DNA from: Prochlorococcus marinus str. MIT 1013
GTDB lineage: Bacteria; Cyanobacteriota; Cyanobacteriia; PCC-6307; Cyanobiaceae
Assembly (NCBI RefSeq): GCF_027359395.1
Contig: NZ_CP114778.1
Coordinates: 1,550,001 to 1,614,000 of the forward strand
DNA: 64,000 nt
Direction of reading: 5' to 3'
Shown here: positions 1 through 64,000 of the stretch, piece by piece
Layout of the letters: every line of letters begins with the position of its first letter
Numbering within the stretch: the stretch's first letter is position 1
Program-made: the position numbers and the translations under genes
Notes under the pieces: generated by a model
The model's database searches: none
What the model saw: only the letters and a program-made list of their open reading frames with translations
Told to the model about the DNA's origin: nothing

Positions 1-1346
1 ATTCAGCTGTTGATGATGAGTTCATTCGAAAAGTAGCGCAAACAATAAAAATATTACTTGATCCTAATGGTAAAGATATAGATAAAAATGCACAATTAAA
101 TGCTATAAAAAAACTTAAAGAGATTGATACTTTACAGAGAGTAGGTGCTGGAGAATATACGTCGTATAACCCAAGATTAGATGATGGCAATTATTCAGGT
201 TGGGATATAACTAATGATAGCCATTCTGTTACTGATTTTATTTGGCAATATAATCTTCCAGGCGAACCCATGAAAACAAGTAATGATCAAATCACAGAAG
301 TCTTAGAACATTTACTGCATACTTTGGTTAGATTTGCACTTCCAGGTGCTTACCCTGATGTATTCTTATTAATTGATGAAAGAAGTGAAAACTATAAAAG
401 TTATCAACAACCAATTTTATCTGGGTTGCTTTACGAGGCCGCTAAAGAAGCAATAAAGAATAAGGTATTTGATCCTTCTAGTTATTATCATCTAGGTCAA
501 GACAGTTATGATTATTGGAAAACTGTAATGGTTGAGTATCAATATGCTCTCACTTTCGCTGAGTGGAATTATATTAAAAAATATGTCCAAGGTGGAAGTC
601 TAGATCCTGAATGGTCTGATTCTTTTCTAACTGTTGATGCTATAAAAAATCATAATCCTTTGGGACATAAACTATTTGACGAGTATATTTCAAAAGTAAT
701 AGTAAAACCTTCTGAGTATCAACTTGAAGAAATGTTTAGAGCGGATAATTTAGGAATTTCTAATTATATCCCTGATAGTGAAGATTACCAATTAGACTCA
801 CTTTATACTTTGGACAATATCAAGGACTATGATGGTAATTTTCATGGATATTTGGGGGACAGTGCTTCTATTGAGGTCATTTCTGGATATAAGTATCAAG
901 GTAAATTAGATGTAAACAACGATGGAATAATTGAAGCGATTTTTACCAATTCAGTTAGTGGAAGATGGGTAACAGCATCGATTGATCCAATTACAGGAGC
1001 CTTTGATTACACTAAGCATGGAGTAGGGGGAACAACAAGAATCGTAGGGATTTATCAGGATCCGTTAGTGGCGAATGGAACGGTTGAAAAAGACAGCGTT
1101 TTTGATGGTTCGAGAACGTTTATTAATGATTTAAAACTTGATAATCTCATTCTTAAAACCGTCGGAGACTTTGATTCTGATGGTTTTCAAGAACTTTATT
1201 GGAGCAAAGTGGATAATTCTGCCTACTTAAGAGCCGTAATGCATGCAGATGGCAATATTCAATACGCTAACTATCAAAATCTGCAGCAAATGACTGATTA
1301 CTTAACTAGTAATGATTTCATTGATACAATTAAAATAATTGCATAA
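1..1346 (+). CDS. Large protein with C-terminal calcium-site-like repeat module (5' end outside window)
   Basis: The frame is open from base 3 to the stop at 1346, so the gene begins before the window; 447 residues are visible and the ATG at 270 is probably internal. The N-terminal visible part matches nothing I recognise. From about base 822 to the end lies a roughly 174-residue module that recurs in the next gene. It contains aspartate- and asparagine-rich loops (DVNNDG, DFDSDG) like the calcium sites of FG-GAP/VCBS or dockerin-type repeats. No signal peptide can be judged because the start is missing. Secretion by a type I system is possible for such proteins but is inference. The stop is 21 bases before the next start, suggesting an operon. 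Confidence 0.75.
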   Translation, partial: SAVDDEFIRKVAQTIKILLDPNGKDIDKNAQLNAIKKLKEIDTLQRVGAGEYTSYNPRLDDGNYSGWDITNDSHSVTDFIWQYNLPGEPMKTSNDQITEVLEHLLHTLVRFALPGAYPDVFLLIDERSENYKSYQQPILSGLLYEAAKEAIKNKVFDPSSYYHLGQDSYDYWKTVMVEYQYALTFAEWNYIKKYVQGGSLDPEWSDSFLTVDAIKNHNPLGHKLFDEYISKVIVKPSEYQLEEMFRADNLGISNYIPDSEDYQLDSLYTLDNIKDYDGNFHGYLGDSASIEVISGYKYQGKLDVNNDGIIEAIFTNSVSGRWVTASIDPITGAFDYTKHGVGGTTRIVGIYQDPLVANGTVEKDSVFDGSRTFINDLKLDNLILKTVGDFDSDGFQELYWSKVDNSAYLRAVMHADGNIQYANYQNLQQMTDYLTSNDFIDTIKIIA

Positions 1347-1367
1347 TTATCTTAACGAGGCTATTAA

Positions 1368-2273
1368 ATGACAACATATGTTTCTTCTAATGGATTAACA
1401 ATACAAGAGTTAGTTGTAGGTCAAGGCCCAGAAGCTTCGTCCGGAAATCCTTTGATAGTTAATTATCTTGGAACACTTGATGATGGAACTGTTTTTGATA
1501 GTACTTATACTCTTAAATCACCTTTCAGCTTCCAATCAGGAGCAGGTATCGTTATTCCAGGATTTGAGCAAGGTGTTATTGGTATGAAAGTTGGTGGTAA
1601 GCGTAAGCTAGTTATTCCACCTGAACTTGCTTATGGAGACAAAATAAACGGATTAATACCTGCTAATTCAACTTTAAATTTTGAAGTTCAATTATTAAGT
1701 ACATCATATGATCTAAAAAAGAATAGTACTTATGCTATCAATCCACCTTTCAAAGATTACGATGGGAATGTGCATGGGTATTTAAATGAAGCACCTGAAG
1801 ATATTAAACCTCTCTATAAATATCAAGGCACCTTAGATGTTAATAATGATGGTGTTTATGAATTCATTTTTACTAATCAAGGAAGTGGGCGTTGGGCTAC
1901 TTCATCAATAGATCCAATTACTGGATTTATTGATTCTACAGAGTATGGTGAAGGTGGTTCTACAAGAATTGTTGGCATCTACGAAGATCCTTTAGTTGCT
2001 AATGGTACTGTGCAAAAAGATAGTGATTTTGATAGCTCTAAAACTTTTTTCAATGATCTAAAACTTGATAATCTAATACTTAAAACTGTTGGAGATTTTG
2101 ATGGGGATGGATTTCAAGAATTGTATTGGAGCAAGGTAGACAATACTGCCTACTTAAGAGCCGTTATGCATGCTGATGGCAATATCCAATACGCTAATTA
2201 TCAGAATTTAGATCAGATGACTAATTATCTAACGAGTAATGGATTTGCAGATACTGTTGCTTTAATTGCCTAA
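1368..2273 (+). CDS. FKBP-type peptidyl-prolyl isomerase fused to the shared C-terminal module
   Basis: The protein has 301 residues. Residues about 10-112 are an FKBP domain: VNYLGTLDDGTVFDST, the core IPGFEQGVIGMKVGGKRKL, IPPELAYG and the closing LNFEVQLL strand are all in place. FKBP domains catalyse cis-trans isomerisation of prolyl bonds. Residues about 129-301 repeat the module of the preceding gene with the same spacing and very high similarity, including DVNNDG and DFDGDG loops and an AYLRAVMHADGNIQYANY block. There is no N-terminal signal peptide, so export, if any, would need a non-Sec route. The combination of a folding domain with this module suggests the module targets or anchors the protein; this is inference. 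Confidence 0.9.
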   Translation: MTTYVSSNGLTIQELVVGQGPEASSGNPLIVNYLGTLDDGTVFDSTYTLKSPFSFQSGAGIVIPGFEQGVIGMKVGGKRKLVIPPELAYGDKINGLIPANSTLNFEVQLLSTSYDLKKNSTYAINPPFKDYDGNVHGYLNEAPEDIKPLYKYQGTLDVNNDGVYEFIFTNQGSGRWATSSIDPITGFIDSTEYGEGGSTRIVGIYEDPLVANGTVQKDSDFDSSKTFFNDLKLDNLILKTVGDFDGDGFQELYWSKVDNTAYLRAVMHADGNIQYANYQNLDQMTNYLTSNGFADTVALIA

Positions 2274-2485
2274 GTCTCTAACCAGAGCTAAGTTACTTTT
2301 TCACCAAAAGGTAGATAATACTGACTATAGATTAATTGTTTACTAGATCATGAATATAGATAACTATTAATAACTAGTCGATTCAGTATAAAATATTTTA
2401 TTTTGTTTTTAGTAATTTTCAATATAATTTCTTGATTTGAATTTATAGCTATTTACAATGTATTTATGGGTGGTTTGTGATTTTC

Positions 2486-3016
2486 TTATTTAATTTCGCA
2501 TTGGAGTTCTGCCAAAGCTTCATTGGGAAGGCCAAGGAAAGTATCCAAAACTTTATTTCCAGTAATAGGAATTGTGGATATACCTACTAGCTTTCCTTTG
2601 CCATTTTTTTGAAGAGCAAGACCTTTTCCTTCATGTAATTTACCTTTTACTTTTTCTGTCGTAAGTGTGGTTTGAACTAATAAAGCAGGAAATTTAATTA
2701 TAGCTCCAATACTAAAAATAAATTTGGATTCAAATTTCAATAACACTTCTCCAGAATTAATATCAACCGTTCCCTCTAGCTTATCCAAAGACATATCGAT
2801 TTTTAAACCTGGAGGTAATGGAAGAGATAGAAATTTTGTTGTTCGTGATGTAAGAGCAGGAATTGAAAATGTTTTTGACGAAAATCTTAAGGAAAGGATA
2901 CTGTTGCTTGGACTTGGAAGTAATGTTGCTTTACCTCCCCCTCCATAAGCATTGTAGGTAAAACTTGGATATGAACCAATTTTTAATCTACATCCATCTA
3001 AACTTTTAAGTTGCAT
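2486..3016 (-). CDS. Conserved cyanobacterial hypothetical protein
   Basis: 176 residues, ATG start, no recognised catalytic motif. The sequence is rich in beta-forming stretches with a glycine run (YGGGGK) near residue 24 and a central hydrophobic segment (FIFSIGAIIKFPALL) that could be one membrane strand or a buried beta sheet. I do not recognise the family with certainty; its composition and lack of frame interruptions support a real gene. It is transcribed alone toward the FKBP gene, with about 210 bases between the two stops. An overlapping plus-strand frame at 2724-2948 is its antisense shadow. Confidence 0.75.
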   Translation of the reverse strand: MQLKSLDGCRLKIGSYPSFTYNAYGGGGKATLLPSPSNSILSLRFSSKTFSIPALTSRTTKFLSLPLPPGLKIDMSLDKLEGTVDINSGEVLLKFESKFIFSIGAIIKFPALLVQTTLTTEKVKGKLHEGKGLALQKNGKGKLVGISTIPITGNKVLDTFLGLPNEALAELQCEIK

Positions 3017-3344
3017 GTGCTAATCAATAACTCATTGATGATACCCTCATACATAGATATCAATTATCTCAACTAAGTAAACAATAGCTAATCATGTAGA
3101 GATTAGTCCGCTATTTTTGAACTTACTTAAATTGATCGCATGAAGACGATCAAAGTAGTTCATAATTTTTTCTATAATATTACTGAGATCTTAGAAATTC
3201 AGCAGTTTTTTTAGCATAGTTATCTTTAGTTTTATTCTATGTGGGTACATTTTGATTTTTAATTAAATCATTATGTGCATTTGGTCATTACACGTATTAT
3301 TAATGATCATATAAATTATAATAAAAAATTAAATATTTCTCTTG
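3017..3344. other. AT-rich intergenic region, 328 bp
   Basis: No supported gene. A 24-codon frame at 3140-3214 (begins MKTIKVVHNFFYN) is present but has no ribosome binding site and may be a remnant or chance. The region lies between divergent genes, so it probably carries both promoters. Confidence 0.4.
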
Positions 3345-3653
3345 ATGCCTTCAAATTTAACTCCAGATTGGTCTTCAGAATTTGAACACTATAAGCAATT
3401 ATCTAGAGAAGTAGTTACCAATGAAGATATAATTAATTTTTTTAATCAGAACCAAAAAGCCTTTTATCTTGATAACTTTTCCTCCACTTGGGCTCAAATG
3501 ATGGAAGCGTATGAAGCTAAAGAGAGTTTAAGTTCAGACCAATTAAATCAACTTGAAGAAATGCAATGGCAGGATATGCCTGAATCATTAAAACTTTTTG
3601 CATATGATTTTTGTATAAAGAATGGTTTTTGTTATACTGGTACATATAGTTAA
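3345..3653 (+). CDS. Small hypothetical protein
   Basis: 102 residues from ATG at 3345; an in-frame TTG sits directly before it at 3342, but ATG is preferred. The protein is acidic and probably helical and soluble (MPSNLTPDWSSEFEHYK at the start), with no transmembrane segment. It ends in a short cysteine-containing tail (CIKNGFCYTGTYS). No known family is recognised. It stands alone, convergent with the small membrane gene at 3711. Confidence 0.65.
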   Translation: MPSNLTPDWSSEFEHYKQLSREVVTNEDIINFFNQNQKAFYLDNFSSTWAQMMEAYEAKESLSSDQLNQLEEMQWQDMPESLKLFAYDFCIKNGFCYTGTYS

Positions 3654-3710
3654 ACTAAGAATTATTTAGCTGTAATTGACAATATAAAGTGACTTTTGAA
3701 AAGATAAATT

Positions 3711-3917
3711 TTACTTATCTTTTCTTTTATCTTTTAACTTCTCTCTATTTGATAGCCATGATTTAAAGTTTTCATCTTCTACTTTTTCTCTCCACTCCTT
3801 TGATGAAATAGGCAGTTTTGTTTTATTCTTTTGCATTTTTATTTTCTTAAAGGTTAAATATAAATTTAAATAAGCAGCGATTACTAAAAGAAAGAGTAAA
3901 ACAGTATTGATGCTCAT
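3711..3917 (-). CDS. Small single-pass membrane protein
   Basis: 68 residues with an N-terminal hydrophobic helix (about residues 4-23, INTVLLFLLVIAAYLNLYL) followed by a highly charged tail rich in lysine and glutamate. This layout suggests a membrane-anchored small protein with a cytoplasmic tail. Function unknown. Its stop lies about 58 bases from the convergent gene at 3345. Confidence 0.6.
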   Translation of the reverse strand: MSINTVLLFLLVIAAYLNLYLTFKKIKMQKNKTKLPISSKEWREKVEDENFKSWLSNREKLKDKRKDK

Positions 3918-4022
3918 TTTTCTTTAGCTTTTTAATTATTTGTATAAATAATAATCTAATTGATGCAAGAAGTATAGAAGCTAATAAGTCATAATAACTT
4001 CCTTTAGTCAGAAAAGTGATTA

Positions 4023-4106
4023 TTAAGTCTTTAATCTAAACTTTTTATATAACTGAAGTGCTTTTAGATTTACAACTGATTCTACAAAACCTAAAGATTT
4101 ATATAT
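4023..4106 (-). pseudogene. Remnant of a GNAT acetyltransferase C-terminus
   Basis: A short open stretch between stops reads IYKSLGFVESVVNLKALQLY and then KKFRLKT. GNAT N-acetyltransferases have a very similar C-terminal element, in which an NxxALxLYxKxGF helix contacts acetyl-CoA. No start codon and no upstream GNAT motifs remain, so this looks like the last 27 codons of a decayed gene. The match is by eye and short. Confidence 0.45.
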
Positions 4107-4138
4107 CTAGTATCTATTTGACTATTGAGTTGACTTAA

Positions 4139-4336
4139 TCAGTAGTTTACATCGCTAGTATCCTTATCCTGGCCTCTGATATATTCAGTATGCGTATGGT
4201 CAAGGTTGCTAGCAGTGTTGTTCCATAACGTTGTAGGAATTGGGTATATTGTAAGAAGAGAAAAGAACTTGTAAATGATCTTTAGCTCAAGTTTTCCAAC
4301 AAAAAGTAGACTATCTTGATCAGATAGAAATTTAAA
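4139..4336 (-). pseudogene. Open frame of 65 codons without a start codon; possible gene remnant
   Basis: The stretch between two stops is open for 65 codons and its second half has protein-like composition (LWNNTASNLDHTHTEYIRG, then QDKDTSDVNY). No ATG, GTG or TTG lies in frame, so it cannot be expressed as is. It is next to the GNAT remnant and could be another decayed gene or a gene with an unusual start. Chance in AT-rich DNA is not excluded. Confidence 0.3.
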
Positions 4337-4569
4337 TCAGTAGTTATGTAGATGAAGTATAGCTACTAAATTTTGAAATAAAGAAAGTATAGATTGAAAC
4401 TATTAATACTTTTAAAAGGTAGTGATTTATAAGCTTTATGAGCCATTATTAGAATTAATAGTTTACTTATCTTCCATATCTCGTAACTTTTTTGATTTTT
4501 TTATATAATATTCGTATAAAACCTTTTTAAGTAGCCATTAGTAGATAATTTCATCTTCTAAAATATTTT

Positions 4570-5004
4570 TTGAATTTTATTACAGTGAATTTTCAACCTC
4601 CTTTTAATTTTAAAGTTAATAAACTATTTTCTTTAGTTAGAATTATTAGTTTATTTTTAATCTTTTTCTTAAATACACCAATTTTACAAGCAATAGAGTT
4701 AGATTTAACTTCAGCTAAAAATTCAGTCGGAAATAGATTTGCAAGTAAATTTTGTGAAGCTAAAGAAGAAGGATTTTCTTTAGAATCTTCAAGTGAGTTT
4801 GCCTTAAATAATACTTATCTAAAATTTGTAGTTTTTCCTAATGATGAAGATTTTATAGAAGATCTTTGGGGATTTACTATTGGACGAATTAGAAAAAATT
4901 GTGGTGACTTTATGACTAAAAATGAAGAGATCGATTTAAAAGATTTCTTTCAAGAAGAGGGTGAGATTGCAAGTAATCGTGATTTATATTTGCCATATGA
5001 ATGA
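4570..5004 (+). CDS. Secreted or periplasmic small hypothetical protein
   Basis: 144 residues counted from TTG at 4570; GTG at 4585 is an alternative start and I cannot decide between them. A hydrophobic segment (about residues 20-41, LFSLVRIISLFLIFFLN, followed by LQAIE) looks like a signal peptide with an AxA-type cleavage region. The mature part is acidic with two cysteines. The stop overlaps the start of the next gene (ATGA), so the two are probably co-translated. Function unknown. Confidence 0.65.
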   Translation: MNFITVNFQPPFNFKVNKLFSLVRIISLFLIFFLNTPILQAIELDLTSAKNSVGNRFASKFCEAKEEGFSLESSSEFALNNTYLKFVVFPNDEDFIEDLWGFTIGRIRKNCGDFMTKNEEIDLKDFFQEEGEIASNRDLYLPYE

Positions 5005-6116
5005 ATAGTTTTTATGACTTTATCGTTGTAGGATCTGGTATCTCTGGATGTACTTTTGCATCATCTTTGAATAAAAGATTTTCTGACGCTTCTATATTAT
5101 TGGTTGAATATGGAAGGAGAATTGGAGGTAGGTCAACAACGAGAAAATCAAGAAAAAATAAAATTCTTGAATTTGATCATGGATTGCCATCAATTAGCTT
5201 TGGTGAAAACATTTCACAAGATTTACTTTCAATAATTTCTCCATTAATAAAGTCAAAAAAGTTGATTGATATAACTCAAGATATTTTAGTGATTGATCAA
5301 TTTGGCGAATTATATCATGCATATAGAAATAAGAAAGTTTATAGGAGTTTACCTTTTATGATAAATTTTTGTGAGGAAATAATTAGTCAATCTATTAATC
5401 CACAAAATATAAATTTTTTATTTCAAACAATTACTAAATCGATAAGACGTAAGAATGATTTATGGGAGGTGGAAATTAATAATCAAAAGTTCCTTAGCTC
5501 TAAAAATCTAATTTTGTCCAGTTCTTTAATAGCACATCCGCGATGTTTAAGGATTTTGAATATTGATTCCTTGCCACTTCGGGATGCTGTTATAAAAGGT
5601 AATGATAAAACTTTAGATTCTTTACTTAGAATAACAAGCAAGCAAGAATATATAAAGAGAAAAAATTATATTCTGCATGTATTAAAGTCCCAAATCATTA
5701 GTAAATTTAATTACAAGTATTTACAAATACACTTTTCAAGATCTATTAGGGATGATTTTAATTTTGAAAGAATAATTTTTCAAGTTCAATCAGATGGATC
5801 TATGATTATAGTCCTACACTGTTGTTCTATTAATAGTTTATTTGATCGTGATTTCGATGAAATTATTGAATCTTTAATTATGATTTTTGATAAGCATAAA
5901 AATTTCTTAGATTTATTTTTGCAAGCAAACTTTTTCGATACAATGGATTGGAGAGCATCTCAACCTATTAATAATTTCGTGCCTAAGGAATTAAATTGGT
6001 CTTCAATTAGCAATATTGGTTTCTGTGGAGATTGGCTGGATTTTGACGGTTGTTCATGCGTAGAGGTCGCTATGAATAGTTCAATCAGCTTGGCCCAATC
6101 GATTGGCTGGAAATGA
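5001..6116 (+). CDS. FAD-dependent oxidoreductase (renalase/amine-oxidase-like)
   Basis: 371 residues. The N-terminus carries a dinucleotide-binding fold (FIVVGSGISGCTFA, GxGxxG at about residues 11-16), and 30 residues on an acidic end of strand 2 followed by the GGRS motif (RRIGGRSTTR) that contacts FAD in the flavin amine oxidase and renalase families. The C-terminal block IGFCGDWLDFDGCSCVEVAM corresponds to the second FAD motif (GDxxxxxxVExAxxSG). Substrate unknown. It overlaps the preceding secreted-protein gene by four bases. Many bases in this gene are A/T, as in the flanks. Confidence 0.85.
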   Translation: MNSFYDFIVVGSGISGCTFASSLNKRFSDASILLVEYGRRIGGRSTTRKSRKNKILEFDHGLPSISFGENISQDLLSIISPLIKSKKLIDITQDILVIDQFGELYHAYRNKKVYRSLPFMINFCEEIISQSINPQNINFLFQTITKSIRRKNDLWEVEINNQKFLSSKNLILSSSLIAHPRCLRILNIDSLPLRDAVIKGNDKTLDSLLRITSKQEYIKRKNYILHVLKSQIISKFNYKYLQIHFSRSIRDDFNFERIIFQVQSDGSMIIVLHCCSINSLFDRDFDEIIESLIMIFDKHKNFLDLFLQANFFDTMDWRASQPINNFVPKELNWSSISNIGFCGDWLDFDGCSCVEVAMNSSISLAQSIGWK

Positions 6117-6518
6117 TTCTCCTTAAAAATCATATAAAATGATAGATTTATCTAACTTATAAAATAATATTATTATACTTATTTAGTCTTTATACAAATT
6201 TCTTATCTTGATTTTATAAGAAAAATCTTTCAACTTATATATATTATAGTAAAAAAGAAATTTTCTTATCAAGACTTTCATTCATCAACTTAAATTTTTT
6301 ATTATTTATACCATTTTAACTTGAATTTTTTATTTCATACCCAAAAGAAATTGATTGGGCTTTATTTTAATTTCTAAAAAAATAAATAATATTCTTTTTC
6401 AAAATTCATCTTGGAATATAAAAATATTTTAAGTTTATTAAAATTCCGAAAAAGACATGCATTAAAGCTTGCTTTCTTTGTGAGAAATAGATATACATAA
6501 TTTGTATTCTTCTTTACT
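6117..6518. other. AT-rich intergenic region, 402 bp
   Basis: No gene found on either strand. There is a weak inverted repeat near 6340-6362 (CCCAA ... TTGGG followed by CTTTATTTT) that could act as a terminator for the upstream oxidoreductase gene; the stem is only about five pairs. Confidence 0.4.
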
Positions 6519-6791
6519 ATGATTACGATCGTTTTTTTCCTTGTTCTTGGCTTGGCTGGGTGGACTGTCTCAACATTAATGAGTAAAGGGAAGCATCAAG
6601 AGGAAATTCAAAATGAGTTAGGAAATATACTTGAAAGCTTTAAGTATTTATCTGCTTCCATTATGGCACTTGTAAAGCTCTTGATGAAAGATTCTATAGC
6701 CTCTGCTAAAGATGATGACTTCGGACCTATGAAGTCTAATGTTATTGATTTACTCAAGCTTGAAAAGAAAGACAAAGAAGAAGCGGCTTGA
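6519..6791 (+). CDS. Small membrane-anchored hypothetical protein
   Basis: 90 residues from ATG. An N-terminal hydrophobic helix (residues 1-22, ITIVFFLVLGLAGWTVSTL) is followed by an amphipathic helical region and a lysine/glutamate-rich C-terminus (LEKKDKEEAA). Probably a single-pass membrane protein with a cytoplasmic coiled tail. No family recognised. It is convergent with the next gene; the 52-base spacer is AT-rich. Confidence 0.65.
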   Translation: MITIVFFLVLGLAGWTVSTLMSKGKHQEEIQNELGNILESFKYLSASIMALVKLLMKDSIASAKDDDFGPMKSNVIDLLKLEKKDKEEAA

Positions 6792-6843
6792 TTATTTTAC
6801 TTTAAATTTTATTCGTATACTAAATAATTTGTTCAGTTAAATT

Positions 6844-7146
6844 CTAACTTCTTCGAATCCATGAAGGTGATCCTGAGAACCATTCTCCAAGATCATCTTC
6901 TTCTGGATTGTATGTTGAATGTGGGTCAGTTGAGCATAAATCAAGTCCATTTAATAATTCGTCTATTGGATTAGTGCTAAGTTTGTTTCTTTGGATATGT
7001 GATGCTTTTCGTAACCAAGAAGATACGTTTTGATTACGTGATGCATATTTGTTGATATAAATTCTTTCTTCAAGAGTTACTTCATTTCCATTACTTATTC
7101 TATTTAATATTTCTTGTATTCGAACGCGAGTAGAAGTTGTTAACAT
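6844..7146 (-). CDS. Conserved picocyanobacterial hypothetical protein
   Basis: 100 residues. An N-terminal helical segment (TRVRIQEILNRISNGNEVTL) precedes a basic middle and a distinctive acidic-to-aromatic C-terminus (EEDDLGEWFSGSPSWIRRS). No transmembrane helix and no known catalytic motif. I believe proteins of this type recur in marine Synechococcus and Prochlorococcus but cannot verify it here. Confidence 0.7.
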   Translation of the reverse strand: MLTTSTRVRIQEILNRISNGNEVTLEERIYINKYASRNQNVSSWLRKASHIQRNKLSTNPIDELLNGLDLCSTDPHSTYNPEEDDLGEWFSGSPSWIRRS

Positions 7147-7625
7147 TCAGTTTATATATATTTTTTTAGTTTTAGCTTCAAATTGATAAAGTGCAAGTTA
7201 AGTAGCTAAAAATTTAGAATTTATTAAAAAAACACCTGTCAAAATTTTTTCAAAATGTGATGATTTCAAGATATCTTTCTAAATCTTTTTTTCTTGATTT
7301 CTCTTAGTCTCTTCCTTTTTTTAACTCTTTTATTTTAAAGGACTTTGTAGATGCTTTCACTTTTTTACTTTTATACTTTATAGAAACAAAACTATTATAA
7401 ATTTATTGTTGTATGACTTTAATAGAGGATTTTTTAAGACAGAATTTATGGCTTTAGAATAATGAATGTTGAAAATTAATGCTACTTGACTTTAAATATT
7501 ATTTTCAGACCACAGGCCCTGATTTTTATGTGAAACTCTATTTAACTTCATTATTTGGAATAATTAATTTTTCATTTTAATCTTTTCCCTTGATATATGA
7601 ATAATAAAAAAATTTACTTTATGCG
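7147..7625. other. AT-rich intergenic region, 479 bp
   Basis: No coding frame with convincing composition on either strand; long A and T runs. It holds the promoter region of the upstream minus-strand gene at 6844, and otherwise nothing I can support. Confidence 0.4.
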
Positions 7626-7985
7626 TTAGTTGTTATGAGAGAATTTCTTTAATATCTCTATTTCAATAATTTTTAATGTACTCACCTCTGTAGCCTCAAG
7701 GTCAATTAAAGGTGCCATTCCGTCATAAAATGCTTCTTTCCATCTAGGAGCACAAAGGCACCAATGATCACCTTTTTTTAATCCAGGAAATCCTATTTGT
7801 GGCGTTGAGAGATCATTTCCTTGAGCTTTACTGTAAGAGAGAAACTGTTCGGTCATAACAGCACAGACCGTATGCATGCCTTGATCGGAAAGGTCTGTTT
7901 TACATGATCCATCTCTATACCACCCTGTCATGGGCTTGCAACTACAAGGTTGTAGTTCAGTTCCTAAAACATTTTTTTCAGACAT
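7626..7985 (-). CDS. DUF2237 family protein
   Basis: 119 residues matching the DUF2237 family over its length. The signature is clear: NVLGTELQPCSCKPMTGWYR, HTVCAVMTEQFLSYSKAQGN, DLSTPQIGFPGLKKGDHWCL and CAPRWKEAFYDGMAP. Conserved cysteines (in PCSCKP, TVCAVMT and WCLCAPRW) could bind metal or be redox-active; the family has no established function. Typical members are about 120 residues, so this one is complete. It stands alone. Confidence 0.92.
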   Translation of the reverse strand: MSEKNVLGTELQPCSCKPMTGWYRDGSCKTDLSDQGMHTVCAVMTEQFLSYSKAQGNDLSTPQIGFPGLKKGDHWCLCAPRWKEAFYDGMAPLIDLEATEVSTLKIIEIEILKKFSHNN

Positions 7986-8185
7986 GACTTTTTTTAGTTG
8001 CAGTATGAATTAATTGTATGATTCTAATTATTAAATATAAAATAGATTATTTTACAAATTAAATCAACATCCTTTGGTGAATAAGGTTAGTTATTAAACT
8101 ATGGCTTTCCTAATGATAATAAGCAAGGAATTTGCGATTAAATCTCGCTTAAATATTGAAAAATTTTTCCTTTGAAATATTCATT

Positions 8186-8321
8186 TTAGTCATCAGCGAC
8201 GTTTCTAATTTCTATAACTTCATAATATGGTCTATCATCATTTTCTGCATCAGAGATCTTCATAAATATTGGCTCATAAAACATAGGCTTCATCATGTTT
8301 TTCGAATAATTGTGCGCTCAT
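8186..8321 (-). pseudogene. Small acidic protein gene with a one-base frameshift
   Basis: On the minus strand, ATG at 8321 opens MSAQLFEKHDEAYV, then the frame hits a stop. Skipping one base in the four-A run at 8278-8281 (plus strand) joins it to YEPIFMKISDAENDDRPYYE and VIEIRNVADD and a stop at 8186, a continuous 44-residue acidic protein. Both halves look coded. A second reading is a 36-residue protein from the ATG at 8296 alone. The overlapping plus-strand frame at 8156-8374 is poor. Real decay versus sequencing error cannot be separated here. Confidence 0.45.
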
Positions 8322-8663
8322 CTCATCATACTCCCGTCTATTATTTTGATTTTATATTTCATCTTGTTGATTGAAGTTTTAATATTATAATTATTTTTCA
8401 TGTTTTACAGTAAAGCTTATCCAGTATCTTTATAAAATGATTTGAAGTATTTAATTTTTATATCTTCGAAAGTTGCCGAATTTTATGTTAAACATTAAAG
8501 TTGTAATTTTATAAAGTTCTAACATATTTTTCTCTATATTCCATTGATTCAAAAAGATTCTCGTATTCTTTACATATAGTGAAATCTTTTTTTATTCGGA
8601 AAATGTTACCTAATTTACTGATTTGGTTCATTTTTTAGCTATTGTCTTAATATGTTTATCTTT
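8322..8663. other. AT-rich intergenic region, about 340 bp
   Basis: Nothing supported. It should include the promoter for the small transcription unit that begins near 8660. Confidence 0.35.
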
Positions 8664-8675
8664 AGGAGGTGATCC
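8664..8675 (+). promoter_or_regulatory. Extended perfect Shine-Dalgarno sequence
   Basis: AGGAGGTGATCC is complementary to the whole anti-Shine-Dalgarno tail of bacterial 16S rRNA. It ends one base before a TTG; the AGGAGG core is seven bases from it, an ideal spacing. Such a long match is unusual in this window, where most genes have none. Confidence 0.7.
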
Positions 8676-8676
8676 A

Positions 8677-8778
8677 TTGTCGCATCTACCAATCGGTCAA
8701 GAGTCAATGGTAATGAGAAAACTATTTTATTCTATTGCTCCTGCCTTGAAGGGTTTTATAATTAATAGATTTATATAG
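8677..8778 (+). CDS. Small ORF (33 aa) with strong ribosome site and its own terminator
   Basis: A TTG codon behind the perfect Shine-Dalgarno site opens a 33-codon frame beginning MSHLPIGQESMVMRKLFYSI and ending in a hydrophobic and basic tail (APALKGFIINRFI). It is followed 23 bases later by a strong intrinsic terminator. The unit thus has a translation signal, a frame and an end, which is good evidence for an expressed peptide, although the product matches nothing I know. A regulatory RNA containing this frame is an alternative. Confidence 0.55.
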   Translation: MSHLPIGQESMVMRKLFYSIAPALKGFIINRFI

Positions 8779-8801
8779 TGGTATCTATCTATTAATTTTT
8801 T

Positions 8802-8831
8802 AGCCAGTTACATAGTAACTGGCTTTTTTTA
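8802..8831 (+). terminator. Strong intrinsic terminator
   Basis: A perfect ten-pair stem AGCCAGTTAC / GTAACTGGCT around an ATA loop, followed by a run of Ts. It ends the small unit at 8677. Confidence 0.9.
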
Positions 8832-8947
8832 TTCTTTTTTTCCGATCTTTCTTGAAATGATCGTTTTTCTAGCATCACATTTTATTATCTATTGATATAT
8901 CTTTCTAAATCGTTATTCTTAAGGTATAGAAGTCATTTTTTATTTCG

Positions 8948-9106
8948 ATGTCTAATGAAGAAAAGATTGAAGTAGCCGAACAAAGGATAATCGAGTTGAA
9001 GACCTTAATCAATCACTGGAAGACAAGTAACATCTCATCAAGAAAATCTACTGTAGATTTTGTGGAAGCCATTCTATCTGAAAGACAAAAGCCGACTGCA
9101 GCTTAA
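8948..9106 (+). CDS. Small soluble hypothetical protein (52 aa)
   Basis: ATG at 8948 opens MSNEEKIEVAEQRIIELKTL and continues to RQKPTAA and TAA. It is a charged, predicted helical protein; the first 20 residues could form a short coiled coil. Codon use looks coding and there is no competing frame. Function unknown. It lies after the terminator at 8802, so it has its own promoter. Confidence 0.6.
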   Translation: MSNEEKIEVAEQRIIELKTLINHWKTSNISSRKSTVDFVEAILSERQKPTAA

Positions 9107-9155
9107 TTTTTCATAACTAGGTATTTTTGACTAAATATCTTTTAGCTTATGGACC

Positions 9156-9278
9156 ATGGGTGAAGATTTCATTTATGTATTCAATAGTACAAATAAGCTT
9201 ATTGATAACAAAATTTACAGCAAAGACTTTAAAAATTATTATAATATAATATATTTATTTATTTTATCAGAAAAATGA
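9156..9278 (+). CDS. Possible small ORF overlapping the DUF4912-like gene
   Basis: A 40-codon frame begins MGEDFIYVFNSTNKLIDNKI and ends with a TGA that overlaps the next ATG (ATGA), an arrangement typical of translational coupling. There is no clear ribosome site and the second half is very AT-rich, so it may be chance. Confidence 0.3.
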   Translation: MGEDFIYVFNSTNKLIDNKIYSKDFKNYYNIIYLFILSEK

Positions 9279-9808
9279 ACCCTAGGCTTCATTTAAATGT
9301 AAAAGAATACTTTTGGAATAGTTTAAAAAAAATTACTAATACTTTTAGTAACCTTAAAGTTAATAATCTAGGTAATGGTTATATAAAATGCTTTTGGGAG
9401 ATAAGTCCTATTGACAATTTGAGAATTGATTTAAGTAAAAGTTGTTTTTATGCCATTAGATTATTTGATATCAGTAATAATAGAAATCAAAATAATTCAA
9501 CTTGTATTATGAAAGAGATTGAGGTAAATAAATTTCAATCTTCTATTTCATTTCCAATTCCAATAAATAAAGGTGTGTATTATTTCGAATTTGGCTATCG
9601 AAAGAGAAATGGTGAATGGAGAAAGCTTGCTTATCAAAATCTTAACTTGGGATATAGGATTAAAAAAGCAATTCAAAGTTTTGATAATGATAATTGGTTT
9701 GATACTAGATATTTAAGAAAAAATTCTTCTCTAACATTGCACGAAAAGGCTTATCAAATGTCATTGACTACAATTATTGGCGGATCTGAAAACATTATTT
9801 ATGATTAA
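9275..9808 (+). CDS. DUF4912-like protein, short form
   Basis: 177 residues. The central part (about residues 33-125) aligns by eye with the DUF4912 domain of the larger protein at 41737: GYIKCFWEIS with YVFWEIS, AIRLFDIS with CLRLADVT, then FPIPINKGVYYFEFGYR with LPIPLGGRDYKVELGYR, and WRKLA with WMSLA. DUF4912 is an uncharacterised beta-rich domain. This copy lacks the Rho/SAP-like N-terminus and the C-terminal Ig-like part of the larger protein, and has many Asn, Ile and Lys residues, reflecting the AT-rich island. Function unknown. Confidence 0.7.
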   Translation: MNPRLHLNVKEYFWNSLKKITNTFSNLKVNNLGNGYIKCFWEISPIDNLRIDLSKSCFYAIRLFDISNNRNQNNSTCIMKEIEVNKFQSSISFPIPINKGVYYFEFGYRKRNGEWRKLAYQNLNLGYRIKKAIQSFDNDNWFDTRYLRKNSSLTLHEKAYQMSLTTIIGGSENIIYD

Positions 9809-9926
9809 AAAAATATCAAATAGTAATATTAAATATTTATAAGATCAATTTATTTTATTAAATTTTTAGAATATTTTACTTTCTTTAAAGTCTAGATATA
9901 GAATTATTTATTATTGAAAAGATAAA

Positions 9927-10169
9927 ATGATTCAAGATTTGCTAATTATATAAAATTTAAAAAAGAATGATTTTACTAAAATTGATATTGATCAAATAAT
10001 CAATTATTTGGAGACTTTAGATTATGATCTTCAGAATACTAGATATATTGGAAAAATTATTGCAAACAATGAAAGACTAGCAAAATCTTTTTTTTTAAGA
10101 GATCAATTAAAGATGGAAATTCACTCTTTAGATGAAACCTTTCACATTAATGAGATCCTAGACCAGTGA
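9927..10169 (+). pseudogene. Hypothetical gene interrupted by an early in-frame stop
   Basis: ATG at 9927 gives MIQDLLII, then TAA at 9951-9953, after which the same frame stays open for 71 codons with protein-like composition (KNDFTKIDIDQIINYLETLD, NNERLAKSFFLRDQLKMEIH) to TGA at 10167. No usable ATG follows the stop; only a TTG lies inside. It looks like a small helical protein inactivated by one nonsense mutation. Its end overlaps the opposite gene at 10142. Confidence 0.5.
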
Positions 10170-10378
10170 ATAGATTGGAGTGAGTTTTGGAGATTACTTG
10201 TTATCAAAAAAGGATTTTGTTGTATTAGATTATCTGCAGATTTGTCCGTTCGAAAAACATTTACTTTTTTATCTGGTCCCAATATCCTTTCAGGACCTTT
10301 TTCAGATCTATCTGATTCAATATATGATGATATGGATGATTGATGAACTGCTTTAACTTCTCCTCTAATGTTTAACAC
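10142..10378 (-). CDS. Small hypothetical protein
   Basis: 78 residues from ATG, basic and polar, no membrane helix and no recognised motif (begins MLNIRGEVKAVHQSSISSYI). It overlaps the 3' end of the broken plus-strand gene by 28 bases and is divergent from the SDR gene with a 76-base spacer. Composition is plausible for a real protein but support is limited. Confidence 0.5.
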   Translation of the reverse strand: MLNIRGEVKAVHQSSISSYIESDRSEKGPERILGPDKKVNVFRTDKSADNLIQQNPFLITSNLQNSLQSIHWSRISLM

Positions 10379-10454
10379 CTGGTCGTAATTTGTATCAATT
10401 GCATTTTATTATTTTATTTTTATTTTTTTGTTTTAGTCTAGTTGTAGCTTAAGG

Positions 10455-11126
10455 TTGATTTTGTCTACTTATTTAATTACAGGGGCTAATAGAGGAATTG
10501 GCCTTGAATTGGCTCGACAATTAAATAATAGAGGAGAAGAAGTAATTGCCACTTGTAGATCTACCTCTTTAGATTTGAATTCCTTGTCAGTAAGAGTTGA
10601 GACAGGCATAGACGTCTCCTCAGGAGACTCTGTGATTAGGCTTCGAGAGAACTTAAAAGATACTAAAATTGATGTTTTGATTCAAAATGCTGGCATTTCA
10701 GAATTTAATTCTCTTTCTAATTTAGATCCGCAAAGTATCGTTGATCAATTTGAGGTGAATGCTCTAAGCCCATTGTGTTTTGTACAAAGTATGCTCAGTC
10801 ATCTTAGTAAACCTGCGAAAATAGCTTTGATAAGTAGTCGTATGGGTTCTATAGAGGATAATAGTTCTGGTGGTTCCTACGGATATAGGATGTCTAAAGC
10901 CGCTTTGTGTATGGCTGGAAAATCTTTATCAGTAGATTTAAAGTCTAAAGATATTTCTGTAGCAATTTTGCATCCTGGTTTAGTAAGTACTCGCATGACA
11001 TCATTTACTTCTAGTGGGATTCAGCCTGAAGAATCCGTCAAAGGACTTATTCAAAGAATTGATGAACTTACAATTGCTACTACTGGAACTTTCTGGCATT
11101 CCAATGGAGATGTTTTACCTTGGTAG
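10455..11126 (+). CDS. Short-chain dehydrogenase/reductase (SDR)
   Basis: 223 residues, apparently from TTG at 10455. The classical SDR elements are visible: TGANRGIG (residues 9-16, NAD(P)-binding), NAG (78-80), a catalytic serine in ALISSRMGS (127-128) and YRMSK with Tyr144 and Lys148. LHPGLVSTRM follows as the PG motif. The arginine after the first glycine motif region (CRST) hints at NADP preference; this is inference. The substrate is not shown by the sequence. It resembles the short cyanobacterial SDRs related to sepiapterin or C-factor type reductases. Confidence 0.9.
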   Translation: MILSTYLITGANRGIGLELARQLNNRGEEVIATCRSTSLDLNSLSVRVETGIDVSSGDSVIRLRENLKDTKIDVLIQNAGISEFNSLSNLDPQSIVDQFEVNALSPLCFVQSMLSHLSKPAKIALISSRMGSIEDNSSGGSYGYRMSKAALCMAGKSLSVDLKSKDISVAILHPGLVSTRMTSFTSSGIQPEESVKGLIQRIDELTIATTGTFWHSNGDVLPW

Positions 11127-11198
11127 AATTTTTATTGAATGAAAATTTTTTTTATAATCTAGATATTAAATCTATCTATTTAACTTTAGTCTTTGTAT

Positions 11199-11468
11199 TT
11201 ATAGTCTACCTAATGTTTTTCTTAGTTTTTTAATAAAGCTAATACCTACTCCAGGTATGGTTAAAAGTTCTTCATCGGATGCTGAAATAATTGACTCTGG
11301 GGTCATATATCCTGCCTCATAGAAATTATTGCAATTTTTTGCTCCTATTCCTGGAATAGATGTTAGGTTTTCAAACCTATCTGATAAGTTTTTTTCTTTT
11401 ATTTTAAAAAAACTAAAAATTCTGGAAAATTTTCTTTTTGTACTTAGTAAAATCTTTTCACTTAACAT
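11199..11468 (-). CDS. Helix-hairpin-helix domain protein
   Basis: 89 residues. A basic N-terminus (KRKFSRIFSFFKIKEK) precedes two helix-hairpin-helix motifs: LTSIPGIGAKNCNNFYEAG and LLTIPGVGISFIKKLRKTLG, in the last 55 residues. Such tandem motifs bind nucleic acid backbone non-specifically in DNA repair and recombination proteins; here there is no catalytic domain. It is convergent with the SDR gene. Confidence 0.8.
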   Translation of the reverse strand: MLSEKILLSTKRKFSRIFSFFKIKEKNLSDRFENLTSIPGIGAKNCNNFYEAGYMTPESIISASDEELLTIPGVGISFIKKLRKTLGRL

Positions 11469-11718
11469 TTCTGTCTCTAATAAATATAACTAAATATGCA
11501 TTAGAAATAACTTCTTGCAAGCATAAATATTTTCTTTTGATGATTGATCTACTAATAATGACATAAAATTGTTGTATTAAATACAGAATAAACTTACTAG
11601 TATTTGTTTTTCTTATGCTTGAAATTGATCTTATTAGTATTGTCTTATGATTCTTTATTTTGCTACTTGACTTTGTCATGAGATCTAGCAAATTATTTTT
11701 AGATGTTAATTCCCTCCT

Positions 11719-12390
11719 TTGTTCATAACTGTATGTGGCCAAAAAGGTGGAGTAGCTAAAACTTGTACTTCAATCCATCTAGCAAGTGTTTGGTCTTCTC
11801 AAGGAAAAAATGTTTGTCTTGTTGATGCGGATAGAAATCGATCCGCTCTTGCGTATGGATCAAGAGGTAATCTTAAATTCAATATTGTTGCAGTTGAGGC
11901 CGCTGCTAAAGCAACGAGATTATCTGAAATTGTTATCACTGATGGTCAAGCTAGTACTGATGAAGAAGAGTTGAAACATTTAGCAGCTGGGTCTGATCTG
12001 GTTCTTTTGCCTACAGCTCCAAAAGCAAGATCTGTAGAATTAACTGTTGAATTAGCATCTTTACTGAAGCAGTTAAATATTCCTCATGCAGTTTTACTTG
12101 TTAAAGTTGACTTTCGCCAAAAAAGAATTGCAAATGAAGCAAGAGAAGCTCTTAAGAAATTTGATTTAACTGTATTAGAGGGCGATATTCCTTTGTTATC
12201 AGCCTTTGATAAAGCAGAAAACCAGGGAGCAGCAGTAATTGATGCTGTTGATGATAAAGGTCGATCCGACCCAAGACGAATGTCAGGTTGGTCGGCCTAT
12301 TGTTCCATTGCTAAACAAATTCAATGCCAGATTTCGAAGCACTTGTTAGACATCAACAAATCAGTCGCAGAGCTACCCCTGAGCGCTTAA
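11719..12390 (+). CDS. ParA/MinD-family ATPase
   Basis: 223 residues from TTG at 11719. The deviant Walker A motif KGGVAKT (residues 9-15) and the following VDADRNRSAL are diagnostic of ParA-type ATPases, which position DNA or protein cargo by ATP-driven dimerisation on the nucleoid. The protein is slightly short and has no DNA-binding domain, typical of orphan chromosomal ParA proteins. No parB is next to it. The last 67 bases overlap the following small gene in another frame. Confidence 0.88.
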   Translation: MFITVCGQKGGVAKTCTSIHLASVWSSQGKNVCLVDADRNRSALAYGSRGNLKFNIVAVEAAAKATRLSEIVITDGQASTDEEELKHLAAGSDLVLLPTAPKARSVELTVELASLLKQLNIPHAVLLVKVDFRQKRIANEAREALKKFDLTVLEGDIPLLSAFDKAENQGAAVIDAVDDKGRSDPRRMSGWSAYCSIAKQIQCQISKHLLDINKSVAELPLSA

Positions 12391-12560
12391 AAGTAGTTGA
12401 AAAACTCCCTATTTCCTCTAAAAGCACGACCTCTGATGGCAAAAATTTGAGTATATTATTTTTTGGTTTTATAGGAGGGTTAGCTGGATCCATCTTTGGA
12501 ACAAGTCTGATTTTTTATCTTTCCGTTAAAGAATTAATAGATTTCAAAATTCTTTTTTAA
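12324..12560 (+). CDS. Small membrane protein overlapping the ParA gene
   Basis: 78 residues from ATG at 12324, inside the end of the ParA gene. A basic polar N-terminus (MPDFEALVRHQQISRRATPE) is followed by one hydrophobic helix (about residues 45-68, ILFFGFIGGLAGSIFGTSLI). The reading frame extends well beyond the ParA stop and has coding-like content, so it is probably a translationally coupled partner. A role in anchoring the ParA ATPase is only a guess from position. Confidence 0.6.
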   Translation: MPDFEALVRHQQISRRATPERLKVVEKLPISSKSTTSDGKNLSILFFGFIGGLAGSIFGTSLIFYLSVKELIDFKILF

Positions 12561-12607
12561 ATTTGGCTTGATATCAATTACTGCCTATATTTTGATTGAC
12601 GTATAAT

Positions 12608-14443
12608 TTATATATTTGATTCGCTTGTCCTTTTTGCAATTTCAACCATATCGAAAAAGGTATTTGATTTATTTAGTAGCTCTTTATAATTACCAAAGCC
12701 AATTATTCTTCCATTTTTAAATTCGTATATGCAATCTGATCTTTCAATAGTAGATAATCTGTGCGCAATAGTTACTATTGTGCATCGTCTACCGATGATT
12801 TCAATTGCATTCATTACTTCTGCTTCTGTTCTGTTATCTAATGCACTAGTAGCTTCATCTAAAACTAATAATTTTGATTGTCTGTAAAAAGCTCTTGCTA
12901 TAGCCAATCTTTGCCTTTGTCCTCCAGATAGTCTGATGCCATTATCACCAACTTGAGTTTGCAAACCCATTGGCATTTCTGAGACTAATTCAGCTAGTTG
13001 AGCAGCCTTAAGTGCATCCCATAGTCTTTCATTATCTATAAATTCTTTATCTAAACCGTATGCGACATTTTCAATAATATTGCTATTTAATAAAGTAATT
13101 GATTGGGGGACGTAAGAACAACAGTCTTGCCATGCAGGTACTTCTTTATCAGTAACTGCAATTCCATCTAATAATAGATTTCCTTCTGTGGGTCTAAGAA
13201 GACATAGTAATTGATTAGCAGTGGTTGTTTTACCACTTCCAGTTTCTCCAACAAAAGCTATTCTTGCACCAATAGGGATAGTCAAATTAATACCTTTTAA
13301 TGTGTATTCATCACTGTTGGGATATTTATAATTTAAATTTTCAAGTTTTATGTTGTTTCTAGGTTCTATTCCTTGTTTTGTAGGGACGCCTATTGAACTT
13401 TTTGTGAGCCTATTCGATGGAAGTTCTATCAACTTCAGTATTTCTTCTAAATCTGGTATTGATGCTCGCATTGATGTTAGAGCTCTAAATGAATCTTGTA
13501 ATGGAGGCGTTAGTTTCAGTGCAGCAACTGCTATTGTTGCAAGGAATGGAACTATCTCAATAAGTATTGAATCGTTTTGCCCTGTCATATAAGGGTAAAG
13601 ACCAATAACGAAAATCAAGGTAATACCAAAAGGCTCTATTAATGATCTTGGGAACTCTGGTAGAACCTCAGCTTTCCAAATAAAAGGGAAAGAGTTTTTA
13701 CCGGCCAATTTGTATCTCTTTTCAAAATAAGATTCTGAGCTAGTAAGGTGTACGTCTATAATTGTTCTCATTGATTCAGTTAGAATATTATTTGTTTCTT
13801 TCTCTAATTTTATTCTTTGACTAGAAGAGTATCGTATATAAGGTGTTACAAATAATGATATAAATATATAAAAAATTAGGAGACTAAAAATTAAATAAAG
13901 TGCTATTGATTTAGCTATAAAAAGAACAGCAATACATATACAAGTAATAACACATATGCCGCTAGAAATTTGCAGTATTGGTCTAACTAGAAATTCTGAA
14001 ACCCTGGATATATTGATTAAAACCTTTGAAGATAGATCAGATCTTTTCTTGTTTAAGAAAAATTCATATGGTTGAGATAGTAATTTTTTTTGTGCTAGTT
14101 CTGATAAATCTCGCCAAATTGCTACTCGAAGTCTTTCTTGTGCTGCTTTCAGAAATAATTTAGAAAATGATGCAAGCCAATTCATCGCAATGTATATAAC
14201 GACTAGACTGATAACTTTTGTTTTTGGATCTTCAGGTATAAAATTTTGAAATGGTAAAGCAGGTTGATTAGGCTGACCTATAAAGACAGTGAATAATCTA
14301 GAAACAATTCCAACTACAATTACATCTACTAACCCAGTCAAGGCTGCTACTGGAATTAATTTTAATAAAGACTTTCTTCTTCTAATTGGTAGTGCCTTTA
14401 GTAGACGCACCAAAAGATGATAAGTTTTGCTGGTGCTAATCAT
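12608..14443 (-). CDS. ABC transporter, fused permease and ATPase (HepA/MsbA-like exporter)
   Basis: 611 residues. The N-terminal half has about six membrane segments of an ABC exporter. The ATPase half carries Walker A GETGSGKTT (about residues 396-404), signature LSGGQRQR (about 505) and Walker B LLVLDEAT (about 524), with the H-loop in IVTIAHRLS. Half-transporters of this shape dimerise and export lipids, polysaccharide precursors or peptides. A glycosyltransferase gene lies about 750 bases away, which makes a glycolipid or polysaccharide substrate possible, but that is inference. Two strong hairpins lie just upstream. Confidence 0.92.
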   Translation of the reverse strand: MISTSKTYHLLVRLLKALPIRRRKSLLKLIPVAALTGLVDVIVVGIVSRLFTVFIGQPNQPALPFQNFIPEDPKTKVISLVVIYIAMNWLASFSKLFLKAAQERLRVAIWRDLSELAQKKLLSQPYEFFLNKKRSDLSSKVLINISRVSEFLVRPILQISSGICVITCICIAVLFIAKSIALYLIFSLLIFYIFISLFVTPYIRYSSSQRIKLEKETNNILTESMRTIIDVHLTSSESYFEKRYKLAGKNSFPFIWKAEVLPEFPRSLIEPFGITLIFVIGLYPYMTGQNDSILIEIVPFLATIAVAALKLTPPLQDSFRALTSMRASIPDLEEILKLIELPSNRLTKSSIGVPTKQGIEPRNNIKLENLNYKYPNSDEYTLKGINLTIPIGARIAFVGETGSGKTTTANQLLCLLRPTEGNLLLDGIAVTDKEVPAWQDCCSYVPQSITLLNSNIIENVAYGLDKEFIDNERLWDALKAAQLAELVSEMPMGLQTQVGDNGIRLSGGQRQRLAIARAFYRQSKLLVLDEATSALDNRTEAEVMNAIEIIGRRCTIVTIAHRLSTIERSDCIYEFKNGRIIGFGNYKELLNKSNTFFDMVEIAKRTSESNI

Positions 14444-14540
14444 TTTATAAAATTACTTAATTTTCAGAAGTTATTTATGCGGATTAAGCCAGTTCCTTGG
14501 GTGTTTGCGAATTAGTTGTTTATGCCAATGCTAAGAAAAT

Positions 14541-14604
14541 CTAAAGGATACTTTTTAAAAAGTATTCCTTAGATGATTAAATCATATTTTAATATGATTT
14601 AATC
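14541..14604. terminator. Two tandem palindromes
   Basis: The first (14541-14572) pairs CTAAAGGATACTTTTT with AAAAAGTATTCCTTAG almost perfectly. The second (14575-14604) is a perfect 14-pair stem GATTAAATCATATT / AATATGATTTAATC with a TT loop. They follow the stop of the minus-strand gene at 14627 and precede the ABC gene, so termination or attenuation between the two is the likely role. Confidence 0.7.
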
Positions 14605-14626
14605 TTGATTTATATTAAAAGATTGA

Positions 14627-15139
14627 TTAATATTTTTTTGTAGCTAATAAATAGCCTATGAAAATTAATATTAACAGTGGCAGTAAATAAATAATAATCA
14701 TAAAACCAGACAAAAATATAAATATACTTAAAAAGATGAAAAATCCTAAGAAAATAATTGTCAGAAATCTTTTGAATTGATTGAGCCAAAATGTACCTTT
14801 AAGTTTTTCTAGGTTAATTTGTAATTCTCTTCTTTTTAAATACAATTCTTGGATTTGTTTTTGATGCCAATTAATTGACTCCTCTAATTTTTTCTTGTAG
14901 ACATTTGTGCTCAATTTTTCTATAAAATTATATGATTTTGAGAAAGTCGATCTTAATCTTATAGTTTGTGCTTGAAGCAAAGCTTTGCTGTTTTCTGCTA
15001 TTTTTTGATCTATATCTATGATTTCGTTATTTATTTGATTTTGTAAGTCATTTTTCTTATTTGCATTGTATTTCACAATTTCATTGCTATTATTTTTTCT
15101 GTATCTAAAAAACTTATAAAAAAAGTTTGCTCTCAACAT
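14627..15139 (-). CDS. Coiled-coil membrane protein, unknown function
   Basis: 170 residues. A basic N-terminus is followed by a long charged helical region (about residues 28-110, e.g. NQINNEIIDIDQKIAENSKA) likely to form a coiled coil, then a hydrophobic C-terminal pair of helices (about 122-165, FLTIIFLGFFIFLSIFIFL and MIIIYLLPLLILIFIGYLL). No family recognised. It is divergent from the glycosyltransferase gene by 46 bases. Confidence 0.7.
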   Translation of the reverse strand: MLRANFFYKFFRYRKNNSNEIVKYNANKKNDLQNQINNEIIDIDQKIAENSKALLQAQTIRLRSTFSKSYNFIEKLSTNVYKKKLEESINWHQKQIQELYLKRRELQINLEKLKGTFWLNQFKRFLTIIFLGFFIFLSIFIFLSGFMIIIYLLPLLILIFIGYLLATKKY

Positions 15140-15185
15140 GTGACTTACTATTATCTAAATAGATTTATATGCGAATAGTATAACC

Positions 15186-16250
15186 ATGTCTTCTATAGTT
15201 TTTAATGGTAGCTACATAACCAAAAAAGATACAGGAATTGGAGTTGTCTCTAGGGAACTGTTGAATTCTTTATCTTCTCAAAAAATAACTTCTCTCATTC
15301 CAAAAGATTTAGGAATTAAAGGTGATATTTACATTCCTAATAATCTTTCTCCAGGACAGGGTTTTAGAAGTCATTGCAGACGTTTGTATTGGCTTCAAAA
15401 AGTTGTTCCAAGTATCATGGATAAATTAAATGCTGAATATTTTTTATCACCATTATTGGAAGCCCCAATATTTGAAAATGTGAAATCCATTGTTTTGGCG
15501 CATGATGTTATTCCCATTAGGTATCCTTCAATATCATTTTTAACTCTGTATCATTTAGTTTATATCCCTTTAATTTTAAAACAATCTAAGATAGTTCTAT
15601 GTAACTCTACCTCTACCGCTAATGATTTGAATAAATTTTATAAAGTACCAAAGTATAAATTATTTCCAATTAAATTAGGTTATAATAATAAAAAGTATTA
15701 TCCAATAAAAAAAACAAGAAAAAAATTCTTTCTTATCATCGGAAGACATAATCCGCATAAGAATTTAGAAAGGGTTATTAAAGCATTTTCATTTGCCAAA
15801 ATTAATGATTATAAACTTGTTTTTGTAGGTGCAGCTGATAAAAGGTATACACCCAGTCTTTTGAAAATAATTGATGATCTAAATCTGAGACATTTATGTA
15901 TATGGAAAGGTTGGATTGATGATGAAGAAAAATTATTACTATTAAACGAATGTCAAGCATTAATTATTGCGAGTCTTTGGGAGGGCTTTGGTCTCCCAGC
16001 TCTCGAGGCAATGGCTTGTGGTACGCCTGTTATTGCCTCTGAAAGAGGTTCACTTCCTGAGGTGATTGGTGACTATGGTTATTGTGTGAATCCATTTGAT
16101 ATTCAATCAATAGCATCTGCAATGAATGCAGTTATAAATGATAAAAAATGTTTTGAAAAAGCTTTTCATAAAGGCCCAGCGCGAGCTGAATCTTTTAATT
16201 GGTTTGAGACGGCTAAAGCAATAGAAAAAATTATTTATTCAATTGATTAA
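15186..16250 (+). CDS. Glycosyltransferase, GT4 family
   Basis: 354 residues with GT-B architecture. The nucleotide-sugar half begins at FFLIIGRHNPHKNLERVIKA (about residue 180), and the family signature E-x7-E appears in EGFGLPALE (about residues 266-274), followed by ACGTPVIASERGSLPEV. Such enzymes transfer sugars from nucleotide donors to lipid or polysaccharide acceptors at the cytoplasmic membrane. Acceptor and sugar cannot be told from sequence. The ATG start is 46 bases from the divergent coiled-coil gene. Confidence 0.92.
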   Translation: MSSIVFNGSYITKKDTGIGVVSRELLNSLSSQKITSLIPKDLGIKGDIYIPNNLSPGQGFRSHCRRLYWLQKVVPSIMDKLNAEYFLSPLLEAPIFENVKSIVLAHDVIPIRYPSISFLTLYHLVYIPLILKQSKIVLCNSTSTANDLNKFYKVPKYKLFPIKLGYNNKKYYPIKKTRKKFFLIIGRHNPHKNLERVIKAFSFAKINDYKLVFVGAADKRYTPSLLKIIDDLNLRHLCIWKGWIDDEEKLLLLNECQALIIASLWEGFGLPALEAMACGTPVIASERGSLPEVIGDYGYCVNPFDIQSIASAMNAVINDKKCFEKAFHKGPARAESFNWFETAKAIEKIIYSID

Positions 16251-16431
16251 TTTTCTCTAGATATTTCAAAAAAATTGAATTTATTTAATCGAAAATCTTT
16301 TATTATCTAAGATTAATTTCTGTCTAATATTTTTATTTATTCTTATCCAAATCTTTAGAAATTATCCTTTAATTAGATGAAATTACTTTTTTAATATAGC
16401 TTCTCTAATATAATTGCTATTATAGTTTTTT

Positions 16432-16617
16432 ATGTCTATTTTTGCTATGCCTAGTAAAAAATCAAGAAAAAATATATCTTCTAAGATTGTTGATCAAAAT
16501 GGAGACAAACAAACAACACCTAGAACTGCAAAAATTGTTCTATTTGTATTTGGCGTAGGGCCTTTGATTCTTATGTGTTTATTTTTATTCTCCAATGGTT
16601 TTTTTAACTCTCCTTAA
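16432..16617 (+). CDS. Conserved small cyanobacterial membrane protein
   Basis: 61 residues; ATG at 16432, with a second ATG at codon 6 (MPSKKSRKN) that may be the real start. A basic polar N-terminus precedes one membrane helix (about residues 34-56, IVLFVFGVGPLILMCLFLF) and a short SNGFFNSP tail. I recall similar RTAKIVLFVFG...SNGFFN proteins in other cyanobacteria. Function unknown. Confidence 0.7.
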   Translation: MSIFAMPSKKSRKNISSKIVDQNGDKQTTPRTAKIVLFVFGVGPLILMCLFLFSNGFFNSP

Positions 16618-16786
16618 TAATTTGAGGGCCGCTAAGAAGACAAATTGAAATTATTTGTCTATAAAAAAGAGTTTATGATATTTTTACTCTCCTATGTCTC
16701 CTTTTTACAACAGGTTTGTTTATTGATCAATATATCAATCATTTATTTGGCTTTTCTCGCTAAAATTAGTTTTTATCACATTACTA

Positions 16787-17104
16787 ATGCAACTTTATTT
16801 AGTTGATTGTCAATTTCCTAATATTGAAAATCAAGTTGCTGCATATAAGCAATTTGTGGACTTTTGGGAAAATGGAGAGATGTCTAAACAAGATAATTTT
16901 GATGGATTTGAAATGCTTTTTCGTGTTCATGCTCCTGGAGAAGGACGTGTTGTGATACTTTGTAATGCAAATGGAGACAAGGAACTTTTCTTACACTTTG
17001 CCCCATGGAGAGCACAGTTTGGAATCGACATGGAAATTACTCCAGTGATAAGTTGTCAAAATGTGGTTGATTATCACAAGGACTTATTTGAAAAGATGTC
17101 TTAA
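16787..17104 (+). CDS. DUF3303-like protein
   Basis: 105 residues, probably a ferredoxin-like alpha/beta barrel fold (begins MQLYLVDCQFPNIENQVAAY, later FLHFAPWRAQFGIDMEITPV). Size and the strand-helix-strand order fit the DUF3303 family of small dimeric barrels. Function unknown. Its transcript meets the minus-strand gene at 17184 across a long hairpin. Confidence 0.7.
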   Translation: MQLYLVDCQFPNIENQVAAYKQFVDFWENGEMSKQDNFDGFEMLFRVHAPGEGRVVILCNANGDKELFLHFAPWRAQFGIDMEITPVISCQNVVDYHKDLFEKMS

Positions 17105-17133
17105 ACGTAATTAAAAAATCTATTTTATATTTT

Positions 17134-17178
17134 ATATTTTTAATTTTAATCATTATATTTGATTAAAATTAAAAATAT
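17134..17178. terminator. Bidirectional terminator, 19-bp all but AT stem
   Basis: ATATTTTTAATTTTAATCA pairs perfectly with TGATTAAAATTAAAAATAT around a seven-base loop. It sits exactly between two convergent stops (17104 plus strand, 17184 minus strand). The stem has a single G-C pair. Confidence 0.75.
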
Positions 17179-17183
17179 ATTAT

Positions 17184-17360
17184 TTATCGATTTGATAGAG
17201 CATTTCCGCTAGTCCATATATTTTTGAAATTAGCTTTACTCTTAAGTAATAAAATAGGCAGGGCAGCTAAAATTCCTAATGCAATAAGCGCAAATGAATC
17301 AGTTGTAAATCTCGCAACCCCCCATGCTGATGAGGCTAAAGCGATAATAGATAACTGCAT
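17184..17360 (-). CDS. Small two-helix membrane protein (58 aa)
   Basis: Minus-strand ATG at 17360 gives MQLSIIALASSAWGVARFTT, then DSFALIALGILAALPILLL and a short polar tail (KSKANFKNIWTSGNALSNR). Two hydrophobic helices with a short loop are evident. The plus-strand frame at 17224-17412 covering the same bases has poor composition and is its shadow. It is probably a real small membrane protein; no family recognised. Confidence 0.65.
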   Translation of the reverse strand: MQLSIIALASSAWGVARFTTDSFALIALGILAALPILLLKSKANFKNIWTSGNALSNR

Positions 17361-17556
17361 AGAAATAACTTTTTATTATCAACATATTATCAAAATTATT
17401 TTTTTTAATTAAATTACTTATCAAAAATTATTGTAGCTAGTAATTTTGTAAAAGTATAAAAAAATAAAAATTTTGTCTTGCTTATGATAGCCAATTAAAC
17501 CACTTTTTATTACTGCTAAGTAGTAATTTTAATCTCTTTCTTTTTTAGGAGAATTA

Positions 17557-17616
17557 TTGGATTTTGCCCTTAAGTTGTTTTTGATGTTTTTTGAGATTCT
17601 GAGACCATTACGCTGA
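17557..17616 (+). CDS. Possible 19-residue hydrophobic peptide
   Basis: An AGGAG at 17547-17551 lies five bases before a TTG that opens MDFALKLFLMFFEILRPLR and then TGA. The peptide would be one short membrane-active helix. It is opposite the 3' flank of the tmRNA gene. Short length makes chance likely. Confidence 0.25.
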   Translation: MDFALKLFLMFFEILRPLR

Positions 17617-17620
17617 AATT

Positions 17621-17643
17621 TAAAAGGACGCCTTCCAGCGTCC
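17621..17643 (-). terminator. Terminator of the tmRNA precursor
   Basis: On the minus strand GGACGC and GCGTCC form a six-pair stem with a six-base loop, followed by TTTTA. Confidence 0.75.
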
Positions 17644-17693
17644 ATGGATCAATTGGGTAATAAGGCTGATCTGACCCCATCTCCGTTAAAGAA

Positions 17694-17744
17694 TCAAGCA
17701 GCAACAGGGGCTGTTTGACGGGAGAAACTAACGATGTTGTTAGC
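17694..17744 (-). other. ssrA: tmRNA proteolysis tag reading frame
   Basis: From the GCT resume codon the frame reads ANNIVSFSRQTAPVAA and TGA. Prochlorococcus tags of this length ending in APVAA are known; the terminal AA targets tagged proteins to Clp proteases. Confidence 0.92.
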
Positions 17745-17971
17745 AGTTATGGTTTTGCTCTGACCGAGCAGGCTTCAGTCACTCTCCTGATACCCCGTCG
17801 AAGCCATTGCAGCCCCATTACATGGAGCTGAGCGGAATCGAACCGCTGTCCGAGATACTGGTGTGAATCACCTAGTCCATTGGAAATAGACAAATATATT
17901 CTGACAGATATTTGGGAATAATCGATTAGTGTTTAAAGAAGTTTTCGATAGTTTTTAATAACTTAAAAATA

Positions 17972-19096
17972 ATGAAACTTGTTGCATCTATTTCACAAGG
18001 CTTGGAACAAGAGGGTGCAAAAGAGTTAATTGAACTTGGAGCTAAATCAGTTCAACCTTCAAGGAGGCATGTTTTATTCGAAGCTGATTTGGCTTGTTTA
18101 TATAGATTACATTTAAGGGCTCGCTTGTCTTTTAGATTTTTAAGAGAAATAAGCAGATTTCCTTGTCATAGTCCTGATGAACTTTATAGCGGTGTTCAAA
18201 GAGCAACTGATTGGAAAAAATGGCTCCATCCCAAAAAAAGTTTTCGAGTAGATGTCACTGGATTTGGTGAAGGATTATCACACACTCATTTCACTGCTTT
18301 GCAAGTGAAAAATGCAATTATTGATTTACAAAGAGAACGATGGGGTTTGCGTTCGAATGTTGATTTGAGCAATCCAGATATTTGTTTTCATTTGCACTTG
18401 TCAAATAATCAAGCCGTTTTGAGTGTTGATGGTAGCAACTCAAGTCTTCATAGAAGAGGATACAAGCCCGCTGTTGGTATTGCACCGATTAAGGAGACAC
18501 TGGCTGCAGGTTTAATTCGAATGACTGGTTGGGATGGAACAAATAATTTGGTTGATCCCTTCTGTGGTTCTGGAACATTTTTAATTGAAGCAGTTAGTAC
18601 TTTGCTTGGAATTGCATCTGGTATGGATAGACAATTTCTGTTTAAAAATTGGCCGGATTTTGATATATCCATTTGGAACAAAGAATTAAAAATGGCACAG
18701 AATAAGAAATCTTTTAACAGGCAGTTACCAAAAATAATTGGGTGTGAATTTGATGAAATTATTGCTAATTCTGCTAGGCAGAACGTTATAAAAGCAGGCT
18801 TGAAAGATTACATAGAAATCATTAACTGTCCTTTTCATAAATTTACATTACCACTTGGATTCGGACTTTTGATTTGTAATCCTCCTTATGGAAAAAGAAT
18901 AGGAGATGAAAATGAATTACCTAATCTTTATAAACAATTAGGTGAATATTGTAAAAAAAATGCCTCTGGCTGGGATCTTTGGTTACTCAACGGAAATCCA
19001 AAATTAAGTAAATATTTAGGGATGAAAGCAAATCGTCGTTTTCAAGTAAATAATGGTTCTATAGATTGTCGATGGTTAAATTATAAAATAAAGTAA
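17972..19096 (+). CDS. THUMP-domain RNA methyltransferase (RlmL N-domain-like)
   Basis: 374 residues, ATG at 17972. An N-terminal THUMP RNA-binding region (about residues 1-160) precedes a class I methyltransferase domain. The SAM motif DPFCGSGTFLIEA is at about residues 194-206 and the catalytic NPPYGKR at about 303. Family members methylate 23S rRNA guanine N2 (the N-terminal half of E. coli RlmKL does this at G2445). The cyanobacterial protein has only this half, which is usual. It is convergent with the DUF1469 gene, one base apart. Confidence 0.9.
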   Translation: MKLVASISQGLEQEGAKELIELGAKSVQPSRRHVLFEADLACLYRLHLRARLSFRFLREISRFPCHSPDELYSGVQRATDWKKWLHPKKSFRVDVTGFGEGLSHTHFTALQVKNAIIDLQRERWGLRSNVDLSNPDICFHLHLSNNQAVLSVDGSNSSLHRRGYKPAVGIAPIKETLAAGLIRMTGWDGTNNLVDPFCGSGTFLIEAVSTLLGIASGMDRQFLFKNWPDFDISIWNKELKMAQNKKSFNRQLPKIIGCEFDEIIANSARQNVIKAGLKDYIEIINCPFHKFTLPLGFGLLICNPPYGKRIGDENELPNLYKQLGEYCKKNASGWDLWLLNGNPKLSKYLGMKANRRFQVNNGSIDCRWLNYKIK

Positions 19097-19097
19097 T

Positions 19098-19484
19098 TTA
19101 ATTTTTTCCTAAAACAGCTTTTGTAGTTTTTGCTATTCCCTCCAAGGTCTCTGGAAGATAAGGTCCTTTTGCCAGATGTCCTCCAATTCTGAGACTCATT
19201 CCTGCTAAGACAAGATTGATAAAAACTAAAATTAAGATTGTCGATTTGTTATCTATATCAAACAAGTCTCTAAGCCAAAATCCAAGAATTAATTCAGACC
19301 CTAACAAGGCTAGTAACATCAATATTCCTCCAGTTGCTAAGAAAATCCCACCACTTATCAGGCGGCGTTTTTCTCGGTCCATCTCTTGCAGTGCAATGCG
19401 CACATGAAGATCCATAACTGAACTTGCTAATGCAGTAACTCTCGCTGCAGCACCTAAACCTTTTTTACGTTCTGAGTTTGTCAT
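19098..19484 (-). CDS. Phage-holin-like membrane protein (DUF1469, YqjE-like)
   Basis: 128 residues with two central membrane helices (about residues 46-68 and 82-102) between charged ends (EMDREKRRLISGG; HLAKGPYLPETLEG). This matches the DUF1469/Phage_holin_3_6 family to which E. coli YqjE belongs; the name does not imply a phage origin. The start overlaps the stop of the upstream gene (TAATG), so they form one operon and are probably translated together. Confidence 0.8.
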   Translation of the reverse strand: MTNSERKKGLGAAARVTALASSVMDLHVRIALQEMDREKRRLISGGIFLATGGILMLLALLGSELILGFWLRDLFDIDNKSTILILVFINLVLAGMSLRIGGHLAKGPYLPETLEGIAKTTKAVLGKN

Positions 19485-19948
19485 TAATTTCTTCTCCCCC
19501 CACCAATAAGTATGCCAAATAAAACTCCAATTCCAGCAGCAATACCTATGGCTAAGAGGGGTCTTTTTCTTACTGGCTTCTCAATTCGTGGCCTTAAAGT
19601 ACTGTTTAATTCGTCTAGCAGGTCTTCAAGCTGTTGTTCGAGTGGCTTTAAAGAGTTTGCTAACCCCTTAGTTGTGTGAGTTGCAGATTGAAAAATTTCT
19701 TCTAGTTGTTCTTGCACTCCAAAACTGTTTTTACCTGAATGTAAAGATATGACATTGATTAAATCGTCAAGACTGCCTTTCGTGGCTTCTAATGTTTGTT
19801 TAGCTAAATCTGGCCAACGTTCTTGAATTTTTGGCAATAAATTCTCAAATTGTTCATTGAACCATTGTTCAGGCGATTCCTCAGCAATTGATTCTTCAGC
19901 TTCCACTGAATTAAATGTTGTAGAGGATGAGGAATTCACTGATTCCAT
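19484..19948 (-). CDS. YqjD/ElaB-like C-tail-anchored protein
   Basis: 154 residues. A long acidic, mostly helical soluble part with several amphipathic helices ends in RPRIEKPVRKRP and a single C-terminal membrane helix (LLAIGIAAGIGVLFGILIGG, RR tail). This tail is characteristic of the YqjD/ElaB/DUF883 type, which in E. coli is membrane-bound and associates with ribosomes. The gene is directly followed by the YqjE-like gene as in the enterobacterial yqjD-yqjE order. Sequence similarity outside the tail is weak. Confidence 0.7.
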   Translation of the reverse strand: MESVNSSSSTTFNSVEAEESIAEESPEQWFNEQFENLLPKIQERWPDLAKQTLEATKGSLDDLINVISLHSGKNSFGVQEQLEEIFQSATHTTKGLANSLKPLEQQLEDLLDELNSTLRPRIEKPVRKRPLLAIGIAAGIGVLFGILIGGGRRN

Positions 19949-20165
19949 AAATCCAAAGGTTTATTAAAGAATAGAGAGATATTGTCCTAATCGAAACCCC
20001 TTAGTGGAATTCAATTTTTAAAAGTTGCCCCAGATGAATCCTTTTTTTGAGTTTTAAATGTTTGAAGTCCAAAATTTCAAAAGAATTTTTCGTCGTCTTT
20101 GCTTACAAATATTGCTATTCGAATACTTATAGTGCTAAACGTCATTGATATCTCCTTAACAACCC

Positions 20166-20303
20166 ATGGGCGTCGGAATTTCATCAATGGTTTTTGCTTC
20201 TAATACAATTCCTACTGATTTTGGCCTAGTATTAGCCTCAATAGCAGGTGCTGGAAGCCTTCTTTTAATTGCCTTGAGGTTTGTACCTGAGGCTAAAAGC
20301 TAA
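20166..20303 (+). CDS. Small single-pass membrane protein (45 aa)
   Basis: ATG at 20166 (second ATG at codon 8) opens MGVGISSMVFASNTIPTDFG followed by a hydrophobic helix LVLASIAGAGSLLLIALRF and VPEAKS. The size and topology are like small thylakoid subunits, but it is none of PetG, PetL, PetM, PetN or PsbM by sequence. An inverted repeat AGGAGAC/GTCTCCT lies about 30 bases after the stop. Function unknown. Confidence 0.6.
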   Translation: MGVGISSMVFASNTIPTDFGLVLASIAGAGSLLLIALRFVPEAKS

Positions 20304-20393
20304 AAGGTTTGTCTTTCGGTAGTTTCTTCTGAGGAGACTGGTCTCCTGAAAGATTTTCATGGAAATTCTTTTGTATTTTTTTATTATTTCTAA

Positions 20394-20783
20394 TTGAATA
20401 CTCTTAGTAAAAAAAAACCTTATAGGTGGGTTTTATTAAGACATGCTGGATCACCTGATGATTTTAAAGGCATTCACTTTGATTTTCTTTTAGAGGATAA
20501 AAATTTTTGTAGAACTTGGCGTTTAAGTGATATTCCATTATTAGATGGACCTTGTGTGCATTCAGTTTATATCGCTCCTCATAAGCTTGAATGGCTTGAA
20601 ATTGAAGAAAAGATTGTCTCTGGCAATAGAGGAGTTGCAACAAGAATTAAAAAAGGAATTTTTTTGGAATCTCTGTCATCCATTGATAATAGTTTTATAA
20701 ATTTATCCCTTAAATGGGAAGATGTTCAATGTCATTTGGTAATAGATAAAAATGGTTGCAGGATTGTTAGAAAAAGATATTAA
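20394..20783 (+). CDS. LigD phosphoesterase-domain-like protein
   Basis: 129 residues from TTG. It resembles the 3'-phosphoesterase domain of bacterial DNA ligase D: RWVLLRHAG, then HFDFLLEDKNFCRTWRLSDIP (split: HFDFLLE at residues 28-34 corresponds to LHYDFRLE), APHKLEWLEIEE and GNRG in place of the family GGGTV turn. In LigD this domain trims 3' ends during end joining using two His and an Asp. Stand-alone copies without ligase are common in cyanobacteria. The gene sits right before smc. Confidence 0.75.
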   Translation: MNTLSKKKPYRWVLLRHAGSPDDFKGIHFDFLLEDKNFCRTWRLSDIPLLDGPCVHSVYIAPHKLEWLEIEEKIVSGNRGVATRIKKGIFLESLSSIDNSFINLSLKWEDVQCHLVIDKNGCRIVRKRY

Positions 20784-20859
20784 TTATTTCTAGTGAATTA
20801 GAAAGACTTGAGTTTTTCTTATATTTCGCTAACGTCATCCTTATTGTGTATGGGTTCTG

Positions 20860-23800
20860 TTGGTCCATATCAACCACGTAGATTTGTCTCATTTCAAGTC
20901 CTTCGGTGGGTCGATGTCGATTCCACTTGAAGAGGGCTTTACAGTGGTAACAGGTCCAAATGGTTCTGGTAAAAGCAATATTCTTGATGGAGTTTTATTT
21001 TGTTTAGGCCTTGCAAATAGTCGAGGCATGAGAGCAGACAGATTACCCGATCTAGTCAATAGTGGAGTATTAAAAGCTGGAAAATCTTCGGAAACAAAAG
21101 TAACTGTCAAATTTGATTTAACTGATTGGCAGCCCGATGAAGCCGAAGAGGGTATAGAACCTACTGAGGAAGGGCCTTGGATTAAGCCTGATCAAAAAGA
21201 ATGGACAGTATCAAGAAGATTAAAAGTTATGCCAGGAGGATCATATTCTTCCACTTACAGCGCAGATGGTGAGACTTGTAATTTACAGCAATTACAAACC
21301 CAATTAAGGCGTCTTAGGATCGATCCTGAAGGCAGCAATGTTGTCATGCAGGGAGATGTTACTCGAATTGTTTCTATGAGTAATAAAGATCGTAGAGGTC
21401 TAATAGACGAACTCGCTGGTGTTGCACTATTTGATACTCGTATTGATCAGACTCGTGCAAAGTTAAATGATGTTTATGAAAGGCAGGAACGTTGTCGTAT
21501 TGTTGAACAAGAATTGATTCTTTCAAAACAGCGTTTGCAAAAAGATTGTGAGAAAGCAAGTTTATATAAAGATCTAAAAACTCAATTATTAATTGGCAGA
21601 CAGCATGAATTAGTTTTATCCTATGAAAACGCAAAAAAGGGATTAGAAAAATTAGATCTAGATTATCAAGAATTGATTAAAAAAGAAAAAATAGATTCAG
21701 AGAAGTTACTTGAAGATGAGAATGATTTAAGTCAATGCATAGCTAAATTAGATATTTTACAAAAAAATGTTAAAGAACTTGGTGAAGATCAGTTGCTTGA
21801 AGTTCAAGGTAAACTAGCAGGTATTGAATCTCAACACAGAGAGATAGAAAGACTAGGACTTAATCATAAAAACGAAGGGGAAAAATTACAGGAATCTAGA
21901 AATAATCTTCTACAAAAGAAGAAAGATTATCAAACTGATTTACAAAATAAATTGAATGAGATAAATCCTAAAGAACTAGAAGAAGCTGACTTAAGATGTA
22001 AAGAAGCTGAGTCTTGGGTTGAATCTTCTAGAAGGAAACTTTCAGATGTGGCGGGTCGTTCTGGTGCTTGGATAAAAAAACATCAGAAAGCCAGAGAGAA
22101 TCTTAATAAAATCAAATTAGAATTAGATCCTAAAAGACTTGAGAAACAAAATATTGAAGAAAGTTTATTGCAATTAAATGTTATTTTAAAAGAGTTAGAG
22201 ACTGATCAAAAAGCTGATCAATCTTCCAATGAGAAAGTACATATAGAAATTAGTAATTTGGATAAAGAATGGGATACTATTTTAGATTTACTGTCTAATA
22301 AGAAAGAAGAATTTCAATTATTAGTATCTGAGAAAGGCATTCAAGAGCGCACAAAATATAGATTAGAGAAAGAACAAATAAAGCTTCAAAATGATATTGC
22401 TCGTGTAGAAAGTAGGAAAGAAATTATATCCGAAAGCCGAGGGACTAATGCAATCACTTTGTTATTAGAATCTGGCTTAGAAGGTATACATGGCCCTGTT
22501 GCTAATTTAGGCGAAGTGGAAGATCGTTATAGGATTGCTCTTGAAGTAGCTGCTGGTTCCAGACTTGGGCAAGTTGTTGTGGATAGCGATCGAATTGCTG
22601 CAAAATCAATTGATCTTTTAAAACGAAAAAGAGCTGGAAGGTTGACTTTTTTACCTCTTAATAAGATTTTTAAAAACTCTCAAAATAGGTCTGATGTATT
22701 TCAGAGATCCGTTCACACTAACCTTAATAAAAATACCGGATTAATTGGTAATGCTATTGACTTAATTCAATTTGATTCAATATATAAAAATGTTTTCTTG
22801 TATGTATTTGGTGAGACAATTGTTTTTAATGACTTGTCATCAGCTCGTGATCAAATTGGTATAAAAAGAGCTGTTACTTTAGAAGGCGAATTGTTGGAAA
22901 AGAGTGGAGCGATGACTGGCGGAAGTTTAAATAATAGAGCCTTTGGCTTAAGTTTTGGAAGAGTGAAAGATAATGATGATTGTGATCTTTTGAAGAATAG
23001 ATTATTAGAAGTTGGTGAGACTTTAGCTAATTGTCAAAAGAACGAAAATCAACTCATCCATAAACTAGACAAGCTAAGAACTCAGCTAAGTGCATTAGAA
23101 CAGAAGAAAGCAGCAATTGATGCTGAAAGAGTGACTTCTAAAAGATCAAATTCACCTTTATTAGAACGTCAAAGATATCGCTCAAAAAGGATTGATGATC
23201 TTCAAAAATCTAAAAAAGAAAAACTATTGCAATTAGAATCTATTAATTTGAGTATTAAACCTTTAGAGGTCGTTTTATCAGAAATTGAAAAGGAAGAAAA
23301 AACAATAGATAAATCAAGTGACTCATCTATTTGGTCTAAATTACAAAATGATTTAGAAAATGCTGATAAAAATCTTCTTGTTTTTAGAAATAAAAGAGAT
23401 GAGATTTCAAATAAGCAATCCCAAAATAAGCTTGCAATAGAGCGATTAAATGATAAAGAAGCTTCTATAATCAGCGAAGAAAAACGCTTAAAGGATTCTA
23501 TAGAAACTCTTGCTTCTGCTCATATCGCTTGGCGTGAGCAAAGCAAACTACTTAATACCAATAGACAAGATCTGATCAATCAACAAAAAGATTTAGAAAC
23601 TCGCTTTGGAGAACAACGAAGAGAAAGAGATTGCGTGGAAGCTGATATATCTAAAAAACGATTAAATGTACAAGAGATGCAATGGGGTCTCCAATGTTTA
23701 AGGGAAGATCAAAAAAACATGAAGGAAGAGATACGAATGGAAACCATTCGATGTAATGAATTGGAGAAGAAGCTTCCTAATCCAATGCCTTTGATCTCAG

Positions 23801-24465
23801 ATGAAATAAGAGATAATGGTTTGGATGTTTTACTGTCTCGATTGGAATCTTTGCAGAAAAGAATGGAAGAATTGGAACCTGTCAATATGCTTGCACTAGA
23901 AGAATTGGCTAAATTAGAAGACAGACTGAATGAACTTGAAACTAGACTTCAAGTTCTAACTGATGAAAGATCGGAGTTATTGGTTCGAATAGAGACAGTT
24001 GCAACTTTGCGTCAGGAGGCCTTTATGGAGGCTTTTCATGCGGTTGATACACATTTTCGTGAAATATTTGCAAGTCTCTCTGAAGGAGATGGACATTTGC
24101 AGCTTGAAAACCATGACGAACCTTTGGACGGTGGCTTGACTTTGGTTGCTCATCCAAAAGGTAAGCCTGTAAGAAGGCTTGCGGCGATGTCAGGTGGAGA
24201 AAAATCTTTAACAGCTTTGAGTTTTCTTTTTGCCTTGCAACGTTTTAGACCTTCTCCTTTTTACGCCCTGGATGAAGTAGATAGTTTCTTGGATGGAGTA
24301 AATGTTGAGAGGTTAGCGGCTTTAATTGCTCAGCAAGCTAAACAAGCACAATTTCTTGTTGTAAGTCATAGAAGACCTATGATTGGGGCCTCAATGAGGA
24401 CTATTGGAGTTACGCAAGCGAGGGGAAATCATACTCAAGTTGTTGGGTTGCCAATCGCAGCTTGA
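20860..24465 (+). CDS. smc: Chromosome segregation ATPase SMC
   Basis: 1201 residues, probably TTG start (MVHINHVDLSHFKSFGG). Walker A GPNGSGKS is at about residues 32-39, coiled coil about 170-520, hinge about 530-690 (GIHGPVANLGEVEDRYRIAL), second coiled coil about 700-1060, then signature AMSGGEKSL at about 1109 and Walker B FYALDEVDSF at about 1134. SMC dimers with ScpA and ScpB condense and segregate the chromosome. Length matches the family. scpA/scpB are not in the window. The start codon cannot be confirmed by a ribosome site. Confidence 0.97.
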   Translation: MVHINHVDLSHFKSFGGSMSIPLEEGFTVVTGPNGSGKSNILDGVLFCLGLANSRGMRADRLPDLVNSGVLKAGKSSETKVTVKFDLTDWQPDEAEEGIEPTEEGPWIKPDQKEWTVSRRLKVMPGGSYSSTYSADGETCNLQQLQTQLRRLRIDPEGSNVVMQGDVTRIVSMSNKDRRGLIDELAGVALFDTRIDQTRAKLNDVYERQERCRIVEQELILSKQRLQKDCEKASLYKDLKTQLLIGRQHELVLSYENAKKGLEKLDLDYQELIKKEKIDSEKLLEDENDLSQCIAKLDILQKNVKELGEDQLLEVQGKLAGIESQHREIERLGLNHKNEGEKLQESRNNLLQKKKDYQTDLQNKLNEINPKELEEADLRCKEAESWVESSRRKLSDVAGRSGAWIKKHQKARENLNKIKLELDPKRLEKQNIEESLLQLNVILKELETDQKADQSSNEKVHIEISNLDKEWDTILDLLSNKKEEFQLLVSEKGIQERTKYRLEKEQIKLQNDIARVESRKEIISESRGTNAITLLLESGLEGIHGPVANLGEVEDRYRIALEVAAGSRLGQVVVDSDRIAAKSIDLLKRKRAGRLTFLPLNKIFKNSQNRSDVFQRSVHTNLNKNTGLIGNAIDLIQFDSIYKNVFLYVFGETIVFNDLSSARDQIGIKRAVTLEGELLEKSGAMTGGSLNNRAFGLSFGRVKDNDDCDLLKNRLLEVGETLANCQKNENQLIHKLDKLRTQLSALEQKKAAIDAERVTSKRSNSPLLERQRYRSKRIDDLQKSKKEKLLQLESINLSIKPLEVVLSEIEKEEKTIDKSSDSSIWSKLQNDLENADKNLLVFRNKRDEISNKQSQNKLAIERLNDKEASIISEEKRLKDSIETLASAHIAWREQSKLLNTNRQDLINQQKDLETRFGEQRRERDCVEADISKKRLNVQEMQWGLQCLREDQKNMKEEIRMETIRCNELEKKLPNPMPLISDEIRDNGLDVLLSRLESLQKRMEELEPVNMLALEELAKLEDRLNELETRLQVLTDERSELLVRIETVATLRQEAFMEAFHAVDTHFREIFASLSEGDGHLQLENHDEPLDGGLTLVAHPKGKPVRRLAAMSGGEKSLTALSFLFALQRFRPSPFYALDEVDSFLDGVNVERLAALIAQQAKQAQFLVVSHRRPMIGASMRTIGVTQARGNHTQVVGLPIAA

Positions 24466-24523
24466 TTGAATTTACTAAGATGATTCAATATGGTTCTACT
24501 AATCTCATTACTGCATATTTGAG

Positions 24524-25567
24524 TTGACCAACACGCAAGCTCCACAAGAATCCACATCTGCTGTCCCCAGTGACAGATTATGGCTTCGTTCTGAGTTGAT
24601 GGGCACTCAGGTTATTACACGTGATACTGGACGTAGGTTGGGTCTTGTAGGAGAAGTTGTTGTTGATATTGATCGTAGAGAAGTTGTTGCTTTAGGACTA
24701 AGAGATAATCCCTTAACGCGTTTTTTACCTGGCTTGCCAAGATGGCTTCCTCTTGATCAGATTCGTCAAGTAGGTGATGTCATTTTAGTTGATACAATAG
24801 ATTCTTTAAGCGAAAATTTTGTTCCTGAAAGATTTAATAAAGTTATCAATTGTCAAGTTATTACTGAATCTGGAGATCAGTTGGGGAGAGTACTAGGATT
24901 TTCTTTTGATATTGAAACTGGAGAATTACTTACTTTAGTTATGGGAGCACTAGGGGTCCCTTTATTAGGCGAAGGGGTTTTAAGTACTTGGGAGATGCCC
25001 GTTAATGAAATTGTAAGTAGTGGACCTGATCGAATAATTGTTTATGAGGGCGCTGAGGAGAAATTAAAACAATTAAATAGTGGTTTCCTTGAAAAGCTTG
25101 GTGTAGGTAATTCGGGATTTGAAGAAAGCGAAAGAGAAAGGTACAGAGTTAATCTGGTTCCAGTGGAAAATCAATTAACTTCTGGTGAGATTGAAAATGA
25201 TGATCAAAGACTTCTAGAACAATCCCAAGAGGAAATATTTGAAGAAGAAGAGATGGAATTCGTAGAATTACAAGATTCAGAAGAACAACAATATAATAAA
25301 GAATTAAGATATTTAGATGAACCTAATCAGTCATCAATTTATTCTGAAATTGATGAAGATGAAGTAAACTATAATCAATCAAAAATCAAAAATACATCTG
25401 ACAACTTGCAGGCTAAAATGTCCTATCAAAATACTAAGAATAGATCAAAAATTTCAAGAGTAGAAGAACCGATGGATGTCGAACCTTTAGAAAAATCTTC
25501 AACAACAAATTCTCAAGATATGAAACCTAATGATAAAGAACTTATAGACATTGAAGATCCATGGTGA
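24524..25567 (+). CDS. PRC-barrel domain protein
   Basis: 347 residues from TTG. Two PRC-barrel units are visible: LMGTQVITRDTGRRLGLVGE (about residues 27-100) and NCQVITESGDQLGRVLGFSF (about 107-180). The rest is a long acidic, glutamate- and asparagine-rich disordered tail. PRC barrels bind protein partners, for example at photosynthetic or RNA-processing complexes. The cyanobacterial members are uncharacterised. The gene follows smc by 58 bases in the same direction, and its stop abuts the convergent LpxB-like gene. Confidence 0.85.
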   Translation: MTNTQAPQESTSAVPSDRLWLRSELMGTQVITRDTGRRLGLVGEVVVDIDRREVVALGLRDNPLTRFLPGLPRWLPLDQIRQVGDVILVDTIDSLSENFVPERFNKVINCQVITESGDQLGRVLGFSFDIETGELLTLVMGALGVPLLGEGVLSTWEMPVNEIVSSGPDRIIVYEGAEEKLKQLNSGFLEKLGVGNSGFEESERERYRVNLVPVENQLTSGEIENDDQRLLEQSQEEIFEEEEMEFVELQDSEEQQYNKELRYLDEPNQSSIYSEIDEDEVNYNQSKIKNTSDNLQAKMSYQNTKNRSKISRVEEPMDVEPLEKSSTTNSQDMKPNDKELIDIEDPW

Positions 25568-26845
25568 TTAATTTAAAAGATTTTCTTCTTTAAGAAGATC
25601 AATAATTTGCTGACAAAATTTTTTGGTTGCTCCTTTACTACCCCTAAGTGCTTGTAAGTCTTTTTTTTGTCCGGAAAGCCTTGAGGGTGAATTAAGCCAA
25701 TCAATAGTTTCTTCAGCTATTTGTTTGGGGGTTATATGCCCTACTCTTTCTGGAACAATCATCCTTTTTGCAGATATATTTGGCCAAGCCATATATCCTC
25801 TTTTTTTGAGTTTTATAAAGCTAATTAATAATCCTAAGCACCATTTTAAAATTGGTAATCTAGCTATTAAACCTACAAATCCATCCCATGCTTCCATAAC
25901 TAAAATGTGTTGTGTAGGAACAACAACTATCATTGGAATATTTAATGATCCCAGCTCAGATGTATTTGCCCCTATTGTTGTTAGTGCAATATCACACTGG
26001 CTTAAATCACTATATGCTGGATGCTTCTCTTGTATTAAAATGACTGTAGAATTTTTGGTTATCAATATTCCTCTTCCTTCTTTTTTATTCGCTTTAGTAA
26101 TTGACTTGATTCCAGATTTATATTGTTTTGAAATTGGATTTTTGCTGCTACCAAAGTATTTCAGTTCATTTATATTTGTGGTTGGAGCAAGTGGCATTAG
26201 AAACTTACAATCTGGCATTGATTTTGATATTTTATCTGCTACATCAAGAAAGAAAGGTATTCCAATTTTTAGTTTCGCACTTTTTGAACCTGGCAGGAGA
26301 GCAATCCACTTTCCAGAGGGGAGTGGATCATCAATTTTTGCAGTTTCAGTTAAGTCAGCTGTTAGGTCTCCTATGACTGAACAACGAGGTTGAATTCGTT
26401 TTGGTAATTTATCAACAATCCTTTTGGACATTGCAACAATTCTATTATTCCAAAAAGGCCATCTGGCAATCCACTCTGCATATGTCATATGTAAATATCC
26501 CAATCTTGCTGAAAGTAGAACACTCCAAAATTGATCTCCTCCTAAAAAAATTACTAAGCCGTTGGATGGCCATGATCCAAACTTTTTAGGGTTTAAAAGA
26601 AGCTCCAAGAAATTTTTTGCTTTTATTATTTTTTCAAATTGCAACCATTTTTTGGCAGCAATAATTTCAAGACCAGTTGCATTTGGGCATGGAACAAGTA
26701 CCAAATTTAAAGATATTGAAGAATTATTTACTCTAGGTTTTAGCTCTATATGTTTATGAAGTTCTTTAGCAAGTGGCTTCACCCAAGTCGCTAGTTCGCC
26801 TGGTCCATTTGAGACAAAAATAATTGCTAAAGAATTATGACTCAT
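25568..26845 (-). CDS. Lipid-A-disaccharide-synthase-related glycosyltransferase
   Basis: 425 residues. It starts FVSNGPGELATWVKPLAKEL, the glycine-rich loop typical of the LpxB-related group found in cyanobacteria, and has the later ALTTIGANTSELGSLNIPMI donor-site segment. True LpxB joins UDP-diacylglucosamine and lipid X; this related group lacks a proven substrate. The long plus-strand frame at 25623-26393 is only its antisense shadow. It lies next to tRNA-Leu. Confidence 0.85.
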   Translation of the reverse strand: MSHNSLAIIFVSNGPGELATWVKPLAKELHKHIELKPRVNNSSISLNLVLVPCPNATGLEIIAAKKWLQFEKIIKAKNFLELLLNPKKFGSWPSNGLVIFLGGDQFWSVLLSARLGYLHMTYAEWIARWPFWNNRIVAMSKRIVDKLPKRIQPRCSVIGDLTADLTETAKIDDPLPSGKWIALLPGSKSAKLKIGIPFFLDVADKISKSMPDCKFLMPLAPTTNINELKYFGSSKNPISKQYKSGIKSITKANKKEGRGILITKNSTVILIQEKHPAYSDLSQCDIALTTIGANTSELGSLNIPMIVVVPTQHILVMEAWDGFVGLIARLPILKWCLGLLISFIKLKKRGYMAWPNISAKRMIVPERVGHITPKQIAEETIDWLNSPSRLSGQKKDLQALRGSKGATKKFCQQIIDLLKEENLLN

Positions 26846-26871
26846 TTATTGATGAGTATCAGTTTTAAGAA

Positions 26872-26953
26872 TGCGGATGGCGAGACTTGAACTCGCAAGG
26901 CCGAAGCCACATGTTCCTTAGACATGCGCGTATACCAATTCCGCCACATCCGC
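26872..26953 (-). tRNA. tRNA-Leu, anticodon AAG
   Basis: Minus-strand cloverleaf: acceptor GCGGATG / CATCCGC with discriminator A, D arm GGCGGAATTGG, anticodon stem CATGT / ACATG with loop CTAAGGA, a long variable arm (class II) and T loop GTTCAAGTC. In the loop, U33 is followed by AAG, giving Leu for CUU codons. The 3' CCA is not encoded. Confidence 0.95.
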
Positions 26954-27078
26954 AATTTACTCAGTTAAGCACTAAGTAACCCTGATCATAATGCTTAACC
27001 TATTAAGGTTCTACTTAATGGGTTTCAATCTTGGGCACCAATACTGATACGATCCAGATGAGGACTTAATAATTTTGA

Positions 27079-28422
27079 ATGCCCATAGGCAAACTGCTGA
27101 TAGCTAATCGTGGCGAAATAGCTTTAAGAATTCTCCGAAGCTGTCGTGAGATGGGGATAGCTACGGTAGCTGTTTACAGTACTGTTGATAAAAATGCGTT
27201 ACATGTTCAATTAGCTGATGAAGCTGTATGCGTTGGAGATTCGCCTAGCAGTAAAAGTTATCTAAATGTTCCAAACATACTTGCTGCCGCAACTTCAAGA
27301 GGAGTAGATGCTATTCACCCTGGTTATGGCTTTTTAGCTGAGAATGATCGATTTGCAGAGATTTGCGGTGACCACGGGCTTATTTTTGTAGGCCCATCTC
27401 CTCATGCAATACGTTCCATGGGTGACAAGTCGACAGCTAAATCGACTATGCAAAAGGTTGGAGTACCTACCGTCCCTGGAAGTGAGGGTTTGCTCGATAC
27501 TGTTTCAGATGCATCCAAGCTTGCCGCTGAAATGGGTTATCCAGTAATGATTAAAGCAACTGCAGGAGGCGGTGGAAGAGGCATGCGTTTAGTTAGTCAT
27601 GCTGATGAATTGGAGAATCTTTTTAAAGCTGCGCAGGGGGAAGCAGAGGCTGCATTTGGCAACCCAGGACTTTATATGGAGAAATTTATTGATCGCCCAA
27701 GGCATGTAGAGGTTCAAATTCTTGCTGACCGATTTGGTAACGTCGTTCATCTCGGAGAAAGAGATTGCTCGATTCAAAGACGGCATCAGAAATTGTTAGA
27801 GGAATCACCAAGTCCAGCTTTAGATGATCAGCTAAGAATAAGAATGGGAGAAGCTGCAGTTTCAGCAGCAAAAAGCATCAATTACGAAGGCGCTGGAACA
27901 GTGGAATTCTTGCTTGATCGACACGGAAGTTTTTATTTTATGGAAATGAATACTCGAATACAGGTAGAACATCCTGTTACTGAGTTAGTTACTGGTATGG
28001 ATCTAATTTCAGAACAATTACTTATAGCTGGAGGAGAAAAATTAAAATTTACTCAAGCAGAGATCAAGCTTGAGGGACATGCAATTGAATGTAGAATTAA
28101 CGCTGAAGATCCAAGTCACAACTTTCGACCTTCTCCAGGAAAAATCACAGGTTGGTTACCTCCTGGTGGACCGGGTGTAAGGGTAGATAGCCACGTTTAC
28201 ACTGGTTACGATATTCCTCCTTTTTATGATTCTTTAATAGGAAAATTAATTGTTTGGGGAAGGGATAGAGAAGCTGCACTAAAAAGGATGGAAAGAGCTT
28301 TAAATGAATGTGCAGTCACAGGAATTACTACAACTATTGATTTTCATTTGAAATTACTTAAAAGAAAAGAATTTATAAAAGGTGATGTTCATACAAAGTT
28401 TGTCGAACAAGAAATGTTGTAA
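27079..28422 (+). CDS. accC: Acetyl-CoA carboxylase, biotin carboxylase subunit
   Basis: 447 residues, the family length. The biotin carboxylase N-domain begins [23 protein letters not shown]-grasp features include the glycine-rich loop [12 protein letters not shown] and [16 protein letters not shown] with the catalytic Glu and Arg, and the C-terminal domain closes the fold. It carboxylates biotin on AccB using bicarbonate and ATP, the first step of fatty acid synthesis. The gene stands alone; in cyanobacteria acc genes are scattered. Confidence 0.98.
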
Positions 28423-28435
28423 ATAGCTATAAATA

Positions 28436-28747
28436 TCAAAATATAATTTGAGTCAATAAACCTTGTTGACCAAGAAACAATTCTCGAAAAAGACTTAAGA
28501 GGCCTACCCAAATAATCGGAGTAACATCTACACCACCTATCGGAGCAACAATTTTTCGAGTAGACACTAGAACAGGTTCAGTTGGCAAGAAGATAATTGG
28601 CCAAAAACCAGTTCTTAAATCTATTTTTGGGTACCAAGTCAAAATAATTCTTAGAAGGAATGCAAGGGTTAGCGCACCTATTAAAAAACTCATTAAAAAA
28701 TGTAGGGTTGGGAGACTTTTAACTAACAGAGGCATCACAAAGCTCAA
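28436..28747 (-). CDS. YggT family membrane protein
   Basis: 103 residues with membrane helices at about 8-35 and 75-98 and the conserved RIILTWYPKIDL and FLPTEPVLVSTRKIVAPIGG of the YggT/Ycf19/CCB3 family. Plastid relatives take part in cytochrome b6f maturation (CCB3) and thylakoid organisation; bacterial ones affect cell division or membrane transport. The gene is convergent with accC and divergent from psbX. Confidence 0.92.
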   Translation of the reverse strand: MSFVMPLLVKSLPTLHFLMSFLIGALTLAFLLRIILTWYPKIDLRTGFWPIIFLPTEPVLVSTRKIVAPIGGVDVTPIIWVGLLSLFRELFLGQQGLLTQIIF

Positions 28748-28822
28748 AGCATTATTGAATAGATGGTTTAAATCATCTTTTATTGCGTAAGATTACTCGG
28801 TCTTGCATAAGAATTAGCTGAA

Positions 28823-28993
28823 ATGGCTTTTCATTTATTAAATTTGTTCCTTAGTGCTGGAGCTTCTAGTCAAGCTGCTACAAGTTCTGCTGTTGGAATG
28901 ATAGGAAGTTTTCTTGCAGCTGGAGCTTTGATAGTTGCACCTGCTGCTGCTGCCTTGATTTGGGTTAGTCAAAAAGATGCATTGAGTAGATAG
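28823..28993 (+). CDS. psbX: Photosystem II protein PsbX
   Basis: 56 residues from ATG ([20 protein letters not shown]). One membrane helix ([20 protein letters not shown]) ends in the family signature [13 protein letters not shown], equivalent to the LIFISQKD tail of other cyanobacterial PsbX. PsbX is a single-helix subunit near the quinone pocket of photosystem II. It lies beside ycf66 and an hli gene, a photosynthesis cluster. The N-terminus is longer than in freshwater relatives. Confidence 0.85.
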
Positions 28994-29076
28994 CCCTAGC
29001 AATCACCTATTTATGCCATAGACTAATAACAATAAGGTTGTTTTCAACCTGAATATGTTTATTTAAGAGGACAAAC

Positions 29077-30048
29077 TTGGTCAATGCCAGTCTCAATTGG
29101 GCCAGCATTGTTGGCATAGTTCTTGCTGTATGCGGAGCTGGCTTATATTTTCTTAGATCTTTTAAGCCAGCATTGGCAAGAGATTACGATGTTTTTTTTG
29201 CTGCCATTGGCTTGCTCTGTGGCGGAATACTTTTTTTCCAAGGATGGCGTTTAGATCCTATTCTTCAATTTGGACAGTTTTTGCTTGCTGGGACCACTGT
29301 TTTCTTTGCTTATGAAAGTGTTCGTCTGAGAGGTATTGCAACCGATCAAGCACGAAGATCTTCATATTTTGATGATGAACCTGAGTTACCAAGATCCTCC
29401 AGAGGAGGTTTGTCTGATGCAGGCTCTGATAGAAATTATGATCGATTTGAGGAATCTCAACCTATTAATAGAAGATTTTCAGGGAGAGAAGATTATCAAG
29501 AAGAATATGCAGATGATGAAAATTATGGAAGACGTCCATCGAGGGCGGTAATTCCTGAGCAGGCTGTAAGTAGAAGGCCAAGAAATATTAGTTCTTCAGA
29601 AATTAATACTCGAAGAGCTGAAACAGAAAGTAGAATGGGACGATTTGATAATTCAGAATCTTCCTCAGTTAGAGGCTCAAGTTTTGGAGACAGGCGAACT
29701 AGCCGACAAGAAACTAGAAGAGGCTCCCGTCCCTCCGCTAGTGGTCAAAATTCAAGTCGTAGAAGAAATGTAGCCCCTAACTCTTCTCAAGAATCATCTT
29801 CAAGGCTAAATTCTGATAATCAAACTAGTAACTATAATGCATCCAGGAGGTCTTCTAAAACTAATAATAGTATTGAAGATGCAGCTTTTTCTAGTTCTGA
29901 AAAAGGTGTAAGACGAGTAAGTAGAAGACCTGCGCAAAACTCTGATGCGACCCCTACTAAAGAAAGACCATCTTCTAAAAGCTCGTATTCATCATCCAAA
30001 AGAAAGTCGTCGAGACCAAGAGATAACAGTTCAAGATTTGATGATTAA
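29077..30048 (+). CDS. ycf66: Ycf66 family protein
   Basis: 323 residues from TTG. Three membrane helices in the first 95 residues (WASIVGIVLAVCGAGLYFL, VFFAAIGLLCGGILFFQ, LLAGTTVFFAYESVRL) match Ycf66. The remaining 230 residues are a low-complexity, arginine- and serine-rich tail that is likely disordered and strongly basic, typical of cyanobacterial members. Function is unknown but photosynthesis-linked. It follows psbX in the same direction. Confidence 0.9.
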   Translation: MVNASLNWASIVGIVLAVCGAGLYFLRSFKPALARDYDVFFAAIGLLCGGILFFQGWRLDPILQFGQFLLAGTTVFFAYESVRLRGIATDQARRSSYFDDEPELPRSSRGGLSDAGSDRNYDRFEESQPINRRFSGREDYQEEYADDENYGRRPSRAVIPEQAVSRRPRNISSSEINTRRAETESRMGRFDNSESSSVRGSSFGDRRTSRQETRRGSRPSASGQNSSRRRNVAPNSSQESSSRLNSDNQTSNYNASRRSSKTNNSIEDAAFSSSEKGVRRVSRRPAQNSDATPTKERPSSKSSYSSSKRKSSRPRDNSSRFDD

Positions 30049-30059
30049 TCCAAAAATTA

Positions 30060-30299
30060 TTATTTACTAATTATTCCAGCCCATTCCAAAAAAGATATCT
30101 TACTAAGTGCTTCTACAAGTAGAACTGCCATTAGACCAATCATTGCAAATCTTCCATTTATTCTCTCGGCATAACCACTCCAACCAAATTCAGGAATATC
30201 ATTTGTGGTTGCGCTAGGTTGAAGATTTTTTATTTCTGAATCAGTTTTTTCTGGTTCGGTTGACTGATTATCTTGGATTGTTTCAGTATTTGAGTTCAT
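30060..30299 (-). CDS. High-light-inducible protein (Hli, single-helix LHC-like)
   Basis: 79 residues from ATG at 30299. GTG at 30308, overlapping the upstream stop as TAGTG, is an alternative start. An acidic N-terminal half is followed by the chlorophyll-binding helix YAERINGRFAMIGLMAVLLV with the conserved ExxNGRxAMIG motif. Hlips bind chlorophyll and carotenoids and protect photosystem assembly under stress. The gene directly follows an ABC protein gene and is probably co-transcribed with it. Confidence 0.93.
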   Translation of the reverse strand: MNSNTETIQDNQSTEPEKTDSEIKNLQPSATTNDIPEFGWSGYAERINGRFAMIGLMAVLLVEALSKISFLEWAGIISK

Positions 30300-30307
30300 A
30301 AAATACA

Positions 30308-32296
30308 CTAGCTTTGATTGAATTGATAACTTTCAGCGGGCAATAATCGCCAACCTTTGTTCTCAGTGATTTCAAGTACAGTTTCATGATAGTTCTTCAA
30401 GGTTGGCCTATGACCAACGCTAATACAAGCCATCTCGCGTTGGTTAAGAAGTTCATATAGATGCTTTTCTGTATTTACGTCTAATGCACTTGTTGCTTCA
30501 TCTAAAACAACATATTTAGGTGAATTTAGCAAAAGTCTTGCGAAAGCTAGCCTTTGTTGCTCTCCCAGAGATAATAGTCTTTGCCAATCTTGTTTGATAT
30601 TTAGGTTAGGATACCTCTGGATAATTTGAGGTAACTTGACTTCTTCTAAAACGGCTTTTAGATGTTCATCACTGAATCGGTTCTTATCTAAAGGGTAACA
30701 AAGCTGTTCTCTTAAAGAGCCAAGAGTCATATATGGTTTTTGTGGGATAAAAAGTAAATCACCATTTGAGGGTGTTTCTATCTCACCAGATTGTATTGCC
30801 CATAGACCACTAATAGCTCTAAGCAAAGACGTCTTCCCACAACCAGAAGGTCCTACTACAAGTAAACTTTGGCCTGTCCCAAGACTTAGATTTAGATTAT
30901 TAATCAGGAAATTATCTTTTCCAGGAGTTTTGATGCTTACATTTTTAAGAATAATAGAATCGTTGGCTTTAATTTCTACTTTAAAGTCATCAAATTTGTT
31001 ATCTCTAATCTCATTCATATTTGATTGAAATCCTTCAAGTCTGCCTATGGAAGCTGAGAATCTAGCTAAAGCCTCTATTTTATAAATAATAAAAAATAAT
31101 GATCCCTCAAGAAGGTTATAGTTTAAATTGGCTTGTTGAAAACTTCCATAGTCCATTTGGCCGCTAAGAATTGGTCCTGCGAGAATAATGAACGGAATAA
31201 AGACACTTCCATAAATTCCAGAGCGTTGGAGTACCCTTAATAATGCTTCCCATATTATTAAAAGATTAAAGTTATCAACTACAGACTTGAGTCTCCTACT
31301 GACTTCTTTTTCTTCTTGGTTTTCACCAGAATAAAAAGCAATTGATTCTGCATTGTTTCTTACATGTACAAGACCATAACGAAAATCTGCTTCAAATCGT
31401 AATTGATCATAATTTAATTTAAACAGTTTTCTACTAGCAAAAAGTAGTAAAGATGAAACTATTGTGGCGTAAACTATTAGAGCAAGTGTTAGCTCTTTAC
31501 TTATACTTAGTAAAATAAAAATGTTTAATGAAAATACTAATAAAGAATCAAAAATATTTAACGAAAGATCAATAGTTTGTGCGGTAAAGTCTCTTGCATC
31601 TTCTGTAATTCTTTGATCCGGATTATCGACATTAGTTTCAGATTCATCGTTGGGATTTAATATGTAATATGTCCTATCATCTAAATAGTCGGTAATGAGG
31701 CTTTTGGATAACCATTCTCTCCATAAAAGCTGAAGTTTTGCTGAAAAATAAAATTGTAAGCTTCTTATTGGAAGAGCTGCAATAAAACAAATTCCAAGAA
31801 TCCACAAATTCTTATAACTTTCATTTTCATCTTTTTGTATTAAGGCATTAGTTATATCTCTGACGAGAAAAGTAATTCCTGCGTTAATTCCATTGACAGA
31901 TAACAACATCAATATGATTACTCCTAGTAAAAGCCAAGGGAGCCATCTCCTTTGCCTTAGCTGGCCACGAAAAGTGATAAATGAAAAACTGCCTAAGGCA
32001 AACAAACCTGAAATTATTATTCCTGAAGGGCCATTCCAAATAACCTTTAAGGAATTTTGAACCCCTCCTAAAAATTGGTTGGTTACCTCTGGAACTAAAT
32101 TAGTTAACAGGCTCATTAAACCTGTTAGTAAAAATAAAACTGTTCCACCCACACAAAATAATAAAGCTATTAATAAATAGACAAATAGCCAGCCATTATT
32201 CTTTGTATAAGGTAGAAAATATGGCTGAGTGAGCTTTCTTAATTTAATTAGTTGGCTTACTAGTCCTTTTTGAGCTTTAGTAATTGATGAAGTCAT
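30308..32296 (-). CDS. ABC transporter, SbmA/BacA-type fused permease-ATPase
   Basis: 662 residues. The N-terminal two thirds contain about six membrane helices of the SbmA/BacA (ABC_membrane_2) kind. The ATPase has Walker A GPSGCGKTS, a signature region reading LSLGEQQR (instead of the usual LSGGQ), and Walker B YVVLDEATSALD. Relatives include peroxisomal ABCD proteins and bacterial YddA, moving acyl-CoAs, peptides or cobalamin. In this order it precedes an hli gene, sharing TAGTG, which suggests a link to pigment or lipid traffic, though this is inference. Confidence 0.9.
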   Translation of the reverse strand: MTSSITKAQKGLVSQLIKLRKLTQPYFLPYTKNNGWLFVYLLIALLFCVGGTVLFLLTGLMSLLTNLVPEVTNQFLGGVQNSLKVIWNGPSGIIISGLFALGSFSFITFRGQLRQRRWLPWLLLGVIILMLLSVNGINAGITFLVRDITNALIQKDENESYKNLWILGICFIAALPIRSLQFYFSAKLQLLWREWLSKSLITDYLDDRTYYILNPNDESETNVDNPDQRITEDARDFTAQTIDLSLNIFDSLLVFSLNIFILLSISKELTLALIVYATIVSSLLLFASRKLFKLNYDQLRFEADFRYGLVHVRNNAESIAFYSGENQEEKEVSRRLKSVVDNFNLLIIWEALLRVLQRSGIYGSVFIPFIILAGPILSGQMDYGSFQQANLNYNLLEGSLFFIIYKIEALARFSASIGRLEGFQSNMNEIRDNKFDDFKVEIKANDSIILKNVSIKTPGKDNFLINNLNLSLGTGQSLLVVGPSGCGKTSLLRAISGLWAIQSGEIETPSNGDLLFIPQKPYMTLGSLREQLCYPLDKNRFSDEHLKAVLEEVKLPQIIQRYPNLNIKQDWQRLLSLGEQQRLAFARLLLNSPKYVVLDEATSALDVNTEKHLYELLNQREMACISVGHRPTLKNYHETVLEITENKGWRLLPAESYQFNQS

Positions 32297-32418
32297 ATTA
32301 ATTTGATTATTTCAAAGTCAATAATTACTTGATAAGGAATAAGGCTAGCTTATTTTTTAAAGTTCAATTTGACACTTCTCAAGTTCAGAAACTCATCAAA
32401 GTCATTTATTTTTATATC

Positions 32419-32700
32419 TTAGCTAAAACCCAAATATGTTTTTATTATCATTGGTAATGGTAGCGAAGAAATAAGTTGCATATTAAAAGAATGAACTGCA
32501 GGAATAGTTTGATCTAAAACCCAAATAACCAAAAAAGGGACATTGAGAATTATCTGCCACTGCCATTTGTAAGTTAAAATTGACCATAGTTTTTTTAAAA
32601 TAGATTGCTGGTTCTCACTAAGATTTGACCAAAAATCTTCTAGATTTGTGTTTATTTTATTAATAATGCTGTTTTTATCTGCAGCAGTTTGGGAGTCCAT
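32419..32700 (-). CDS. Small membrane hypothetical protein
   Basis: 93 residues. A polar helical N-terminus (SQTAADKNSIINKINTNLED) precedes one or two hydrophobic segments (WQIILNVPFLVIWVLDQTIP; then LISSLPLPMIIKTYLG). I do not recognise the family. It lies between the ABC gene and the HIT gene, same strand, and is likely in one transcription unit with one of them. Confidence 0.65.
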   Translation of the reverse strand: MDSQTAADKNSIINKINTNLEDFWSNLSENQQSILKKLWSILTYKWQWQIILNVPFLVIWVLDQTIPAVHSFNMQLISSLPLPMIIKTYLGFS

Positions 32701-32810
32701 TGAACACGATTAATTAAATACCTTATAGCGCATAAATGGGTGAAGTTGAGAAAGCAACTAAGCCAGTAAGACAATCGTGTGCGTTGATCAAAATCATGAA
32801 AATCCAAAAG

Positions 32811-33146
32811 TCACCCTGGTGGCCAACTTAATTTCCTTCCGCCAATGATATGAATATGTAAGTGAAATACTGTTTGACCAGCTTCTTCGCCTGTATTAAT
32901 AATGGTTCTCCAACTTTCTAAACCAGAGGCATTAGCAATTTCGGTCCCTTTTAGAAGTAAGTGACCCAGTAATTCTTGATCTTCTTTTTTTATATGTTGC
33001 AGACTTGGAATAGGTTTTCTAGGAATGATTAAAATGTGAGTAGGTGCTTGGGGGGTAATATCTTTGAAAGCTAGGCATTTGTTATCACTGAAAACCTCGT
33101 CACATGGTATTTCACCACTAAGAATTTTATCAAAAATTGTTGTCAT
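32811..33146 (-). CDS. HIT-family nucleotide-binding protein
   Basis: 111 residues. The histidine triad is HLHIH at residues 95-99, in the context FHLHIHIIGGR, with IIPRKPIPSLQHI upstream. HIT proteins of the Hint type hydrolyse purine nucleoside phosphoramidates. Length is typical of bacterial Hint proteins. Strand shared with def upstream, 69 bases apart. Confidence 0.93.
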   Translation of the reverse strand: MTTIFDKILSGEIPCDEVFSDNKCLAFKDITPQAPTHILIIPRKPIPSLQHIKKEDQELLGHLLLKGTEIANASGLESWRTIINTGEEAGQTVFHLHIHIIGGRKLSWPPG

Positions 33147-33215
33147 TGAATTTGAGGAGAGACCAATAATAAGAATCTAATTTGACTCTTTATAGTTTTA
33201 ATTGAAATGAGTCTT

Positions 33216-33824
33216 TCAATTCATTTCTTTTATTACATCGCTTTGATTGAAATTATTTTCATTTAATTGTTTTTTCAGCTCTTCTTCATCAGTTACTTTA
33301 TCAACAAAACAGACACCATTTAGGTGGTCTATTTCGTGCTGAATGCATCTTGCCATTAGACCATCTGCATTCATTTTTTTTGGCCTACCCAATTCATCTC
33401 GATAAATTAATTTAATTGATGAGGGCCGTAAAACATTAAGGTAAACGCCAGGTATACTGAGACAACCTTCTTCATATGTAACTAAGCTTGCATTAGATGA
33501 AATTATCTCAGGATTTATAAATACCATCGGTGGAGCATTTGGATCTTCAAAATTTAAATCAATAACTAACAATCTCTTTTGTATTCCGACTTGAGGCGCT
33601 GCTAAACCAATACCTTTTGAAGAATACATAGTTATGAGCATATCTTTAACTAACTTTCGAATTGAATCATCAACTTTGACGATACGATTGGCTGGTGTTC
33701 TTAAAGCCTCGTGTCCCAGTTGATACACCTTTAAAGGGGGATTCTTGACAGGTTCTTTCGAAACTGAAATTGAGGGCTTCTTTTTTTCTGCATTTTTTGC
33801 AAGTTGAGCAAAACTGCCAGCCAA
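33216..33824 (-). CDS. def: Peptide deformylase
   Basis: 202 residues. The three family motifs are intact: GIGLAAPQVG (71-80), EGCLS (119-123) with the metal-binding Cys, and HEIDH (163-167) with two metal-binding His and the catalytic Glu. It removes the formyl group from nascent N-terminal methionine. A basic N-terminal extension of about 30 residues precedes the core. Divergent from the broken S9 peptidase gene. Confidence 0.97.
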   Translation of the reverse strand: MAGSFAQLAKNAEKKKPSISVSKEPVKNPPLKVYQLGHEALRTPANRIVKVDDSIRKLVKDMLITMYSSKGIGLAAPQVGIQKRLLVIDLNFEDPNAPPMVFINPEIISSNASLVTYEEGCLSIPGVYLNVLRPSSIKLIYRDELGRPKKMNADGLMARCIQHEIDHLNGVCFVDKVTDEEELKKQLNENNFNQSDVIKEMN

Positions 33825-33917
33825 AGGAGTCTTAATACAACAACTTTTATACTTTACTTTGTTTTAAGTTCCATGAGTGAATTAATCATTGACTCTCAAC
33901 ATCAATGAGGAGAAATA

Positions 33918-35836
33918 ATGACAATTTTCGATGCTGAAAAGGTTTTTGGAGAAGCTCCCATATTTAAAGAGCCTCGGATAATAGGTGAGTGGGTTTTATG
34001 GTTAGAACAACGACCAAACGAAAAGGGAAGAACTACAGCTTTAATTAGACCTTGGGGTCGAAAAGATTTATTACCTCAGGAGTTAACACCATATCCAAGT
34101 GATTTAAGGACAAAAATTCATGGATATGGTGGTGCTCCGTTAACAGCTACCCAGAATGGGTCAGATCTAATATTGACTTGGGTCGACAATAAAGATAATT
34201 GCTTATGGATAAGAATTTGGTCTTCTGCGGAAGAAAATGAAAAATCTTCTTCTTTTAAATTAATACCTAAAATACAATCAGTTTGTCTTTCAAAAAAACA
34301 TAATTGTTTTCTTGCAGGTGGCGTAATTGATCTTGAAAAAAATATTTGGATTGGATTGATGGAAGATGAAGAAGGAGATCATATAGTTTCTTATTCTTTA
34401 GATAAAACTTATCAATATCCAAAAATTCTTTATTCATCTAAGGGCTTATTAGGTTATCTTGCGCTGAATTCTAAAGATAGAAAGTTGGCATGGGTTGAGT
34501 GGGAAAATACTTCAATGCCTTGGGATTTAAATGAATTAAAATTAGCCAAATTGGATGAAAACGTAAATATCATAAATATAATCAATTTTAATAATGAATA
34601 TTTAAAGTGCACGAAAAAAATTTCATTTTTTAAGCCCACTTGGTCTGATATAGGTGATCTTTTTGTCGCTGAAGATAGTAGTGGCTGGTGGAATATCACA
34701 AAGATTAAAACTGACAATAAGAATCATTTAATTACTATTTCTCAGAATCAGTGGACTATGAAGGCTGAAATTGCTTTTCCACAATGGGTTCATGGGATGT
34801 CGAGCTTTTCATGTGTGGGGGATGATGTCGTTGGAGTTTTTGCTCAAGAAGGAATTTGGACTTTAGCTTTATTTCAAAAAAATGGATTTATCCGAATTAT
34901 TGACCAACCTTTTATTGATTTCTCAGGTCTTCATTCGTATCAAAATCGACTTGTTGCAATTGCCAGTAGTTCAGAAATTAGTGAAGGGATTCTTGAAATA
35001 GATTTAGTGGATGAAAGTTGGGACCATACTCCTGCCTCTTCATTTAGCTTGGATCCAAAGGAAATAAGTATTGGCGAATCTTTTTGGTTTATCGGATCAA
35101 ATGAAAAGAATGTTCATGCTTGGTATTATCCACCTCTCAATAGACAAATATTATTACCACCATTGTTGGTGAAAAGTCATAGCGGGCCTACTGGTATGGC
35201 TCGATGTGGATTGGATTTAGAGGTGCAATTTTGGACATCAAGAGGTTGGGCAGTTGTTGATGTTAATTATGGAGGTTCTTCTGGTTTCGGTAGGGAATAT
35301 AGAGATCGATTGAGCGGAAACTGGGGGTAATCGATGTTTTGGATTGCACTAAGGCAGCTGAGTCATTGATTGCATCTGGTAAGGCTAACAAAGACCATAT
35401 AGCAATTGTAGGGAGTAGTGCATCAGGCTTTACAGCTTTAGGCTGCTTGATATCTACTGACATTTTTAATGTTGGAGCTTGTAAATATGCTGTAATTGAT
35501 TTGATAGGTATGGCTAATTCAACTCATAGATTTGAAGAATTTTATTTAGATTATCTAATAGGCAATATAGAAACTGATTATGAACAATATCTTAAAAGAT
35601 CTCCAATTCAAAATGTTAATTCTATCAATATGCCATTGATTTTATTTCATGGGTTAAAAGATAAAGTTATACCCTGTGATCAATCTATTAAAATCAAAGA
35701 TGAATTATTAAAACGTGAAATTCCAGTGCAAATAGATTTGTTTGAGAACGAAGGTCATGGATTTAAGGACGGCAAAATAAAAGTTGATGTATTAAAAAAA
35801 ACAGAGGCTTTTTTTAAACAATATCTAAATATTTAA
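33918..35836 (+). pseudogene. S9 (prolyl-oligopeptidase) family peptidase split by a one-base frameshift
   Basis: The first frame (33918-35330) holds the beta-propeller-like part and reaches GGSSGFGREYRDRLSGNWG before TAA. The second (from 35339) resumes with VIDVLDCTKAAESLI in the frame one base off. One extra G in the five-G run at 35323-35327 would restore a 639-residue protein of family length. The second half has the Ser motif GSSASGFTAL (family GGSAGGYT), Asp in HGLKDKVIP and His in EGHGFKD. The base loss could be real inactivation, a sequence error or a frameshift site. The gene also overlaps the convergent sufS stop by four bases. Confidence 0.85.
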
Positions 35837-37080
35837 GAATTTTTCTTTAAAAAAGAAATTACTGATTTTAGTTCTTCAGTAAGAGAGTCAATTTCTGATG
35901 GAGTAGAAATAAAGCTTAAGCTTGCTCTCGCTGTGCTTTTTATCCCATAGAAGCGATGGAGGGGTTGGCAGCAATGATGACCACTCCTAATGCAAATATT
36001 GCTGTTATCAAGTAACTCCGCAACATCATTGGAATGAATACCTTTTATATGAAAAGTTGCTAATGGTCCTCTATCAGGCTGAATTAATGGGCTAGGACCA
36101 AGAATCTTTAAATCATCTATCTCTTCAAGTTTTTCAAAAAGATATTTTGTTAATTCTTTCTCGTAATTATGGATTTCGTTTAATCCAATTGATTGTAAGT
36201 AATTAAGTGCGGTTCCCATACCGATTGCTTCACCTATGGCTGGAGTACCCGCTTCGAATTTATGTGGCAAGTTTGCCCAAGTGCTGTTGTCCTTAAAAAC
36301 TTCATTAATCATTTCTCCTCCACCAAGGAAAGGAGGAATTTTGTCTAAAATTTCTTCTCTTCCCCATAAAAAACCTATACCAGTAGGCCCGCAAAGTTTA
36401 TGAGAAGATCCTGCCAGAAAATCAATACCAAGTTTTTTAATATCTACCGGTTTATGAGCAAGACTTTGGCAAGCATCTAAAAGAACTAAGCTACCTTTTT
36501 GATGTGCAAGGTCTGAAATTTCCTCGATAGGATTACAACTTCCTAGTGTATTACTTACATGAACAAGACTTACTATTTTAGTTTTATCACTCAATTTTTT
36601 TCTAAAATCATCAAGATCCAATTCTCCATTTTTATCAATATTGATATAAATGAGCTTGCACTTTTTTGCGTTAGCTATTAATTGCCAAGGAACTATATTA
36701 CTATGATGTTCCATTAAACTTATTAAGATTTCGTCGTTTTCCTGAAGTTCATAATTTCCCCATGTATAAGCCACAAGGTTGATAGCTTCCGTAGCATTTC
36801 TAGTAAAAATAATCTCTTTTTCATTATTACTATTAACAAAATTTGCTGTTAACTTTCTTGAATTTTCAAATTTTTCTGTTGCGATTGCACTCAACTGATG
36901 TGCACCTCTATGAACATTAGCATTTTGAAAGCTATAGTATTTTTTTAAAGAATCTATAACTTCTTGTGGCTTTTGACTAGTAGCTGCATGATCTAGATAT
37001 ATTAAATTATTATTATTTCCATTAAAAAGTGGAAAATCATTTCTATATTTTTCGGCAATATTTTTTACTAAATGGTTCAC
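35833..37080 (-). CDS. sufS: Cysteine desulfurase SufS
   Basis: 415 residues. PLP-binding Lys lies in SSHKLCGPTG (about residue 226) and the catalytic Cys in SGHHCCQPLHRF (about 369). It takes sulfur from cysteine for iron-sulfur cluster assembly on the SufBCD scaffold. It is the last gene of sufBCDS, with a four-base overlap with sufD. No sufE is adjacent. Confidence 0.97.
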   Translation of the reverse strand: MNHLVKNIAEKYRNDFPLFNGNNNNLIYLDHAATSQKPQEVIDSLKKYYSFQNANVHRGAHQLSAIATEKFENSRKLTANFVNSNNEKEIIFTRNATEAINLVAYTWGNYELQENDEILISLMEHHSNIVPWQLIANAKKCKLIYINIDKNGELDLDDFRKKLSDKTKIVSLVHVSNTLGSCNPIEEISDLAHQKGSLVLLDACQSLAHKPVDIKKLGIDFLAGSSHKLCGPTGIGFLWGREEILDKIPPFLGGGEMINEVFKDNSTWANLPHKFEAGTPAIGEAIGMGTALNYLQSIGLNEIHNYEKELTKYLFEKLEEIDDLKILGPSPLIQPDRGPLATFHIKGIHSNDVAELLDNSNICIRSGHHCCQPLHRFYGIKSTARASLSFISTPSEIDSLTEELKSVISFLKKNS

Positions 37081-38321
37081 TTTTTTATATCTTGTATTAA
37101 CTTTTCAATAAAATTCCACTTTCTAGCACTTTTAGGAAAGTTTGAAATTATTTCATCATAATATCCTTTTAATAACAAAGAATTAGCATGTTTATTATCA
37201 ATACCTCTACTAAGTAAATAAAATAATTCCTCATCTTGGAGTTGGCTTACAGTTGCTCCGTGAGTACACCTAACATCATCAGCAACTATTTCAAGCTCTG
37301 GTTTTGTATCTATTCTGGCGCGTTTGGAAAGTAATAAATTTCTACTCAGCTGTGCAGCTTCTGTTTTTTGGGCTTTTTGAGGAACATTAATCGAACCATT
37401 AAAAATGCAATGAGAATATTCAGAAGCTACGGCTTTTTGTAATTGATCAAGCTTTCCATCTGGACCTTCAAATCTAATTAGAGAGTGTGTGGATATTTGC
37501 TCTTTTGATTGAGTGACTTGGAGGCCTTTGATAATTGTTGAAGCGTCTCCTTCACTTTGAATGATTCTTGGTTCGAAGCGGGCATAATCCCAACCATGAT
37601 GTATTGAATGAAGAGAATATTTACTTTTTTTTGATTGTTCTACAGCTAAAGTACAAATTGAGGAGGATTCTTTTTCTTCACCCAAAGAAATTAATCCATG
37701 AGTTAACTCTACTTTGGATTCCAGCTTTATTTCGATTAAATGATTTTGTGCTGAATTCTTATTACCTATTAGAACTTGTAAAAGATCTAATTTAGCTCCC
37801 TCTTCAACAAGTAGAAAGATTCTAGTTGAGATTGACTTCTCCTCTATCGATGGAATTACGATTTCTAATGATTGACTGAAACTAGGCTTAACTTTTAATG
37901 CTAAAAGCTCAGAGCTTGATGCCTGGTTAAGAGATACTGATACGTCATTTTTAATATTAGTAGACTTAACTATTTTGCCAAGGTTCTCTTCAATTTCTTG
38001 ATCATTCAGTTTTTCAATACCATTAGGTAAATTAATATTTAAAATTGGATTTTCATTAGGATTAATTATAACCCTTTCTCTATTTTTATCCTTTTCTGGA
38101 AAGATAGATTTGAATTTAATATCTTTGCTCTCAATAATTGTTGGTAATGACAAAAAATTATTTAACTTATTGAAGTTGGATAATCGCCAGGCTTCATCTT
38201 TCTTAGTGGGCATCCCTTGCTTTAAGAGAAATTCTCGTCCTATTGATTGTTCGTTTTTTAAATAACCATCAGTTGGCTTAAGAGAGTCAAGCCATTCTTG
38301 GCAAATAGTTGATGATTTCAT
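37077..38321 (-). CDS. sufD: Fe-S cluster assembly protein SufD
   Basis: 414 residues. The C-terminal beta-helix with [20 protein letters not shown] and FYLLSRGI is the SufB/SufD core; the N-terminal part is helical and poorly conserved. SufD joins SufB and SufC in the scaffold complex. Overlaps sufC by four bases. Confidence 0.95.
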
Positions 38322-39109
38322 GTTGCCATTTCCTTATCTTTGGTATTTTTGTCAATAAAGTCATAACCTGATTTTTCCAGGTCAATTGCTAGTTCTTTGT
38401 TGCCAGTTTTTATTATTTTTCCATCAGCCATTATGTGTACAAAGTCAGGAGTAATCTCATTAAGCAGTCTTTGATAATGCGTTATTAAAATTGTTGCCGA
38501 ATTTGGTTTTGAGAGTTTATTGATGCCAGATGCAACAATTCTCAGAGCATCAATATCAAGTCCTGAATCAGTTTCATCGAGTATTGATATGACTGGTTCA
38601 AGAAGGGCCATTTGAAGAATCTCGTTACGTTTTTTCTCTCCACCAGAAAAACCCTCATTTACGCTTCTTTCTAGAAAGGCTGGATTCATTTCAACTATTT
38701 TCAATCTTTCTTTTACTAGGTCTTCGAATTCAAAAGTATCTAATTCACTTTTAAGTAATTCTTTTCTTCTTGAATTGGTAGCAACTCTTAAGAACTCTAG
38801 ATTACTAACACCAGGAATTTCTACTGGGTATTGGAAACCAAGGAAAATTCCGATTCTTGCTCTTTCCTCAGGGGCTAGCTCAAGAATATTCGTACCTTTA
38901 AATTGGATAGAACCTGATAGAACTTTGTAAGCTGGATGCCCAGCAATAACTTTTGAAAGAGTACTTTTTCCACTTCCATTGCGACCCATAATTGCATGGA
39001 TTTCCCCTTCTTTTACTAACAGATTGACTCCATGAAGAATCGCTTGATCTTCAACACTGGCATGAAGATCGTTAATAGATAATATTGTTTCTGAAGTTGA
39101 TAGAATCAC
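38318..39109 (-). CDS. sufC: Fe-S cluster assembly ATPase SufC
   Basis: 263 residues, ABC-type ATPase without membrane domain. Walker [10 protein letters not shown] is at residues 42-50, the signature is [10 protein letters not shown] and Walker [13 protein letters not shown]. It drives conformational change of SufB-SufD. Between sufB and sufD as usual for cyanobacteria. Confidence 0.97.
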
Positions 39110-39159
39110 TAAATTAGAGGGAAATTTGTAGAGGGAAAAAGTATGGTTTTAAATTATTT

Positions 39160-40602
39160 TTATCCAACAGAACCCTCCAATTTTAAAGCTAGAAGTTTAT
39201 CTGCTTCAGATGCAAACTCCATAGGTAATTCATTGAAAACATCACTACAAAATCCACTAATTATCATTGAAACAGATTCTTCAAAATCAATTCCTCTACT
39301 TTGTAAGTAAAACAGTTGATCTTCTGAAATCCTACAAGTACTAGCTTCATGTTCAATATTTGATTGAGGTTGCTTGGATTGAATATATGGATATGTGTTT
39401 GCGCTGGCCTTGTCGCCGATCAACATAGAGTCACATTGACTGTAATTTCTAGAGCCTTCAGCATTTGGGCTTATGGAGACAAGACCTCGATAGCTGTTCT
39501 TAGATTGTCCAGCGCTGATACCTTTACTTACGATTTTTGATTTTGTATTTTTTCCTATGTGAATCATTTTTGTCCCGGTATCTGCTTTCTGAAAATTATT
39601 TGTGAGTGCAATTGAATAAAACTCACCAATTGAATTGTCTCCTTGCAGTACGCAACTTGGGTATTTCCATGTGATAGCAGATCCTGTTTCGACTTGAGAC
39701 CAGCTTATTTTGCTTTTCTTTCCTCTGCATTCTCCTCGTTTAGTGACGAAGTTATATATTCCTCCAACCCCTTCTTCATTACCTGCATACCAATTTTGCA
39801 CTGTTGAATATTTAATAGAGGCATTATCGAGTGCGACAAGCTCAACAACAGCAGCATGTAGCGTATTGGTATCAAACATAGGCGCCGTACAACCCTCTAG
39901 ATAACTAACAGAGGAAGATTCTTCTGCAATAATTAAGGTTCGTTCAAATTGGCCAGTGTCTCCAGAATTTATTCGGAAATAAGATGATAATTCCATTGGA
40001 CATTCGACACCTTTAGGTATATAAACAAATGAACCATCACTGAAAACAGCAGAATTTAGGGCTGCAAAAAAATTATCATTTATAGGAACAACTGTTCCCA
40101 TATATTTTTCAATTAAATCTGGATATTCACTAATTGCTTCACTGATAGAGCAAAATATTACTCCATGTTCAGCTAGCTTTTCTTTATATGTAGTAGCTAT
40201 GGAAACACTGTCAAATACAGCATCAACAGCTACATTAGATAACCTTTTTTGTTCACTAAGTGGTATGCCAAGCTTTTCAAAAGTTTCAAGTAATTTAGGA
40301 TCAACTTCATCTAAACTCTTCTTTTTTATATCTTGTTTTGGGGCTGCATAATAAACTAGATCCTCATAATCTACTTTGGAATAAGTTAAACCAGACCAAT
40401 TCGGCTCTTTCATCTTCAACCATTGTTCATAAGCTCTTAAACGAAATTTCAATAAGAAATTTGGCTCATTCTTTTTTGCAGAAATCAACCTGATAACATC
40501 TTCATTCAATCCTTTTGCTATCTTTTCAGTTTCTATATCAGTGATGAAACCATATTTATAAGGCTGGGAAACAATTTCTTCGACAGTATTAGTTTGAGTC
40601 AT
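39160..40602 (-). CDS. sufB: Fe-S cluster assembly scaffold SufB
   Basis: 480 residues, the usual length. Recognisable blocks include [36 protein letters not shown] and [20 protein letters not shown]. It is the first gene of the operon; 51 bases separate it from sufC. The upstream 400-base spacer holds the promoter. The divergent neighbour is not the usual repressor SufR. Confidence 0.97.
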
Positions 40603-41001
40603 TTTATTTTGATTAAATCAAGTCGTAGTAGTGTTTTATTTATGAAAAGTTTGGCTTTTAAGATCCAAGATAATCTTCAATTATGACATTTGGGGTTCGT
40701 CATTGGATCAGAGTGTTTTCATAGTTGGATCTCAAACGACATTCTAAGTCAAATCAAGGGGGAAAACCCAGTGTTACGAAAGTAGTTTTAATCTCACAAC
40801 ACCATAAACCAAAATACTTAGAATCGTTTCAAATTTGAAATGTGCTGGAATAAAACTCTTAACCCTTTTTGAATTTCTAGATGACTTTAACATATATTGA
40901 AATAGTGGTATAAACCCCTGTGAATGCTGATAACCTTATTTATAAATTTCTGTTTTGAACTTGTAATATTTAATGAATGAGTATCTTTATTTTGTATATA
41001 A
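40603..41001. other. Intergenic region upstream of sufB, 399 bp
   Basis: It separates the suf operon from the divergent gene at 41002. No gene is seen. A GGGGGAAAACCC stretch lies at about 40759-40770. I see no clear CAAC-N6-GTTG-type SufR site by eye. Confidence 0.4.
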
Positions 41002-41445
41002 ATGAAAGAAAGTGATATAAAATCTATTATAAATATAAATATTCTTTTAAACTTTACTGGCCATAGTTGCTCCCACTCTCAGATGATGGAATCTGCTTTT
41101 GAAGATAATTCTGAAAATAGTCCCTTAAGCAAAGACGATATAAATTTGATTGCTTTGACCAGCCTTTCAGTGAGTGAAAAGCATCATCTCAGAATGCTTG
41201 CGCACTGCTTGCAATGTTTTAAATCCATGCGTAAGAAAAATTCAGAAGGGTTGATCCCTGTTAAAGAGGAATGGCTGGAATGGTGTTTGAAGAATCCCAT
41301 AATGCTTAAAGATGACGAGTTTGTTCAAGTTATGTTTGAGCAATTTTCCGGGGCAGCTATCCAGTTGGAAAGACTGTCAAATGATTTAAAAGTTGCTCCA
41401 TTGGATTTGACATTGAGAAATTTAATTGACGCATATGACGCTTGA
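41002..41445 (+). CDS. Hypothetical protein divergent from sufB
   Basis: 147 residues from ATG, predicted mostly helical. It has five cysteines, one in GHSCSHSQ, two in AHCLQCFKS and another in EWCLKN. No helix-turn-helix is seen, so it does not look like the SufR repressor that often sits here in other cyanobacteria. Position opposite sufB and the cysteine pair suggest a possible link to Fe-S biogenesis, but this is inference. Confidence 0.65.
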   Translation: MKESDIKSIININILLNFTGHSCSHSQMMESAFEDNSENSPLSKDDINLIALTSLSVSEKHHLRMLAHCLQCFKSMRKKNSEGLIPVKEEWLEWCLKNPIMLKDDEFVQVMFEQFSGAAIQLERLSNDLKVAPLDLTLRNLIDAYDA

Positions 41446-41736
41446 AATTGTTCTGGGCCGAACATGAAAAGAAAATGATCCCAAAGAAATTAAAGTTTTC
41501 GAAATTTCAAAAATTAGGAAATTTTTTAAATTCTCTTTGAATTAATTTTGTTTGTTGAGAATTTTTGAATACTAAATCAACTCCTAGTTCCTAGTTACAG
41601 CAATGCTTTTTAACAGCAAGTACCAGTTTATGATCTGTTCTTGGAGTCAGTAGATGCTGACCACACTAACGAGAAGAGCACATTTCATCACATACTTATC
41701 GGACTGATCCCAAATAAAAAATGGAGGTTTATGGGC

Positions 41737-42819
41737 GTGACTTTTGATCAAGAATCCCTGTCACGTTTAACACTTCGTCAGCTTCGTATTAAAGCGAGTG
41801 ATTTAGGTATTCCTCTTTATAGCAGAAAATCAAAAGCTGATTTAGTTAAAGGTGTTTTGCTATATGAAGAAAAAAAGGAATTAGAAAGACAGTTGATAAA
41901 CGAAAAAACCACACCCTCTCAAGAAACTATATCTTCAAATTCATCAGAGACCAAAGTAGTCTTTCTACCTCGTGATCCCGAGTGGGCGTATGTATTTTGG
42001 GAGATCTCAGATTCAGATCGTTCTAATGCGCAAAATGAAGGTGCTAATAGGCTGTGCTTGCGTTTAGCCGATGTTACTCATAGAGACAATGGAGAAGTCA
42101 ATCCTGGAACTCTTCAAGAAGTTGTTGTTGATAGTCACAGCACTGAGTGGTACTTACCTATTCCTTTAGGAGGTAGAGACTATAAGGTTGAATTGGGTTA
42201 TCGCATTGGCCATAAATGGATGTCACTTGCTTTTTCATCTTCAGCGAAAGTACCCTCACTACATCCAAGTGATCAAATTCTTGATCAATTTGTACCTTTT
42301 AGTTTGGAAGCGCCAATTACTACATCTTCTGAGGCTGTGGATGATAGTGTTTCTTCTGATCAGCCAGATAGTGGTCTTCATGAGCGCTTATATCAATCTG
42401 CTACTACAAAATTTAGAACAAGACGAGTTGGGTCAGAAGAATTTCAAGAGGGTGCACCTAATGATCAGAATTTTAACAATGAATCTGGAAGTGGACTTTG
42501 GGCTAGTGGATTAAATGAATCGGGTATTGGATTGGTTCCTCAACCACGTTCTTTTTGGCTAGTTGCAGATGCTGAATTAATTGTTTATGGAGCTACTGAC
42601 CCATCCGCTAAATTATTTATCGAAGATGAAGAGATTCCATTAGCCAATGATGGAACTTTTAGATTGCAAGTCCCTTTCAGAGATGGGATTCAGAACTATT
42701 CAATTAAAGCGATAGATAAAGATAGGGTAGATTCAAGGAACATAACAATGAAATTCGAAAGAGTTACTCCGGTTGATAATACGAATCCAAATGCAAAAGC
42801 TGAATCAGAATGGTTTTAA
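41737..42819 (+). CDS. DUF4912 protein with Rho/SAP-like N-terminus
   Basis: From GTG at 41737, 360 residues; ATG at 41731 or TTG at 41641 are alternatives. GTG is preferred because a GGAGG ends nine bases before it. The N-terminal LTLRQLRIKASDLGIPLYSR resembles Rho N-terminal/SAP helix bundles that bind nucleic acid. DUF4912 follows (EWAYVFWEISDSDRS to DYKVELGYRIGHKWMSLA). The C-terminus has a bacterial Ig-like region (GATDPSAKLFIEDEEIPLAN). Function unknown. A second, shorter DUF4912 gene is at 9275. Confidence 0.85.
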   Translation: MTFDQESLSRLTLRQLRIKASDLGIPLYSRKSKADLVKGVLLYEEKKELERQLINEKTTPSQETISSNSSETKVVFLPRDPEWAYVFWEISDSDRSNAQNEGANRLCLRLADVTHRDNGEVNPGTLQEVVVDSHSTEWYLPIPLGGRDYKVELGYRIGHKWMSLAFSSSAKVPSLHPSDQILDQFVPFSLEAPITTSSEAVDDSVSSDQPDSGLHERLYQSATTKFRTRRVGSEEFQEGAPNDQNFNNESGSGLWASGLNESGIGLVPQPRSFWLVADAELIVYGATDPSAKLFIEDEEIPLANDGTFRLQVPFRDGIQNYSIKAIDKDRVDSRNITMKFERVTPVDNTNPNAKAESEWF

Positions 42820-42838
42820 ATCTAATCCCACTTAATTC

Positions 42839-43009
42839 ATGGTTCGATTAATTGTAGCTTTTACTCCATTAGTAGGGGCTATTGCTTTTCCTTTATTAAT
42901 TCCTACTACGATTGAGCGTTTAGGATTGGGTCCCGGTGTTTTAAGTGCGTTGATTTTAAGTACTCTTTGGTTTGTCGCAATGCTTCGTACTTCTGAAATG
43001 CCTCACTGA
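42839..43009 (+). CDS. Small conserved membrane protein (56 aa)
   Basis: ATG at 42839, 19 bases after the DUF4912 stop. The product begins MVRLIVAFTPLVGAIAFPLL and has two membrane helices (with LGLGPGVLSALILSTLWFVA) and ends RTSEMPH. Clean and complete, and I recall near-identical small proteins in other cyanobacteria, but no known function. Possibly a thylakoid subunit or assembly factor. Confidence 0.7.
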   Translation: MVRLIVAFTPLVGAIAFPLLIPTTIERLGLGPGVLSALILSTLWFVAMLRTSEMPH

Positions 43010-43075
43010 ATTCAAAGTGTTACCATTTTGATTTTCGATTCATTTTTTAATATTATTCACTAATCTATTTTCAAA

Positions 43076-44725
43076 GTGTTTTCTTCAGAATTTAGCCAAC
43101 TTACAATTAAGTTAAACTCCCCTTTTACTGATCAGAAACCAGGTACCTCTGGATTAAGAAAAAGTACTTTGCAATTTGAAAAGGCTCATTACCTTGAGAG
43201 TTTTATTGAATCAATCTTCAGTTCCCTGCCTGGAGTGCAAGGAGGTGTTTTGGTTGTAGGGGGTGATGGTAGATATGGCAACAAAAGAGCGATTGATATT
43301 ATTATCCGGATGGCAGCTGCACATGGAATTCAAAAAGTCATAACAACTGTAGATGGAATTTTGTCGACCCCTGCGGCTTCTAATTTGATTCGAATTAATA
43401 AAGCAATAGGTGGAATTATTTTATCTGCCAGTCACAATCCAGGTGGACTTGAAGGTGATTTTGGAGTCAAGCTAAATGGCCCAAATGGTGGACCTGCCTC
43501 CGAACCTTTAACTGAAGAAATTTATAATTACTCCAAAAATCTTAAAGAATATAAGATCATAAAATGTCAATCAAATAGGTCTTATTCACCTGGTAAATAT
43601 AAATTAGCTTCAATGGTTGTGGAGATAATTGATGGAATAGAAGATTACTTAGATTTAATGAAAAAAATATTTGATTTTGATTTGATTAGTTCATATATTA
43701 ACAAAGATTTTCCAATCGTTTTTGATGCATTAAATGCTGTTACAGGACCATATGCAAAGCGTCTTTTTGTTGATTATTTAGGAGCTAATTCAGAAACAGT
43801 AAGGAATGGAATACCTTTGGAAGATTTTGGGGGTCTTCATCCTGACCCAAATTTGACTTATGCAAAAGATCTTGCTGACTTGCTTTTACAAGGGAATTTA
43901 TTTTCGTTCGGAGCAGCATGTGATGGCGATGGTGATAGAAATATGATTTTGGGACGTGGTTGCTTTGTAAATCCTAGTGATAGCCTTGCAATTTTAGCTG
44001 CGAATTACGATTGTGTGCCAGGGTATGCCAAAGGTTTATCTGGTGTTGCTCGTTCCATGCCGACGAGTTCCGCTGTAGATGTTGTCGCGAAACATTTAGG
44101 GATAAATTGCTTTGAAACGCCTACCGGATGGAAATTCTTTGGTAATCTTTTGGACTCTAATCAAATTACTCTGTGTGGAGAGGAGAGCTTTGGAACTGGA
44201 AGTGATCATATAAGAGAAAAAGATGGATTGTGGGCTGTTCTTTTTTGGTTGCAGATACTTGCGTCCAAGAAAAAGTCTGTTTCTGAGATATTGAGAAATC
44301 ATTGGCTATTTTATGGTCGTCATTACTATTCTCGTCACGACTATGAATCTATTCCATCTGAAGTTGCCAATTCTCTTTATTCGAGATTGAGCAATATGCT
44401 TCCCAGTTTAAAAGATCAATCTTTTGCTGGAAGGACAGTAACAAATGCTGATGATTTTAGCTATACAGATCCAGTTGATGGTTCAATTACGCTTAATCAG
44501 GGTTTGAGAATTTTATTAGATGATGGTAGTAGAGTTCTAGTCAGACTATCTGGCACTGGCACTCAAGGAGCTACGTTAAGGGTTTACTTTGAAAGCTTTA
44601 CTCCAAGTGATGGTGATATCACTCAAGATCCGCAGTTGGCTTTGGATCCTTTAATTAAAAGTATTGATTCTCTAGCTGAGATCTCAAAACGAACAGGCAT
44701 GTCCGTTCCAACAGTTATTACCTAG
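43076..44725 (+). CDS. pgm: Phosphoglucomutase, alpha-D-glucose type
   Basis: 549 residues from GTG. The phosphoserine loop SASHNPGG lies near residue 117, the metal loop CDGDGDRN near 282 and the sugar loop CGEESFGTGSDH in the third domain. It interconverts glucose-1-phosphate and glucose-6-phosphate for glycogen and polysaccharide synthesis. Length is typical of the group that includes mammalian PGM1. Confidence 0.96.
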   Translation: MFSSEFSQLTIKLNSPFTDQKPGTSGLRKSTLQFEKAHYLESFIESIFSSLPGVQGGVLVVGGDGRYGNKRAIDIIIRMAAAHGIQKVITTVDGILSTPAASNLIRINKAIGGIILSASHNPGGLEGDFGVKLNGPNGGPASEPLTEEIYNYSKNLKEYKIIKCQSNRSYSPGKYKLASMVVEIIDGIEDYLDLMKKIFDFDLISSYINKDFPIVFDALNAVTGPYAKRLFVDYLGANSETVRNGIPLEDFGGLHPDPNLTYAKDLADLLLQGNLFSFGAACDGDGDRNMILGRGCFVNPSDSLAILAANYDCVPGYAKGLSGVARSMPTSSAVDVVAKHLGINCFETPTGWKFFGNLLDSNQITLCGEESFGTGSDHIREKDGLWAVLFWLQILASKKKSVSEILRNHWLFYGRHYYSRHDYESIPSEVANSLYSRLSNMLPSLKDQSFAGRTVTNADDFSYTDPVDGSITLNQGLRILLDDGSRVLVRLSGTGTQGATLRVYFESFTPSDGDITQDPQLALDPLIKSIDSLAEISKRTGMSVPTVIT

Positions 44726-44812
44726 ATCAAAATCTTCCAATTGGAAATCATCAAAACACCTTTATAAGTTTTTTTTTGCTTTTAGAGTAATAAAAATATT
44801 TGTTTATTAGCT

Positions 44813-47017
44813 TTGGCAAAAGATCTGTTTGCTTTTAATGGTGAACAGCTAATACAGAATAATGCTCCTTTAGCTGATCGCTTACGGCCTCAAACACTTG
44901 ATGAATTTGTTGGTCAAGATCATATTCTTGCTCAAGGACGTTTATTGAGACGTTCAATTGTTGCTGATAAAGTAGGCAATTTATTACTATATGGACCTCC
45001 TGGAGTTGGTAAGACTACTTTAGCTAGGATTATCGCCTCAAATACCCTATCTCACTTTAGTGTCATAAATGCTGCCTTAGCAGGCATCAAGGATTTGAGA
45101 TCTGAGATTGAGTCTGCAATCGATAGATTAAATAAATATGGTAAACGCACGATTTTGTTTATTGATGAGGTTCATAGATTTAATACTGCTCAACAAGATG
45201 CCTTATTACCTTGGGTTGAAAATGGAACGTTGACCCTTATTGGGGCAACTACGGAAAATCCATATTTTGAAGTGAATAAAGCGTTGGTAAGCAGATCTAG
45301 ATTATTTCGTTTAAATAGCTTGAATTCAAAAGCATTACATCAATTACTGCAACGAGCTTTGAGCGATAAGGAAAGGGGTTATGGGTTGAAATTAATCAAT
45401 TTAGCTAGTGAAGCTGAGGATCATTTGGTTGATGTTTGCAATGGCGATGCACGCATTTTGCTGAATGCGCTTGAACTAGCTGTAGAGAGTACTATTGCAA
45501 ATCAAGATAGTTCAATCAGTATTGATCTCAAGATTGCTGAGGATTCAATTCAAGAACGAGCAGTTTTATACGATAAAAAAGGTGATGCTCATTTTGATAC
45601 GATCAGTGCCTTTATTAAGTCATTACGAGGTTCGGATCCTGATGCGGCATTGTTTTGGCTGGCTCGAATGTTGGAGGCTGGAGAAAATCCACGGTTCATT
45701 TTTAGACGTATGCTTATCGCTGCAGGAGAAGATATTGGTCTAGCTGATCCCAATGCAATTGTCATAGTTGAGTCATGCGCCGCGGCTTTCGATCGAATAG
45801 GTTTGCCAGAGGGGATTTACCCCCTGGCTCAGGCAACCTTGTACTTGGCTTCAACTGAGAAAAGTAATAGTGTGAAGGCTATTTTTAAGGCAGTTCAGAA
45901 AGTTAAAGATTCCCACAATCAAAATGTTCCATCTCATCTTAAAGATGCAAATCGAGATCAAGAAGCTTTTGGAGATGGCATGGGTTATAGGTATCCCCAT
46001 TCATTTTCAAAAAATTGGGTTCCACAGCAATATTTGCCAGATAGTCTGCTAAAAGAGATTTTTTGGGAGCCAACTGAAAATGGATGGGAAGGACAAAGAC
46101 GATCTCTTTTGAATGAGAGGAGATCTGAACAGTTAGCTTCATTAGTTGAAGTTGAGCAACAAAATCCTTTAACTATTACATCTAGAAAAGTTGATAATGC
46201 TTTGGAGAAATTGTTTTCTTGCCAACTTTCGAAAGAGGGGGAACGATTAAAAAATTTGATGGTTAAATTATGGTCGGGTATTACTTGGAAAAATAATCAT
46301 AGAGTTTTAGTCCTAACACCTAGTTCTTTGCTTTGGTCTCTAACTCCTTTAAGAGAAGCCTCTGAAGGTGGGGTTATTTGTGCTGTATCTGAAGATAATC
46401 ATCCAAGACTATTAGCTGAATTAGAAGTTTTGGCTCCGATGGAGCGACCTGTTTTAATTGATTCAAAAGTTGAATCAATTAAAAAGTTAGAAGACAATCT
46501 CAAATTTGAGGTAATTGGAGGAAGGATCCCTTGGAAAGTTTTGAATGAAACAAATTTTTCCGAGTTGTGGCCGATTCTTACGGAAAAATCTACAGCAAAT
46601 ACAGAATTAAGTTTGATTATAAGTAACCCATGCTCTGGCCCTGCACTCTCTTTAAAGGAAAGCTTAGAAATTTATAGCAATAATAAAAATACTGATTTTT
46701 CATTATTGAATGATTTAATTTGTAAAGAAGAGAAGTGGTTAAATAATCAAGATAATACAAAGAAATTTATTCTACAATTAGAAAAATTAGGCTGGAATAT
46801 TTCTTCTGCGGAGTGGACTGAGTTTGTTTATCAAAAGGTTGATAGCACTATAATTAAAAGGTGGCTCAGTAAAGGAAGTGAGTATAGAGAAATTATTCTA
46901 GAAAATTGTGAAGAAGAAACATTAATGCGATTGAAAGAATTATTTAAAAGTTTGGATGGATGTACTATAAAACAGAAGCTTATACATACTAAGTTGCTTG
47001 CCAAAAATAATAATTAA
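44813..47017 (+). CDS. rarA: RarA-type AAA ATPase fused to a C-terminal unknown domain
   Basis: 734 residues from TTG. The first 430 are a RarA/MgsA replication-associated recombination ATPase: [15 protein letters not shown], Walker [10 protein letters not shown] (about 61-69), Walker B LFIDEVHR (about 117), sensor GATTENPYF. The last 300 residues begin around ENGWEGQRR and form a separate domain with a beta-alpha pattern like a methyltransferase-type fold ([15 protein letters not shown]). RarA acts at stalled forks. The fusion is found in cyanobacteria. Overlaps the convergent PPTase gene by four bases. Confidence 0.9.
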
Positions 47018-47670
47018 TTAAGGCAAATTATTGGTTTACGTGTTATGGAGTTTCCATCTAATGCGATTGCATAAATCCATCGATCATGATTTTGTTCGTA
47101 AACTTTTACTTTGTGACCAAGTTTTTTATGATATGCAAAGGATGATTTATTTTGCCAAATCCATTGGTTAATATTATTTGCTATCTTTCCACTCTGCCAT
47201 TTGATTGCGGCTTCTTTTACTACCCATCTTTTTAGTACTAGCTCTTGAGCTTTGCTTGGAGTTAAATTTTCTATTTCGTAATTCTCGTTTTGAGTGAAAA
47301 AACGTTTTGACAATTTGTGAGCTTGGAACTTTCTATCCATTCTTTCTATATCTACCCCAATTTTTGCTGAGGACCATCCTATTAATAAAGCATCAGAACA
47401 ATGACTCATACTGATATGCCCCCATCCTTCAGCCAATAAAGGCGGTTTACCTGGATAGGCTTTAAGAGGTATATCAAGAGGACCTAAGCCTGTCATGCTG
47501 GACATAGCATGTCTGAGGCAGCCTCTGGAAAAGTGGTAAAGCAACCCTCTCTTTGGTGTTAACATTTTAACCCATTTTTTTTCTTCGCTGGTTATTGGGA
47601 AAAGTTTTGATGGCATCAAAAAAAGCCAAAGACCTAGTACGCTTTTATTGTTTATTTGAGTTGTAATCAT
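47014..47670 (-). CDS. 4'-phosphopantetheinyl transferase (HetI/Sfp type)
   Basis: 218 residues. GVDIE (105-109) and WVVKEAAIK (149-157) are the two metal-binding signatures of Sfp-type transferases, which attach phosphopantetheine to acyl or peptidyl carrier proteins. In Prochlorococcus, with no separate AcpS seen in the window, it may serve fatty acid acyl carrier protein. Its ATG overlaps the divergent ATG of the bcp-like gene within one CATG. Confidence 0.88.
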   Translation of the reverse strand: MITTQINNKSVLGLWLFLMPSKLFPITSEEKKWVKMLTPKRGLLYHFSRGCLRHAMSSMTGLGPLDIPLKAYPGKPPLLAEGWGHISMSHCSDALLIGWSSAKIGVDIERMDRKFQAHKLSKRFFTQNENYEIENLTPSKAQELVLKRWVVKEAAIKWQSGKIANNINQWIWQNKSSFAYHKKLGHKVKVYEQNHDRWIYAIALDGNSITRKPIICLN

Positions 47671-48136
47671 GACTCTTTGTATAGGCCATTATGCACCAGA
47701 TTTCACTCTCCCTAATCAAGATGGTGTTGATATCAGTCTCTCATCATTCAAAGGATCGAGAGTTGTAATTTATTTTTATCCAAAAGACGATACCCCTGGC
47801 TGCACTAAGGAAGCTTGCAGCTTTAGAGATAATTGGGAGTTTTTCAAATCAAACAATATTCAGGTTTTAGGTATTAGTAAGGATGCTTCGAAATCGCATA
47901 TAAAATTTATTGATAAACATAAATTACCTTTTACACTTTTAACTGATAGTGTGCCTTGTCCTGTCGCAACCTTATATCAAAGTTATGGCTTGAAGAAATT
48001 CATGGGTAGAGAATATTATGGAATGATGAGACATACTTTCGTTATAGATGAAGAAGGCAAAGTTGAATTAATATACTTAAAAGTAAAATCAGAAAATATG
48101 GCTAATCAGATTCTCAATGATCTTAAATTGAGTTGA
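47669..48136 (+). CDS. Peroxiredoxin, Bcp/PrxQ type
   Basis: 155 residues. The peroxidatic and resolving cysteines are in DTPGCTKEAC (Cys45 and Cys50), the spacing of the PrxQ/Bcp group with an alpha-2 disulfide. It reduces hydrogen peroxide and alkyl peroxides with thioredoxin. Starts within the start codon of the divergent PPTase gene; its end overlaps the convergent coaX end by 14 bases. Confidence 0.95.
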   Translation: MTLCIGHYAPDFTLPNQDGVDISLSSFKGSRVVIYFYPKDDTPGCTKEACSFRDNWEFFKSNNIQVLGISKDASKSHIKFIDKHKLPFTLLTDSVPCPVATLYQSYGLKKFMGREYYGMMRHTFVIDEEGKVELIYLKVKSENMANQILNDLKLS

Positions 48137-48824
48137 TTTTTTCGTTTATATCAATCATTCCTTCTAGAACTAGATTTGGACAGTGATTTATATCAATATT
48201 TGTATTTTTAAGTTCATTTAATATGATCGGTGCATCACCTCCGCACATCCATATTGGTAACTTTGTCTCTTCAAAAATTTTCATGATAAATCCTATTAAC
48301 CCATTTATTGAGCCTCTTATCATTGCATTATGAGTCTCGTATTGAAATATTTCAGTTGGGATATTTTTATCAATGGGAGTTTCTAAATTTAATGCACCTT
48401 TTCCCATTGAAGATAATTGAAGTCTGAAACCAGAAATTAGTTGACCACCAGCAAAATCTCCTTTGTTTGTTATCTTTGTGACGCTTAAGATTGTACCTGC
48501 ATCTATGACAAGAAAATCTTGTTCTTTGCTTTTTAAAGATGAGTACTTTTTAAAAGCACTCCATGAAGCAAGAGCTCTATCAATTCCTAAACTAGCTGGA
48601 AGATTGTTTAAGGGAATATCATCTAAAATTATTTTTTTTGAAGGGCATAATTTAATATCCTCAGGGATTGGCCCTACTGAGGCCCAAGTTAATTTAGAAT
48701 AATCTTTATCTTTAAATTCGATTGGATTTGGTGAAGTATGAAAAAATTTCCAATCTTTTTTTATCTTGCTTGCCCAATGCCATCTTGTATTACCAATCAT
48801 TAAGTAATTTTCTTCTGAGTACAC
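48123..48824 (-). CDS. coaX: Type III pantothenate kinase
   Basis: Best start is GTG at 48824 (about 233 residues). A GTG at 48866 would overlap cysH by 28 bases. The core has NYLMIGNTRWHWAS at the phosphate-binding loop, DAGTILSV, FAGGQLISGFRLQLSSM and GGDAPIIL. The usual Asp before IGNT is Met here, a variation I recall in cyanobacterial CoaX but cannot confirm. It performs the first step of CoA synthesis. Confidence 0.85.
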   Translation of the reverse strand: MYSEENYLMIGNTRWHWASKIKKDWKFFHTSPNPIEFKDKDYSKLTWASVGPIPEDIKLCPSKKIILDDIPLNNLPASLGIDRALASWSAFKKYSSLKSKEQDFLVIDAGTILSVTKITNKGDFAGGQLISGFRLQLSSMGKGALNLETPIDKNIPTEIFQYETHNAMIRGSINGLIGFIMKIFEETKLPIWMCGGDAPIILNELKNTNIDINHCPNLVLEGMIDINEKINSI

Positions 48825-48838
48825 GAGTTTATTCCTTG

Positions 48839-49609
48839 TTATTGCGTATTTAAATGGATCCCACACTCTTCACTGAGTCCTCCAAATCTCGTTGACCTTC
48901 CTTTTGTACTAGTATTTTCTGCGTTGCTAGAATGCCAATCCCCTACAGTGGAATAACCCTTTTCAAATAATGGATGTTGAGGTAGTTTATTTTCCTCCAT
49001 GTAATAGAAAATATCTTTTTTAGTCCAGTTTAAAAGTGGTCGGAGAGTTAAACGTTCTCTAATGTAATCAACATGAGACATGGATTTTCTATTAGTAGTT
49101 TGTCCTTTTCTTACTCCGCTTGCCCAGCAGTGAACATTTAGCTCTGAGAAAGCTTTTTCAAGAGGTTCAACCTTCCTAATCTGATGATATTTTTCAAGAT
49201 CTCTTTGTAAACCTGTTTCCCAAAGACGACCATATGAGGCCTCCATTCTTGCTGGGGATATGGGACTTTGGACAACGACTAAATTTAATTCAAATAGGTT
49301 TGTTAATTCTTCTGCGTAATTATAAGTTTCTTTTGGGAGGTAGCCGGTATCAATCCAAATAACTTTTGGCTTTTGATTAGATTTTAATCCCACCGTCATA
49401 TGAAGTAAGACAGCAGATTGGATACCAAAACTGGTTGTTAAGACAAATCTTTCATTAAATTGCTCAAAGCCCCATTTCAGTTGAGCTTGAGAGGAGAGTT
49501 TCTCTAGATCTTTGCTCGTCTCATGAATTGATTTCATCAGATAAGGTTGAGGAAATTGAGCGGCGTTTCTCAAATCATTGGTGTATTTGTCTTTAGATTT
49601 TTTCTTCAT
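48839..49609 (-). CDS. cysH: Phosphoadenylyl-sulfate reductase (PAPS reductase)
   Basis: 256 residues. The P-loop-like LTTSFGIQSAVLLHM, the IDTGYLPKETY strand and the C-terminal EECGIH with the catalytic Cys define the family. It reduces PAPS to sulfite using thioredoxin; the ECGIH motif without extra CC pairs points to the PAPS type rather than APS type. Divergent from the NADH dehydrogenase gene. Confidence 0.93.
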   Translation of the reverse strand: MKKKSKDKYTNDLRNAAQFPQPYLMKSIHETSKDLEKLSSQAQLKWGFEQFNERFVLTTSFGIQSAVLLHMTVGLKSNQKPKVIWIDTGYLPKETYNYAEELTNLFELNLVVVQSPISPARMEASYGRLWETGLQRDLEKYHQIRKVEPLEKAFSELNVHCWASGVRKGQTTNRKSMSHVDYIRERLTLRPLLNWTKKDIFYYMEENKLPQHPLFEKGYSTVGDWHSSNAENTSTKGRSTRFGGLSEECGIHLNTQ

Positions 49610-49680
49610 GTTTGAGCTTTGAATGCCGAATTAGTCAAAGTTTGTTTAGGGTCTTTGAAATCATCTTAGATCTAGTCCCT

Positions 49681-50853
49681 ATGGACTTGAACAATTTGAA
49701 ATCTGATCCAATTGTTGTTGTTGGTGGCGGCTTTGGAGGCCTCTCTACTGTCCATGCATTATTAGCTCGATCAGATGAAACACCAATCATTTTGATTGAT
49801 CACAGCCCAAGATTTCTATTTAAGCCATTGCTTTATGAATTATTAAGTGGTGAGCTTGAATTATGGGAGGTTGCACCTAAATATTCTGCTTTAGCTTCAG
49901 AATTAGGATTTGTTTTTTTACAGGAGAATGTTATTGAGGTTGATGAATTCGAAAGAAAGTTAATTACTTCATCTGAGACTGAAGTGAAATACTCTCAACT
50001 TGTAATAAGTACAGGTGTAACAACTGATTATTCTCTTGTCGAAGGTTTGAATGAACATGCGTATGGTTTTTCTAATTTAAATGACCTCCAAAAAATCAAA
50101 GAGTTAATAACTTCAATCAATAATTCCTCTAATTTCACAAATCCATTGGTGATCGCTGGAGCAGGACCAACTGGTGTTGAACTTGCATGTAAATTATCTG
50201 ATTTAGTTAAAAATAGAGTAGAAATATATTTAGTTGATAAAGGTAATAAAATTTTATCTAAATCTAAATCTTTTAATAGGGAAAAAGCAATAAATGCAAT
50301 TGCTGAGAGAAATATCAAGATTTACTTGGAACATTATATTGAAGCAATAAATGAGAATATTATAGAATGTTCTACTGTTCATGCCGAAAGAAATAATTCC
50401 TTAAAAATTAATTATTCAGGCTTAATATGGACTGCTGGATTAAGACCTTCTAGATTAAACCTAATAGATAATCTTTTAGATGAAAATAAGAAGATTAAAG
50501 TAAACGAATTTTTGCAAATAAACGAATATCACAATATTTTTTTTGTTGGTGATATCGCATTTTGTGAAAACTATCCTTTTCCTTCCTCGGCTCAAGTGGC
50601 TATGCAGCAGGGTTATTTAACAGCTCAGAATATTATTTCTCTTAGAAAGGGAAATAAACTTAAATCATTTCAATATGAAGATCTTGGGGAAATGTTGAGT
50701 CTGGGTATCAGTAATGCATCTATCACTGGATATGGAATCACTTTGGCAGGACCTCTTGCTTTTGAAATAAGGCGTTTAGCATATTTAGTGCGAATGCCGG
50801 GTTTTTCTTTATCTTTAAAATCCGCAGGATCATGGTTATTTAGTAAAAAATAA
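49681..50853 (+). CDS. Type II NADH dehydrogenase (NDH-2)
   Basis: From ATG at 49681, 390 residues; a TTG start at 49612 would add 23. VVVGGGFGGLSTVHA near residue 14 is the FAD fold, AGAGPTGVELACKL the NADH fold and IFFVGDIAFCENYPFPSSAQ the FAD C-terminal motif. It oxidises NADH with plastoquinone without pumping protons. Cyanobacteria carry several ndb genes with roles in redox sensing; which one this is cannot be told. Confidence 0.9.
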   Translation: MDLNNLKSDPIVVVGGGFGGLSTVHALLARSDETPIILIDHSPRFLFKPLLYELLSGELELWEVAPKYSALASELGFVFLQENVIEVDEFERKLITSSETEVKYSQLVISTGVTTDYSLVEGLNEHAYGFSNLNDLQKIKELITSINNSSNFTNPLVIAGAGPTGVELACKLSDLVKNRVEIYLVDKGNKILSKSKSFNREKAINAIAERNIKIYLEHYIEAINENIIECSTVHAERNNSLKINYSGLIWTAGLRPSRLNLIDNLLDENKKIKVNEFLQINEYHNIFFVGDIAFCENYPFPSSAQVAMQQGYLTAQNIISLRKGNKLKSFQYEDLGEMLSLGISNASITGYGITLAGPLAFEIRRLAYLVRMPGFSLSLKSAGSWLFSKK

Positions 50854-50952
50854 TGAATCGTTTATTTTCTGAATATCCTTAGATCCTTTTCACAGTATTC
50901 TTAAAATTAATACTTGGACATAGTCAGTTGAACAGGTTATTAATTAAAGAAT

Positions 50953-52770
50953 ATGAATGAGATATTAACTGTTTTAGAGAATCCTAAAGCTGTCATAACT
51001 TTGGCAGTATTGATTATTGCAGTTTTTTTGTTCGTAAGTAGTGCTTTGGCTCCTGAACTTACTGGGCTTTTGAGCGTTGCATTATTGATGGCTACAGGAG
51101 TTCTTTCTCCTCAAAAAGCATTGGCTGGTTTTGGAAGCCCTGCTTTGATTACATTGATGGGGTTATTTGCAGTCTCTGCTGCACTTTTTAAAAGTGGTGC
51201 CCTTGATCGTTTAAGAGAGTTAATTGCTTCTGAAAGTATTCGAACTCCTCGCAGATTAATAGCTTTGCTTGGATTAGTTGTTGCTCCTGTTTCAGGTGTA
51301 GTCCCCAATACGCCTGTAGTTGCTTCACTTTTGCCAGTAATCGAAGCGTGGTGCATTAAGCGAAAACTATCTCCATCTCGTGTATTGCTACCATTATCTT
51401 TCGCGACGGTTTTGGGTGGAACTTTAACTCTTTTAGGTAGTTCAGTGAATTTGTTGGTCAGCGATATTAGTGATCAACTTGGCTACGGTTCTTTTGATCT
51501 ATTTACGTTTACGGCAATAGGAGTGCCTATATGGCTATTTGGGACAGCATATATGTTGTTAGCTCCACAATCTCTACTACCTGATAGAGGGAAGATTAGT
51601 TCTGAGTATGGAGGCAGTTCGGATCAGACAGGTTATTTTACGGAAGTTACAATTCCGTCTGATTCTGAACTTGTTGGACATTCATTGAGAAATAGCCGTT
51701 TACAAAGAAGATTTGATGTTGATGTTTTGGAAATACAGCGAGAAAATGAAATACTTTTACCACCCTTAGCTGATCGTATAATTCATTCTGGCGATCGCTT
51801 GTTGATAAGAATTACTCGCTCCGATCTTTTGCGTTTAAAACAAGAGCATACTGTTCAGTTAAATAAAAACTTAAATATTGAAAAAAATTTTTTTCTGTCC
51901 AATGTTGATGAAAGCCAACAAACTGTAGAGGTTCTTCTGCCAGCTGGTTCAACCTTGGCTGGTGCAAGTTTGCGTGAATTGCGATTTAGACAAAGACACA
52001 ATGCCACTGTTTTAGCTTTAAGACGAGGTCAGCAAACTGTTCAAGAACGATTGGGTCAAGCAATTTTAAGAGAAGGAGACGTATTACTCCTACAAGCTCC
52101 TAGAGATTCAATTCGAGGGTTACAAGATAGTAATGACCTTCTGGTTTTAGATCAATTTGACAATGATATACCTACTGTTACAAGAAAACCGATAGCAATT
52201 GGCATCGCTATCGCTATGTTGATCATTCCCTCAATTACTGATTTGCCTTTAGTAGCTTCTGTTTTAATGGCAGTAATTGGGATGGTGTGGGGTGGATGTT
52301 TAAGGCCCGCAGAGGTCCAAAGATCAATTCGACTTGATGTAATCCTTTTGCTTGGATCTCTTTCTAGTTTTAGTGTTGCCATGCAGACCACTGGCCTTGC
52401 TGATGCTTTTGCAAATATTTTAATTTTTATATTGCAAGATTTACCTAATTACACTGCTTTACTAGTTATTTTTCTTTCGACTACTATTTTTACTCAATTT
52501 GTTAGTAACGCTGCATCGGTAGCTCTTTTAGCACCAATAGCTGTTCAATTGGCGCCAAGCATGGGCCTACCTCCTTTGGCTTTATTGATAACAGTTCTTT
52601 TTGGTGCGAGTCAATCTTTTCTTACTCCTATGGGGTATCAGACAAATCTGATGGTATTTGGACCTGGGCGTTATCAGTTTTTAGATGTAACTAGATACGG
52701 AGCTGGTTTGACAATTTTGATGACGTTTCTTGTCCCTTGGTTGATTTTATTAAAGTATAGTATTTATTAA
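50953..52770 (+). CDS. SLC13/DASS-type permease with two RCK-C domains
   Basis: 605 residues. Eleven or so hydrophobic helices in two halves flank two TrkA-C (RCK_C) domains at about residues 220-300 and 315-395, with VPNTPVVASLLPVIE and VSNAASVALLAPIAVQLAPS signatures. This is the bacterial SLC13 anion symporter type (sulfate, dicarboxylate); some cyanobacterial relatives are low-affinity sulfate or Na-dependent transporters. It precedes the Ktr genes by about 90 bases. Confidence 0.9.
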   Translation: MNEILTVLENPKAVITLAVLIIAVFLFVSSALAPELTGLLSVALLMATGVLSPQKALAGFGSPALITLMGLFAVSAALFKSGALDRLRELIASESIRTPRRLIALLGLVVAPVSGVVPNTPVVASLLPVIEAWCIKRKLSPSRVLLPLSFATVLGGTLTLLGSSVNLLVSDISDQLGYGSFDLFTFTAIGVPIWLFGTAYMLLAPQSLLPDRGKISSEYGGSSDQTGYFTEVTIPSDSELVGHSLRNSRLQRRFDVDVLEIQRENEILLPPLADRIIHSGDRLLIRITRSDLLRLKQEHTVQLNKNLNIEKNFFLSNVDESQQTVEVLLPAGSTLAGASLRELRFRQRHNATVLALRRGQQTVQERLGQAILREGDVLLLQAPRDSIRGLQDSNDLLVLDQFDNDIPTVTRKPIAIGIAIAMLIIPSITDLPLVASVLMAVIGMVWGGCLRPAEVQRSIRLDVILLLGSLSSFSVAMQTTGLADAFANILIFILQDLPNYTALLVIFLSTTIFTQFVSNAASVALLAPIAVQLAPSMGLPPLALLITVLFGASQSFLTPMGYQTNLMVFGPGRYQFLDVTRYGAGLTILMTFLVPWLILLKYSIY

Positions 52771-52861
52771 ATATCTGGAATATGACTATTAACCTAGTTG
52801 AGATTTTGGAGCTTGCATTTGATTTTGATTATTTAACCTTTTCAGAATTAGTCTCTATCTA

Positions 52862-54259
52862 TTGTCAAAGAAAGTGAGTATTAGGCAAGAAACTTATAGA
52901 AGGCTTACTGTTCCACAGTTCACTGTGGTAACAGGATTAATTGTGATTACTTGTGGAACGTTATTATTAGCGACTCCTATTTGTTCTAATTCAAGTGTAG
53001 GCCTATGGGAGGCATTATTTACTGCAACTTCTGCTGTCACAGTTACGGGATTGTCAATTATTGATGTAGGGCTAGATTTGACATTTTTTGGACAACTAAT
53101 TTTGGCAATTATGTTACTAATTGGTGGCCTAGGCTTGATGGCAATTACTACATTTTTACAGGGCTTTATTGTTAGTGGAACAGAATTGAAAACACGACTT
53201 GATAGAGGAAAAACCTTGGATGAATTTGGAGTAGGTGGTGTTGGAACAACTTTTAAAGGAATAGCTATAACAGCAGCTATACTTATTTGTTTAGGCGCTG
53301 TTACTTTATATTTTTTTGGCTTTAATAATATAACTAACTCAAGCGATAGGATTTGGGCATCAGTTTTTCATAGTATCTCTGCCTATAACAATGCAGGCTT
53401 CAGTTTGTGGACTAACAGTTTACAAGATTATAGAAACAACTGGGTCGTGAACTTTGTTTTAATTGTCTTAATTGTATTAGGTGGTTTTGGATGGAGAGTG
53501 ACAAATGATATTTGGATAAATCGTAGATCATTAAAATTAAGAAACTTAAGTCTTCATACACGCTTAGTAATTAGATCCTCTTTCATATTAATTTGCCTGG
53601 GTTTTTTGGGTTTAATTTTTACTGAATCATTAGCTAGGGGTAGTTTCTTTTCATTAATTGATTTTGACGATCGTATGTTAACTGCTTTATTTACCTCTGT
53701 TAGTGCTCGAACTGCAGGCTTTACGAATTTGCCGATATCAGTCGAAAGTGTCTCTGATTCAGGTCTTCTATTGATCATGTTTCTAATGTTTATTGGGGCA
53801 AGTCCTGGTGGTACTGGAGGAGGGATTAAGACCACAACTATTGCTGCATTAATGGCGACTACAAGAGCAACTTTGCGAGGTCAAAATGAAATTATTATTC
53901 GTAATCGTCAAATATCTGACAAGGTAGTTCTCAAAGCTGTTGGAATAACAGTTGGTTCATTTTTATTTGTATTAATTATGGCCCTGTTATTAAGCTTAAG
54001 TAATGGATTCAATGTTGGAGACAATTTTTCATTTTTAGAAATGCTTTTTACATGTATTTCTGCCTTTGCGACCGTAGGTTTCGATCTTGGTGTTACATCT
54101 GAGCTAGGACATCTAGGTCAATTAATACTTATTATAGGGATGTTTGTTGGCAGGCTAGGTATCCTTTTATTCTTGAGCGCTATATGGCAAGCTCTTTATA
54201 AGAGCAAGCTTCAACATCGTAATCGAATTGGGTACCCGAGGGAGGATCTCTATGTTTAA
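52862..54259 (+). CDS. K+ transporter, TrkH/KtrB family
   Basis: 465 residues from TTG. Repeated membrane-pore-membrane units contain ATSAVTVTGLSIID, AYNNAGFSLWTN, SARTAGFTNLPI and FATVGFDLGVTS with the conserved glycine selectivity positions. This is the KtrB pore. It precedes the KtrA gene by 12 bases. In cyanobacteria KtrABE is a sodium-dependent potassium uptake system; ktrE is not adjacent. Confidence 0.95.
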   Translation: MSKKVSIRQETYRRLTVPQFTVVTGLIVITCGTLLLATPICSNSSVGLWEALFTATSAVTVTGLSIIDVGLDLTFFGQLILAIMLLIGGLGLMAITTFLQGFIVSGTELKTRLDRGKTLDEFGVGGVGTTFKGIAITAAILICLGAVTLYFFGFNNITNSSDRIWASVFHSISAYNNAGFSLWTNSLQDYRNNWVVNFVLIVLIVLGGFGWRVTNDIWINRRSLKLRNLSLHTRLVIRSSFILICLGFLGLIFTESLARGSFFSLIDFDDRMLTALFTSVSARTAGFTNLPISVESVSDSGLLLIMFLMFIGASPGGTGGGIKTTTIAALMATTRATLRGQNEIIIRNRQISDKVVLKAVGITVGSFLFVLIMALLLSLSNGFNVGDNFSFLEMLFTCISAFATVGFDLGVTSELGHLGQLILIIGMFVGRLGILLFLSAIWQALYKSKLQHRNRIGYPREDLYV

Positions 54260-54271
54260 GGAGGACAAATC

Positions 54272-54976
54272 ATGAGTGATTGGTGGCAATGGTCTCCCAT
54301 AAAAGCAAATCAGAAACTAGGTTTTGCTGTGGTAGGAATTGGTCGTTTTGGAAGCGCGGTCTGTAGAGAACTATTGAGAAATGGAGCTGATGTTTTAGCT
54401 GTTGATTCATCAGAAAAGGCCATAGAGGAATTACGTCAACTCGAGCCAACAATTGAAGCAAGGGTGGTTGATTCAACTGATGAAGAGTCTATGAAAGAGG
54501 CAGGTGTTCTTGAGATGGGGACTGTTGTAGTAGGTATTAGTGAGCCAATTGAGGCAAGTATTACGACAACTCTGATTGCTAAAGATACAGAGGGAAGTTT
54601 AGTGAAGCAGGTTATTGCTAGAGCAACAAGTGATCTGCATGAAAAAATGCTAAAAAGGGTTGGTGCTGATCGGGTTGTTTTCCCTTCAAGAATGCAAGGA
54701 GAAAGATTGGGTTTGGAATTGGTCAGACCTAATTTAATTGAAAGACTAGAACTCGATGATAAAACTGGTATTGATGAGATTAAAGTGCCTGAGGTATTTG
54801 TAGGCCGTTCTTTAAGAGACTTGAACCTTAGAAAAAATTATTTTGTCAACGTTTTAGCAGCTGGTCCAGCTCAATTACTAACGGTCAACCCTCCAGCGAA
54901 ATATATTTTAGAAAAAGACCATGTTCTTGTAGTTATGGGTTCAATGGAAGATCTTCAAAAGCTACCTCAAACTTAA
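54272..54976 (+). CDS. K+ transporter regulatory subunit, KtrA/TrkA family
   Basis: 234 residues. N-terminal RCK_N with VVGIGRFGSAV (GxGxxG, residues 22-27) binds nucleotide; C-terminal RCK_C lies at about 160-230. It gates the KtrB pore. It is preceded by GGAGGACAAATC, an excellent ribosome site. Followed three bases later by anmK. Confidence 0.95.
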   Translation: MSDWWQWSPIKANQKLGFAVVGIGRFGSAVCRELLRNGADVLAVDSSEKAIEELRQLEPTIEARVVDSTDEESMKEAGVLEMGTVVVGISEPIEASITTTLIAKDTEGSLVKQVIARATSDLHEKMLKRVGADRVVFPSRMQGERLGLELVRPNLIERLELDDKTGIDEIKVPEVFVGRSLRDLNLRKNYFVNVLAAGPAQLLTVNPPAKYILEKDHVLVVMGSMEDLQKLPQT

Positions 54977-54979
54977 TTT

Positions 54980-56116
54980 ATGCGTGTATTGGGGTTGATG
55001 AGTGGTACTAGTGCTGATGGAATAGATGCAGTTTTAGTTGAATTTAAAGGTGACCCTTCAAAGCCAAAATGGAAAATTTTAAATACAGCTTCTTATGAAT
55101 ATCCTTCCTCAACCAGAGAAAAAATAATACAAGTTGGTCAAGGATTAAAAATTAGTAGCAAAGATTGGCTTGAGTTGGCCGAGGAAATAACTGAATTAAA
55201 TGCTTTTGCAGCAAGGGTTTGTGATCCTGATTCAACCGCACAGGTTGTTGGATGTCACGGACAAACTTTATTTCATAGAGGTGTAAAAAAATCTCAAAGA
55301 GGAGGAAGTCTGCAAATTCTTTTAGGACCTTTACTTGCAAATCTTTTAGATCAAATTGTTATTTATGATTTCAGATCAAAGGATATTGCTTCAGGTGGTC
55401 ATGGTGCTCCTTTGGTAGCGTTAGTCGATGAAGCCTTAGTTGGAAGACTATACGGATGGAGAGGAGTTCTAAACCTTGGTGGCATTGCTAATCTTACAAT
55501 TATTCCACCTATAACTGGAATTGATAAAACTGCTGAATGCTTAGGCTGGGATTGCGGACCAGCTAATTCTTTGATTGATTTAGCTATTAACGAAAGTACT
55601 AATTCATCTTTAAAGTTTGACCAGGAAGGATTATTAGCATCTCTAGGGATACCTAAACTAGCAATCATAGAAAAGTGGTTGCGGGATCCTTTTTTTCATT
55701 TAGAACCTCCCCGATCTACAGGCAGAGAGCAATTTGGTTCTCAAGATTTACAAAGGAGGAAAAAGGAATTGGGTAATATATCAACAGAAGATTTACTGTC
55801 CACATTAACTACATTTACTGCATCAATAATCTCTCAAGATTTAGATAATCTTTTTAGGCTTAAAAATATACGTCTGATTGACCTTTTGGTTGCTGGAGGC
55901 GGAACTAAAAATTTATTTTTAATGAGGCAACTAGAGCAACAATGTTGTGGTGTAACTGTCCGTCAAATAAATGAAATTGGTATGCCATCACAGTATAGGG
56001 AGGCACTTGTCTTTGCAACTTTATCTTGGTGGAATTTTTTAGGGAAAAAGGTTAATCCTAAGTACGTAACAGGAGCAAATAAATCTATTTTATATGGAGT
56101 ACGAGTCGATCCTTGA
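54980..56116 (+). CDS. anmK: Anhydro-N-acetylmuramic acid kinase
   Basis: 378 residues. [18 protein letters not shown] is the N-terminal ATP motif; [21 protein letters not shown] and [10 protein letters not shown] follow, with [10 protein letters not shown] near the C-terminus. It phosphorylates and hydrolyses anhydroMurNAc from peptidoglycan recycling. Convergent with the RHH gene, 18 bases apart. Confidence 0.96.
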
Positions 56117-56134
56117 TGTTAATTGATTTAATAG

Positions 56135-56437
56135 TTAATTTCTTTTAAATCTTAATCTTTTTGGAATACCTTTTAGTCTTTGTGTTTTTTGTTTTTCTAA
56201 TGATTTTATAAAATTTTGTGTTTTTGTTTTTTTTGTTTCTAATTCATTAGATGCTGAACCTTCTTTTAACTCGTGATTTTTAACTCCTTCTTGAATTAAA
56301 ACTTTGGCCATATTGCTCACAGTTCTAGATTCTGTTTCGGCTAATGCTGACAATTTTTCACATAAATCTTCTGGTAGAACAACTTGTATGCGAGGCGATT
56401 TTTGCTTCCCGTTCGATGAGTTTTGACGAGTAGCCAT
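56135..56437 (-). CDS. Ribbon-helix-helix (CopG/Arc-type) regulator
   Basis: 100 residues. The segment RIQVVLPEDLCEKLSALAE then RTVSNMAKVLIQEGV fits a beta strand plus two helices of the RHH DNA-binding fold; the first strand inserts in the major groove. The C-terminal half is charged and probably disordered. It is divergent from the gene at 56576, and palindromes lie between them. Autoregulation is a reasonable inference. No toxin gene is adjacent. Confidence 0.8.
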   Translation of the reverse strand: MATRQNSSNGKQKSPRIQVVLPEDLCEKLSALAETESRTVSNMAKVLIQEGVKNHELKEGSASNELETKKTKTQNFIKSLEKQKTQRLKGIPKRLRFKRN

Positions 56438-56465
56438 GTGGACAAAGAACTACCAAGTAGTAAAT

Positions 56466-56509
56466 AGTGTACACTTATACGTAAGGGTAGTATCCTTGTG
56501 TATGATACT
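56466..56509. promoter_or_regulatory. Candidate operator of the RHH regulator
   Basis: AGTGTACACT at 56466-56475 is a perfect ten-base palindrome. A second inverted pair, AGTATC (56489-56494) and GATACT (56504-56509), is 15 bases downstream. They lie between the divergent genes at 56437 and 56576. A TATGAT near 56501 could be a -10 box. Confidence 0.45.
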
Positions 56510-56575
56510 TGCACATCTGGCTAGTTTTGCCTTGTCAACCTTTACTTAAGTTTTTTGATTTTAAAGGAGTATTTC

Positions 56576-56935
56576 ATGTCTAAGCCAACTCTTCCGCAAA
56601 CATCTCAACCTCTTTCTACAAATGTTGTTGCTGATAAAGGAACTGTAAAACGACAAAGAAGAAAGAGTCTTAATAATGGTAAGAATGGAGATGTTTTAAT
56701 TTCTGCTGTTGTGAGTTCTTATTTATTGACTCATCTGCACCATGTTTTGCAAAGAGCAGAATATGGGGCTAGTAAAGAAGGCAGATCTTCTCATGCTGCT
56801 AACTTCGCTCAACTTCGTAAAGTCCTTTGCATGGATGCTAGAAGCATGAAGGATGCGTCTGCTTTAGGTTTAAAGGAAAGTGATTTAGATATTATGTGCA
56901 ATGAATCTACCGGTTTCGAGACAAAAGCTGCATAA
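56576..56935 (+). CDS. Picocyanobacterial hypothetical protein
   Basis: 119 residues from ATG at 56576; AAAGGAG lies about eight bases before, favouring it over the TTG-type start 21 bases upstream. The N-terminus is polar and basic (TVKRQRRKSLNNGKNGD), then a helical region (ISAVVSSYLLTHLHHVLQRA) and LRKVLCMDARSMKDASALGL. No family recognised. It is divergent from the RHH regulator and followed by the Nif11-like gene 33 bases later. Confidence 0.65.
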   Translation: MSKPTLPQTSQPLSTNVVADKGTVKRQRRKSLNNGKNGDVLISAVVSSYLLTHLHHVLQRAEYGASKEGRSSHAANFAQLRKVLCMDARSMKDASALGLKESDLDIMCNESTGFETKAA

Positions 56936-56968
56936 TTGAATATTGTTTAATTAGTCAATGTTTTTCTC

Positions 56969-57199
56969 ATGAGCGGCAATGCTGCTGAGCTTTATAAGCT
57001 TATAAATGCAGATCCTAAGAAAAAACAAGATCTTTTTCGTCAAGCTCTTCAAAACCCCAAAGGTGCAATGCAATCAATATGTGCATTTGGGATTGAAAAT
57101 AATTTACCAGTAACTTCAGAAGAGGTAAAAGAATATTTGACTACTATTGATGATTTAGATACCAAACAATGGTTAATAAAGGCCAGAGGTGGTTTGTGA
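56969..57199 (+). CDS. Small Nif11-leader-like protein
   Basis: 76 residues. AAELYKLINADPKKKQDLFR, QALQNPKGAMQSICAFGIEN and LPVTSEEVKEYL have the helix-helix pattern of Nif11 leaders (found in nitrogen-fixation clusters and as leaders of prochlorosin-type peptides). It ends KARGGL, with a GG pair one residue before the stop, but no core peptide follows. It could be a stand-alone Nif11-like protein. The resemblance is by eye and modest. Confidence 0.5.
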   Translation: MSGNAAELYKLINADPKKKQDLFRQALQNPKGAMQSICAFGIENNLPVTSEEVKEYLTTIDDLDTKQWLIKARGGL

Positions 57200-57203
57200 T
57201 TAG

Positions 57204-57368
57204 TTATTGAATGAATGAAGAAGGAATTTCTAATCCATTTTGACCATTTTCTCTGATTCCTCTTTTGTCATAGCCACCTCCGCCTGCCATCGTCCAAAAA
57301 AACCAATAACTGGGAATTGCGAGAGCTGCGGCGAGCACTAAAGCTGTAATTTGTTCGAGTCTTAACAT
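57204..57368 (-). CDS. Small membrane protein (54 aa)
   Basis: Minus-strand ATG at 57368 opens MLRLEQITALVLAAALAIPS, then YWFFWTMAGGGGYDKRGIRE and NGQNGLEIPSSFIQ. One membrane helix ends at an aromatic WFFW patch, followed by a glycine hinge and a polar tail. Well-formed and not overlapped by another gene. Function unknown; a thylakoid complex subunit is possible. Confidence 0.6.
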   Translation of the reverse strand: MLRLEQITALVLAAALAIPSYWFFWTMAGGGGYDKRGIRENGQNGLEIPSSFIQ

Positions 57369-57454
57369 GGCTTTACTAGCTCAATGTAATTTACATTAGT
57401 TGGCATCTTTTAAACCTAAATGTTTAAAGGTAATTCACTCGAGGTTTTGTTGTA

Positions 57455-59173
57455 GTGTTGCGACTTGAGAAGATTAGTAAGATTTATCCCACTGGTGAAG
57501 TCTTGAAAGATGTTAGTTGGGAAATAAAAAATGGAGAGAGAATTGGTTTGGTTGGAGTCAATGGAGCAGGTAAATCGACACAATTAAAAATTATTGCTGG
57601 GTTAGAAGAAGCAACAGATGGATCTTTGATTACTGAAGGGGATCCTTCGATTGCATATTTAAAACAGGAATTTGATGTTGATTTTGCAAGAACTGTTAGA
57701 GAAGAGTTATTTGAGGCTTTTCACGAAGCATCTGACTTACTTCAAAGTCAAAAACGAATTCAAGAAAATATGGAATCTGATTTAGCTTCTAAAGATTTAG
57801 ATTATCTGGATTCATTAATCAAAGAATTAAGCATTATTCAAAGCAAATTCGAATCAATAAATGGCTATGATTTGGAGTCTAAGGTCGAAAAGCTTTTACC
57901 GACTATTGGTTTCAATCAAGATGACGCAGATAGGTTAGTTGGAGACTTTTCAGGTGGCTGGCAGATGAGAATAGCTTTAGGAAAGATTCTCTTGCAAAGT
58001 CCTGATTTATTGTTATTAGATGAACCAACTAATCATTTAGATTTAGAAACTATTGAATGGCTAGAGAATTATTTACTTAATCAGAAAATTGCAATGGTAA
58101 TTGTTAGTCATGATAGATCTTTTTTAGATAAAATTTGTACCAGAATTGTTAATACAGAGCGAGGACAGTCAAAAAGTTATCTTGGCAATTATACATCGTA
58201 TCTACATCAGAGAGATTTTGAATTGGAATCAAAAAAGATTGCTTACGAAAAACAGCAAAAAGACATGCAAGTTCAAAAGACATATATAGAAAGATTTCGT
58301 GCTAGTGCCACCAGAAGCACACAAGCAAAAAGTAGAGAAAAGTTATTAAATAAAATTGAAAAAATAGAAACACCTGAGAACAAATTAAAAGGACCTATCT
58401 TTAAATTTATGGATGCACCTCGCACTGGTAGGGATATATTAAGTATAAAGGATTTAACACATAGTTATGAAGATAATATTTTATTTTTAGGAGCATACTT
58501 AGAAGTTGAGCCAGGTGAAAGAATAGCTTTCCTAGGAGCAAATGGTTCTGGAAAATCTACTTTGTTGAGACTAATTATGGGTTTAGAAGAACTTGAAGAA
58601 GGATCTATTGCAATAGGTAAATATAATATTATCCCTAGTTATTTTGAACAAAATCAGGCAGAAGCATTGGAATTAGAAAAGACAGTAATTGAGACAATGT
58701 CTCAAGCAGCACCAGATTGGACTCAAACACAGTTAAGGTCCTTGCTAGGTAGCTTTGGCTTAACTAATGATTCAGTCTTTAAGGAGGTCAGTCAAATAAG
58801 TGGAGGAGAAAAAGCAAGACTGGCTTTGGCTTTAATGATTATTCAGCCGTCAAATTTGCTTATACTTGATGAACCTACTAACCATTTAGATATACCTTCG
58901 AAACAAATGCTTGAGCAGGCATTATCTAATTACAATGGCACTGCACTAATAGTTTCTCATGATCGATACTTTATTTCAAAAGTTGCAAATAAAATTGTTG
59001 AAATAAGAGATGGTCAATTAATTAAATATCAAGGGGATTACAAATATTATAAAGAGAAAAAAATAGAAGAAGAACAAGAAAATCAAAAAGAATTAAAATT
59101 GGCGGAGCGAGAAAGAAAAAGGTTATCTAACCGTGAAAAATCTCGAAAGAAGAAAAAACCTAATAAAAAATAA
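57455..59173 (+). CDS. ABC-F family ATPase (EttA/Uup type)
   Basis: 572 residues from GTG. Two ATPase domains without membrane helices: Walker A GVNGAGKST (34-42) and GANGSGKST (about 360), signatures FSGGWQMR and ISGGEKAR, Walker B LLLLDEPTNHLD twice. Between them is the long charged helical linker that contacts the ribosomal E site in ABC-F proteins. The lysine- and glutamate-rich C-terminus resembles Uup-type tails. Likely a translation factor. Confidence 0.95.
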   Translation: MLRLEKISKIYPTGEVLKDVSWEIKNGERIGLVGVNGAGKSTQLKIIAGLEEATDGSLITEGDPSIAYLKQEFDVDFARTVREELFEAFHEASDLLQSQKRIQENMESDLASKDLDYLDSLIKELSIIQSKFESINGYDLESKVEKLLPTIGFNQDDADRLVGDFSGGWQMRIALGKILLQSPDLLLLDEPTNHLDLETIEWLENYLLNQKIAMVIVSHDRSFLDKICTRIVNTERGQSKSYLGNYTSYLHQRDFELESKKIAYEKQQKDMQVQKTYIERFRASATRSTQAKSREKLLNKIEKIETPENKLKGPIFKFMDAPRTGRDILSIKDLTHSYEDNILFLGAYLEVEPGERIAFLGANGSGKSTLLRLIMGLEELEEGSIAIGKYNIIPSYFEQNQAEALELEKTVIETMSQAAPDWTQTQLRSLLGSFGLTNDSVFKEVSQISGGEKARLALALMIIQPSNLLILDEPTNHLDIPSKQMLEQALSNYNGTALIVSHDRYFISKVANKIVEIRDGQLIKYQGDYKYYKEKKIEEEQENQKELKLAERERKRLSNREKSRKKKKPNKK

Positions 59174-59202
59174 TTTTTATAGGAAGTCATTTTAACTGAT
59201 GA

Positions 59203-60375
59203 TCAAAGATCATAAATATCAATGGGTAAGATATTTTTTATTAACTCTTTATTATTTCTTAGTATTTTAATTTTCAAAGTCGATTTTAAATTATTCTGAT
59301 TGATTTTTTGTACCACATCTGCAGGAGTTGAAATTTTTTCATTATTGATGGCAACTATTAAATCATTAACTTTTAATCCCCCTTTTTCGGCAGGACCATT
59401 TGCCATCAAATATTTAATAATCGCTCCGCTTTCTTTTTGGGAAAGAAAATTACTTTTTTGTTTGATATTCCTTGAAAGTGTGACTCCTATCATCGGGTGT
59501 TTAGCTCTGCCAGTAGTAATCAAATCTTTGGCAATTTTTCTAGCTCTATTTATCGGTATTGCAAAACCTAACCCTGCTCCTGGCCCTGAACGAACAAGAG
59601 TATTTATACCAATCACCTCCCCATAAGAATTTAATAATGGACCTCCAGAATTACCTGGATTAATTGCTGCATCAGTTTGAATTAAATCTATTCTTTTGTC
59701 GGAGATGCCTAACTGGGCAACGTCTCTATTGAGGTTGCTAATTATTCCAAGGGTAACGGTATTTTCAAGTCCAAAAGGATTTCCAACTGCAATGGCCCAA
59801 TCACCAACTTTTAGATTATCGGAATTACCCAATGGAGCAGTGGGCCAAGGACCATTTGCTTTAAGTTTAATAACTGCAAGATCTGTTAAAGAATCTTGTC
59901 CAACAACATTTCCAAGCACTCTTCGTCCATCTGATAAACCCACTATGAGCTGATCGGTTTTTTCTATTACGTGAGCATTGGTTAAGACAAGGCCATCTTT
60001 AGAAAAAATCACTCCACTCCCTTGACCTTTTTCAATTCGAGATCGTGGAACTTGGAGGCCTCCCATACCAAAGAAACGTTCAAAATAAGGATCATTCAAG
60101 ATCCCTGGAGGAAATATTCCTTGACTTGAAGATAAAACTTTTCTCTCTGTTTCAATTGTGACAACTGCATCTCCACTAATATTTAACGCTTTTGATACGA
60201 AAGATTGTTGATTTAGATTTTGAGGTGCTGCTAGTAAAGCGTCACCGGAATGCATCGGAGGATTAAATCGGAAATTACATACAATTAGAACAACTAAAGC
60301 AAAAATCTTGAAATATTTTTGTTGGTTTAATTTCAGGGATACTAGTAAAAGTCTCTTAGTATCAAATCCATGCAT
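59203..60375 (-). CDS. HtrA/Deg-type serine protease
   Basis: 390 residues. A signal-anchor (YFKIFALVVLIVCNFRF) precedes a trypsin-like domain with catalytic His135 (TNAHVI), Asp165 (DLAVIK) and Ser243 (GNSGGPL), then one PDZ domain (about residues 290-380, KGGLKVNDLIVAINNEKIST). Periplasmic or thylakoid-lumen protein quality control. One PDZ domain as in cyanobacterial HhoA/HhoB/HtrA. Which of the three cannot be told. Confidence 0.95.
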   Translation of the reverse strand: MHGFDTKRLLLVSLKLNQQKYFKIFALVVLIVCNFRFNPPMHSGDALLAAPQNLNQQSFVSKALNISGDAVVTIETERKVLSSSQGIFPPGILNDPYFERFFGMGGLQVPRSRIEKGQGSGVIFSKDGLVLTNAHVIEKTDQLIVGLSDGRRVLGNVVGQDSLTDLAVIKLKANGPWPTAPLGNSDNLKVGDWAIAVGNPFGLENTVTLGIISNLNRDVAQLGISDKRIDLIQTDAAINPGNSGGPLLNSYGEVIGINTLVRSGPGAGLGFAIPINRARKIAKDLITTGRAKHPMIGVTLSRNIKQKSNFLSQKESGAIIKYLMANGPAEKGGLKVNDLIVAINNEKISTPADVVQKINQNNLKSTLKIKILRNNKELIKNILPIDIYDL

Positions 60376-60604
60376 GATCTTTTGAAAGGAATGAGTTTTC
60401 TATCTCAAAATTAATAATAGCTAATTTAGAAATTCAAAGATCCACTAATTTGATTACCGTGGATTTTTACTAAATAACTGCTCTTATAACTTAATTTCCT
60501 TTAGAATCCAAATTGATTTACTCTTTTGATTAAAGATGAAATTAGAGCGACTTTAAAACTTAACTTGATTAATCCATTTAGTTTTTTGATTTCTCATTTT
60601 GCAA

Positions 60605-60883
60605 ATGTTGAGCAATTTCTTACCATTTTTTTATGGCCTTTCAGTTTTCGTTTTGTTGATTGTGGCTGCCAGAATTATGCTGAATGGTTTTTTTTCAGGT
60701 CAATCGTCATTCAAGATTCAAAATTCATTTTCAAAGAAAAAAGGCGACGATCGTACCGGTTTGGTTACTGTTCATCCTGAGCTGTTAAACAAAGATGGTT
60801 GCATTACTGATGAAGATTTGCTCACAGTTCGTTTTTCAAAGGACACTGATCATCCACAATCATTTGAAAAGCCTTCTGAATAA
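60605..60883 (+). CDS. DUF2973 family membrane protein
   Basis: 92 residues from ATG at 60605 (TTG at 60599 alternative). An N-terminal membrane helix (FLPFFYGLSVFVLLIVAARI) precedes a polar stretch RTGLVTVHPELLNKDGCITD and EDLLTVRFSKD. These match the small cyanobacterial DUF2973 family. The overlapping plus-strand frame at 60526-60780 is in another frame and lacks these features. Function unknown. Confidence 0.8.
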   Translation: MLSNFLPFFYGLSVFVLLIVAARIMLNGFFSGQSSFKIQNSFSKKKGDDRTGLVTVHPELLNKDGCITDEDLLTVRFSKDTDHPQSFEKPSE

Positions 60884-60931
60884 TTTTCATTAGATTTTTT
60901 GGTTTGACATTAAATAGTTCTCAAAGAGGTT

Positions 60932-61321
60932 TTGATTTTGGAACAAAGAACCCGCATAGTCGCTTCCGTTTTGAAAAACATGAAGTTACCTCCAAGGTTT
61001 CGTCTCAGATTATTAAAGGAAGATCCTGTCAGGTTAGAACTAAGCATTACTCCAGCTTATGGAAAAGATCCTATTCAAGTTGGATTGGTAGAATCTCTTG
61101 ATTTGGTTGCCAGACGAGACAGAGAAGGAAGAATGCCTAGAGATCTACAAGGAACATGGGATTGGACAGTAAGACACGGAGAAGTTAGTACTGGTGGCTG
61201 GAATCCTTATCTAAAAGAAGCTCTTCAAACCATGTTCGAAACTGGATTGCCAGCAATCATTTATGAAGAACTAACCGGAGAGGATTATCATCCAGTTGAT
61301 GGTGCAAAACATGTTCGATAG
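60932..61321 (+). CDS. Conserved picocyanobacterial hypothetical protein
   Basis: 129 residues from TTG at 60932 (an AGAGG precedes it). Basic N-terminal half (LPPRFRLRLLKEDPVRLELS) and a tryptophan-containing C-terminal half (QGTWDWTVRHGEVSTGGWNP). No membrane segment and no recognised catalytic motif. The frame at 60904-61101 is its shadow. It lies in the same direction as DUF2973, 48 bases apart. Confidence 0.7.
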   Translation: MILEQRTRIVASVLKNMKLPPRFRLRLLKEDPVRLELSITPAYGKDPIQVGLVESLDLVARRDREGRMPRDLQGTWDWTVRHGEVSTGGWNPYLKEALQTMFETGLPAIIYEELTGEDYHPVDGAKHVR

Positions 61322-61423
61322 GTTCTTAAGGTTTAAAAAAATAAATTAATTTCAATAGTTAAGTTATATGTTTTCTCATTTTGAGCATTTCTTTAGTATT
61401 ATTAAATTAAATTTGATTTACAA

Positions 61424-61570
61424 ATGAAAGATAACTTTGAGCCTCGTTATGGATTTGTCAATTTTGCTGAAATATGGAATGGTCGATTAGCCATGATGGG
61501 TATTTTAATAGGTTTAACAACAGAGCTTTTAACAGGGCAGGGAATTTTAACTCAGATGGGAATCGGTTGA
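61424..61570 (+). CDS. High-light-inducible protein (Hli), short type
   Basis: 48 residues from ATG (MKDNFEPRYGFVNFAEIWNG). The helix FAEIWNGRLAMMGILIGLTT has the ExxNGRxAMxG chlorophyll-binding motif. Very short, as in many Prochlorococcus Hlips. It stands alone before xseA. Confidence 0.93.
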   Translation: MKDNFEPRYGFVNFAEIWNGRLAMMGILIGLTTELLTGQGILTQMGIG

Positions 61571-61601
61571 AAAATAATTATTAGACTTTAATTTTTATAG
61601 T

Positions 61602-62762
61602 TTGACTAAGCTTCAGACCAAAAAAGAATCTTTAAATACATACAGTGTAAAAGAATTAAATGAATCTATTGGTTTATTATTGTCAAGAGGATTCGCACCA
61701 AAGTTTATACTTAAAGCGACTGTTTCAAAAGCGCAAATAAAGAAAGGTCATTTATGGTTGACTTTAACTGATGGGCAAGCAAGTGTGGATGCAGTTGCAT
61801 GGTCATCAACAATAAAGTCTTTAAAATTTTTACCCAAGCAAGATGACGGAGTTGTTATTATTGGCAAATTAAATTTCTGGGAATCGCAAGCAAGAATATC
61901 TGTTCAAGTTTTTGATATTCGAGCAAGTATTTCTACTGTTCTTAAGAAGTTCGAAATCGTTAAGTCCAAACTATTTAAAGAGGGGTTGATAAATGATTCA
62001 TTAAGAAGAAAATTACCAAAATATCCTAATTCAATTGGTATTCTTACAAGTGTTCCAAGCTCTGCTTTGGCAGACATGCTTAGAACCGCTAAGGAACGAT
62101 GGCCTTTAACAAAATTGCACATAATTCCTATTCCAGTTCAAGGTAATAATGAAAATGAAGTGAAGTCTATTTTGAGTAAATTGAAGAAAAGTAAGTTAGA
62201 TCTAAATGCGATAATTATTGCTAGAGGAGGAGGGAAAAGAGAAGATTTAATGCTCTTCGATAGTGAAATCATAGCGAAAGAAATAGCAACATTCCCTATT
62301 CCTGTTATTACAGGAATAGGGCACGAAGATGATCTAACAGTTTCTGATCTTGTGTCAGATCATAGATCTGCTACACCAACGGCAGCTATTGTTGATCTAT
62401 TACCTTCAAGAGAAATTGAAAGAAATAATTTTTTGCAAAATCAAACAATTTTTGAAAATTATTTGAAGTTATTTTTTCAAAATAAAAAGAATACTTTAAT
62501 TACTAAAAAATCTTTTTTTCAAGCTCACTCACCTCGGCTATTAATCAAAACTAAAAGAACAAAGTTACATTATATTTATGGTCTTTTGAATGCACTTTCT
62601 CCGGAAAAATTGTTAAAAAGAGGTTTTGCATTGATTACTGATGAGAAAGGACATTCGATTTATAGTGTAAAAAGTGTTAAAGAAAAAGATAAGTTCTTCG
62701 TTCAATTTTTTGATGGAAAAATTATCGCAGAGGTTGATAGAATCAATTATGATAAAATATGA
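61602..62762 (+). CDS. xseA: Exodeoxyribonuclease VII large subunit
   Basis: 386 residues from TTG. N-terminal OB fold (ATVSKAQIKKGHLWLTLTDG), then the catalytic region with IIARGGGKREDLMLFDSEII and GIGHEDDLTVSDLVSDHRSA, and a C-terminal coiled part. Works with XseB on single-stranded DNA. Slightly short compared with E. coli (456), typical of cyanobacteria. xseB follows 27 bases later. Confidence 0.95.
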   Translation: MTKLQTKKESLNTYSVKELNESIGLLLSRGFAPKFILKATVSKAQIKKGHLWLTLTDGQASVDAVAWSSTIKSLKFLPKQDDGVVIIGKLNFWESQARISVQVFDIRASISTVLKKFEIVKSKLFKEGLINDSLRRKLPKYPNSIGILTSVPSSALADMLRTAKERWPLTKLHIIPIPVQGNNENEVKSILSKLKKSKLDLNAIIIARGGGKREDLMLFDSEIIAKEIATFPIPVITGIGHEDDLTVSDLVSDHRSATPTAAIVDLLPSREIERNNFLQNQTIFENYLKLFFQNKKNTLITKKSFFQAHSPRLLIKTKRTKLHYIYGLLNALSPEKLLKRGFALITDEKGHSIYSVKSVKEKDKFFVQFFDGKIIAEVDRINYDKI

Positions 62763-62789
62763 ATTTAATAAATAATAGTTTAATATTGC

Positions 62790-63080
62790 ATGTCAAATGC
62801 AGATCATGTTAAAAAGGATCACATAGAAATTTCTAACAAAGTAAATCACATGAAAAATATAGAAACTTTTAAAAAAGATATTAAGAAATTAAGTTACGAA
62901 GAATCTATCTGTGAATTGGAAACCATTTTAAAAAATGTACAAGATGAGAATATTTCACTAGATAAAATTCAAATTAATTATATCAAAGGTCATTTATTAC
63001 TTAAACATTGTGAAGAATTACTTGAATTTGTTGAACAACAGATAAATGAGATCAATCCTGAAATGTTAAATATAAAATAA
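62790..63080 (+). CDS. xseB: Exodeoxyribonuclease VII small subunit
   Basis: 96 residues; the core SYEESICELETILKNVQDEN with LDKIQINYIKGHLLLKHCEE is the family signature. The N-terminal ~35 residues are an extension. Forms a complex with XseA. Directly downstream of xseA, in the usual order. Confidence 0.93.
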   Translation: MSNADHVKKDHIEISNKVNHMKNIETFKKDIKKLSYEESICELETILKNVQDENISLDKIQINYIKGHLLLKHCEELLEFVEQQINEINPEMLNIK

Positions 63081-63082
63081 TC

Positions 63083-63412
63083 TTATTGATCTATCTCTTT
63101 GGGTTTTATGTCAATTGTTGCTGCACTTGCAGGAATATTTTCGAGAATATCATTAGTGTTTTTTATAGTCGTTCCACATATGGGACAAATAATTTGATTA
63201 TTTAGAAAACTTGAGCCACAAGCTTCACAGGTTTGTAAATTTGATTGGAATCTTTTCCAAGAAAACCATCCAAGTCCTACTAAAATTAATGGAATGATTG
63301 TAATTATAAGGAATATTCCACCTGCTAAATCAATAATAAATTTCCCAGCTGGGGTAGGCAAAATAACAAGTAAAATGAAGACCATCCAAATTAATGAAGA
63401 TGGCTTATTCAT
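63083..63412 (-). CDS. Zinc-ribbon membrane protein
   Basis: 109 residues. Two hydrophobic helices (residues about 5-20 and 26-50) precede a zinc ribbon CEACG ... CPICG (about residues 63-80) and a polar tail. A membrane-anchored metal-binding protein of unknown function. Convergent with xseB, two bases apart. Confidence 0.8.
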   Translation of the reverse strand: MNKPSSLIWMVFILLVILPTPAGKFIIDLAGGIFLIITIIPLILVGLGWFSWKRFQSNLQTCEACGSSFLNNQIICPICGTTIKNTNDILENIPASAATIDIKPKEIDQ

Positions 63413-63474
63413 AACTAATTTTGTAACTTACGTATTCATTCTAATTAAAATTTTGCTGTCTGTTTCATTGATGT

Positions 63475-64000
63475 TTAAACGTATCGATTACGACGCATAC
63501 TTGCAATGACAACGCTCCAACATTGACCAAAATAAATAATTACTCCTACCATCCAAACCCAAAGAGTTAAAACTAGTACTCCTCCAATGAATCCATAAGC
63601 TTGAAATCTTGACCCCAAAGAGAGGATACTTCTGCTAACTGCTAAATTTAAAATAGTTAGTAAAGTTCCAATCATAAAAGCTCCTGGTATTAGTGGCTTC
63701 AAAGGCACTCTTCTACTAGGAAGTAAACCCTGTAAAAGTAGTGCCATAGTAGAAAAACCTATTAAAGGAAGCATAAATTGTCCCACTTGAAGTACGGGTA
63801 TTTTTGACATTGCGTTTTCAATCCAAGGTGTTGTATTTGCTAATTCTTCGAAAACGGCACCAGGAATCATACGGATATTGGCACTAATTTGATCTATAAC
63901 CATTAAAAAACCAACTAATAAAACGACAAAAAAAGCTTCTATTCGATTTCTGATAAATCGAAATGCTTGAATTTTGAGAGGATCCGGTTTTGATTTAATT
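63475..64000 (-). CDS. YihY/BrkB family membrane protein (5' end outside window)
   Basis: The frame is open through base 64000, so the N-terminus is outside; about 175 residues are visible. The ATG at 63903 is internal. Hydrophobic helices include FFVVLLVGFLMV, MLPLIGFSTMALLLQGL and FMIGTLLTILNLAVS, then FIGGVLVLTLWVWMVGVIIY, the pattern of the YihY (BrkB/UPF0761) family. The C-terminus ends IASMRRNRYV. Confidence 0.85.
   Translation of the reverse strand, partial: IKSKPDPLKIQAFRFIRNRIEAFFVVLLVGFLMVIDQISANIRMIPGAVFEELANTTPWIENAMSKIPVLQVGQFMLPLIGFSTMALLLQGLLPSRRVPLKPLIPGAFMIGTLLTILNLAVSRSILSLGSRFQAYGFIGGVLVLTLWVWMVGVIIYFGQCWSVVIASMRRNRYV

Follow-up and report, generated by a model that had tools for sequence, protein, structure and literature searches.

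We analysed a window of 64,000 nucleotides, positions 1,550,001-1,614,000 of the 2.05 Mb single-contig genome of Prochlorococcus marinus str. MIT 1013. Positions 8664-8830 of its + strand hold a compact unit, which consists of an extended Shine-Dalgarno (SD) sequence, a 33-codon frame with a TTG start, a stop-codon hairpin and an intrinsic terminator. The SD, AGGAGGTGATCC (8664-8675), is complementary to the 3′ end of 16S rRNA, and a single nucleotide, A8676, separates it from the TTG at 8677-8679. The frame (8677-8778, +) ends with TAG at 8776-8778 and specifies the 33 aa peptide MSHLPIGQESMVMRKLFYSIAPALKGFIINRFI, whose C-terminal module GFIINRFI* (8752-8778) appears to be the part kept as protein. 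A stem formed by AATTAATAGAT (8760-8770) and ATCTATTAATT (8787-8797) covers the last codons and the stop. The terminator has the arms GCCAGTTAC (8803-8811) and GTAACTGGC (8815-8823), separated by a short loop and followed by a T-run (8824-8830). Two further pairings on this strand, both putative, would involve the start region: a hairpin CCATTG/CAATGG at the start codon (8674-8679 with 8705-8710), and a long-range pairing of GGAG in the SD (8665-8668) with an in-frame CTCC (8738-8741). The first-pass annotation had described a 12-base SD matching the anti-SD, a 33-codon TTG frame and a terminator, all of which we confirmed at 8664-8830; the stop-codon hairpin was absent from its description.

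The block upstream of the SD (8580-8663, +) is conserved in the window's type and presumably contains the promoter and a short 5′ UTR. In 26 low-light sequences of this type conservation starts ~80 nt upstream of the SD: mean identity, 0.51 further upstream, is 0.77 in the 60-nt row preceding the SD and 0.90 in the row that spans it. Past the terminator conservation drops, and it partly returns at the next small frame. This is a 52-aa frame, MSNEEKIEVAEQ... (8948-9106, +), which gave no Pfam or NCBIfam match; within the clade of the window its start region shows conservation. At the high-light loci conservation covers the entire flank, and an upstream boundary is therefore not visible. Inspection by eye revealed a TTACC...TTACY direct repeat in the block 8580-8663, a possible regulator site.

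An extended Shine-Dalgarno sequence

The SD version GGAGGTGATCC occurs twice in the 2.05 Mb genome, once in the unit and once as the reverse complement of the 16S 3′ end; base composition predicts 0.18 occurrences. An origin of AGGAGGTGATCC as a 16S artefact was rejected, because Rfam detected no rRNA anywhere in the window and the 16S end maps to another place in the genome. Scanning the window for the SD yielded one exact match and six matches with at most two mismatches, compared with 2.45 expected. Six of 100 shuffles reached that number, so the window mismatch scan alone is weak. The longest run matching the complement of the anti-SD is 13 nt at the element and at most 6 nt at the 48 window ORFs of at least 120 aa, as estimated by a rough scan of mechanically found ORFs, limited to the window.

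Only the GGAGG of the SD stands at normal spacing, 7 nt from the TTG. A full SD duplex of 11-12 bp would stop 1 nt 5′ of the start codon, which should be tight for a codon in the P-site; for this reason TGATCC may be retained at least partly for RNA structure.

Since the set of 142 sequences had been chosen by the SD pattern, conservation of the SD was judged on loci located by HMM or BLASTN. Of 54 distinct HMM-located frames ending in G..IN(R/K)FI*, 51 carried the SD and an in-frame TTG, with the SD in the versions GGAGGTGATCC (37 frames), GGAGGTGATTC (12), GGGGGTGATCC (1) and GGAGGTGATCT (1); the exceptions are separate 26-aa frames. SD and TTG were present in all 44 frames located by BLASTN with the unit. 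The first base of the SD is variable in relatives and the next 11 are conserved. The 16S 3′ end was identical in all ten genomes tested, which included carriers of each SD variant, so each variant seen still pairs, via G·U.

A related arrangement in Staphylococcus aureus, an SD-rich species, is described in PMC13009471: there a structure shows the SD-aSD helix extended toward a non-AUG start by two added pairs. The present unit is like it in having SD-aSD complementarity extended toward a non-AUG start, but here the complementarity amounts to 11-12 nt, and no other gene in the genome has the 11-mer at its start.

Distribution, forms and surroundings

A peptide HMM found matches in 120 of 400 genomes of the family, belonging to 16 of 59 genera; five of the 120 (G050, G053, G066, G081 and G223) had partial matches only. 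BLASTN with the unit (E ≤ 0.001) detected it in 48 of 197 relatives, in a few of them as short pieces. Within the genus, BLASTN matched 30 of 41 genomes, the window's own included, and most of the 11 without a match are incomplete. Of 200 genomes from the order, 69 contained a DNA pattern searched with at most one mismatch; each had a single match, and together they represent 7 of 29 genera. The 69 include one decayed copy (G104), and no genome of at least 2.1 Mb among the 200 had a match. In genus g18, which we take to be the high-light type, the pattern was found in 51 of 58 genomes and was without match in seven. Among the matches listed, 115 of 118 are labelled Prochlorococcus and three are 'Synechococcaceae' single cells. 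The carriers searched had one match per genome, with one exception. A phage origin was rejected, as none of 50,697 phage records matched and the exact pattern was not found in viral contigs. Sought in other genomes, the unit thus proved to keep its frame, SD and start across many Prochlorococcus genomes; the absence of frame and SD from relatives, which had been named at the outset as the outcome that would speak against it, did not occur.

The peptide exists in two main forms. The low-light form, to which the window's copy belongs, has 33 aa (MS(H/Y)LPIGQESM...PALKGFIINRFI; 48 distinct versions), and the high-light form has 40 aa (MSYLPKNAVIKGAVNS...LIKKKGFIINRFI; 96 distinct versions). Rarer versions of 30, 32, 35 and 39 aa retain both ends.

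In some genomes the two ends are separate. A 26-aa ATG frame of the ML...SLLKxKGFIINRFI type, which lacks the SD module and shares only KGFIINRFI* with the fused gene, is present in four genomes (L241 in G081, L242 in G053, L243 in G223, L260 in G066); a weaker fifth match, in G083 (E 5e-4), is a candidate for the same type. The 5′ module without the conserved C-terminus occurs in three genomes as frames of 26-30 aa ending LAPAF... (L044, L045, L046), and G066 carries both the tail-less module and the 26-aa form. With these stand-alone modules, nature has in effect dissected the gene. Truncation at 26 aa is seen in one high-light copy (L126), and the decayed copy in G104 (L244, about 1905-1975) has kept AGGAGGTGATCCATTG with a frame of 18 codons. 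The tail-less, truncated and decayed copies indicate that some lineages can do without the fused form. Two histories are conceivable: a start module may have become attached to a small protein that existed before, or the fused gene may have been split. In L044 and L045 we also observed a CAGGAG/CTCCTG stem followed by a T-run within the frame, which could terminate transcription before the stop codon.

Neighbouring ORFs of at least 60 aa were surveyed at selected loci, 14 of them high-light and the rest low-light, some represented by ~3 kb. All 14 high-light loci have an upstream SDR gene on the same strand, with its end about 105-135 nt before the SD; the next clustered ORF of at least 60 aa downstream lies on the opposite strand. 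The neighbours are different at the low-light loci. Four of these, the window among them, have in common a gene that lies downstream on the same strand, and in the window this gene has a DUF4912 match. The differing neighbours argue that the unit stands alone and is not the leader of one constant gene. From one lineage to another the surroundings differ, yet frame, SD and start are retained, and the proposal that the unit is self-contained is thereby supported.

Codon-level selection and conserved pairing

Codon conservation was tabulated for 48 low-light and 96 high-light sequences out of 151 distinct frames; the seven of other lengths or ends were omitted. Codons 1-2 (TTG, TCG) do not vary, and codons 3-5 hardly do: the exceptions are CAT/TAT and the third position in codon 5. 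In the high-light form, codons 12-27 show a pN/pS of 2.45 with a pS of only 0.047, and the changes fall mainly on first and second positions. Codons 12-20 of the low-light form evolve fast (pN 0.39, pS 0.46), and codon 12 has G as its first base in 46 of 48 sequences while encoding E, G, V or A, in keeping with the putative start-codon hairpin. At the C-terminal end the last 8-13 codons vary almost only synonymously: pN/pS is 0.05 for codons 28-32 and 0.01 for codons 33-40 of the high-light form, and 0.12 for codons 26-33 of the low-light form. These opposite patterns indicate that the end, GFIINRFI*, is constrained as protein and the middle as RNA, most clearly in the high-light form. Overall, constraint of the RNA kind covers the 5′ two thirds.

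The near-synonymous change of the last 8-13 codons points to a translated product. The idea that the unit is purely an RNA that titrates ribosomes is accordingly not supported, whereas the alternative offered beside it, a peptide-coding unit, gains support from the conservation of frame, SD and start across Prochlorococcus genomes. Start, frame and stop are conserved, and selection is seen at the protein level, as expected for a small protein. The last sense codons are also kept as nucleotides: ATA is found in 144 of 144 and TTT in 143 of 144 sequences, although codon choice for Phe and Ile varies elsewhere in these peptides. The stop codon is TAG in all 48 low-light sequences; in the 96 high-light sequences it is TAA in 94 and TAG in two. 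The end of the frame (8770-8778) reads TTTATATAG, or TTTATATAA in most high-light forms, with near-invariant nucleotides.

The fold of 8652-8830 has a free energy of -49.2 kcal/mol (z -4.1), and none of 200 shuffles was as good. The 5′ 129 nt alone gave a z of only -0.9, with 43 of 200 shuffles as good, which means that the stability comes mostly from the 3′ hairpin and the terminator. The 5′ parts of two high-light forms (z -1.5 and -1.9) were not unusually stable either.

Pairing was examined further by comparing sequences; the structure scripts covered 46 of the 48 low-light and 95 of the 96 high-light sequences, and pairs were counted in the 46 low-light and in 52 hand-picked high-light sequences, one of which is the 39-aa form. 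In the 46 low-light sequences the terminator is paired in 97.0% of cells, with double changes at all six tested pairs. The nine-pair core of the stop-codon hairpin is paired in 97.3% of cells; at one of its pairs a double change has turned A-U into G-C in 15 sequences. The CCATTG/CAATGG helix (98.2% paired cells) had no double changes, and the GGAG/CTCC pairing (98.4%) had one-sided changes only. Both are absent from the minimum-energy fold of the window, which prefers other pairings there. Lacking double changes, the start-region and SD-CTCC helices of the low-light form are plausible, not proven. When the low-light sequences were shuffled, with relatedness ignored, eight of 500 shuffles reached the number of double-changed pairs and none reached any of the other four measures.

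The high-light form contains an in-frame 12-pair hairpin in codons 11-24, paired in 98.6% of cells over the 52 sequences. Two of its pairs alternate between A-U and G-U and one between G-C and G-U, and these changes replace amino acids. None of 500 shuffles, again ignoring relatedness, reached any of five measures for the whole high-light structure, and slid versions scored far lower. A strong terminator within the high-light frame is not claimed, because in MED4 the hairpin is followed by an interrupted T-run. The earlier suggestion that the unit hides a regulatory element is borne out in part, namely by the conserved pairings within the coding region.

Proposed function and relation to known elements

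Sequence comparison identifies the feature as a conserved gene for a small protein, whose start is structured and SD-rich, and we infer its translation from the selection acting on it. We regard it as a new family of microproteins, built in an unusual way. We favour the reading, with a probability of roughly 0.6, that the unit is a monocistronic microprotein gene of Prochlorococcus and close kin whose start is gated by RNA. Its own promoter would give an RNA of roughly 180-200 nt, on which the strong SD would load ribosomes onto a start region able to fold. In the low-light form this region might pair with codons 3-5, with codons 10-12 or with the in-frame CTCC; in the high-light form the folding would be the 12-pair hairpin in codons 11-24. 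RNA folding could then gate translation from the weak TTG, in a genome where most genes have no clear SD. The middle of the frame would serve as RNA element and spacer. As for the peptide itself, its C-terminal tail, which is short, basic and hydrophobic, may be the active part and would probably bind a partner (a protein, a membrane surface or the ribosome); binding via the conserved tail is our most economical guess. Prochlorococcus belongs to the most abundant photosynthetic organisms, and both regulators and clear SDs are scarce in it. A gene that combines three selection regimes in 33-40 codons with an 11-nt SD unmatched at the other gene starts of its genome offers a clean test case for translation gating in these cells, and for what overlooked small proteins do.

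Several other readings draw on the same features. Translation might also begin in frame at codon 11 of the low-light or codon 14 of the high-light form, which would give peptides of 23-27 aa and make the part from the TTG a regulatory extension. Codon 11 (8707-8709 in the window) is ATG in 41, GTG in 4, TTG in 2 and ATA in 1 of 48 low-light sequences, codon 14 is GTG in 95 and ATG in 1 of 96 high-light sequences, an AAGAG/AGGAG-like stretch lies, as judged by eye, 3 nt before the internal codon, and the separate 26-aa ATG frames of four genomes have the same end. The spacing to the SD-like stretch is short, however, and a conserved hydrophobic residue would look similar, so we regard such a double start as conceivable but doubtful. 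Dual-function RNAs, of which SgrS/SgrT and RNAIII are examples, would account for the RNA-level constraint over most of the frame, the hairpin across the stop codon and the stable 3′ end, with the RNA regulating in trans and the peptide as second product. The constrained parts can be explained as structure of the start and coding regions, though; besides SD, hairpin and terminator no conserved stretch was seen by eye outside the frame, and the stretch from stop to terminator differs between low-light and high-light forms. This makes regulation in trans by the RNA unlikely. The mRNAs of type I toxins (AapA, BsrG and similar) are likewise short and structured, with a strong SD and a tiny peptide. 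A small membrane-active peptide silenced by a postulated antisense RNA would agree with peptides that are small, basic and rather hydrophobic (the 33 aa peptide has a GRAVY of 0.53 and a net charge of +3), and with the possible in-frame anti-SD pairing. The peptide shows no strong transmembrane segment (best 15-residue mean 1.25), and one match per genome with broad conservation, without a match in the phage records or of the exact pattern in viral contigs, is not the pattern of a mobile toxin; a toxin of this type is distinctly unlikely.

The arrest and leader peptides TnaC and SpeFL have a C-terminus conserved up to the stop codon and a variable N-terminal part, and the present peptide resembles them in both respects. 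The small frame with strong SD, terminator and stop-codon hairpin, and the same-strand small frame 8948-9106 that follows in the window's clade, would also suit a leader or attenuator of a downstream gene. In contrast to TnaC and SpeFL, the unit has no constant downstream gene: the low-light contexts differ, and the opposite strand of the next ORF at all 14 examined high-light loci contradicts the idea there, which leaves a leader function very improbable. That an accidental SD-like word precedes an accidental frame could be entertained on the window mismatch scan, weak by itself; with HMM matches in 120 of 400 family genomes, and with frame, SD, start and end preserved, chance is refuted for practical purposes. 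A more speculative reading, to which we attach little weight, is a stand-alone ribosome-sensing gene: its folded start would be loaded through the near-complete complement of the anti-SD, and KGFIINRF-I(AUA)-stop would act on the terminating ribosome, thereby reporting or controlling initiation, the supply of Ile-tRNA(AUA) or termination in trans, and not by way of an adjacent gene. The near-invariant TTT ATA and the retention of the 5′ module without the C-terminus in three genomes would agree with it.

Neither the 33-aa nor the 40-aa peptide matched any Pfam or NCBIfam family at E ≤ 1. In the literature we found no recognisable description of the gene; supplementary tables and most subscription papers were outside the scope, and a listing there as a new ORF is possible. 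The available parts of PMC1242208, PMC2518516, PMC2864571, PMC2897979, PMC3898218, PMC7368042, PMC5607370, PMC5126843 and PMC13009471 do not describe it. Norf1 and Norf4, microproteins of Synechocystis compared here by description only, are similar in being small proteins missed by annotation; homologues are lacking in marine picocyanobacteria according to PMC5126843.

Because of its 33-aa frame, Yfr6 was the first candidate for identity with the unit. Yfr6 of strains MED4 and SS120 is a short transcription unit with a 33-aa frame and a terminator, as given in PMC1242208 and PMC2518516, and both are thus short Prochlorococcus units in which a conserved 33-aa frame is followed by a terminator. 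The identity was rejected by locus, riboswitch and peptide. Yfr6 is 244 nt long, carries a Glutamine-II riboswitch and encodes the unrelated peptide MTLIYRGQKY...; in MED4 it lies at c627729-627972, coordinates at which it also turned up in the genome taken here as MED4, and the present element lies at about 662,000, with its start codon at 662,008. Glutamine-II (RF01704) was absent from the window at the gathering threshold and from 8400-9000 at E ≤ 10, and as a control MED4 yfr6 matched it with 64.7 bits. BLASTP at E ≤ 100 gave no alignment of the Yfr6 peptide with the MED4 or the window peptide. Other Yfr RNAs were rejected as well: none of yfr1-yfr7 (Table 2 of PMC1242208) and none of the MED4 RNAs in the rows seen of Table 1 of PMC2518516 covers MED4 position 662,000. 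Around the locus no Rfam family reached its gathering score, and 13 sub-threshold matches were all far below theirs. Elsewhere in the window, cyanobacterial tmRNA (RF01851) was identified at 17627-17907 on the - strand with 302 bits.
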